A DNA stretch of 27,235 bases from IMG/VR virus record IMGVR_UViG_3300009431_000115, positions 1 through 27,235 of that record. One strand, written 5' to 3'. The notes under the pieces were generated by a model. The model made no database searches and was not told the origin of the DNA. It saw only the letters and a list, made by a program, of their open reading frames with translations. The position numbers and the translations under genes are program-made. Shown here piece after piece: positions 1 through 27,235 of this stretch. Source of the DNA: a virus. How positions within the stretch are numbered: the stretch's first letter is position 1; every line of letters begins with the position of its first letter.

Positions 1-273
1 TACGAAATGTTCCTCCGGGATCAAGGATATCGACGACTTCCGGATACTACCCGGGGGGAGGCCTGGAGGGATCGCCGGTATGGGGTCTATCACGTCTGGC
101 AGGGACCCGGGGGGGAGGACGACCGGTTGTACTTGGGATCCCAGGGGTCGATCCTCCGCGGCCGGACTATCTGGGGAGCCGTCCCCGTCCACAAGTATTA
201 TCCCGTCAAAGGGATCGACTTCTATTTCAAACTGGTAGAGAAAAAGGAACGAGAGAGGAGGAAGAAGAGATGA
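1..273 (+). CDS. Hypothetical protein, 5' end uncertain
   Basis: The reading frame is open from base 1, and the first ATG is at position 7. No ribosome binding site can be seen because only six bases precede it, so the gene may begin upstream of the window. The visible part encodes about 88 residues rich in Tyr, Arg and Gly and ends in a very basic tail of Lys, Arg and Glu. I recognise no domain. Its TGA overlaps the ATG of the next gene (ATGA at 270-273), which suggests translational coupling with the sigma-like gene. Function unknown. Confidence 0.55.
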   Translation, partial: YEMFLRDQGYRRLPDTTRGEAWRDRRYGVYHVWQGPGGEDDRLYLGSQGSILRGRTIWGAVPVHKYYPVKGIDFYFKLVEKKERERRKKR

Positions 274-767
274 TTGAAGCCCTGACCGTGTATCGTCAAT
301 TCGAGCCGATGCTATGGAAAGCAGCTCATACTTATTCCCACCGGTTCCCGGGGTCTCCTTCCGACCAGCTGGAGGAGGCCTTCCAGGAGGCCGGTCTGAT
401 CTTCACGAAAGCCCTCCGGGGATACGACCCGGACAAGGGGTCCTTTTGTACCCTCCTGTTCAACTGGTTGACCTTCCTCGGGGGAAGGTCCCAGAAGCGT
501 TCCCTCCGTCAACAGGTCGTCACCGGGTCCATAGCCAACGCGGAGTTCATCCTTCCGTCTTCGTTGCCGGCGCCGGACCGGTCCCTGACCTTCTGGAGCC
601 TGGTCTCGGACTCCTCCCCTCTGGCCCAGAAGATGGTCGATGACTGTATGGCCGGCCGGGTGGATTCCGTCCTCGGACTTCAACAGCTCTACCGGGAGCG
701 CGGGTATCCCTGGAAGAAGATTTACTCAGCCGTCAGGGAGATCCGATCCCTGCTCCGGGAGGTATGA
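270..767 (+). CDS. Sigma-70-like small protein (region 2-like)
   Basis: This 165-residue protein resembles phage-encoded sigma-factor-like proteins. Residues about 8-70 read like sigma region 2: an N-terminal helix, then an acidic stretch LEEAFQEAGLIFTKALRGYD followed by a DPDKGSF turn and an aromatic helix, as in the core-binding and -10-binding helices of sigma-70 proteins. The C-terminal 45 residues could form a region 4-like helix-turn-helix (around LYRERGYPWKKIYSAVREIR), but this is weak. The start is fixed by a purine-rich GAGAGGAGG just upstream and by the ATGA overlap with the preceding gene. Inferred role: redirecting host RNA polymerase to phage promoters. It may instead be a DNA-binding protein that only shares the helical pattern. 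Confidence 0.5.
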   Translation: MIEALTVYRQFEPMLWKAAHTYSHRFPGSPSDQLEEAFQEAGLIFTKALRGYDPDKGSFCTLLFNWLTFLGGRSQKRSLRQQVVTGSIANAEFILPSSLPAPDRSLTFWSLVSDSSPLAQKMVDDCMAGRVDSVLGLQQLYRERGYPWKKIYSAVREIRSLLREV

Positions 768-768
768 T

Positions 769-1083
769 ATGCCGAGGATGGCTCCGAAGTTGAATCAGAG
801 GCAAAAGAGGGAGAGCGTCTCTCTGGAATGGTCCGTGTCCCGGACCGGGACCCTCTTCCAGGACGTCGGGAGGGTCCGGTTGATTCAGTGCGACGAGGTT
901 CCGGGGTGGTTCGTCTTCTCCATCGACGTCCCCGGGGAGCCGCGGTGGGCTCGAGTCACCGGACCTCGGGACATAGCCACCCGGATCCCTCTCCGAGTCC
1001 GTCGTCAACTCACGATCCCCGAGAAGACCTTCCTCCGTCTCCTCCGTCTCAAGTACGGACACGACCTGGAGGGCTCGGCATGA
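769..1083 (+). CDS. Hypothetical protein
   Basis: A 104-residue protein, starting at an ATG one base after the preceding stop with GGGAGGT about six bases upstream. The same frame is open farther upstream, but only this start has a ribosome binding site and fits the tight spacing. The sequence is basic at both ends, with a beta-rich middle (WFVFSIDVPGEPRWARVTG). No known family is recognised. Its stop overlaps the primase start (ATGA at 1080-1083), so it probably sits in one operon with the sigma-like gene and primase. Confidence 0.6.
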   Translation: MPRMAPKLNQRQKRESVSLEWSVSRTGTLFQDVGRVRLIQCDEVPGWFVFSIDVPGEPRWARVTGPRDIATRIPLRVRRQLTIPEKTFLRLLRLKYGHDLEGSA

Positions 1084-1976
1084 GAGCCGAGGAGTTCCTC
1101 CGGGATCACGGTCTCCCCGTCGCGGGACCGGGAGACCGTCACTACAATACCGGCTGGGTTCATACTCCCTGCCCTTTCTGTCGTGGGGTATCTGGGAACC
1201 ATCTCGGCCACGACGGACGGGATCCCTGGATATGTTGGAAGTGCGGACCCCACTCCTCCAGGAAGGTTGTCCGGGAGTTCCTTGGGGTTTCTGCGGCCCA
1301 AGCAGCCAGGGTTGTAGGTCGGTATGGGGGCTCTGGTGGGAGGCTCCGGAAGGACACAAATCAGCCACTCCCGTCCAAATTCCGAGAGGCTCCTCTCCCG
1401 ACCGGGGCCGGAGCTCCCGGGGATCGGCACCTGGCCTACCTCCGGGGTCGGGGATTCCGGGACCCGGAGGGTCTTTGCTCCTCCTGGGGCATCCTCGGAA
1501 CCGGGCCGGCTTCGGAGCTCCCCTGGAGGTTAGTGGCTCCGGTGACGGTGGAAGGCCGGAGGGTCTCCTGGATCTCCCGGGACATGACGGGCCAGGTGGG
1601 AAAGGAGGGGAAGAGATACCTGCCCTGCCCGAAGGAGAAGGAGGCCGAGCCTCACCAAACGGTCCTGTACGGAGGGGACCGGGTTCCTCCCGGGGGTCCC
1701 GTGGTTATCGTGGAGGGGATTATGGATGCGTGGAAGCTGGGGCCGGGAGCCGTCGGGATCCACGGCCAGAAGTGTACTCCCTCTCAGTTGTTGAAGTTGA
1801 TACGGTCCGGAATCCGGAAAGCCGGGGTCTTTCTCGACCCGGACGCGGGGGAGAGCTCGGAGGCTCTATGCTCGGTGCTCTCCGGCGCCGGCCTGGAAGT
1901 GTACGAAATCCGGGCAGATACGGATCCCGGGGACCTGCCGGAGGAGGAGGCTCGAAAAATTATTTCGACTTTTTAG
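1080..1976 (+). CDS. DnaG-like primase (zinc finger + TOPRIM)
   Basis: This 298-residue protein is a compact primase that would lay RNA primers at the phage fork. Residues 31-55 hold a CPFC ... CWKC zinc-binding pair (C31, C34, C52, C55). A TOPRIM domain starts near residue 205, with the acidic motif VVIVEGIMDA (E212) and a later FLDPDAG (D253, D255) that would bind catalytic metal. It is much shorter than cellular DnaG and lacks a recognisable C-terminal helicase-binding domain; the helicase is encoded separately downstream. I chose the ATG at 1080 because it overlaps the preceding stop and the zinc motif follows directly; the longer upstream frame is a shadow. The gene ends inside the first promoter-like element. 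Confidence 0.88.
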   Translation: MRAEEFLRDHGLPVAGPGDRHYNTGWVHTPCPFCRGVSGNHLGHDGRDPWICWKCGPHSSRKVVREFLGVSAAQAARVVGRYGGSGGRLRKDTNQPLPSKFREAPLPTGAGAPGDRHLAYLRGRGFRDPEGLCSSWGILGTGPASELPWRLVAPVTVEGRRVSWISRDMTGQVGKEGKRYLPCPKEKEAEPHQTVLYGGDRVPPGGPVVIVEGIMDAWKLGPGAVGIHGQKCTPSQLLKLIRSGIRKAGVFLDPDAGESSEALCSVLSGAGLEVYEIRADTDPGDLPEEEARKIISTF

Positions 1977-1995
1977 AAAAATCGAATATAATACG
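1960..1995 (+). promoter_or_regulatory. Promoter-like element P1
   Basis: This AT-rich element overlaps the end of the primase gene. It contains AAAAATCG followed by a perfect TATAAT at 1987-1992. The same arrangement (T-rich block, ATTG or A-rich block, AAAATCG, TATAAT-like hexamer) recurs at 5399-5430 and 16954-16983, each time directly upstream of an operon start. No good -35 hexamer is visible; a TTC-containing block lies at a constant distance in all three copies. It would drive the initiator and helicase genes. The assignment is inferred from recurrence and position. Confidence 0.6.
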
Positions 1996-2055
1996 GTATC
2001 GTTTTCTGTAGTAGGAGAAGGAAAGACACCGAGGCTACCGGAGCTGAGGTCATTA

Positions 2056-2096
2056 CCTCCCGGGTTGGGGAGCCTACATCTCTTCAACCCGGGAGG
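2056..2096 (+). promoter_or_regulatory. Strong leader hairpin
   Basis: An 11-bp perfect inverted repeat, CCTCCCGGGTT (2056-2066) and AACCCGGGAGG (2086-2096), can extend inward by about five further pairs including two G-U, leaving a loop of roughly nine bases. It lies in the about 150-base leader between P1 and the first winged-helix gene. No U-run follows directly, but a pyrimidine-only tract does. It could be an attenuator, an RNA stability element or a protein-binding site; it is not a classical intrinsic terminator. Confidence 0.6.
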
Positions 2097-2099
2097 GAG

Positions 2100-2128
2100 C
2101 TCTCTCTTCTCTTCCTTTTTCCCCTTTC
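2100..2128 (+). other. Uninterrupted polypyrimidine tract
   Basis: Twenty-nine consecutive C/T bases lie between the leader hairpin and the ribosome binding site (AGGAGGTGA) of the next gene. Such a tract is unexpected in a genome whose leaders are purine-rich. It might act with the hairpin as a termination or attenuation signal, or as a strand-asymmetric melting element. Together with the hairpin and P1 it accounts for the gene-free stretch 1977-2149. Confidence 0.5.
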
Positions 2129-2149
2129 GCCTATGTAGGAGGTGACCCG

Positions 2150-2518
2150 ATGCCGTTTCCCGCAAAGTCCGTCTTCGATCTACCATCAGACCTTTCCTTT
2201 ACCTCTCTTCTTCCTTATTCCATTATTGAACGTCCAGACCTCTCCGACCGGGAGAAAATCATGCTCGGGGTTTTGCTGGGGTTCCCTTCCTTTCGGTCTG
2301 GGAATGGTTTCTCAGGGAGCAACCAGGACCTGGCTGAGAATGCTGGGTGGAGCTGTTCAAGAAAAGTCAAGAGCGTTCTTTCCTGTCTTCGCCGGGAGGG
2401 ATGGATTCAAGACCACGGGACCCGAGGACAAGGGGTTGGGCGAATTAAGAATCCGGTCAGGAGGACTCAGAAACTGGAGGACGTTTTGTCCGGAGGAGGT
2501 CGTCATGAATCCGTCTGA
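2150..2518 (+). CDS. Winged-helix replication/regulatory protein, short paralog
   Basis: This 122-residue protein has a helix-turn-helix of the type seen at the N terminus of phage replication initiators (HTH_36-like). Residues about 25-100 align by eye with the start of the next gene: a PDL-S-x motif, the shared string GFPSFR, a recognition-helix region, and the shared ending DHGT-G-G-GRIK. It stops where the paralog continues into a linker and C-terminal domain. The start follows a strong TAGGAGGTGA. It overlaps the next gene by 14 bases. It may be a repressor of, or partner for, the initiator; its function is inferred only from similarity and position. Confidence 0.7.
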   Translation: MPFPAKSVFDLPSDLSFTSLLPYSIIERPDLSDREKIMLGVLLGFPSFRSGNGFSGSNQDLAENAGWSCSRKVKSVLSCLRREGWIQDHGTRGQGVGRIKNPVRRTQKLEDVLSGGGRHESV

Positions 2519-3425
2519 AAAAATCACTCCGATCCGTCAAGAAGAAACCGAGCCTTTTTTCCAGATTCCTCAATCCGTCCTCCTCCACCCGGACCTCTCC
2601 TCTACTACCAAATTGGTCTATGCCCTGTTGATGGGTTTCCCCTCCTTCCGGGAGAACGGGGTCTGTTGGGCCAGCAACGGTTACTTTGCCCAGGCTCTCG
2701 GAGTGACGGACCGGACGATCCAGTCCAGCCTTCGGCAGCTCCGGGAGAACGGATTCTTGAAGGACCACGGGACAAAGGGGAAAGGAATCGGAAGGATCAA
2801 GTCGATGCTTGTCCGGGACACCAAAGCGAAAAAAACTTCGTTTCCAAAGCGAAAAAAACTTCGTTTCCTACTAAGTAGAGGAATAGAAATAGATAAAGAG
2901 GGCTCTATCCTTACGGATAGAGAGGAGACCACAGCTCACGCTGTGGTCTCTTCGGGGGATAAATCTTTTGACAAACCGGAGGATCCAAACATGAGAACAT
3001 CCAAACCTCCCGGAGGTCCCCGGAGGGACCGTGCTCCCAAGTTCTCTACCTCTACAAAAAGCAAAGACCCTCCGGGAGGATCTCGCAAGAGTCCCCTGGT
3101 GGAGTATTGGAATAGCCTTCCGGGAGATCAAAGGAAACACAAGACTCCCGGGTCCAAGATATACCAGAAAGCCGCATCCCATCTCCGGAAGATGAAACAG
3201 CCGGGATTCTTCCGGCGGTGCGGGATCGACCGGGGGTGGATGGAGAGCCGGAGGATCCCGGAGAAGGCCCTGGATATGGAATGGACGGAGAATATGATCC
3301 AGCAGGGGTTCCGGGCCTTGGTTGCGGCCGGAGCCCTCGGGTCTCCTCTCTCGGAGACGGTCATCGGCCGGCTGAACGAATCCGATCTCGCAACCCTCCT
3401 CTTCAACCCGCGGTCCCGCAAGTAG
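2505..3425 (+). CDS. Replication initiator-like protein, winged helix + C-terminal domain
   Basis: A 306-residue protein. The N-terminal 110 residues are a winged-helix domain related to the preceding protein (shared GFPSFR and DHGTKGKGIGRIK). A low-complexity basic/Pro/Gly linker follows (about 115-210), then a C-terminal domain beginning near LVEYWNSLPG. This architecture and its place upstream of the helicase fit phage replication initiators, which bind the origin and recruit helicase. The linker is encoded by a 23-bp tandem duplication, then two hairpins. The duplication changes the reading frame: with one copy the gene would stop at a TAG after about 116 residues, close to the 122 residues of its paralog. 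Start ATG follows GGAGGAGGT. Confidence 0.72.
   Translation: MNPSEKITPIRQEETEPFFQIPQSVLLHPDLSSTTKLVYALLMGFPSFRENGVCWASNGYFAQALGVTDRTIQSSLRQLRENGFLKDHGTKGKGIGRIKSMLVRDTKAKKTSFPKRKKLRFLLSRGIEIDKEGSILTDREETTAHAVVSSGDKSFDKPEDPNMRTSKPPGGPRRDRAPKFSTSTKSKDPPGGSRKSPLVEYWNSLPGDQRKHKTPGSKIYQKAASHLRKMKQPGFFRRCGIDRGWMESRRIPEKALDMEWTENMIQQGFRALVAAGALGSPLSETVIGRLNESDLATLLFNPRSRK
2821..2866 (+). repeat. Perfect tandem 23-bp duplication
   Basis: Two identical adjacent 23-base units (2821-2843 and 2844-2866) each begin CCAAAGCG, contain a run of seven A and end CTTCGTTT. Each holds a short CGAA/TTCG inverted pair. The unit length is not a multiple of three, so the two copies are read in different frames within the initiator gene. 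In the second copy the reading phase creates A AAA AAA, a classic -1 slippery heptamer. The copies could be iterons of an origin. Confidence 0.9.
2903..2950 (+). other. Two adjacent perfect hairpins inside the initiator gene
   Basis: Hairpin 1: CTCTATCC (2903-2910), loop TTAC, GGATAGAG (2915-2922). Hairpin 2: GAGACCACAG (2925-2934), six-base loop, CTGTGGTCTC (2941-2950). Both stems are perfect, are separated by two bases, and lie just downstream of the 23-bp repeats in an A/T-rich part of the linker-coding region. Perfect stems are unlikely to be required by the protein sequence, so they probably act as DNA or RNA elements. Confidence 0.75.
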
Positions 3426-3845
3426 ATGTTCCTCGGGTTCCTCTACAACCCGGTCAAGCAGGCCTCCGAGTTTGCTTCCCTCCCGAAGCATCTCCGGGAC
3501 GTCCGGCAACCGGACACTGCCCGGGGGAGGGAAGCCCTCCTCAATCTCATGGATACAATCCGGAGATCCCGACGGGGAGGGAACGAACCGTGGGCCAGGG
3601 AGAAGGCCGCAGGGATCCTCCACCGAGTCAACCTCTGGAGAGCCAACACGAAGGCGCCCGGGATTCTTCCTCCCGGGGTCGAGCTCCTCGAGAGGTACAC
3701 CGACTGGTTGGAGGACAAGCCTCCAGGCCGTCGTCCTCGGACCCTGGACGAAGCCGGACCCGGAACCGGGTCCTGGAAGTGGTTCGTCCGTCAGGAGCTG
3801 GAAGAGCACGTGGGAGAGCCCCTGCCTGACGGTATGTCCTCATGA
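3426..3845 (+). CDS. Hypothetical protein between initiator and helicase
   Basis: A 139-residue protein whose ATG directly follows the initiator stop codon; no separate ribosome binding site is seen, so translation is probably coupled. The sequence is mostly helical and basic, with an Arg/Pro/Gly-rich segment near residue 100, and ends WFVRQELEEHVGEPLP. I recognise no family. Its position between an initiator and a replicative helicase is where phages often encode a helicase loader, but no ATPase motif is present and this idea rests on position alone. The stop overlaps the helicase start (ATGA at 3842-3845). Confidence 0.65.
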   Translation: MFLGFLYNPVKQASEFASLPKHLRDVRQPDTARGREALLNLMDTIRRSRRGGNEPWAREKAAGILHRVNLWRANTKAPGILPPGVELLERYTDWLEDKPPGRRPRTLDEAGPGTGSWKWFVRQELEEHVGEPLPDGMSS

Positions 3846-5392
3846 CGGCCAATATACGCAGAATAGACAACTCTATCGAGCGACGGGTGGCAATCGGGTT
3901 GATAACCGATCCCGTCTTCCTTTCCGGTGCGGAGTCGATGTGGACGGAGGAACAGGTCGACGGTCTCCCGGACTGGCTCCGGCTCGTCGGGGAGTGGAGT
4001 TTTTCCTATTGGAGAAAGTACGGGAAGGCTCCCGGTCGGGATCTGGAGCCGATCTATGAGGCCTGGAGATCGAACGGGTCCCATTCGGAGGAGTCCGCGG
4101 AGATCATCCGGCAGGTCTTCCGATCCCTCTCCCGGGAATATGAGAAGGAAGGAAGAACCAACTCTCAATACCTCCTCGATCAAGCCCACAAGTTCCTCAC
4201 TGAGAGAAGCCTGAAGTTTTTATCGGATCGAGTGCGGGGATTCCTCGAGGACGGGGATCTGTCTGAGGCAGAGGAGCTCGTCTCCGGATGGCGCCGGCCG
4301 GAGCGGATTGCTTCGGTGGGGGGAGATCCTCTGCTGGATCAAGCCGGGTGGGAGGCCGCATACGAGGACGCAACGGATCCCCTCTTCACGTTTCCGGGGA
4401 GTATGGGAGACCTGATCGGTCCGGTGGGCCGAGGGGAGTTTGCCTCCTTCATGGCTCCCGAGAAGAGGGGGAAGACCTGGTGGCTCTTGTACACGGCTCT
4501 CCGGGCTCTGGAGAACCGGTGCCGGGTGGCTTACTTCCAGCTGGGGGACCTGACCCAGGAGCAGGTCTACCGGAGGTTGGGGACGTACCTGGCTGGCCGG
4601 AGTCATATGCGACGTCACTGCGGGGAGCGGTGGATTCCGATTCTGGACTGCGGGATGAACCAGTCCGGGGAGTGCGAAGTCCCTCGGAATCTTCCTTTGG
4701 AGAAAGACGACGGAGGGGAGACAGCCCTCCCTCCGGACGGGAATCTGGAGTGGACTCCCTGTGTCCGGTGTCGGGGGAGGAAGAGGAAGGGAAGGAGACG
4801 GTGGACCGGAGCCTCCTGGCTGAAGAAGATTGACAGGGTCGATCCCCTCCGGTGGGACGAGGCATGGGAGGCTGCGCAAGGATACCGGGAGAGGGTCCGG
4901 GACCGTCTCCGGATGTATTTTGCTTCCAACTACACCCTTCGGGTCTCCGATATGGAGAGGATCCTCGATGGGTGGGAAAGAGAGGACGGGTTTGTCCCGG
5001 ACGTCATAATTGGAGACTACTGGGACCTGATCGTCCCGGAGGATAGCCGGCAGGATTACCGGCATCAGCAGAACGACAACTGGAGCCGGGGGAGAGGGCT
5101 CTCGATGGACCGGAGGGTGGCCCTGATAACAGCAACCCAGGCCGATGCCAAGAGCTACGATGCCCGGGATTTGAAGTCAAAGAATTTCTCCGAGGACAAG
5201 AGAAAGTACGGACACGTGACCCTTGGGATGTGGACCTTGAATCAGACGGTTTCGGAGAAGAAGAGGAGGCTGATGCGGATCGGGAGGCTATTCGTCCGGG
5301 AGGACGAATTTTTTGAAAGGGACTACTCCTATGTGCTCCAGGATCTGTCCTCCGGCCGTCCGTATGTTGGGGGATGGAGGAGGGGTGGTTGA
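3842..5392 (+). CDS. DnaB/gp41-like replicative helicase
   Basis: A 516-residue RecA-fold helicase expected to unwind DNA ahead of the polymerase. The first 150 residues form a helical N-terminal domain like that of DnaB. Walker A is APEKRGKT (205-212), directly after the GRGEFASFMA strand; Walker B is VIIGDYWD (388-395); a later TATQ (near 434) fits the DnaB-family sensor motif H3. An insertion after the Walker A helix carries cysteines 260, 270, 278, 307 and 310, probably a metal-binding knuckle. The start overlaps the preceding gene. The last codons lie within an inverted repeat that flanks promoter-like element P2. Family assignment is firm; loading partners are unknown. Confidence 0.85.
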   Translation: MTANIRRIDNSIERRVAIGLITDPVFLSGAESMWTEEQVDGLPDWLRLVGEWSFSYWRKYGKAPGRDLEPIYEAWRSNGSHSEESAEIIRQVFRSLSREYEKEGRTNSQYLLDQAHKFLTERSLKFLSDRVRGFLEDGDLSEAEELVSGWRRPERIASVGGDPLLDQAGWEAAYEDATDPLFTFPGSMGDLIGPVGRGEFASFMAPEKRGKTWWLLYTALRALENRCRVAYFQLGDLTQEQVYRRLGTYLAGRSHMRRHCGERWIPILDCGMNQSGECEVPRNLPLEKDDGGETALPPDGNLEWTPCVRCRGRKRKGRRRWTGASWLKKIDRVDPLRWDEAWEAAQGYRERVRDRLRMYFASNYTLRVSDMERILDGWEREDGFVPDVIIGDYWDLIVPEDSRQDYRHQQNDNWSRGRGLSMDRRVALITATQADAKSYDARDLKSKNFSEDKRKYGHVTLGMWTLNQTVSEKKRRLMRIGRLFVREDEFFERDYSYVLQDLSSGRPYVGGWRRGG

Positions 5393-5456
5393 TCTTTTTT
5401 CGGGAGATTGAAAAAATCGGCTATCGTATAGTTGAAGACGATAGGAAAGATCAACC
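5387..5456 (+). promoter_or_regulatory. Promoter-like element P2 inside nested inverted repeats
   Basis: The core is ATTGAAAAAATCGG followed by TATCGT (5422-5427), the second copy of the P1/P3 element. It lies between the arms of an 11-bp perfect inverted repeat, GGTTGATCTTT (5387-5397) and AAAGATCAACC (5446-5456). A second, inner repeat CTATCGT (5421-5427) and ACGATAG (5438-5444) overlaps the -10-like hexamer. The inner repeat could be an operator. About 25 bases downstream lies the AGAGGAGG ribosome binding site of the next gene. Confidence 0.6.
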
Positions 5457-5480
5457 AACCCACCCAGAGGAGGAAAAACC

Positions 5481-6170
5481 ATGGCAAAGAAGGACAACGG
5501 CAAGATCACGAGGAAGGACCTGGCGGGGACGGCCGAGGACCTTAACAAGGTGCTGAGGCTGTATCCTCCCATCGGACTCCTGGAGGGGGAGGAGTACCCT
5601 CCGGAGGATGAGCTGAAGGAGAAGACGCAGGAGGAGATCGACGAGGTTGTGGATGCTCTCCTGAAGAAGGCCGAGCCGAAAAAACTGAAGGAGTCAGAAC
5701 TCCGGGAGAGGATCCTCCTGGAGTCCGACCAGCTGATGGACAGTGACGACGTCCGGCCGAACACCCGGAAGGTCGTCCAGCTCCTGATCGCAGAGTCCAA
5801 GGCTCCGAAGGAGGACCCGGAACCGGCTCCGGCCGAGCCCGCTCCCGAGCCGGAGAAGAAGGAGAAGAAGGAGAAGAAGGAGAAGAAGGAGAAGAAGGAG
5901 AAGAAGGAGAAGGAGACCAAGCCCAAGAAGAACCTCCCGGCACCTCTCCGCCGGTTCACCCGTCAACAGGCATTCGCAGACGCAATCCGGACCAAGCCGA
6001 TGACGGACGAGGAGCTGGTTGCGGCCGCAGACGAGCTCTATGCGGAAAAGAACGGGGGGAAGTTCAACCCGAAGGAGGCCAAGTGGGCCCACAAGATGGG
6101 GATGTCCCTCCTGGTGGCTCTGGATCTCGTGGACACGGATGCCGAGGGGAAAATCCGGTACAGGGGCTGA
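5481..6170 (+). CDS. Hypothetical protein with Lys/Glu repeat linker
   Basis: A 229-residue protein in three parts. The N-terminal 115 residues are acidic and helical. A linker of Pro/Ala/Glu followed by seven KKE-type triplets comes next, and then a basic C-terminal domain of about 85 residues (starting near RRFTRQQAFADAI) that could be a small winged helix. The linker is built from a 9-bp DNA repeat. It is the first gene after P2 and has a strong AGAGGAGG. No family recognised. A flexible charged linker between two domains is common in DNA-associated phage proteins. Confidence 0.75.
   Translation: MAKKDNGKITRKDLAGTAEDLNKVLRLYPPIGLLEGEEYPPEDELKEKTQEEIDEVVDALLKKAEPKKLKESELRERILLESDQLMDSDDVRPNTRKVVQLLIAESKAPKEDPEPAPAEPAPEPEKKEKKEKKEKKEKKEKKEKETKPKKNLPAPLRRFTRQQAFADAIRTKPMTDEELVAAADELYAEKNGGKFNPKEAKWAHKMGMSLLVALDLVDTDAEGKIRYRG
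5853..5912 (+). repeat. GAGAAGAAG microsatellite, 6 full copies
   Basis: Six exact copies of the 9-bp unit GAGAAGAAG plus six further bases encode the Lys/Glu linker of the surrounding gene. The unit is a multiple of three, so copy-number change would alter linker length without breaking the frame. Confidence 0.95.
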
Positions 6171-6177
6171 AGCTGAA

Positions 6178-7236
6178 ATGATGGGACGTCACGGACTCTC
6201 GGTGAGAGGGGACAGCCTGTACTGTCCCCTCTCCTTTTCTCTGGATTCCTACTGGAATTGCCTCAACGACTGCTGGCATTGCTACCTCCGTCGTCTCAAT
6301 CATACCTGGGGGACGGACCTCCGTCCCACGGATCCGGAGGAGACCCGGAGGAAGCTGGAGAGGACCCGTTCCGGGAAGAGTCCCTTGAACCAGTGTATTC
6401 TTCAGAAGAAGACTATCCGGTTTGGGAACAAAGCCGACCCGTTCCAGCCGGCCGAGAGGGAACACCGGGTGAGCCGGGACCTCCTGGAGATCCTTTCCGA
6501 CCTCGATTGGAGTGCGGTTATCCAAACGATGTGTACGGAAGTCTTGATGGATTATCGTTCCCTGATCGTAGACAATCGGGAGCGGTTCATCGTCCAGGCT
6601 ATTATAAGCCCGGGAATGGGCCAGGATTGGGAGGTCCTCGAGCGACGACGTACTACACCAGTGGAGGACCGATTGGATCATCTCGTGGCTCTCCGGGACG
6701 ACGGGGTGGAAATAGGAGTGAACGGAGAACCGTTCATCCCAGGGTATCATACACCGGCAGATTTTGAGAGGACGATCCTGGCCCTGAAGGAACGGGGGAT
6801 CGACCGGTACAACACCTACAATCTTCATCTGAATTGGTTTGTCGCAGACAGGCTTGCGTCTATCGGGCTGGACGTCGAGAGGATCTGGAGGGAGAAACAG
6901 GACGACCGGTGGAGGGAGACCCTCCGGACCATCATTGAGATCTGCGACCGGAACGGGATCCGGCTCGGTTGTCCGGATTTCGTCAACTCCGGAGACCACG
7001 TGGAGCCCTTCAACACGTGCTGCGGGATCGACGTCCCGAGTCCGACGACGTTCAACGCAATAAACTGGAAGAGACGGATTCAGAAGGGGGAGGATCCGGA
7101 AAGGGTCTTTCGGCTTTCCTGGGACGGGATAGGAGACCGGGAGCTCGGGCAGAAGGTCTTTGACGGGACGACAGACGAGATGTACACCCTGAAGGATGCG
7201 GGACTCCGGGGAAAGAAGGAGGGGCTGTGGGATTAG
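6178..7236 (+). CDS. Radical SAM protein, SplB-like (first)
   Basis: A 352-residue radical SAM enzyme. The 4Fe-4S motif CLNDCWHC gives C28, C32 and C35 in CxxxCxxC spacing. Further on comes GNKADPFQPAE, the signature of the COG1533 (spore photoproduct lyase, SplB-like) family. The C-terminal part carries an adjacent cysteine pair (NTCCG, near residue 283) that could bind a second cluster or metal. Two ATGs (6178, 6181) are possible; both precede the same motif. It is followed, with a 10-base overlap, by a PLP enzyme and then a second SplB-like protein, which suggests one pathway. Family members act on DNA, RNA or protein; the substrate here is unknown. Confidence 0.85.
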   Translation: MMGRHGLSVRGDSLYCPLSFSLDSYWNCLNDCWHCYLRRLNHTWGTDLRPTDPEETRRKLERTRSGKSPLNQCILQKKTIRFGNKADPFQPAEREHRVSRDLLEILSDLDWSAVIQTMCTEVLMDYRSLIVDNRERFIVQAIISPGMGQDWEVLERRRTTPVEDRLDHLVALRDDGVEIGVNGEPFIPGYHTPADFERTILALKERGIDRYNTYNLHLNWFVADRLASIGLDVERIWREKQDDRWRETLRTIIEICDRNGIRLGCPDFVNSGDHVEPFNTCCGIDVPSPTTFNAINWKRRIQKGEDPERVFRLSWDGIGDRELGQKVFDGTTDEMYTLKDAGLRGKKEGLWD

Positions 7237-8102
7237 CTGTTCAGATGCTTCCTACCCCAACGGAATGGTACGAAACCGCAGAGGGAGTTCCGATCCTCGT
7301 CAAGAGGGAGGATCAGTGCACTCCCGAGGGAGGACCTCCTTTCAGTAAAATGAGAGGGGTCCGAGCCTACTTCTCCCGGATCCGGGAGGAGGGAGCTCGG
7401 CAGGTGATATACGTCGAATCCGCGGTGAGTATGGCCGGGTGGGGAGCTGCGTGGATGGCTCGTCAGGAGGGGATGGAGTGTATCATATTCGATCCCCAAT
7501 ACAAGGGGGAGAATCCTCCCCTGCTCGAGGTCCACCGGAAGCAGTGGGACGACCTCGGAGCCCTCCGGATCCCGGTCCAGGCCGGCCGGACTTCCGTGAA
7601 CTGGTACATGGCCCGACGGTGGAGAGACGAGAATGCTCCCGGAGCCGTCCTCCTCCCGATTGGTTTGAACCTCGAGGAGTCCATACAAGCTGCGAAGGAC
7701 GAGGCCGGCTTGATGTCGACCCGGCCGGGAAGCGTGGTGGTTTGCGTAGGTTCCGGGACGATTGCGGCCGGTTTGATGGCTGCTTTCAGCCCGCTCGGGG
7801 TCGATGTGTACGGGATTCTTGTCCGGGAGGGGAACGTCCGGAGGAAGGTCCGGAAGATGTACCAGATGGCCGGGGTCATCCCGGAGGGGCTCCTCGGGGG
7901 ACCCGGGAGACTCCTCCTCGAGGATCCCGGGTGGGACTACGCGAAGCCGAGCCGAGTCCCCTGTCCTTTTCCTACCCATCCGTGGTATGACGGGAAGGCC
8001 TGGGAGTGGCTGGAGACGGAGGCGCCTCGACTGCCGCAACCGATTGTATTCTGGAATATAGGCAGACTTCCATGCGTGATGGATACTACTACTGGGAGCT
8101 GA
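7227..8102 (+). CDS. PLP-dependent enzyme, ACC deaminase/D-cysteine desulfhydrase-like
   Basis: A 291-residue fold-type II PLP enzyme. Matching the COG2515-like pattern are LVKRED (near residue 24), a Lys in SKMRG (near 41) that would form the Schiff base, a segment ESAVSMAGWGAAWMA in the place of the usual substrate-binding SN-x-G helix, and a glycine-rich phosphate-binding loop CVGSGTIAAGL (near 173). Relatives remove or exchange amino or thiol groups on small amino acids. The GTG start at 7227 follows AAGGAGG and overlaps the preceding stop; an ATG at 7245 is an alternative. Its place between two radical SAM genes suggests it makes or uses an amino acid-derived intermediate for them. The exact reaction cannot be told. 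Confidence 0.75.
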   Translation: MGLAVQMLPTPTEWYETAEGVPILVKREDQCTPEGGPPFSKMRGVRAYFSRIREEGARQVIYVESAVSMAGWGAAWMARQEGMECIIFDPQYKGENPPLLEVHRKQWDDLGALRIPVQAGRTSVNWYMARRWRDENAPGAVLLPIGLNLEESIQAAKDEAGLMSTRPGSVVVCVGSGTIAAGLMAAFSPLGVDVYGILVREGNVRRKVRKMYQMAGVIPEGLLGGPGRLLLEDPGWDYAKPSRVPCPFPTHPWYDGKAWEWLETEAPRLPQPIVFWNIGRLPCVMDTTTGS

Positions 8103-9481
8103 GGAGGTCCGTGGCGGGATTGGTTCCTCGTCGTTCTCTGCTGGCTCCTTTGGGGAAGGCGAAGACCGGAGCCGTCCGGGAGAAGGGAAGGAAAAGCAAT
8201 TATCATCAGTTCGATCTGAAAGACCGGGAGTGGAAGAAGCTGGAGAGACTCCTCAACACCGAGGAGGTCAACTCCTTCCTCGAGATATCCCTCCGGGCTG
8301 CGGCCTGTCCTATGCCTTTAAATCTCGATACGTGGGACGGTCTCCGGTGTCCGTTCGGTTGTATCTACTGCTATGCGGATGCCCGCCGGGCAAGCCTCTA
8401 TACGGCCTTTTTCGACAACTCCAAGAGCGTCGGGATCCGGCACTGTAATCCGGATTTCTACAAGAAGAGGTTGGATGCGATATTCTACGGGAAGGAGTCC
8501 TCCTCCAACCCGGTGTCCCGAGCCGTGGCTCAGAGGATCCCGATGCGGTTCGGGATCCGATTCGAAGACTTCACCGGAGCCGAGAGACGGACCGGGGTGG
8601 CCCTGGAAATGCTCCAATACCTCGGCTCCCTCCAGTATCCCGTTATGATCAATACCAAGAGTGCTCTCCTCGGCCGGGACCCCTACGTCCGAGCTCTGGC
8701 GGACAACCCGGCTCGAGCCGCGGTCCACATGACCCTGATCTCCTCGGACGATTCGATCCTGTCGAAGCTGGAGCCCGGGGCACCGAAGTTCCGGGCACGG
8801 CTCCTGGCTATGAAACAGCTGGTCCAGGCCGGCGTCCGGGTGGTTGCCCGGATAGAGCCCTATATTGTCTTTCTGACGGACTCCCGGGATGCCGTGGGGG
8901 AGTATATGGAGGAGATCAGGGAGGCCGGAATCCGGCACATTACTTTCGATACATACAGCCATACAGCTAACTTGAACCCGGGTATTCGGAATGCCTTCGA
9001 AAGGAAGGGGTTCGACTTCGAGAGGCTGTACCTCCTCGGGTGCGATTCCCAGCCACTCGGTTCCCTCCTCCTCGGGGAGTTTATGAGGATGTTCCAGGCC
9101 GAGGGGTTCTCCTGCTCGACGTTTGACCTCGGGAATGCTCCCCTGAACAGCCAGACGATCTGCTGCGAAGTCGGGGATTGGTTCGAGGAGGACGGGTTCA
9201 ATTGGGGGAGTGCCGTCACCGCGGCTCGGTTCATTATGGAGAAGTCCCCGGAGCCGGTCAGGTGGAAGGACTTCGACGAGATGGTCACGACCCGGGGGAG
9301 ATGGCTCTCGGAACCTCTCTACAAGAGCGTCAAAGCCCTGTGGAATATGAGGGGCAATACTGCTTACTCGATAGATTGGGTGCCCGGGCTGGTTCCCGCA
9401 GGATGGGACCCGGACGGGGTGGTCTGGAAATACGAACCGAGGACGGACTTCCGTCGAAAAATGTTGGAGGGTCTTTTATGA
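8072..9481 (+). CDS. Radical SAM protein, SplB-like (second)
   Basis: A 469-residue radical SAM enzyme with CPFGCIYC (C93, C97, C100). The later pattern (INTKSALLGRD, then a strand ending MTLISSDD, then an LEPGAP turn and a VVARIEPYIVFLTD strand) fits the COG1533 SplB-like barrel. Like the first copy it has a C-terminal adjacent cysteine pair (TICCEVGD). It has about 90 extra residues before the cluster motif. The ATG at 8072 lies inside the end of the PLP gene (31-base overlap), with only a weak ribosome binding site; the longer frame upstream is a shadow of that gene. It is probably translated with the PLP enzyme. Substrate unknown. Confidence 0.8.
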   Translation: MRDGYYYWELRRSVAGLVPRRSLLAPLGKAKTGAVREKGRKSNYHQFDLKDREWKKLERLLNTEEVNSFLEISLRAAACPMPLNLDTWDGLRCPFGCIYCYADARRASLYTAFFDNSKSVGIRHCNPDFYKKRLDAIFYGKESSSNPVSRAVAQRIPMRFGIRFEDFTGAERRTGVALEMLQYLGSLQYPVMINTKSALLGRDPYVRALADNPARAAVHMTLISSDDSILSKLEPGAPKFRARLLAMKQLVQAGVRVVARIEPYIVFLTDSRDAVGEYMEEIREAGIRHITFDTYSHTANLNPGIRNAFERKGFDFERLYLLGCDSQPLGSLLLGEFMRMFQAEGFSCSTFDLGNAPLNSQTICCEVGDWFEEDGFNWGSAVTAARFIMEKSPEPVRWKDFDEMVTTRGRWLSEPLYKSVKALWNMRGNTAYSIDWVPGLVPAGWDPDGVVWKYEPRTDFRRKMLEGLL

Positions 9482-10281
9482 AGAAGGAGAATCTGAGGAT
9501 AGTCCGCCGGCTGGAGAGGGTCTTCTCCCATGCGATGGCCCTGGACCAAAGCGGTCGTTTCCGGAATGTCGTCTATATCGTCGGCAAATACGTTTATCTG
9601 ATGAATACGGACCACACCGTCCTCCTCCGGTTCGAGATCCCCGGGGGAGAGGAACCGTTTGTGGATCCGATAGGATTCCGGGCCAGTGATTACGATTCCC
9701 CTCACTTCTATGAGGAGGACGGCCGGATCGTGTTCGAACAGAAGGAGGGGACCCTGAAGAGGACGAAGACCTGCTCCGTCTCCGAAGGGGAGAGCCCGGA
9801 GGAGGCTGCTCGGTTGTTCCGTCGATTATGGGCAACGAAGGACGGGGACTCCTTGGGGCTGGTCTACTCGGAGGAGGTCCTCGGCCTTCTCAGCGATTCC
9901 CTCAGCCATATCGAGTGGACCAGTGACGGTGCCGGTGGTCCGCGGTTGACGCAGCGGGACCTCTACACCGGGAACATCATCCGGATAGATACGGAAGCCG
10001 AGCAGGGGTTCGTCGGTTCCGGCAACTCCCAGCTCCCGGAAGACTGGGGTCCGATAGGGATGAGGACTCCGGACTTCTTTGCCCTGTTCTCCTTCCAGAA
10101 GTCCGTCCAGTTTATCTTCTCCGGGGACCCTTCCCGGGGATACTGTAAATTTACCGGTCAACACATGGGGATGCAGGGGGTCATTTCCTTCTGCTTGTAT
10201 GACGAAATGATACAGGTCTCGACGGTAGACCAGGAGGAGAACGAAGATGGGAGGAAAGAGTCGAAAGCGGGGAGGGGTTAG
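9478..10281 (+). CDS. Hypothetical protein, possibly clamp-like
   Basis: A 267-residue beta-rich protein. The segment around residues 35-60 (VVYIVGKYVYLMNTDHTVLL, then RFEIPG) and the one near the end (QFIFSGDPSRGYCKFTGQHM) resemble strand pairs of DNA sliding clamps, but the similarity is by eye only and the length is short for a three-domain DnaN. The last 20 residues are charged and probably disordered. The start overlaps the preceding stop (ATGA at 9478-9481). It lies between the radical SAM/PLP genes and the acyltransferase. It may be a pathway component or a scaffold; I do not assign a function. Confidence 0.7.
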   Translation: MKKENLRIVRRLERVFSHAMALDQSGRFRNVVYIVGKYVYLMNTDHTVLLRFEIPGGEEPFVDPIGFRASDYDSPHFYEEDGRIVFEQKEGTLKRTKTCSVSEGESPEEAARLFRRLWATKDGDSLGLVYSEEVLGLLSDSLSHIEWTSDGAGGPRLTQRDLYTGNIIRIDTEAEQGFVGSGNSQLPEDWGPIGMRTPDFFALFSFQKSVQFIFSGDPSRGYCKFTGQHMGMQGVISFCLYDEMIQVSTVDQEENEDGRKESKAGRG

Positions 10282-10459
10282 CCAAGCCCTGGTGAAGCAC
10301 CTGGCCCGGAAGTATGGCGGGAAGGTGGTCCCTCCGGGGACCTCTTCGTGCGGACCGGGGAAGTCCAAGAAGAAGGTCAAGCATCTCCAGGAGGAAGAGG
10401 ATGAAGGACTATTTGGAACGGGTTCCGTATCTGGCGATTCCAAACTTCTGGACCAGTGA
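10247..10459 (+). CDS. Small basic hypothetical protein
   Basis: A 70-residue protein, very basic in its first 45 residues (GGKSRKRGG, KSKKKVKHL) and acidic afterwards. A clear AGGAGG lies nine bases before the ATG. It overlaps the preceding gene by 35 bases and the next by 59 bases in different frames, which is more overlap than usual here. The ribosome binding site makes it likely to be translated. No family recognised; the composition fits a nucleic acid-binding peptide. Confidence 0.5.
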   Translation: MGGKSRKRGGVSQALVKHLARKYGGKVVPPGTSSCGPGKSKKKVKHLQEEEDEGLFGTGSVSGDSKLLDQ

Positions 10460-11300
10460 GGAGTATTTCCTCCGGGCCGGGTGGCAGGTCCGGAAGGACG
10501 GGGCTTGGGTTTGGATCGTAGACTCCACGGAACGTCCTATGCTTCCTCCCGTGTTTCTGGAGAGAGCCGGGAGTCTGCCGGGTCTTCCTCCGGCCGAGTC
10601 CCTTCCGTATTGGGCCGGGTGGCCCTGGCCCTGGGACCGGAGGAGGGATGTCCTCCGGCCGGCTTCTCCCTGGGAACCGGCTTTCCTGGATTTCAACTAC
10701 ATCTACAATCCTGTGGCTTTCTCCAAGATGGAGGGAGGGTCCTGGGGGGTATACAGGAAGAACGTCCGGAAGTGGCCGAGGGACCATCCTCAGTGGTCCT
10801 ACGGGGCAGGACGGGTCCCTCGGGAGACGGACTTGGCTCGGCTCCTCGAGGAGTGGGCAACGGTCACCGACCCGGGCGGGGGGCTATACGACCCGGAGGT
10901 CATGGTCTCCTTCGTGATGGAGGGGAATCACCGGGCCTTCCTCTGGGAACAGGACCGGCTCGTGGGGGCGAACGTCTGGGACCTCAACTCCGTCTTCGTC
11001 AACTTCCGGTATTGCGTATGCGACCCGGAGGAGCCCTTCCTGAGCGAGTTCCTCCGGTGGTTATTTTATCAGCGGATATATGATATGTTTCCCCTTTTGG
11101 GGAAGAAGCTGGTGAACGACGGAGGGGTCCTGGGCCGTGAGTCTCTGAGACGGTTCAAGAATAAGATGAATCCGGCCGCAGTCTATGAAATTTATGGATG
11201 GACAAAAGAGAGGAGGAAAACCGATGGCGAAAGTCAACAGGAAGATTCTACTGGAGACCCTGAAGAGGGGGGCAGCAGGACTGAAGGGGAAGGAGATTGA
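10401..11300 (+). CDS. GNAT-like acyl/aminoacyl transferase (DUF2156/LPG synthase-like)
   Basis: A 299-residue protein. Its second half (residues about 170-275) resembles the GNAT-fold domain of phosphatidylglycerol lysyltransferase-type proteins: a strand with RAFLWEQDRLVGANVW, then an aromatic-rich segment, a helix EFLRWLFYQRIYDM, the strand KKLVNDGG and a final RRFKNKMNP segment typical of that group. The first 130 residues are rich in Trp and Pro and unrecognised; the tail is hydrophilic. The ATG follows CAGGAGGAAGAGG. As part of the radical SAM/PLP cassette it might transfer an acyl or aminoacyl group onto the cassette's product. This is inference; the fold call is moderate. Confidence 0.6.
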   Translation: MKDYLERVPYLAIPNFWTSEEYFLRAGWQVRKDGAWVWIVDSTERPMLPPVFLERAGSLPGLPPAESLPYWAGWPWPWDRRRDVLRPASPWEPAFLDFNYIYNPVAFSKMEGGSWGVYRKNVRKWPRDHPQWSYGAGRVPRETDLARLLEEWATVTDPGGGLYDPEVMVSFVMEGNHRAFLWEQDRLVGANVWDLNSVFVNFRYCVCDPEEPFLSEFLRWLFYQRIYDMFPLLGKKLVNDGGVLGRESLRRFKNKMNPAAVYEIYGWTKERRKTDGESQQEDSTGDPEEGGSRTEGEGD

Positions 11301-12237
11301 GGACCTTTCTCAATCCTTCCTCTTCGTCGAAGACCGGGTGGAGACCGGGGGAGCCCTCGGGGACATGATCGTGTCGGTCCCTTTGGAGACCGGGGTCCGG
11401 GGAGCCGTCCCGAGCTCGAAGCTCCTCGAGTTCCTCGGGAAGAGTACGGACGAGGAGCTCGGAATCGAATCGGATGGGAAAGAGCTCCTCCTGTCCGGGA
11501 AGAGGGTGAAGGTCGGGATTCCGATCTCAGACCTGGACTCAGCCTCCTGGCGGGAACACGACTGGCCGGAGAAGGGGTGGGAGAAGGTTCCGGACGGTTT
11601 CCTGGAGTCTGTCCGTATTGTATCGGAGTCTGCTGGGGATAATCTCTCGCAACCTATCTTCACGATGGTACACGTCACCCAGCAGTATGTCGAAGCCTCC
11701 GACAACTATCTCTTCTCCCGGGTCACTTTGCCGACAGCTCTCTCCGGAGATGGGTTTCTGCTTCCGGCAGCTCGGGTCCGGTTCCTGGAGTCCCTGGAGC
11801 CGGCCGAGTACGCGGTTTCCCCGTCCTGGGTGTATTTCCGATCCGCAGAGGGAGGCCATATCGCTTTCCGGACGTTTGACGGGAAGTATATCGACCCGGA
11901 CCGAATCTTCCCGGAGGGGGAGGAGATTGCCTTCCCGAGCGGAATCGGGGATGCCCTGGACCGGTCTGCGGTCTTCGTCGACCCGGTGGCTGGGAGAAGC
12001 TACTGTAAAATCAAGATCGAGAAGAACAAGGCCGAGATCGAAGCCCGGGGAGTGGAGGGATGGATCCGGGAGAAGGTCCGGACCCGGTATGAGGGGAAGG
12101 CTCTCTCTCTGCTGGTCCGGCCGCGGCCGTTCCGGGAGGCTCTCCAGTTGACGAATCGGGCCATTGTAGGGGATTCCTCCCTGATGTTGAAGGGGGACCG
12201 GGTGATGTATATCGTGTGGTTGCCGGCCGATGAGTAA
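11224..12237 (+). CDS. DnaN-type DNA polymerase sliding clamp
   Basis: A 337-residue protein of the bacterial beta-clamp type, which encircles DNA and tethers the polymerase. The start (MAKVNRKILLETLKRGAAGL), the domain-1 pattern VRGAVPSSKLLEFLGK and the closing strand SSLMLKGDRVMYIVWLP match the order in DnaN proteins, with three repeated domains of about 110 residues. It is slightly shorter than cellular DnaN. The chosen ATG follows GAGAGGAGGAAAACC; the frame is open upstream but without a better site. It overlaps the end of the acyltransferase gene and, by eight bases, the next gene. It should be loaded by the clamp-loader ATPase at 15118. Confidence 0.8.
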   Translation: MAKVNRKILLETLKRGAAGLKGKEIEDLSQSFLFVEDRVETGGALGDMIVSVPLETGVRGAVPSSKLLEFLGKSTDEELGIESDGKELLLSGKRVKVGIPISDLDSASWREHDWPEKGWEKVPDGFLESVRIVSESAGDNLSQPIFTMVHVTQQYVEASDNYLFSRVTLPTALSGDGFLLPAARVRFLESLEPAEYAVSPSWVYFRSAEGGHIAFRTFDGKYIDPDRIFPEGEEIAFPSGIGDALDRSAVFVDPVAGRSYCKIKIEKNKAEIEARGVEGWIREKVRTRYEGKALSLLVRPRPFREALQLTNRAIVGDSSLMLKGDRVMYIVWLPADE

Positions 12238-13441
12238 AGGCGGGTTTTTCGATACGGATGAGCTCCCGGCCGGCGGGACCGGGTGCGGGTATACGTGCTT
12301 ACTCCGGGACGGGTGCGAGTCTCCGGCCATGCCTCCTTCCGGGGAAGGGGAGAAGGACGTCCTGTTCGTGGCCGAGGCGCCCGGAGCAGACGAGGACCGG
12401 AAGAACACTCAGCTGGTCGGGAAGATCGGCCGGGAGTTCCGGGAGATCCTGGAGGAGGAGTTGGACTTCGACCTCGACCGGGAGGCTCGGAAGACCAACG
12501 GGGTCCGGTGCCGACCTCCGAAGAACCGGACACCTACTCCGGAGGAGATAGCCGCGTGCCGATCCCATATCTGGGAGGAGATCCGGGAGCACCGTCCCCG
12601 GGTTATCATACCTCTGGGAGGGGTGGCCCTGGAGTCCCTGATCGGAGACCGGTGGAAGAAGGACCTCGGAGGGATCTCCCGGTGGAGGGGGTTCCGGATC
12701 CCGGATCACCGGGCCGGAGCCTGGATCTGCCCTACCTGGCACCCGAGCTACGTGGCCAGGTCCCGGAACGACAAGAAGGGATCCGCGGTGGAGCCTCTGT
12801 TCATCGATGACCTCCGGCAAGCCCTCCGGAACCGGGAGCAATCCCTTCCCTCCCCGGTCCTGGAGTCCGACGTCCGGGTGGAGAAGGACCCGGACCGGGC
12901 AGCTCGAGCTCTCCGCCGGCTTCCGGACGGGATCTATGCGGTGGACTTCGAGACCACCGGGCTCCGTCCTCACAACGACGGGCACCGGATCGTGTGCGCA
13001 GCCGTCTCCAACGGCAGGGAGACCCTCTCCTTCCCGGTGGAGGGGAGAGCCGAGAGGTTCCTGGCTCAGTTCATGGGGGATGAGGGGAAGAAGAAGGTGG
13101 CCCAGCATATCCAATTCGAGGATATGTGGGCCGGAGTCCGGCTCGGGACCCGGGTCCGGGGATGGGTATGGGACACGATGTTGGCCGGACATATCCTGGA
13201 TAACCGTCCTGGGGTGACCGGGCTGAAGTTTCAGGCCTTCGTCCGGCTCGGGCTCGTAGGATACGATGAGGACGTGGGTCCCTTCCTCCAGGCGAAGGGA
13301 AAGAGCGCAAACGATTTTAACCGTATCGACAAGGCAGATCCGGATAAAGTCCTCCGGTACTGTGGGATGGATGCCCTGGCCGAGTTCCGGTTATTCGAGC
13401 AGCAGGAGGTAGAGCTCCGTGCTAACGACATCCCGATTTGA
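12230..13441 (+). CDS. Family-4 uracil-DNA glycosylase fused to 3'-5' exonuclease
   Basis: A 403-residue fusion. Residues 15-200 are a family-4 (iron-sulfur) uracil-DNA glycosylase: motif AEAPGADED (near 49), VRCRPPKNRTPTPEE, and WHPSYVARS (near 170). Cysteines 94 and 110 have the C-x15-C spacing of family 4; N-terminal cysteines 19, 23 and 29 would complete the cluster. Residues 230-400 are a DEDDy proofreading exonuclease of the Pol I type: DFETT (D239, E241), QHIQFED (D298), and YCGMD (Y377, D381). The polymerase domain is a separate gene downstream. The fused protein could check for uracil and misinsertions during synthesis. The start overlaps the clamp gene. Confidence 0.88.
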   Translation: MSKGGFFDTDELPAGGTGCGYTCLLRDGCESPAMPPSGEGEKDVLFVAEAPGADEDRKNTQLVGKIGREFREILEEELDFDLDREARKTNGVRCRPPKNRTPTPEEIAACRSHIWEEIREHRPRVIIPLGGVALESLIGDRWKKDLGGISRWRGFRIPDHRAGAWICPTWHPSYVARSRNDKKGSAVEPLFIDDLRQALRNREQSLPSPVLESDVRVEKDPDRAARALRRLPDGIYAVDFETTGLRPHNDGHRIVCAAVSNGRETLSFPVEGRAERFLAQFMGDEGKKKVAQHIQFEDMWAGVRLGTRVRGWVWDTMLAGHILDNRPGVTGLKFQAFVRLGLVGYDEDVGPFLQAKGKSANDFNRIDKADPDKVLRYCGMDALAEFRLFEQQEVELRANDIPI

Positions 13442-13763
13442 TCAGGCTCTGTATGAGGATCTATATCCTTCGGAATACCAACCCGGGGAGTATACCGGAC
13501 CCTTGCCGGATGATCCGCGGGTCCCGAGACCGGATGCTCTGTTCATCGTCGTTTTTCATCACGACGTCGACAACGTGAAGAAGGGGGGAGTCCTCTTGGG
13601 TCCGACGGCTATCCTTTGGGACGTCCTCGAATACGTCCCGGAGATTGGGGACGCAGGGTTCTGGATTGTGGAGCTCGTAGGGAAGACCCGGACCCGGATC
13701 TTCCGGTGGCACCCGGGGAGGGAGCTCTGGAAGAGAGTGGCCAGGGGGAGGGCAGCTGAATGA
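13419..13763 (+). CDS. Hypothetical protein between exonuclease and polymerase genes
   Basis: A 114-residue protein starting at a GTG eight bases after AGGAGGT and overlapping the exonuclease gene by 23 bases. It has a beta-rich centre (ALFIVVFHHD, AGFWIVELVG) and a basic C-terminus. No family recognised. Its location between the two halves of the split polymerase, and its tight coupling (ATGA at 13760-13763) to the polymerase gene, suggest a replication accessory, but nothing in the sequence shows how. Confidence 0.7.
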   Translation: MLTTSRFDQALYEDLYPSEYQPGEYTGPLPDDPRVPRPDALFIVVFHHDVDNVKKGGVLLGPTAILWDVLEYVPEIGDAGFWIVELVGKTRTRIFRWHPGRELWKRVARGRAAE

Positions 13764-15121
13764 TGAGGACGGCCCACGCAAATCAATTGTTGCTCCAAGG
13801 CGCCCGGGCACTGGCCGTGGCAGAACAGACCGGGATCCGTATTGACCTGGACTATTGCTCCCGGACAAAGAACCATCTGTCCCGGAGGATCGACCGGCTG
13901 GAGGAGACCTTCCTGGAGGAGACGGACCTCGGGAGGGAGTGGAGATATTGTTTCCGGAAGATCAAAACCGGATCCGATTCCCAGCTGCTGGAGGTCGTCC
14001 AGAAGATGGGGGCAACGACGGGGAAGCAGACGGCCAAGGGGAAGGAGTCCGTCAGTGCCGAGGCTCTCCAGGAGTCCGGGGTCGACGGTTTCCGGGAGTT
14101 GATCCGTCTCCGGAAGTGGAGGAAGGCACGGTCCAACTACCTGGTAGCAATAGAGAGGGAAGTCGTCTCTCACTCGGACGGGTTATGGTATCTCCATCCC
14201 TTCTTCCACCTGAATACGGTCCGGACATACAGGTCCTCCTCCTCCAACCCGAATTTCCAGAACATCCCTATGCGGGATCCGGAGATCAAGAAATTCATCC
14301 GGAGGGCTTTCGTCCCACGGCCGGGTCGGGTCCTCCTTGAGGCAGACTTCAAGGCCCTGGAGGTCGGAATCGCGGCTTGTTACCACCGGGACCCCACCAT
14401 GCTGGAGTATCTTCGAACGGATCCTGGAGCCATGCACTCGGACACGGCTCGGAAGCTCTTCCTGCTCGGGACAAAGTATGGGGTCACGAAGGAACTTCGG
14501 TATGTAGCCAAGAACCGGTTCGTGTTCCCGGAGTTCTATGGTTCCTGGTTCCGGGAATGTGCTCAGAATATATGGGCCGTCCGGAACGATTTCTTGGTGG
14601 GAGAGAAGACTCTCAGCCAGCACCTCCGGGAGGAGGGTCTCCGGTCCTATGCTCGGTTTGAGGAGCACGTGGAGGAGATCGAGAGGGTCCTCTGGGACAA
14701 GAGGTTCCCGGTCTACCGGGACTGGAAGGAACGGTGGTGGAAGGAATACCTCCGGCGGGGGTGGTTCGATACCCTGACGGGGTTCCGGTGTTCCGGGGAG
14801 TTGGAGAGGAACAAGGTCATAAACTACCCGGTCCAGGGCTCGGCCTTCCATTGTCTCTTGAAGACCCTGATCTGGGTCGTCCCGATGCTAGAGACGGAGA
14901 AGTGGAAGGAGGTCCGGCTCGTGGGCCAGGTCCACGATTCTGCTCTCTTCGATCTTCCGGAGGAGCTCGTGGAGGGGTGGTTCGGAGTCCTGGTCCAGAT
15001 CGTTCGCCGGCGCCTCCCCAAGGCGTGGCCCTGGATCGTGGTACCGATGGGGCTGGACGCAGAGAGGTCAGAGGTCGACGGGTCCTGGTACGAAATGAAA
15101 GAAATGGAGGAGGCCGCATGA
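13760..15121 (+). CDS. Family A DNA polymerase, polymerase domain only
   Basis: A 453-residue family A polymerase without a 5' nuclease or exonuclease domain. The thumb/template region includes TYRSSSSNPNFQNIP (156-170). Motif A has D196 in LLEADFKALE; motif B is RYVAKNRFVFPEFYG (R247, K251, Y260); motif C is VHD at 391-393. The usual QGTAAD motif is QGSAFH here. In this phage type the K-to-Y distance in motif B is nine, one more than in E. coli Pol I. The exonuclease lies on the glycosylase fusion two genes upstream, so the holoenzyme is split. Two ATGs, 13760 and 13763, precede the same sequence; the first overlaps the preceding stop. Confidence 0.92.
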   Translation: MMRTAHANQLLLQGARALAVAEQTGIRIDLDYCSRTKNHLSRRIDRLEETFLEETDLGREWRYCFRKIKTGSDSQLLEVVQKMGATTGKQTAKGKESVSAEALQESGVDGFRELIRLRKWRKARSNYLVAIEREVVSHSDGLWYLHPFFHLNTVRTYRSSSSNPNFQNIPMRDPEIKKFIRRAFVPRPGRVLLEADFKALEVGIAACYHRDPTMLEYLRTDPGAMHSDTARKLFLLGTKYGVTKELRYVAKNRFVFPEFYGSWFRECAQNIWAVRNDFLVGEKTLSQHLREEGLRSYARFEEHVEEIERVLWDKRFPVYRDWKERWWKEYLRRGWFDTLTGFRCSGELERNKVINYPVQGSAFHCLLKTLIWVVPMLETEKWKEVRLVGQVHDSALFDLPEELVEGWFGVLVQIVRRRLPKAWPWIVVPMGLDAERSEVDGSWYEMKEMEEAA

Positions 15122-16950
15122 GTCTAGCAAACAAGTATCGACCGGAAAGTCTGGATCAGGTTATCGGGAACGAATCCGTGGTGGATTCTATTGAATCCCT
15201 CCTTTCCGGGGACGATCCTCCCCGGGCCTGGTTGTTCCACGGTCCTCACGGGTGCGTTAAGGGAGATACTAAGATTTACGATCCGGTGAGAAAGGAGGAA
15301 AAACCAATAAAACAGTTGTGGGAAGAAAAACTACCTTTCCACGTTATTTCCTTTGATTCTGTTTCCGGAAAGATGGTAGTTTCGGAAGCTCTGCCGCCGG
15401 TCCGGTATTCTCCATCCCGTTTGTTTCAAGTAGAAACTTCTCAATCAGCTTTCTTCGTGACCGACGAACACCGGTTCCTTTCTCTGACTGGGGAATACCT
15501 TTCATTGAAGGAATTGATCGAGAACGGATTTTCCGAAGTCCCTCTTCTGTCCACTTCGGTTTCTTCCCCAGAAGCTCTACACCAAGATGGTCTCCATTAT
15601 TGTGGAAAACCAAAAGGTTTTCCGGCCGATTGTCGTCCTTTTTTCCGTTTAGGTGATGGACAACTTCCTTCTTTTTTAAGCGGCGTTTTAAGAGCTGTTC
15701 CATTATTAATCGGTGTTCTGGTACATATTTTCCGTCAATTCGGATCTGAACATATCCGTCCGCATCCGTTCTTTTCCCTCCTTTCCAAAAATTATTCTTT
15801 TCTCCCATCTGAGCGCCTCCGTTTCGAATATCCGTTTTTGTCCGTCGTAGGGAACGACGAACCGTTCTTGGATCGACGTGAAAAAATGTTGCTATTTCTT
15901 GCATTGTCCATCCTCGTTTATATCTCAGAGAGATATTCAGATCATTCTTCGGAGATATTTTCCTCATCTTTATTGACCAACCTTCTTTCCTTTGATAGAT
16001 TCCCTTCGGCATCTTCTTTATCCTCCATGGTTAGTGATTCATCCTTATTCATGCCTACTAGAATAAAGAAAATAAGGGAAAAAGGCAAGGAAGAATATTT
16101 TGATTTTCATGTTCCCTATTTCAATAATTATTGGGCAGGAGGTTTATTTCATCACAATTGCGGCAAAACAACCCTGGCCCGGATCATCGCGCGGGAGATG
16201 GGCTGCACGCACGAGATGGACCTGCAGGAGGTGGACAGCGCGCAGTACACGGGCGTGGACAACGTGCGGGACATACGGATGTCCGCCAATCTCATGCCGA
16301 TGGGCGGAAAGATGCGCGCATGGATCATGGACGAGTGCCACCGCATGAGCCCACAGGCGCAGGATGCCCTGCTCAAGCTCCTGGAGGATACTCCTAAACG
16401 GTCTATGTTCCTGCTGGCGACGACGGACCCGGGGAAGCTCCTCCCGACGGTCCGGAGCCGGTGCGTCCAGTTCCAGGTGGAGAGCCCGGAGGAGGACGTC
16501 CTGGCCAAGCATCTCCGGGACGTCTCCCGGAGGGAGAAGGTCCGGCTCTCCGGGGAGCTCGCAGAGCAGATAGCCCGGGATTCCCTCGGTTCCGTCCGGG
16601 ACGCAATGATGATCCTGGAGCAGGTTATCCGATTGCCGGAGGAGAAGAGGGAGGAGGCTGCTCGGAGGATGGCTGAGAAGACGGTCCAGACCGTCGAGCT
16701 GTGTCGAGCCCTGATGTCCCCGAAGACGAAATGGGCATCCGTCGCCAAGATCCTCGAGGGATTGAAAAACGAGGATGCGGAAGGGGTCCGGCGGGCCGTC
16801 ATCGGCTACTGTGCCGCAATCCTCCGGAAACGGGACAACCCGCAAGCCTTCCTGGTGGGGGATACGATGTTGAGCGCCGGGATTATAGGGAACGGGTGGC
16901 CGGGAATGACTTTGATTTGTTACCGGGCCGTGATGGAAGTTTCCGTTTAA
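15118..16950 (+). CDS. Clamp-loader AAA+ ATPase (DnaX/RfcS-like) containing an intein
   Basis: A 610-residue precursor; removal of the 302-residue intein leaves 308 residues, the usual size of a phage or archaeal small clamp-loader subunit. The N-terminus has the RFC-type start LANKYRPESLDQVIG. Walker A would read GPHG-CGKTT after splicing. Walker B is WIMDECHRM; the RSRC motif follows TDPGKLLPTV. Its job is to open the sliding clamp and place it on DNA. The ATG at 15118 overlaps the polymerase stop (ATGA). Without splicing the ATP site is destroyed, so the intein must splice for activity. Codon use in 16159-16390 differs from the rest. Confidence 0.93.
   Translation: MSLANKYRPESLDQVIGNESVVDSIESLLSGDDPPRAWLFHGPHGCVKGDTKIYDPVRKEEKPIKQLWEEKLPFHVISFDSVSGKMVVSEALPPVRYSPSRLFQVETSQSAFFVTDEHRFLSLTGEYLSLKELIENGFSEVPLLSTSVSSPEALHQDGLHYCGKPKGFPADCRPFFRLGDGQLPSFLSGVLRAVPLLIGVLVHIFRQFGSEHIRPHPFFSLLSKNYSFLPSERLRFEYPFLSVVGNDEPFLDRREKMLLFLALSILVYISERYSDHSSEIFSSSLLTNLLSFDRFPSASSLSSMVSDSSLFMPTRIKKIREKGKEEYFDFHVPYFNNYWAGGLFHHNCGKTTLARIIAREMGCTHEMDLQEVDSAQYTGVDNVRDIRMSANLMPMGGKMRAWIMDECHRMSPQAQDALLKLLEDTPKRSMFLLATTDPGKLLPTVRSRCVQFQVESPEEDVLAKHLRDVSRREKVRLSGELAEQIARDSLGSVRDAMMILEQVIRLPEEKREEAARRMAEKTVQTVELCRALMSPKTKWASVAKILEGLKNEDAEGVRRAVIGYCAAILRKRDNPQAFLVGDTMLSAGIIGNGWPGMTLICYRAVMEVSV
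15344..16012 (-). CDS. HNH homing endonuclease, antisense inside intein
   Basis: A 222-residue protein on the minus strand, wholly within the intein. It starts MPKGIYQRKE, as in many phage HNH proteins. A helix-turn-helix follows (residues 33-60: GWTMQEIATFFHVDPRTVRR) and then an HNH_3-type core: GYVQIRIDGKYVPEHR (86-101), EVVHHLNGKKDDNRPENL (116-133) and a final His near 142. The likely metal/catalytic residues are H119/H120, N128 and H142. GGAGGA on the minus strand (16021-16026) lies eight bases before the ATG, so it can be translated by itself. It would cut intein-free clamp-loader alleles and so spread the intein. The last 70 residues lie opposite the N-terminal splicing domain. Confidence 0.88.
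   Translation of the reverse strand: MPKGIYQRKEGWSIKMRKISPKNDLNISLRYKRGWTMQEIATFFHVDPRTVRRSLRRTKTDIRNGGAQMGEKNNFWKGGKRTDADGYVQIRIDGKYVPEHRLIMEQLLKRRLKKKEVVHHLNGKKDDNRPENLLVFHNNGDHLGVELLGKKPKWTEEGLRKIRSRSIPSMKGIPQSEKGTGVRRSRRKLIEKFLLETNGMENTGPAAELPKLPSFRKQNQRK
16021..16026 (-). promoter_or_regulatory. Ribosome binding site of the antisense HNH gene
   Basis: TCCTCC on the + strand reads GGAGGA on the minus strand, eight bases before the HNH ATG. Farther upstream on the minus strand, TTGAAA (16119-16124) followed after 17-19 bases by an AAATATT-like stretch could serve as a promoter, but this is weak. Confidence 0.7.
16159..16390 (+). other. Foreign-codon tract next to the intein (likely co-conversion tract)
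   Basis: From the +1 Cys of the extein to about 16390 the codon choices change: GGC, GCG, CGC, CTG, CAG, AGC and ACG replace the GGG, GCC, CGG, CTC and TCC used elsewhere, and GCGC words become frequent (for example around 16189, 16239 and 16316). The protein sequence stays a normal clamp loader, including Walker B. Phage-typical codons return after the CCTAAACGG at 16393. No such change is seen in the 135 bases before the intein. This fits one-sided co-conversion of donor DNA during homing repair. The right border is approximate. Confidence 0.7.
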
Positions 16951-16983
16951 TTTTTCCCGGATTGGGGAAAATCGGCTATAATA
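16951..16983 (+). promoter_or_regulatory. Promoter-like element P3
   Basis: Directly after the clamp-loader stop comes TTTTTCCCGG, then ATTGGGGAAAATCGGC and TATAAT (16977-16982). This is the third and cleanest copy of the element seen at 1960-1995 and 5399-5430. The T-rich and A-rich blocks can pair as a weak hairpin. The GAGAGGAGG ribosome binding site of the UvsY-like gene begins about five bases later, so the leader would be very short. It probably starts the recombination operon. Confidence 0.68.
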
Positions 16984-17002
16984 GGAGAGAGGAGGAAAAA
17001 CT

Positions 17003-17554
17003 ATGGGACGAACGTCGGCAAGGGAATTGATGCAAGAGGAGACCCGGGACTTCCTGATGGACCCTATCGACCCGGATCAACTCGAGGTCGAGTGGCTCGC
17101 ACAGCCCAACCTGTATATGAACTACGTCAGGAAGGCCAAACGGGCAAAGAAGGAAGCTCAGAGAGCCGTCGAGAAGGTGAAGACGGTCCGGAGTGAGTTG
17201 ATCCTGGAGGCCAACCGGAACGGGATCGAAGGGATCCCGAAGCTATCCGATCCGAAAGTTGAAGCCTATTATCGGGCTCATGAGCGATACCAGGAAGCCG
17301 TCCGGGAGAGGATCGACGCCGAGCACAGGGCAGAGGTCGCAGACGGGAAAATCTGGGCTTGTCAGCAGAGGAAGGCTGCTCTGGAGAGCCTGGTGATCCT
17401 TTGGGGCCAGGAGTATTTCTCCAGCCCGCGGGAGCCCAAGGGGACGGTCCGGGAACGGCTCCGGGACCGGGAGGAGGAGATGTTCGGCCAGAAGATGAAG
17501 GACGCGGCCGAGAAGAGACGTGAACGCGAAACCCAACAGAAAGAGGAGGAGTAA
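17003..17554 (+). CDS. UvsY-like recombination mediator
   Basis: A 183-residue, strongly helical protein. It shows the pattern of phage UvsY-like mediators: LEVEWLAQPNLYMNYVRKA near residue 27, then long charged helices, and KAALESLVILWGQEYFSSP near residue 123. UvsY-type proteins load the UvsX recombinase onto single-stranded DNA coated with gp32; genes for both partners follow in the same operon. It is longer than T4 UvsY because of a charged C-terminal tail. Start follows GAGAGGAGGAAAAACT. It ends four bases before the next start. Confidence 0.75.
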   Translation: MGRTSARELMQEETRDFLMDPIDPDQLEVEWLAQPNLYMNYVRKAKRAKKEAQRAVEKVKTVRSELILEANRNGIEGIPKLSDPKVEAYYRAHERYQEAVRERIDAEHRAEVADGKIWACQQRKAALESLVILWGQEYFSSPREPKGTVRERLRDREEEMFGQKMKDAAEKRRERETQQKEEE

Positions 17555-17558
17555 ATCA

Positions 17559-18743
17559 ATGGCAAGAGGACGATCAGCAACCCGGGACGATGCCCGGAAA
17601 AAGGCAAGGGACCGAAACAAGAACGCAGGGTCGGGAGGTGGGGTCTCCACCGTCAATCTCCCGTCCGGGGTGGACTTCTTCAAACTCCGGGAAGACCGGA
17701 ACCTTCTGGAGGTCATCCCGTTTACGTCCACCCGGAGTCATATCCTGGAAAAGCCGGAGGTGGAGAAGGGGGAGATCTGGTGGAGACTCCGGTACAAAAT
17801 CCACCGGAACGTCGGACCGAACAACGAGACCGTCGTCTGCCCGACGACTTTCGGGAAACCCTGCCCTATCTGCGAAGAGCGCGGTCAGCTGTTCGACGAG
17901 AAGAGGAAGGACGAGGCTAAGAAGCTGTTCCCCTCCTGGAGGTCCCTGATGATCCTCCGGAGCCGGGATGAGAAGGAGGCCGTCTCCGTCCTGGATATCT
18001 CGGAATTTGCTTACTTGGATCAGCTCAAAGGAGATATGCGGGATGCCGAGGACGACGGCCTGGAGGACGTGGACACGTTTTACTGGCCTTCCGGTCCCGG
18101 GTACAACCTCCAGTGTCGGTTCGAGGAGACCTCCTTCGGGGAGGGGAGATCCTATCTGAAGTGCACCCGGGTAGACCTGAAGCCGCGGAAGGCTCTGGAC
18201 GACAAGATTATCAAGATCGCAGAAGCCGTCGAGCTCCAGGAGACCCTGGTCCTCCTGTCCTACGAGGTCATCAGGGCCAAGTTCCTCGGGATGGATCCTC
18301 CGGATGAAGAAGAGGAACGGGAGAAGCCGAGACGGGAGAGGAGAGAGGCGCCGGACAAGGAACCGGATCCCGAGCCCGAAAAGGACGAAGGGGGAGACGA
18401 TCTGGACGACCTGGACGAGGATGCCCTCCTGGACAAGATCGACGAGATGGGGATTGAGGTCTCCCCGAAGAAACTCCGGAAGATGGATGAGAACGACCTC
18501 CGGGAGCTGATCCGATCCAATGCCGGCGTGGGGAAGGACGAGGAGCCCGAACCGGAACCGGAGAAGGAGGAGAAGAAGCCTCCGAAGAAGGACCCTCCCA
18601 AGCCGAAGAAGGAAGGCAAGAAAGAGGCAAAGGGGAAGTGTCCCCACGGGCATAAATACGGGGTCGACACGGACGAAAAAGACGATTGCTCCGAGTGCGA
18701 CGTCTGGGGCGATTGTATCGACGAGAAAGAGGGGAAGGGATGA
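17559..18743 (+). CDS. gp32-like single-stranded DNA-binding protein
   Basis: A 394-residue protein of the T4 gp32 type. A basic N-terminus (residues 1-30) could mediate cooperative binding. The OB-fold region includes a zinc site, H82 with C94, C102 and C105 (spacing His-x11-Cys-x7-Cys-x2-Cys), very close to that of gp32. Residues 265-370 form an acidic, Lys/Glu/Pro-rich tail with a short helical segment (LLDKIDEMGIEVSPKKLRKM) like a SAP domain. A second Cys/His cluster (KCPHGHKYG ... CSECDVWGDC) closes the protein. The acidic tail of gp32-like proteins contacts replication partners. The ATG follows AAAGAGGAGGAG. Confidence 0.82.
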   Translation: MARGRSATRDDARKKARDRNKNAGSGGGVSTVNLPSGVDFFKLREDRNLLEVIPFTSTRSHILEKPEVEKGEIWWRLRYKIHRNVGPNNETVVCPTTFGKPCPICEERGQLFDEKRKDEAKKLFPSWRSLMILRSRDEKEAVSVLDISEFAYLDQLKGDMRDAEDDGLEDVDTFYWPSGPGYNLQCRFEETSFGEGRSYLKCTRVDLKPRKALDDKIIKIAEAVELQETLVLLSYEVIRAKFLGMDPPDEEEEREKPRRERREAPDKEPDPEPEKDEGGDDLDDLDEDALLDKIDEMGIEVSPKKLRKMDENDLRELIRSNAGVGKDEEPEPEPEKEEKKPPKKDPPKPKKEGKKEAKGKCPHGHKYGVDTDEKDDCSECDVWGDCIDEKEGKG

Positions 18744-19042
18744 GGACGAAAAAACCGGGAGCTCCTCCCGAAAAGAAACCACCAAGAGCTCTGCCGCCAG
18801 TGCCTCCGAGGACCAAGAAATACATCACCACGAAGGAGGCCGTGGCCATTTCGATAGAGGAGGAGCTCCCGGTCAGTGTACCGACGGTGAGGAAATACGC
18901 GTGGAGATTCAACTACGGTTTCCAGCGGTCCTCCTACACTCCTTTTATGATAATCCAAGAGTCCTTCCGAAGGTGGCTACATGGGCAGAATGAAAGCCAA
19001 AGCCGACACTTCTCCGACCCGAGACCGCCCGGGGTCCGATGA
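18740..19042 (+). CDS. Small helix-turn-helix protein
   Basis: A 100-residue protein whose first 30 residues are basic and Pro-rich. Residues about 30-80 read like a MerR/excisionase-type helix-turn-helix: KYITTKEAVAIS, then VSVPTVRKYAWRF. It is coupled to the SSB gene by an ATGA overlap and overlaps the recombinase start by 62 bases. A DNA-binding role in recombination or regulation is inferred from the motif and context. The motif is only moderately convincing. Confidence 0.6.
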   Translation: MRTKKPGAPPEKKPPRALPPVPPRTKKYITTKEAVAISIEEELPVSVPTVRKYAWRFNYGFQRSSYTPFMIIQESFRRWLHGQNESQSRHFSDPRPPGVR

Positions 19043-20084
19043 GCGGGGAGACTGGGAATGGAGGGGGAAAGCCTTCCATTCCGGGTCGACCATGCTCAAT
19101 CTGGCCTGTACGGACAACGAGGATGGAGCCTACCCACCGGGAGCTATCATCAACCTGGTAGGGGACAAGAGTGCCGGGAAGTCCCTCCTGGCCCTGTCCG
19201 GGCTGGCTGAGACAGCAATTGACTCGGACAACAAAAAGACCCGGTTGATCTACGACGATGCGGAGACGGCCAACAACTTCAATATGAAAAAGCTATTCGG
19301 GAAGATCCTGGCCAAGAGGATCGAGGAGCCGGACCCGAGTGAGACCATTGAGGACTATACGGACCGGGTTCACGACTTGATAGACGGGGACGTCCCGTTC
19401 ATCCACGTCCTGGATTCCTTCGACATGATCGGATCGGAAGCAGACATTTCAAAATACCTCCAGGCCAAGGAAGCCCGGGACAAGAGGAGGGAGGGGAAGG
19501 AGGTCAAGTCCAAAGGTTCCTACGGGACCGGCCGAGCCCGGGGGTCCGCGGAGTTCTTCCGGATGAAGAAGAAGGCAATCAAGACGACGGACTCCCTCCT
19601 GATGGTAATTTCTCAGGTCCGGGAGAACCTGGATGCCTCCGGACCCTGGTCCCCGAAGCACTACCGGGCCGGCGGGAAGGCCCTGGACCATAATGCCTTC
19701 CTGGTTATCTGGCTGGCAGTTATCAAGCAAATTGTCCGTCAGGTAAACAATAGAAAGAGACCCGTGGGACAGTGGGTGGAGGCGAAAGTCGACAAAAACA
19801 AAATAAATGGGAAATATCGGACCGTCCGGTTCCCAGTGTACTACGACTATGGGGTGGACGATATCGGCAGCATTGTCCATTTCCTCGTTGACGAGAAGTG
19901 GTGGAAGAAGAACAAAGCCGGTCTGTATGTGGCCGAGGAGCTCAAGCTCGAGGGGGACAAGGAGGAGCTGATCCGGGCAGTGGAGGAGGAGGGGAAGGAG
20001 AAGGAGCTGAGGATGGCTGCGGGGAGAGCGTGGAGGGCAATCGAATCCGATTTCAAAATGGACCGGAAGAGGAGGTTCGGATGA
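18981..20084 (+). CDS. UvsX/RecA-like recombinase
   Basis: A 367-residue RecA-fold strand-exchange ATPase. Walker A is GDKSAGKS (61-68) after the strand AIINLV; LIYDDAET (near 90) carries the acidic residues that follow; Walker B is IHVLDSFDMIG (141-151); LLMVISQVREN (near 207) contains the Gln that senses ATP. It would form filaments on single-stranded DNA with UvsY- and gp32-like partners encoded just upstream. It lacks the long C-terminal domain of RecA, as UvsX does. The ATG at 18981 follows AAGGTGG; an ATG at 18990 is an alternative. Confidence 0.85.
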   Translation: MGRMKAKADTSPTRDRPGSDERGDWEWRGKAFHSGSTMLNLACTDNEDGAYPPGAIINLVGDKSAGKSLLALSGLAETAIDSDNKKTRLIYDDAETANNFNMKKLFGKILAKRIEEPDPSETIEDYTDRVHDLIDGDVPFIHVLDSFDMIGSEADISKYLQAKEARDKRREGKEVKSKGSYGTGRARGSAEFFRMKKKAIKTTDSLLMVISQVRENLDASGPWSPKHYRAGGKALDHNAFLVIWLAVIKQIVRQVNNRKRPVGQWVEAKVDKNKINGKYRTVRFPVYYDYGVDDIGSIVHFLVDEKWWKKNKAGLYVAEELKLEGDKEELIRAVEEEGKEKELRMAAGRAWRAIESDFKMDRKRRFG

Positions 20085-20554
20085 GGTTTTTCATAGGGAT
20101 CGACCCGGGGAAGGCCGGCGGGATCGGGGCCCTCCAAGAGAACGGCCGAGCCGTGGGAGCCTGGGATATGCCCGCAGACGAGGTAGGATTCCTGGACTTG
20201 AAGGATGAGATTGAAATGAATCTTCCGATAGTTTATGAAGTGATGGTGATTTTGGAAAAGGTCCATTCCATGCCGAAGCAGGGGGTCAAGAGCGTCTTCT
20301 CCTTCGGTCAAAACTTCGGGATGTGCCGGCTTTGGGCTACTCTCTGGGGCGGTTCCGTCATCTACGTCACGCCCCATAAATGGATGACCTCGGTGTTCGA
20401 TTCCGACAAGGGGGGAGGGACTACCAAGGACCGTTCCCTGCTGTTTGCCCGACGGCGGTGGCAAAACGTAGACCTCCGGTTGAAGAAACACCACGACCAC
20501 GGCCGGTCCGATGCCCTTTGTATAGCCGAGTGGGGGAGGAGAAACCACCGATGA
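20081..20554 (+). CDS. RuvC-like Holliday junction resolvase
   Basis: A 157-residue RNase H-fold nuclease. It starts MRFFIGIDPGKAGGIG (D8), has VMVILEKVHSMP (E59) and then the typical GQNFG segment, and ends with HHDHGRSDALCIAEWG (D139 or D141 region and D144). These four acidic positions form the RuvC metal site. It would cut four-way junctions made by the recombinase encoded immediately upstream; genes overlap by ATGA at both ends (20081-20084 and 20551-20554). Length is close to that of RuvC. Confidence 0.85.
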   Translation: MRFFIGIDPGKAGGIGALQENGRAVGAWDMPADEVGFLDLKDEIEMNLPIVYEVMVILEKVHSMPKQGVKSVFSFGQNFGMCRLWATLWGGSVIYVTPHKWMTSVFDSDKGGGTTKDRSLLFARRRWQNVDLRLKKHHDHGRSDALCIAEWGRRNHR

Positions 20555-21612
20555 TCGAAGAGATCCGGCTCAAGAATTTCCAAAGCCACCGGGATTCCGT
20601 CCTCCGGCTCCACCCGGGGGTCAACGTCATTGTGGGTCCGACGGACTGCGGGAAGACGGCCGTCCTCCGGGCTCTCAATTGGGTGGTGAATAACCGGCCG
20701 ATGGGGACCCGGTTCCGGTCCCGGTGGGGAGGGGATACGGAAGTCACGGTGGACCTCTCCGGGGGGACCTACGTCACCCGACGTCGGACAAAAAAGGATA
20801 ACCTTTATGAGATCCTCCCCGGGAACGGGAGGACGGAGGTCTTGAAGGCTCTGAAGTCCGAGGTTCCGGAGGAGATCCTGACCGAGTTGAATATGGACGA
20901 GATCAACGTCCAGCGCCAGCACGATCAGCCTTTCCTCCTCTCGGCCGGCTCCGCAGAGGTCGCACGGGTCCTCAATCGGATAGCCAACCTGGAGGAGATC
21001 GAGACGGCTCAGAAGACGGCCAACTCCCGGGTCCGGAACCTCATGGCCCGGGAGACCGCGGCCGAGGAGGAGAAGAGGGTCCTGGCCGGCCGGTTGGAGG
21101 AGTTTGACGACCTCGAGGATCAGGAGAGCCTCCTTCACTCTATCGAGGAGGCCCAGAAGAACATTTACCAGGATCAGGAGTGGTACGACGAAGTCAAGGA
21201 GACCGTCCTCCAGGCTCGGTTGGAGAAGAAGAAGGTCGACGAGATCGAGACCTTCTTGAAGGACGTGGGACCCTGGACCGCGGCTTCCCTCCGGAACTAT
21301 GAGGCATTGAAAAAGTCCTCCGGGGAGCTCGAGGATCTCCGGGAGCTGGTTCGACGTGTTTGGGATCTCCAGGAGTTTGCGGAGGGGCATGAATGGCTGG
21401 AGGAGGCCGAGCCGAAGGTCCTCGACGGCCAGGTCCGGCTCCGGGGGGTCCGGAAGAAGGCAGAGGACCGGGCTCGGCTGGCCGCGGAGATCGACAAGGC
21501 CGAGCAGTTCCGGAAGAAGGTCGACGAGATGGGCCGGAAGGGGGAGGAAGCCGAGAAGGAGTTCCGGAAGGTTATGCCGGACGAGTGCCCCTTGTGCGGG
21601 AGGAGCGGGTGA
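20551..21612 (+). CDS. Rad50/SbcC N-terminal half ending at the zinc hook
   Basis: A 353-residue protein equal to the first half of Rad50/SbcC/gp46. It begins with IRLKNFQSHRD and Walker A GPTDCGKTA (29-37), continues through a Q-loop region (NVQRQHDQPFLL), and then a coiled coil of about 170 residues. It ends at the zinc-hook motif CPLC (C346, C349), four residues before the stop. The second coil and the ATPase C-lobe are absent and are found in genes at 22684 and 22938. The stop overlaps the nuclease start (TGATG). This is not an accidental truncation: all pieces are intact and in order around the nuclease gene. Confidence 0.85.
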   Translation: MIEEIRLKNFQSHRDSVLRLHPGVNVIVGPTDCGKTAVLRALNWVVNNRPMGTRFRSRWGGDTEVTVDLSGGTYVTRRRTKKDNLYEILPGNGRTEVLKALKSEVPEEILTELNMDEINVQRQHDQPFLLSAGSAEVARVLNRIANLEEIETAQKTANSRVRNLMARETAAEEEKRVLAGRLEEFDDLEDQESLLHSIEEAQKNIYQDQEWYDEVKETVLQARLEKKKVDEIETFLKDVGPWTAASLRNYEALKKSSGELEDLRELVRRVWDLQEFAEGHEWLEEAEPKVLDGQVRLRGVRKKAEDRARLAAEIDKAEQFRKKVDEMGRKGEEAEKEFRKVMPDECPLCGRSG

Positions 21613-22622
21613 TGCCGAGAATGAGCTCTCCGAAAAAGTCAAGGAAGAATATTTCCGGTGAAAATTCTTCCCTCCCGGTCGCAGCCGTGATCTGCTCGGA
21701 CATCCATCTCCGGGATGACGTCCCGAAGTGTCGGACGGACGAGGACTATTTCCAGGTTCAATTGAACAAGGTCGGGATCATATCCTCCCTGGCTATGAGC
21801 TACGACTGCCCTGTCCTTTGCGCGGGGGACGTCTTCGATTTCTGGAAGCCCTCTCCCTGGCTCCTGAACCAGGCTATCCAGAAGATGAAGGAGGCCGTCT
21901 GGGTGGCCATCCCGGGCCAGCACGACCTCCCTCGGCATAACCTCTCCCTGATTGAGAAGTCCGGGATCTTCAACCTGGATCTGGCTATGCGGAATTTCCA
22001 CCTGATAACGAATCCCTTTCAGACGTATAGGATGGCCAGGAAGGAGGGGGAGATCGACGTGTGGGGCTTCCCCTGGGGGATGGATTTGACGATGGAAAAG
22101 GGTGGAAATCTTCATCCTAGTGAGGAAACCGATGGACGGCTCCGAGTTGCCGTCGTTCATAAACTCTGCTGGAAGGGAAAGCCTCCTTTTCCGGGAGCTC
22201 CGGAGGACGGAAACGAGGAGGTTTTCTTCCGGACCCTCCCCTGGGCAGACCTGATCGTGACCGGGGACAACCACCGGGATTTCGTCTCCCACCGGGACGG
22301 GAGGATCCTCGTCAACCCGGGGGCAATGATGCGGATGAAGGCAGACGAAGGGGACCGGGAGCCGGCCGTCTACCTGTGGCGACCCGGAGCCTTGGAGGAA
22401 ATTGAGAAGGTCCGGATCCCGGTCGATCCGGAAGCCGTCTCCCGGGAGCACATCGAGAGGAAGAAGGACCGGGACGACCGGATTGATGCCTTTGTGGCCC
22501 GGTTAAACCAGGAGTATGACGTGGAGGTCGACTTCCGGGAAAACTTGAAACGTCATTTCGAGACGAACCGGATCCCGAAGCTGATCCGGGAGACGGTTAT
22601 GGACTGCGTGGAAAATCCATAG
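21612..22622 (+). CDS. Mre11/SbcD/gp47-like nuclease
   Basis: A 336-residue calcineurin-type metallophosphoesterase. Motifs in order: CSDIH (D30, H32), AGDVFDF (D73), PGQHD (H104, D105), VVHK (H183) and TGDNH (H221). These give the two-metal site of Mre11-type nucleases, which trim DNA ends with Rad50 for recombination. The first 20 residues are basic and probably disordered. The gene sits between the N- and C-terminal Rad50 genes, as nuclease and ATPase are paired in T4 (gp46/gp47), but here it separates the parts of Rad50. Confidence 0.87.
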   Translation: MPRMSSPKKSRKNISGENSSLPVAAVICSDIHLRDDVPKCRTDEDYFQVQLNKVGIISSLAMSYDCPVLCAGDVFDFWKPSPWLLNQAIQKMKEAVWVAIPGQHDLPRHNLSLIEKSGIFNLDLAMRNFHLITNPFQTYRMARKEGEIDVWGFPWGMDLTMEKGGNLHPSEETDGRLRVAVVHKLCWKGKPPFPGAPEDGNEEVFFRTLPWADLIVTGDNHRDFVSHRDGRILVNPGAMMRMKADEGDREPAVYLWRPGALEEIEKVRIPVDPEAVSREHIERKKDRDDRIDAFVARLNQEYDVEVDFRENLKRHFETNRIPKLIRETVMDCVENP

Positions 22623-22683
22623 GAGGGGATCATGGTGGAGAGGGTTGCCGGGGTGTTGCTTCCGGAAAGAGAGGAGAGGATTG

Positions 22684-22941
22684 ATGGCCAGAGACGAAGT
22701 GTTGGAAAGACGGCTCCTCCGGATGAAGAACGAGATCGAGGAGCTCCGGACGGCTCGGGATCAGGCCCAAGGCCGGCTCGACGCCTCGATGGACCGGCTG
22801 AAAAATGACTTCGGTTGTTCTTCGGTAGAGGAGGCCGAAAAGCAGCTGGAGAAGAAGGAAAAGCAGCTGGTCAAGGAAAGAGCTACTCTCGAGAAGATGG
22901 TGACCGAGCTCGAAGGGAAGTTCGGTTGGGAGGGGGAATGA
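22684..22941 (+). CDS. Small coiled-coil protein between Mre11 and Rad50-C genes
   Basis: An 85-residue protein that is almost all coiled coil, with heptad-like leucines and many Lys/Glu (VLERRLLRMKNEIEEL, and EAEKQLEKKEKQLVKE). A TTG at 22645 could extend it by 13 residues, but AGAGGAGAGG lies just before the ATG at 22684. It overlaps the C-terminal Rad50 gene by ATGA. Its position and composition suggest it supplies, or binds, the second coil of the split Rad50. A scaffolding role elsewhere is also possible. Confidence 0.65.
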   Translation: MARDEVLERRLLRMKNEIEELRTARDQAQGRLDASMDRLKNDFGCSSVEEAEKQLEKKEKQLVKERATLEKMVTELEGKFGWEGE

Positions 22942-23555
22942 TCTCCGAGCGGATCCGATCCTTGAAGTCCCGGGTTTCTGCCCGTCGAGGAGCCTTCCAG
23001 GAGGTCCTCCGGTCCGCGGTCCAGACGGAGGGGGAGCTGAAGGCCATCCGTCGGGACCTCTCCCGGATGGAGAGAGCCCGGTCCATTATCCAGGTCGTGG
23101 CCCAGGAGACCCAGGGACAGCTCGAGTACAGGATCAACTCCCTGGTGACTATGGCTCTGTCGATAGTCTTTGACGACCCTTACGAGCTCTCTCTCCGGTT
23201 CGAGGAAAGGAGGGGAAAGACGGAGGCCGATTTGACCTTCCTCCGGGGGGACGAAGAGATGGACCCGATGGACGAGAGCGGGGGAGGAGCCGTGGACGTC
23301 GCGGCTTTTGCTCTCCGGGTGGCTATGTGGAAGATGCGCCGGCCGTCGAGCCGGAACACGTTTGCTTTGGACGAGCCCTTCCGGTTTGTCTCTCGGAATC
23401 TCCAGCCCCAGGCCAGCCTCATGCTCCGGGAGATCAGTCAGAAAGTCGGGCTCCAGGTGGTTATGGTCTCTCACTCCGAGGACCTCATCGAGAGCGCAGA
23501 CCGAGTCTTCCGGGTGAGCCTACGAAAGGGGGTCAGTGTAGTAGAGGAGAGCTGA
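22938..23555 (+). CDS. Rad50/SbcC C-terminal half
   Basis: A 205-residue protein equal to the C-lobe of the Rad50/SbcC ATPase. A coiled stretch (1-75) leads into the ABC signature ESGGGAVDVAAFALRVAMW (113-131), Walker B TFALDEPF (141-148) with the catalytic Glu, and the switch His in MVSHSEDL (H179). It has no zinc hook. With the N-terminal half at 20551 it would form the two-lobed nucleotide sandwich. Start overlaps the coiled-coil gene; stop overlaps the next start (TGATG). Confidence 0.85.
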   Translation: MISERIRSLKSRVSARRGAFQEVLRSAVQTEGELKAIRRDLSRMERARSIIQVVAQETQGQLEYRINSLVTMALSIVFDDPYELSLRFEERRGKTEADLTFLRGDEEMDPMDESGGGAVDVAAFALRVAMWKMRRPSSRNTFALDEPFRFVSRNLQPQASLMLREISQKVGLQVVMVSHSEDLIESADRVFRVSLRKGVSVVEES

Positions 23556-23785
23556 TGAGAACGGCGCCGGTTGTCCGGAAGTCGAAGATGGGGCTGGAGT
23601 GCGAATTGTACAATTATCCCAATAATTTTCACGTCACCCGGTTTTTGAGGTTTTTGATGAAGGAGTTATTGAGGAAGAAGTTGACCCGGACGGAGAGGGA
23701 GCTCCTCTGGGAAATATTGAGAGAGCCGGTGGCTTTTCTTGAACAGAAAGGAGGGAAGGAGAGATGGATCAATTCAAGAGGGTGA
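23555..23785 (+). CDS. Small basic hypothetical protein
   Basis: A 76-residue basic protein with a helical middle (FLRFLMKELLRKKLTRTEREL). It begins with the ATG in a TGATG junction after the Rad50-C gene, with AGAGGAGAG upstream, so it is translated with it. The longer upstream frame is a shadow. No family recognised. Confidence 0.6.
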   Translation: MRTAPVVRKSKMGLECELYNYPNNFHVTRFLRFLMKELLRKKLTRTERELLWEILREPVAFLEQKGGKERWINSRG

Positions 23786-24213
23786 AGCTGTTCCTGGTTT
23801 TCCTGAGTGTTCTTTTTGTCTCCTCGGCTCTGGCCGTCGAGGTCCCGACACCGAGTGAATACTCCCCTTGGTTTTCTATCGATGCAGCAGAGTGTACCGG
23901 GACCGGGGATCTGACGTGCGCTCCTCCGGAGGAGACCCTTCCGGACGGGGAGGCCGTGACTGTTGTGGCTATTGGGAGCAACTTGAACAACGTCAGCGTG
24001 GAATCGGACCCGAGTATAGAGACCCTCATTTTGCCTTCCGGGTCTCCGGCCGCGGTCCCTGGGTGGACAGGTCCGGTCCTGGTCAAAGGGAGTTCTCCCG
24101 TGAAGGTTGTCTTGGGTCCGTCGACGGAGGCCGCCCGGTATTCTTTCTTCATCAAGTCCCGGAATCCATTTAAGGCCTGCGGGAAGCCTGGACAGCCGTC
24201 CCTGGTTCCGTAG
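23764..24213 (+). CDS. Secreted hypothetical protein
   Basis: A 149-residue protein with a clear Sec signal peptide: basic start (DQFKRVK), hydrophobic core LFLVFLSVLFV and a likely AxA cleavage site SSALA near residue 24. The mature part of about 125 residues has three Cys and a beta-rich, Ser/Pro/Val-rich sequence. Ribosome binding site AAAGGAGGGAAGGAG. It is the only clearly exported protein in the window and may act in the envelope during infection or lysis, or on the outside. No family recognised. Confidence 0.72.
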   Translation: MDQFKRVKLFLVFLSVLFVSSALAVEVPTPSEYSPWFSIDAAECTGTGDLTCAPPEETLPDGEAVTVVAIGSNLNNVSVESDPSIETLILPSGSPAAVPGWTGPVLVKGSSPVKVVLGPSTEAARYSFFIKSRNPFKACGKPGQPSLVP

Positions 24214-24251
24214 GAAACCACTGAGGAAGAGAAAACACAGGAGGATTTGGC

Positions 24252-24605
24252 ATGGGGAAGAAATGGGACAAAGTCCTCTCTGCCCTCAAGGAGATATGGG
24301 CGGAGTTGGCCGATACGGACAAGGACGGGGAGGTCGAAGTCGACGAAATCGTGGCCCTGGCTGTCAAGATCGTGGTGGGAGTCATAGCCATCCTGAACGA
24401 TCCCCTGACCAACGCAGAGAAGCGGGAACTGGCCCGGCAGGTTGTGAACTTCTTGAAATACATCCGGGTGGAACAGCTCCGGGAACTCTTGGAAGTCAAG
24501 AAGTCCGGAGGCTTCGATAACATGACTCCCGAGCAGATGGATGCCCTGATCGGGGTGGTCATTGGGATGTTCGTCCGGGAGAAGAGGAAGATCGGGGAGG
24601 GATAG
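24252..24605 (+). CDS. EF-hand small protein with hydrophobic helix
   Basis: A 117-residue protein with a complete EF-hand loop, DTDKDGEVEVDE (21-32), which has Asp at positions 1, 3 and 5, Gly at 6 and Glu at 12, the ligands for calcium. Directly after it comes a hydrophobic helix (IVALAVKIVVGVIAIL, 33-48), then charged helices. No second EF-hand is visible. Start follows AGGAGGATTTGGC. The hydrophobic helix may be membrane-inserted or a core helix packed on the loop. Role unknown; calcium sensing is an inference. Confidence 0.68.
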   Translation: MGKKWDKVLSALKEIWAELADTDKDGEVEVDEIVALAVKIVVGVIAILNDPLTNAEKRELARQVVNFLKYIRVEQLRELLEVKKSGGFDNMTPEQMDALIGVVIGMFVREKRKIGEG

Positions 24606-24625
24606 AGACCCGGGGGAGGTCGGGA

Positions 24626-24862
24626 GTGAAGAAGCCCAAAGACCAGTTTCATATGAGGCAAGGGGACGACGAACCGGTGACGAGGGTCCGATGCGAATAT
24701 TGCCGAGCCTACTTTACTGCGGTTCCCGGGGACCTTTCTGACTTCCTTTCCTACGGGATCCGGCCGATGTGTGCTTTTTGTGCTACAAATTCGTACAATG
24801 TTTATGTCCTTTCTATGCGGTCCGGACCCTACGGGACCGATGCCTTGGGGAGTATAAATTGA
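24626..24862 (+). CDS. Small zinc-ribbon-like protein
   Basis: A 78-residue protein starting at a GTG with GGGGGAGGTCGGG upstream. It has two Cys pairs, CEYC (near residue 23) and CAFC (near 49), in zinc-ribbon spacing. Otherwise unrecognised. It could bind nucleic acid or protein through the ribbon. Confidence 0.6.
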   Translation: MKKPKDQFHMRQGDDEPVTRVRCEYCRAYFTAVPGDLSDFLSYGIRPMCAFCATNSYNVYVLSMRSGPYGTDALGSIN

Positions 24863-24887
24863 GAGGGAAAGGGGGTGATGCCTAGGG

Positions 24888-25055
24888 ATGCGACGTAGGA
24901 AAACTGTGAGACAATTGCTAATTGCTGAGTATCAGGTATCAAGAGTTGGGAACCGATTTGTAGTATCAAGCGAAAGGGGGAGCCCGAGGATCCGGACCCG
25001 TTGTGTGTTTGAGATCGTGTTCGGGCTCCCCCATTTTTTAGGAGGTTCGTTATGA
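24888..25055 (+). CDS. Possible small protein, 55 residues
   Basis: An open frame starting at an ATG after AAGGGGGTGAT encodes a basic 55-residue peptide beginning MRRRKTVRQLLIAEYQVSR. Its TGA overlaps the next gene's ATG (25052-25055), the arrangement common in this phage. Against it: the frame runs through the strong hairpin and T-run described next, and it has no recognisable domain. GTATCA occurs three times in the early part (between 24928 and 24967). Confidence 0.35.
   Translation: MRRRKTVRQLLIAEYQVSRVGNRFVVSSERGSPRIRTRCVFEIVFGLPHFLGGSL
24976..25039 (+). terminator. Intrinsic terminator-like hairpin
   Basis: A perfect 12-bp stem, GGGGGAGCCCGA (24976-24987) and TCGGGCTCCCCC (25021-25032), is followed by A and six T (25034-25039). 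The loop is long (33 bases) but may pair further through GATC/GATC. It could end the recombination operon's message, although a possible short frame passes through it. Confidence 0.6.
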
Positions 25056-25386
25056 GAACAGCTCGGAGACCACCGACCGGGGAGGAGCTCCGGGATGAAG
25101 GAATCGACCGGGCCGTGAGTCACGCAGAACGGGTACACAAGGGAAGATGGGCCACTTCAGCCTATCGTTTTTGTTGAACTATCTGAAAGAGAATGACGAG
25201 GAGTTCCTGGCCGAAGAGGTCATCCGGGAGTCCCGGGGGATCGTCCCCGAACCACCGACCGAACGAGCCTGGGGAGGGGTTTTCCAGAAAGCAGCCAGGG
25301 CCGGTCGGATCGTATTGTGCGGATATCGGGTCACGAGGAATCCCAAGGCTCATATGAGCCCGAAGAGGCTGTGGAGGAGGGCATGA
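25052..25386 (+). CDS. Hypothetical phage protein interrupted by a -1 frameshift
   Basis: From ATG 25052 (after TAGGAGGTTCG) the first frame encodes 41 residues (TGEELRDEGIDRAVSHAERV...) and stops at TGA 25175-25177. The -1 frame then runs to 25386 (LLNYLKENDEEFLAEEV ... AWGGVFQKAARAGRI). Together they read as one protein of a familiar phage type with this order of segments and a winged-helix-like C-terminus. The shift falls in a run of five T (25168-25172), where P-site slippage on TTT would join the two parts. It may be programmed frameshifting, a real mutation or a sequence error. An ATG at 25147 would allow the second part to be made alone. Confidence 0.6.
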
Positions 25387-25670
25387 TCGGTTCCTTTAAT
25401 TCTTTGTGTGGTCTTCGTCTGGTGGAAAGTCCTTTGTTGTTGAAGAAAGAGTGGACTCGAAAGCCGAGAAGCAAAAAGAGACGGATCAGAAAAAAGTGGT
25501 TCAAGGATCCGAGGAATTGGTCTTCCCGTCCAGATCCTGATTTCTATAGAATGGGGGACAAATTGCTGGCTCACCCAGAAACTATGGCTCTATTGAAACG
25601 GGAAGTAAAGAGAAGGAATCGAGAGCACGAACGGATGAACGGACCACAGGAAATTTATCGTTGGGTGTAG
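25383..25670 (+). CDS. Hypothetical basic protein
   Basis: A 95-residue, highly basic protein (RKPRSKKRRIRKKW near residue 28; LLKREVKRRNREHERM later). The ATG at 25383 overlaps the preceding stop (ATGA). It uses more A/T-rich codons than its neighbours. No family recognised. Basic content suggests nucleic acid binding. Confidence 0.6.
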   Translation: MIGSFNSLCGLRLVESPLLLKKEWTRKPRSKKRRIRKKWFKDPRNWSSRPDPDFYRMGDKLLAHPETMALLKREVKRRNREHERMNGPQEIYRWV

Positions 25671-25684
25671 GGGGATATCTGCTG

Positions 25685-25813
25685 ATGAAGAAGAATAGGT
25701 GGGCTGCGGTTCTGAAAACCATTGAAGACTTTTCTGGGCTCCTCTTCGTCCCGTGCTTGGTCGTCGTCGTGTGGATGGGGTTCCGGATAGGGTCCGTATA
25801 CGGGGGAGGATAA
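25685..25813 (+). CDS. Small single-pass membrane protein
   Basis: A 42-residue protein beginning MKKNRWAAVLK with one hydrophobic segment (GLLFVPCLVVVVWMGFRI). The ribosome binding site is weak (AGGGGG about ten bases upstream). It ends three bases before the next gene's ATG. Small membrane proteins like this often act in lysis or envelope functions, but nothing decides that here. Confidence 0.5.
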   Translation: MKKNRWAAVLKTIEDFSGLLFVPCLVVVVWMGFRIGSVYGGG

Positions 25814-25816
25814 ATC

Positions 25817-26239
25817 ATGATTGATCCCAGGTTCGATGTCGGGCAGGTTGTCCGGATACGGGACGACGAGGAGAAGGTCCCCTGGGCAGTGAAGGAACAA
25901 ATATGGGCTCCCTTCCGGAAGGTGTGGCAATATATCGGTCATCCTGTCTCCCAGAATCGGCAATACGACGAGGAAGCCATGGAAGCCGTCCCGGAGGATA
26001 ACACACTCCTCCAGGATGACCCGGAAAACACGTTTGTTTTTGTGACGGCTGACGGGGTTTGGTATTTGTCCGAATATATAACACCGGAGTGGTCCGAAGG
26101 TCCGAAGGAGGTCCACTATACGGTCATCCGGCGCCTCGGAAAATATGGTTCGGTGACTTGGTGGGTGGGGGAAGAGATCCCACGGGACGACGCCCTGAGA
26201 AGAGGGCAGTTTGCTATCAAACTTGTTCACGGGGAGTAA
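25817..26239 (+). CDS. Hypothetical protein
   Basis: A 140-residue protein with an early DVGQVVRIRDDEE segment suggesting a small beta-barrel (SH3-like), a middle rich in Trp and acidic residues, and a C-terminal RRGQFAIKLVHGE. Good GGGGGAGGAT ribosome binding site. Function unknown. Confidence 0.65.
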   Translation: MIDPRFDVGQVVRIRDDEEKVPWAVKEQIWAPFRKVWQYIGHPVSQNRQYDEEAMEAVPEDNTLLQDDPENTFVFVTADGVWYLSEYITPEWSEGPKEVHYTVIRRLGKYGSVTWWVGEEIPRDDALRRGQFAIKLVHGE

Positions 26240-26243
26240 AGGG

Positions 26244-26477
26244 ATGAAACTCGAAACCAAGGGATTTCTGGTCACCCTCGGGCTGTGGATAGTCCTCATG
26301 CTTCTGCTCCTGTGGTGGCTTTTCTCCTTCTCCGGATGCGGGGACGTATGGGAGAAGAAGGACGGGAAAATCTGCTGGTGTACGGATACCTGGTGTGAGC
26401 CGGTCGGGGACCGCGGGGAGACCTACTGCTATTGCGTATATGAGGAGTGCTCCGATCCGGAGACGAGCTCCTCTTGA
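26244..26477 (+). CDS. Membrane-anchored or lipoprotein Cys-rich small protein
   Basis: A 77-residue protein with a basic start, a long hydrophobic segment (LWIVLMLLLLWWLFSF) and then FSGC, which resembles a lipobox. The remaining 40 residues carry seven more Cys, several as C-x-C (CWC, CYC), so the outer domain is probably disulfide-rich or metal-binding. A lipoprotein anchored in the envelope, or a single-pass protein, are both possible. The ATG at 26244 has AAAGGG close upstream. Confidence 0.6.
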   Translation: MKLETKGFLVTLGLWIVLMLLLLWWLFSFSGCGDVWEKKDGKICWCTDTWCEPVGDRGETYCYCVYEECSDPETSSS

Positions 26478-26487
26478 TATACAGAAT

Positions 26488-26575
26488 CCGTCCTCCCGCA
26501 CAGGGGACGGGTAGACCGCAAGCCATGGTATTTTTCCCTTTGCCGCTGCCCGGGAGCGGGAATCCCGGGTTTCTT
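26488..26575 (+). promoter_or_regulatory. Leader with two hairpins, weak terminator-like
   Basis: This stretch between genes contains CCGTCC (26488-26493) with GGACGG (26505-26510), and CCCGGGA (26549-26555) with TCCCGGG (26563-26569) followed by TTTCTT. The second hairpin lies just before the ribosome binding site TTAGGAGAC of the next gene and could end transcription or control translation. No protein-coding frame is evident here. Confidence 0.4.
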
Positions 26576-26585
26576 AGGAGACGGG

Positions 26586-26747
26586 ATGGGGAGGAGAGTC
26601 AAAAAAGCTGTTAAGGCTGCGAAAAAGACAGCATCCTGGCTGGATCGGAAGCTCCGGTGGGGAAGCCTACGTCTGAGGCCCAAGCTCTCCATTATCGACA
26701 GAAAAAAGGAGCCCGGATATCACCACCGGACGGACGGGAGGGAGTGA
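26586..26747 (+). CDS. Small basic protein, 53 residues
   Basis: A 53-residue, very basic peptide beginning MGRRVKKAVKAAKKTASWLDR, ending with HHRTDGRE. It has a clear ribosome binding site (TTAGGAGACGGG) and stops one base before the next ATG, so it is probably real. Function unknown; the first 20 residues could form an amphipathic basic helix. Confidence 0.55.
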   Translation: MGRRVKKAVKAAKKTASWLDRKLRWGSLRLRPKLSIIDRKKEPGYHHRTDGRE

Positions 26748-26748
26748 T

Positions 26749-26952
26749 ATGAAGGTCCATGTCGAGGTCGAAATCAATCCGGAGGAGATATGGTGCGGAG
26801 TCCGGTGTCGGTTCTTCTCCGGGACCTCCGTCCCGAAGAGGAAAGTGTGCCTTTTATTCGACGAGGCTCTGACCCTTGATTATAGGCCATATCCAATCGG
26901 AGCCTGTTTCCGGAGGAGCCCTCTCTGTTTGGCCTACGGGGAGGAGGGATGA
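26749..26952 (+). CDS. Small Cys-containing hypothetical protein
   Basis: A 67-residue protein with five Cys (WCGVRCRFF, KVCLL, GACFR, PLCLA), suggesting a small zinc-binding fold. GGGAGGGAG precedes the ATG. It overlaps the next gene by ATGA. No family recognised. Confidence 0.55.
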   Translation: MKVHVEVEINPEEIWCGVRCRFFSGTSVPKRKVCLLFDEALTLDYRPYPIGACFRRSPLCLAYGEEG

Positions 26953-27233
26953 GCCGGCCGGAGTTGTTAGGACAATATGTGGATTTGATGGCCAAAGACT
27001 TTGCTGACCGTCTGGATAGGGAAATGTTGAAAGCCGGCCGATACGAAAACTTGGAATATCTGGACTATATCAACAGAGACGACCCTGGGATATCTGGGTT
27101 TTATGAACTTCAACCAGGAGGAAAGGACCACTCCACGGTCATCCATTCCGTAAACAAGATTGAAGGACTGATCAACACGGATGAGGGTCTGACATCGGAT
27201 ATAGAAGAGATTAAAAAGACGCTGATGTTCTAG
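26949..27233 (+). CDS. Hypothetical protein
   Basis: A 94-residue acidic, helical protein that ends two bases before the window does. GAGGAGG precedes the ATG. The second half has AT-rich codons. I recognise no domain. Confidence 0.6.
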   Translation: MSRPELLGQYVDLMAKDFADRLDREMLKAGRYENLEYLDYINRDDPGISGFYELQPGGKDHSTVIHSVNKIEGLINTDEGLTSDIEEIKKTLMF

Positions 27234-27235
27234 TT

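Follow-up and report, generated by a model that had tools for sequence, protein, structure and literature searches.

The window, i.e., the whole 27,235-nt stretch of viral DNA analyzed here (IMG/VR record IMGVR_UViG_3300009431_000115), carries on its plus strand a gene coding for the precursor of a phage DnaX/RFC-like clamp-loader ATPase (15118..16950), recognized by matches to TIGR02397 and phrog_5846. This gene is interrupted by an intein of 302 aa (15253..16158, plus strand), supported by homologous inteins at a similar site. Entirely within the intein, the minus strand contains a second gene (15344..16012) encoding a 222-aa HTH-HNH protein, a putative homing endonuclease identified with HNH_3, HTH_23 and phrog_20891.

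Several other genes of the window were noted. In a single ORF (12230-13441), a uracil-DNA-glycosylase domain is joined with a PolA-type 3'-5' exonuclease; a distinct gene after it (13760-15121) encodes a family A polymerase. The cluster at 6178-9481 encodes two radical-SAM-like proteins, both matched under the curated cut-off, and a PLP-dependent (PALP) enzyme, and is possibly a modification pathway. A 229-aa ORF (5481-6170) contains a lysine/glutamate-rich low-complexity stretch (KEKKEKKEKK).

The clamp-loader intein

The clamp-loader precursor is 610 aa long with the intein and 308 aa when spliced, and removal of the intein raises its TIGR02397 bit score from 176.6 to 199.4. Translation across the junctions shows that the intein splits the Walker A motif (GPHG|CVKGDTKI...GLFHHN|CGKTT). 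The N-extein (15118..15252, plus strand) ends in the first half of this motif, GPHG, and the C-extein (16159..16950, plus strand) starts with the remainder, CGKTT.

The intein begins with Cys1, ends in His-Asn302 and is followed by a +1 Cys. AlphaFold2 predicted a confident splicing domain made of two parts, both with a pLDDT of 95-98: an N-terminal part of residues 1-90 (15253..15522, plus strand), which contains invariant columns, and a C-terminal part of residues 268-302 (16054..16158, plus strand), which contains block F Asp284 and the terminal Asn302. Between them, a sense linker of about 170 residues (15523..16053, plus strand), which faces the HTH and the HNH core of the antisense gene, is predicted to be disordered, with little fold and a pLDDT of 39-67 (mostly 40-54). 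Cys1, block-B His73 and Asn302 are invariant in 57 aligned inteins. Pfam Intein_splicing matches the window intein alone weakly (1.8e-4, under the curated cut-off) and 52 of the 57 inteins of the comparison set, with a best E-value of 3.6e-16. Furthermore, Foldseek aligned the predicted splicing domain with RecA and DnaB mini-inteins (E about 1e-5, probability 1). The element therefore has the features of a class 1 intein, i.e., an N-terminal Cys1, a block-B His, a C-terminal Asn followed by a +1 Cys and, in the predicted structure, a HINT splicing fold.

A Pfam search for endonuclease families in the sense intein found none, and the linker matched no family at all. No endonuclease domain of the kind found in large inteins thus lies within the intein polypeptide, as the HNH is antisense. 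These results bear out the sequence-only reading, which had proposed a complete intein free of endonuclease motifs on the sense strand.

Precise and optional insertion at a conserved site is documented for related terminase inteins by their empty alleles. For the clamp loader of the window, no intein-free relative was retrieved with the C-extein as the query, and the precision of the insertion is judged from the uninterrupted match of the spliced protein to the DnaX family.

The antisense HTH-HNH gene

The minus-strand protein matches HNH_3 and HTH_23, both over the Pfam curated cut-off, and the phrog_20891 HNH endonuclease at 3.2e-20. Its DNA-binding HTH domain occupies about residues 20-58 (15839..15955, minus strand) and its catalytic HNH core about residues 76-162 (15527..15787, minus strand), as delimited by HNH_3, alignment and AlphaFold2. 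The AlphaFold2 model has a mean pLDDT of 80, rising to 93-97 in the HTH (21-57) and in the HNH core (80-147). In the comparison set, HNH_3 was matched by 55 of 55 antisense proteins, and H100, H120, N128, N132 and N139 are invariant across these 55 sequences. The protein therefore has the HNH core and catalytic residues of an HNH homing endonuclease, in agreement with the earlier description of a 222-residue protein bearing an HTH and a full HNH. Its top solved fold in Foldseek was I-HmuI (PDB 1U3E), an intron-encoded HNH homing endonuclease. The two proteins have the HNH core in common, and the fold match is weak (E = 0.09, probability 0.96), so that their structural likeness is suggestive only.

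By its coordinates, the C-terminal tail of the endonuclease (15347..15526, minus strand) faces intein residues 31-91, i.e., the block-B region, and it is alike in the window and in L004, a related clamp-loader contig. Both strands are truly coding there, as the endonuclease ends with 60 residues whose codons overlap those of intein residues 31-91. In terminase-type antisense HNHs (L009, L010, L028, L030, L125, L126), a C-terminal stretch of about GDARLIEILL..LG.DSPYLLGT.RHLKKAGI is conserved; it faces the N-terminal splicing part of the intein and is absent from the clamp-loader type.

A Shine-Dalgarno sequence, GGAGGAT (16020..16026, minus strand), was read 7 nt ahead of the antisense ATG, consistent with the properly spaced GGAGGA noted earlier. 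Among 61 representatives, 56% had a Shine-Dalgarno match of at least 5 nt before the chosen antisense start, compared to 16% in a control taking the best of an equal number of internal starts. A scan of the window for an antisense promoter gave no convincing candidate, with one 9/12 match and matches in the region no more frequent than about chance.

Relatives, coding phase and transfer

A single-protein search with the window intein retrieved a twin contig as its sole match. Relatives were first sought with the HNH protein alone, then with an alignment of seven antisense HNHs. The HNH-only search returned four contigs (L004-L007) of another clamp-loader lineage, in which the site and the architecture are the same and the HNH is 57% identical to that of the window. 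It also returned three terminase inteins (L008-L010), each with an antisense HNH gene. The alignment revealed at least 528 confirmed viral relatives. Among the best 80 of these, 73 have a long host ORF open opposite the HNH together with intein junctions, two of these loci (L047 and L081) being cut off at the N side; five others are free-standing, and two lie on the same strand, out of frame, in cytosine methylases. Because the search profile was built from antisense HNHs, 73 out of 80 is not a census of HNH genes.

The architecture occurs in cultured phages, namely the Pectobacterium phages Ymer, Abuela, Sabo, Koroua, Amona, Taid and Pappous, Dickeya phage Setonix and Pseudoalteromonas phage PHS3. 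A search of bacterial genomes with a terminase-type HNH alignment found it in all four confirmed loci, including those of Enterobacter cloacae DSM 26481 and an Acinetobacter. The host genes encode mostly terminase large subunits, but also three clamp loaders, helicases and a Sak4-like ATPase. Nearly all insertions are located at two adjacent Walker A positions, G..G|[CST]GK[ST] and G...GK|[ST]; Walker A sites of this kind were already known for terminase inteins (PMC5050341). In a tree of the HNH core, the antisense HNHs cluster (4 changes vs 15.4 in shuffles). With 90 columns and 43 of 71 branches open, this tree is too short to resolve origins and does not demonstrate a single origin of the antisense HNHs.

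The antisense phase is identical in 81 of 81 loci, comprising 80 inteins and a methylase insert, L015, that is not an intein, and the phase of the four bacterial loci is that of the viral ones. The L015 insert (L015:2547-4850) lies in an N6_N4_Mtase methylase gene and carries an antisense HNH without intein splicing motifs. We recoded the antisense proteins, keeping for each its own protein sequence and codon usage. The sense-compatible phase then stayed open with an average probability of 0.003, the value for the window being about 0. By chance, 0.16 open phases out of 62 were expected; 62 out of 62 were observed, and we therefore rejected the possibility that the frame is open by chance. The intein-coding phase opposite the HNH has 0 stops in 13,861 codons, and the other two antisense phases have 504 and 676, i.e., 3.6 and 4.9 per 100 codons. 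In free-standing HNH relatives, stops occur in the corresponding phase at 5.5 per 100 codons, and L011 is the one relative out of 18 in which this phase is open.

In this phase, position 3 of the HNH codon faces position 2 of the intein codon, and position 3 of the intein codon faces position 2 of the HNH codon, so that selection can be read on each strand from codon positions. Within the HNH span, differences at host codon positions 2 and 3 numbered 150 and 41, respectively (seven disjoint pairs, p = 4e-16), compared to 70 and 655 outside it (six of those pairs, p = 3e-120). Changes between close relatives thus gather at the HNH wobble base inside the span and, as is usual for a gene, at the host wobble base outside, indicating protein-level selection on the antisense frame. 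The sequence-only reading had named, as an observation to look for against it, homologous inteins with a broken minus-strand frame and a conserved sense linker. The opposite was seen, as the window and L004 share 57% identity in the antisense protein and 39% in the sense translation; across the clamp-loader group of the window, these identities are 0.52-0.57 and 0.39-0.41, respectively. Furthermore, the identity of the sense linker in the relatives of the window and in several distant pairs is about the level given by the HNH sequence alone. Closer pairs exceed this HNH-only level, as expected before saturation. Together with the predicted disorder, these values agree with the earlier view of the sense middle as filler. 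As far as sequence comparison can tell, the antisense frame is the one protected by selection in the middle of the intein, and the sense linker is passive.

The window intein has a GC content of 41.3% vs 61.4% for the exteins, which fits the expectation for a newcomer. Inteins of one terminase group, sampled from separate metagenomes, show at most 10 differences in 933 nt, compared to up to 27% in the 60 nt of extein next to them on either side. Between L075 and L079, the 933 nt of intein are identical and the 60-nt flanks differ by 17-20% on each side. Likewise, the inteins of an Enterobacter (L126) and an E. coli MEI003 (L127) prophage are 92% identical, and their terminases 69-74%. Intein-free relatives of these two terminases have the exact empty site (L128, L129), and the spliced terminase of Ymer aligns unbroken with hundreds of intein-free phage terminases. 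Identical inteins in diverged terminases, together with empty alleles, indicate that the intein and its antisense gene home as a unit. The HNH gene is thus coded within a mobile element that has spread laterally, as judged from related copies and from the GC contrast in the window. The correlation between HNH and intein distances is weak (Mantel r = 0.35) and no better than that between HNH and extein distances, so that endonucleases may be swapped between inteins.

In the RefSeq annotation of L127 (E. coli MEI003, NZ_CP071263.1 152240-153544), the terminase is an incomplete pseudogene and the HNH a separate gene on the other strand. Similar misannotation probably hides many such inteins.

Interpretation and comparison with known systems

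We consider it highly probable that the locus is a composite homing element using both strands, with a splicing intein on the plus strand and a separate HTH-HNH homing endonuclease gene on the minus strand. Its computational signs are all those of a functional parasitic element that continues to spread. The plus strand would be translated within the clamp-loader precursor, in which the mini-intein (about 90 + 35 residues) would fold around its unstructured linker, excise itself and join GPHG to CGKTT, a ligation proposed to restore an essential P-loop protein. Opposite the linker, the minus strand would be transcribed and translated as a gene of its own, with its own ribosome-binding site, to give the HTH-HNH endonuclease. 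During mixed infection, this enzyme would cleave the intact P-loop coding sequence of a phage lacking the intein, and repair off the occupied copy would insert the intein and the endonuclease gene jointly.

Other explanations were weighed against this composite element. The HNH gene could be an independent parasite that moves alone and uses the mini-intein as a safe harbor, as the weak correlation of HNH with intein distances and the existence of relatives that are free-standing or inserted in methylases might suggest. We find this improbable, since whole inteins including the HNH are transferred with sharp ends at the intein borders, and since the antisense phase is constant in the inteins and open in only one of the 18 free-standing relatives (L011). 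A role of the HNH in DNA packaging or replication rather than homing would fit the predominance of terminases among the hosts, and HNH proteins are known as packaging partners (work cited in PMC4422536). However, the host in the window is a clamp loader, others are a helicase and a Sak4-like ATPase, many relatives lack the HNH, and the transfer pattern is that of homing, which makes such a role very unlikely.

Two further alternatives were rejected. If the antisense ORF were a fossil or a compositional by-product of the sense gene, with the intein alone functional, the weak promoter evidence would be accounted for. Yet protein-level selection in the linker acts on the antisense frame, the key HNH residues are invariant over 55 sequences and the antisense gene suffices to account for the linker identity seen in distant pairs, leaving this explanation hardly any credibility. 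Conversely, the insertion could be a tolerated open-frame insert that does not splice, as proposed for the methylase insert of phage ShiLan. Inserts with hidden HNH genes do exist (PMC11855218), and L015 is apparently an antisense example devoid of splicing motifs. Against this stand the invariance of Cys1, the block-B His and the terminal Asn in 57 inteins and the predicted splicing fold matching RecA/DnaB mini-inteins; moreover, the interrupted Walker A motif should leave the ATPase inactive unless spliced. We regard a non-splicing insert as extremely unlikely.

Beyond the window, we think it likely that the composite elements represent an old, large and hitherto unreported class of inteins, defined by a splicing protein on one strand and a homing endonuclease on the other, always in the same antisense phase. 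Its members would have invaded the P-loop of phage proteins such as terminases, clamp loaders, helicases and annealing ATPases, across many groups of bacteria. This class would have stayed largely hidden because annotation pipelines report a broken host gene or the HNH gene alone, which explains one class of wrong annotations such as the terminase "pseudogene" of MEI003. Such an arrangement breaks with the usual view of the endonuclease as a domain of the intein. With splicing and mobility placed on two strands and in two products, the timing and amount of endonuclease could follow its own promoter, independently of the host gene. It also offers a clear-cut natural example of a long antisense overlap between two coding frames, where codon positions reveal the selection acting on either strand. 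Finally, the availability of occupied and empty alleles in cultured phages and E. coli prophages makes homing by the antisense gene directly testable.

Like ordinary large inteins, the composite element has splicing blocks, a homing endonuclease (HNH_3 in the sense HNH intein of the dCTP deaminase of cyanophage CL131; PMC6293099), P-loop sites and a sporadic distribution. LAGLIDADG terminase inteins are known at Walker A, and the P-loop sites are shared with the mycobacteriophage terminase inteins at sites a and b (PMC5050341). The endonuclease of ordinary large inteins is a domain of the intein, whereas in the window it is a separate gene on the opposite strand and the intein has only a disordered linker.

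The methylase inserts of phages ShiLan and Pacc40 conceal an HNH gene that is read from the host strand in another frame, and have no splicing domain (PMC11855218). The element of the window resembles them in that the insert concealing its HNH gene leaves the host frame uninterrupted, and its HNH matches that of ShiLan. In contrast, the ShiLan HNH lies on the host strand, in a methylase host and without a splicing domain; the element of the window has an antisense HNH and a splicing domain and is thus not of the ShiLan type. Among the relatives collected here, same-strand out-of-frame HNH genes were observed in methylase ORFs (L070:3315-4889, L101:2874-4838 and L027:3312-5291), the hosts being two C5 methylases of viral contigs and one methylase of cyanophage Cr-LKS3. 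These inserts resemble the published ShiLan insert, although the phages differ. The L015 insert is perhaps its antisense counterpart.

Nuclear group I introns carry antisense His-Cys homing endonuclease genes, as exemplified by L2066 of Didymium squamulosum (PMC9548176). Both L2066 and the element of the window combine a self-splicing element with an antisense homing endonuclease, cutting of the empty site being experimental for L2066 and inferred here. Unlike the element of the window, L2066 is an RNA intron located in the rDNA of a eukaryote, uses a His-Cys enzyme and has no second protein frame on the sense strand. In brucellaphages, according to the part of the report available to us, an HNH gene called "intein-encoded" lies "out of frame" within the terminase and overlaps its middle, a situation resembling that of the window (PMC4422536). 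In that part, it is listed as forward, like the structural genes, which is compatible with either a same-strand or an antisense gene. The literature that we searched, with partial coverage, yielded no description of an antisense endonuclease gene in an intein. Antisense endonuclease genes are thus known in introns and out-of-frame HNH genes in methylases, and as far as we could find, the combination of an intein with an antisense endonuclease gene is new.

What the first reader, a model, noticed from the sequence alone, without database searches (positions are those of the whole stretch)
20551..23555. Rad50 divided into separate genes around Mre11
The N-lobe gene ends four residues after the zinc-hook CPLC, the C-lobe is a separate gene with signature, Walker B and switch His, and a small coiled-coil gene sits before it. 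The Mre11 gene lies between. Each junction is an overlap, so the parts are made from one message. A split exactly at the hook means the second arm has no hook half; the assembly would need another way to join arms, perhaps through the 85-residue coil protein.
Basis: partly seen in the sequence, partly recalled or inferred. Interest (0 to 1): 0.65.

Follow-up and report, generated by a model that had tools for sequence, protein, structure and literature searches.

The report
Phage Rad50 split at its hook
Many phages and prophages, including this one, encode the DNA-repair motor Rad50 not as one chain but as three genes (the front half ending in its zinc hook, a small coil, and the back half) next to the nuclease Mre11, so the usual covalent link between the motor's two arms is missing and something else must hold the arms together.

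Summary
Window 20551-23555 carries a Rad50 N-half ending CPLC-GRSG-stop, an Mre11-like nuclease, an 85-residue coil protein (K) and a Rad50 C-half. One detail is wrong: Mre11-to-K is a 61-nt gap, not an overlap. It is not an assembly artefact. Of 199 distinct relatives of the C-half, 196 are free-standing; the N-half ends at most 40 residues after a CxxC in 198 of 206 distinct proteins; K lies just upstream of the C-half nearly everywhere. The split forms were one clade on a preliminary tree. About 60 of 398 sampled Bacillota genomes carry the free C-half, but only four distinct phages among 50,697 phage records. I found no published description in the open papers searched. Most likely the four proteins form one Mre11-Rad50 complex, with K as the post-hook piece of the arm: T4 gp46 has 287 residues before and 269 after its hook, against 290-524 (N) and a median of 284 (K+C), and one phage fuses Mre11, N-half, hook and a K-like segment. 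Assembly and function are untested.

The parts
20551..21612 (+). Rad50 N-half (353 aa): Walker A/Q-loop lobe, about 195-residue helical arm, terminal zinc-hook motif CPLC followed by GRSG-stop
   Evidence: Translation; Rad50 HMM PRK03918 1-357 of 878, E 2.9e-18; PDB Rad50 chains; AlphaFold model mean pLDDT 89, head then helices 147-184, 188-279, 281-341; Foldseek best hit 1f2u_C Rad50; phrog_16465
21612..22622 (+). Mre11/SbcD-like phosphoesterase (336 aa)
   Evidence: profile of 12 family members hits solved Mre11 and SbcD chains, E 6.5e-11; motif residues conserved in 157-162 of 164 family members
22684..22941 (+). K: 85-aa helix-loop-helix coil protein, proposed post-hook segment of the second arm
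   Evidence: AlphaFold helices 2-43 and 48-80, mean pLDDT 95.4; homologues upstream of the C-half in 168 loci by HMM and by eye in several more
22938..23555 (+). Rad50 C-half (205 aa): about 63-residue arm, signature, Walker B, switch His
   Evidence: solved Rad50 C-terminal chains 3qkr_B/1ii8_B/1f2t_B, E about 2e-6; invariant GGG, DE, H; phrog_15167 1.7e-26
20081..20554 (+). Context: RuvC-like Holliday-junction resolvase (likely start ATG 20081 within ORF 19898-20554), overlaps the N-half by 4 nt
   Evidence: phrog_1770, E 5.6e-27, match from residue 62 of ORF 19898-20554

Best explanation
This is a phage Mre11-Rad50 (SbcCD, T4 gp46/gp47-like) complex whose Rad50 is made as three chains. N-half and C-half fold together into the ABC ATPase head, as separate P. 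furiosus Rad50 N and C chains do in crystals. The N-half carries a long helical arm tipped by a complete one-CXXC hook, so two N-halves can still pair through zinc. The C-half keeps only the base of its arm. K is the missing post-hook piece of that arm; it packs on the N-arm and replaces the covalent link between the arms by a non-covalent one. Mre11 binds the head, and the complex trims or recombines phage DNA ends with the neighbouring RecA/UvsX-like, SSB-like and RuvC-like proteins. Shown here: sequence identity of the parts, conservation of the split and of the terminal hook, near-universal K, and an apparent single origin on a preliminary tree. Inferred: assembly, K's position, and function.
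For: Parts. Conservation: 196 of 199 distinct C-halves free-standing; N-half ends at most 40 residues after CxxC in 198 of 206, median 10 residues; K upstream of C in all 168 loci where both were found, 122 of 168 within 50 nt of C or overlapping. Single origin: one clade against four outgroups. Length arithmetic: T4 gp46 287 residues before and 269 after the hook; split set N before hook 290-524, K+C median 284. One phage (L145) has Mre11 + N-half + CPLC + 138 further residues containing a K-like segment in one ORF, with the C-half next to it. Three single-chain Mre11-head-head fusions without arm or hook have no detectable K. Separate chains can make the head: PDB 1f2t/1ii8 A and B chains match N- and C-half respectively. 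Neighbours are recombination genes.
Against: No interaction, zinc binding, ATPase or nuclease activity was tested. The N-arm varies (148-349 residues) while K (about 80) and the aligned C-arm (about 63) stay constant, so simple full-length antiparallel pairing cannot hold in the longer forms. The K match inside L145 is suggestive only: 17.2 bits, second of 202 coil segments, with one unrelated N-arm at 18.3; canonical Rad50/SbcC show no specific K match after the hook. K may be a hairpin rather than a linear arm piece; model coordinates were not readable. The clade node (0.79) and the nesting of armless fusions (0.16-0.78) have weak support and the outgroup is small.
Confidence: 0.68

Rival explanations
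1. N- and C-half form the ATPase head with Mre11, but K is not part of the arm: it is a separate accessory (clamp, loader, DNA- or host-factor-binding protein) kept next to the C-half.
For: K has no specific match in canonical Rad50 arms; arm-length variation is not matched by K; in window-type phages K often carries a loop Cys (54 of 89), less often elsewhere (9 of 77), which hints at a role of its own.
Against: Near-universal position before the C-half, K+C length close to the post-hook half of gp46, K-like segment fused behind the hook in L145, K not found with armless fusions.
Confidence: 0.24
2. Sequencing or assembly errors, or decayed gene fragments, only look like separate genes.
For: Single window from a metagenome virus record.
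Against: Same split in about 200 distinct loci, including phage records from cultured hosts and plasmids; stop nearly always just after the hook; motifs intact; other genes inserted cleanly between parts.
Confidence: 0.02
3. The pieces are rejoined (frameshift, intein or trans-splicing) into one Rad50 chain.
For: An intein-like domain lies in the clamp-loader gene of the same window; L145 shows a fused Mre11-N-K chain.
Against: Pieces are out of order (Mre11 between N and K), often separated by other genes, even far apart (Magritte), and carry no intein match in Pfam.
Confidence: 0.02
4. The complex serves mainly anti-host or inter-phage conflict rather than phage recombination.
For: N-half resembles Lamassu LmuB distantly (3.5e-14); T4 gp46/47 also degrades host DNA (PMC5105663).
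Against: No PADLOC match for the Mre11; neighbours are recombination and replication genes.
Confidence: 0.1

Closest known systems
Mre11-Rad50 / SbcCD (cellular)
   Same: ABC head motifs split between N- and C-lobe, helical arm, CXXC hook, Mre11 phosphoesterase partner
   Different: Rad50 is one chain in the canonical family; here N-half with hook, K and C-half are separate genes
T4 gp46/gp47
   Same: Phage MR complex with a short-armed Rad50 (560 aa, hook at 288); lengths before and after the hook similar to N and K+C
   Different: gp46 is intact; sequence similarity is weak
Bacillus phage vB_BboS-125 (NC_048735) gp32/gp34/gp35
   Same: Same split: N-half ending CPLC plus 9 residues, 78-aa K, 211-aa C-half
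   Different: AP2/HNH gene between N and K; Mre11-like ORF lies downstream and is not annotated; annotated only as exonuclease, hypothetical protein and ATPase, not as a split Rad50
PHROG families 16465, 15167, 18563
   Same: Hold N-halves, C-halves and some K proteins
   Different: Listed as unconnected 'exonuclease', 'ATPase' and unknown
Lamassu LmuB
   Same: Best PADLOC match of the N-half (residues 2-351 on profile 5-339 of 611)
   Different: Single chain, defence operon; no Mre11-like partner as far as I know

Membership tests
Mre11-Rad50 (SbcCD) | N-lobe with Walker A and Q-loop | tested here: met
   G34, K35, Q123 invariant in 69 N-halves; Rad50 HMM E 2.9e-18
Mre11-Rad50 (SbcCD) | C-lobe with signature, Walker B, switch His | tested here: met
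   Invariant GGG, D145E146, H179; solved Rad50 C-chains E about 2e-6
Mre11-Rad50 (SbcCD) | Both lobes on one polypeptide joined through the arms | tested here: not met
   196 of 199 free-standing C-halves
Mre11-Rad50 (SbcCD) | CXXC hook motif at the arm tip | tested here: met
   Sequence only: 198 of 206 N-halves; CPxC in 183 of 194
Mre11-Rad50 (SbcCD) | Zinc-mediated hook dimer | not testable with these tools
   Needs protein
Mre11-Rad50 (SbcCD) | Antiparallel pairing of the two arms | tested here: inconclusive
   Arm pieces predicted helical; pairing could not be modelled; lengths do not co-vary
Mre11-Rad50 (SbcCD) | Mre11 partner with phosphoesterase motifs | tested here: met
   window shows Q for N in GNHD and D for H in GHxH
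Mre11-Rad50 (SbcCD) | Rad50-binding helices at the Mre11 C-terminus | not tested
   C-terminal residues look helical by eye only
T4 gp46 type | Intact single-chain short-armed Rad50 | tested here: not met
Lamassu | LmuA effector beside an intact LmuB | tested here: not met
   The LmuB-like lobe is not intact; the four module proteins scanned give no LmuA match; genes outside the module were not scanned with PADLOC

The most novel reading that the evidence does not exclude
A Rad50 whose arm is a non-covalent assembly, with the hook on a free C-terminus and a detachable second arm built from K and the C-half, has been stable over a large phage clade. The ring could then open at the arm itself rather than at head or hook, and an unbroken Rad50 chain is not needed for an MR machine.
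Probability: 0.35. Interest if true: 0.8.

Novelty: new variant of a known kind. Interest (0 to 1): 0.6.

Why it matters
How movement in the Rad50 head is passed along the arms to the hook, and whether the arms must be covalently continuous, are hard to test in a one-chain Rad50. Here nature has cut the chain at the hook, so each arm piece can be removed, exchanged or labelled alone. The relatives also include single-chain Mre11-Rad50 fusions with no arm or hook, which offer a minimal comparison. The annotation of several 'exonuclease', 'ATPase' and unknown phage families can be corrected together.

Tried and rejected
Viral scan with the Mre11 protein alone found nothing, and with the L145 fusion only itself. 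K HMM against canonical Rad50/SbcC arms: no specific signal. Foldseek with the K model: uninformative. tblastn with K in the phage records: no match. PHROG hits of individual K proteins to 'exonuclease' and scaffold families judged to be coil look-alikes. Lamassu membership considered and not supported. Homing endonucleases as the cause of the split: HNH or GIY-YIG genes sit in junctions of a few loci but methylase and ParB genes do too, so the cause is not shown. No open paper found on a split Rad50 or SbcC; the papers on BboS-125 and on jumbo phages do not mention it in the passages searched. Subscription papers were not searched.

Full report
What is there. Window 20551-23555 encodes, on the plus strand and tightly packed, a Rad50 N-half (353 aa), an Mre11-like phosphoesterase (336 aa), an 85-aa helical protein (K) and a Rad50 C-half (205 aa). 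The N-half ends CPLC-GRSG-stop. N/Mre11 overlap by one base and K/C by four; Mre11/K are 61 nt apart, so the claim that every junction overlaps is not exact. The module follows SSB-like, RecA/UvsX-like and RuvC-like genes, a phage recombination context. The window is a virus record of 27,235 bases, possibly a fragment.

Identity of the parts. N-half: Rad50 HMM E 2.9e-18 over nearly its whole length, solved Rad50 chains, an AlphaFold model with mean pLDDT 89 showing the head and a nearly unbroken helical arm from residue 147 to 341 before the hook, and Foldseek top hits Rad50. C-half: solved Rad50 C-terminal chains at about 2e-6. Mre11: the family profile hits Mre11 and SbcD structures, best E 6.5e-11. 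K: two helices, 2-43 and 48-80, pLDDT 95, no informative structural match.

Not an artefact, and widespread. Scans of IMG/VR with two C-half alignments and one N-half alignment found 271, 68 and 100 relatives. After classifying ORFs with HMMs and removing duplicates there are 199 distinct C-half loci; in 196 the C-half is its own gene. Related sequences are counted, so these are not independent events. The commonest orders are N-Mre11-K-C (88) and N-K-C-Mre11 (47). Of 206 distinct N-half ORFs with a readable end, 198 stop at most 40 residues (median 10) after a CxxC; of 194 hook-bearing ones 183 have CPxC, against 0 of 490 other ORFs. K was found by HMM in 168 loci, always upstream of C, and by eye in several loci the HMM missed. 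In a sample of 398 Bacillota genomes, 75 matched the C-half family, about 62 of them as a free-standing gene at E below 1e-20 (my count). Among 50,697 phage records only BboS-125, Magritte, Tunturi_5 and one uncultured jumbo phage matched. In the jumbo phage a gene that looks like a sliding clamp (read by eye) sits between K and C, and in Magritte N and C are far apart, which argues against any need for one message.

Origin. On a FastTree of C-halves all family members fall together against four outgroups, in a window-type half (about 100) and a Bacillus/Clostridia-type half (about 97); support at that node is moderate (0.79). Seven loci fuse Mre11 to the N-half (L145, L168, L293, L300, L301, L308, L314); the C-half stays separate. 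Three Bacillota genomes carry a 684-700-aa single chain of Mre11, N-head and C-head with almost no arm, no hook and no detectable K; they sit within the split group, with weak support, so they may be secondary re-fusions.

What K is. Three observations suggest the post-hook arm piece. First, lengths: T4 gp46 has 287 residues before and 269 after its hook; the split set has 290-524 before, and K+C with a median of 284. Second, L145 continues its chain 138 residues past the hook into a K-like segment, and no separate K was found there; this match is only suggestive, since one of 201 unrelated coil segments scored higher. Third, K is next to C nearly everywhere and was not found where arms are missing. 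Against this, N-arms range from 148 to 349 residues while K and the aligned C-arm are nearly constant, so the longer N-arms must fold or bend in some other way.

The hook argument. Canonical Rad50 has one CXXC per chain at the apex, and two chains coordinate zinc together (PMC7260605, PMC6969161). The split family keeps it, at the C-terminus of the N-half; no K and no C-arm has one. What needs explaining is how the second arm is attached.

Mechanism. Best supported: N and C assemble the ABC head in trans, as P. furiosus Rad50 N and C chains do in crystals (entries 1f2t, 1ii8); Mre11 binds there; K and the C-arm pack on the N-arm; hooks pair through zinc. The head and hook steps follow from the family; the packing of K is inference; function in phage recombination is inferred from neighbours and from T4 gp46/47 (PMC5105663).

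Novelty. I found no open paper describing a split Rad50 or SbcC; public families list the parts unconnected. I rate it a new variant of a known kind.

Noticed in passing
L240:2652-4754 (-), L241:2764-4818 (+), L242:2083-4170 (-): Single-chain 684-700-aa fusions of Mre11, Rad50 N-head and C-head with virtually no arm and no hook in Bacillota genomes; no K detected nearby.
   Followed up: partly
window 21612-22622 and 164 family Mre11 proteins: Coupled metal-ligand change: Gln for Asn in GNHD occurs only together with Asp for His in GHxH (Q/D 49, N/D 24, N/H 83, Q/H 0).
   Followed up: partly
window 22816-22818 (K residue Cys45): A Cys in the K loop (FGC motif) is present in 54 of 89 window-type K proteins but 9 of 77 others.
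   Followed up: partly
window 12230-15121: Family A DNA polymerase also seems divided: UDG plus 3'-5' exonuclease (12230-13441), a 114-aa ORF (13419-13763) and a polymerase domain (13760-15121) as separate ORFs.
   Followed up: no
window 14734-16950: Clamp-loader ORF with an intein-like insert (PF14890, residues 212-475, below the Pfam cut-off).
   Followed up: no
L145:5059-7374; L168:1570-4383; L293, L300, L301, L308, L314: Mre11 fused to the Rad50 N-half in one ORF, with the C-half still separate.
   Followed up: partly
L001:7407-7979; L065:4377-4910; L085:4978-5757; L120:7177-7791; L303:4814-5323: HNH/AP2 or GIY-YIG endonuclease genes sit in junctions between the module's parts.
   Followed up: partly
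L001:9247-10227 (NC_048735, 22423-23403): Unannotated Mre11-like ORF of 326 aa in Bacillus phage vB_BboS-125, downstream of its C-half.
   Followed up: yes
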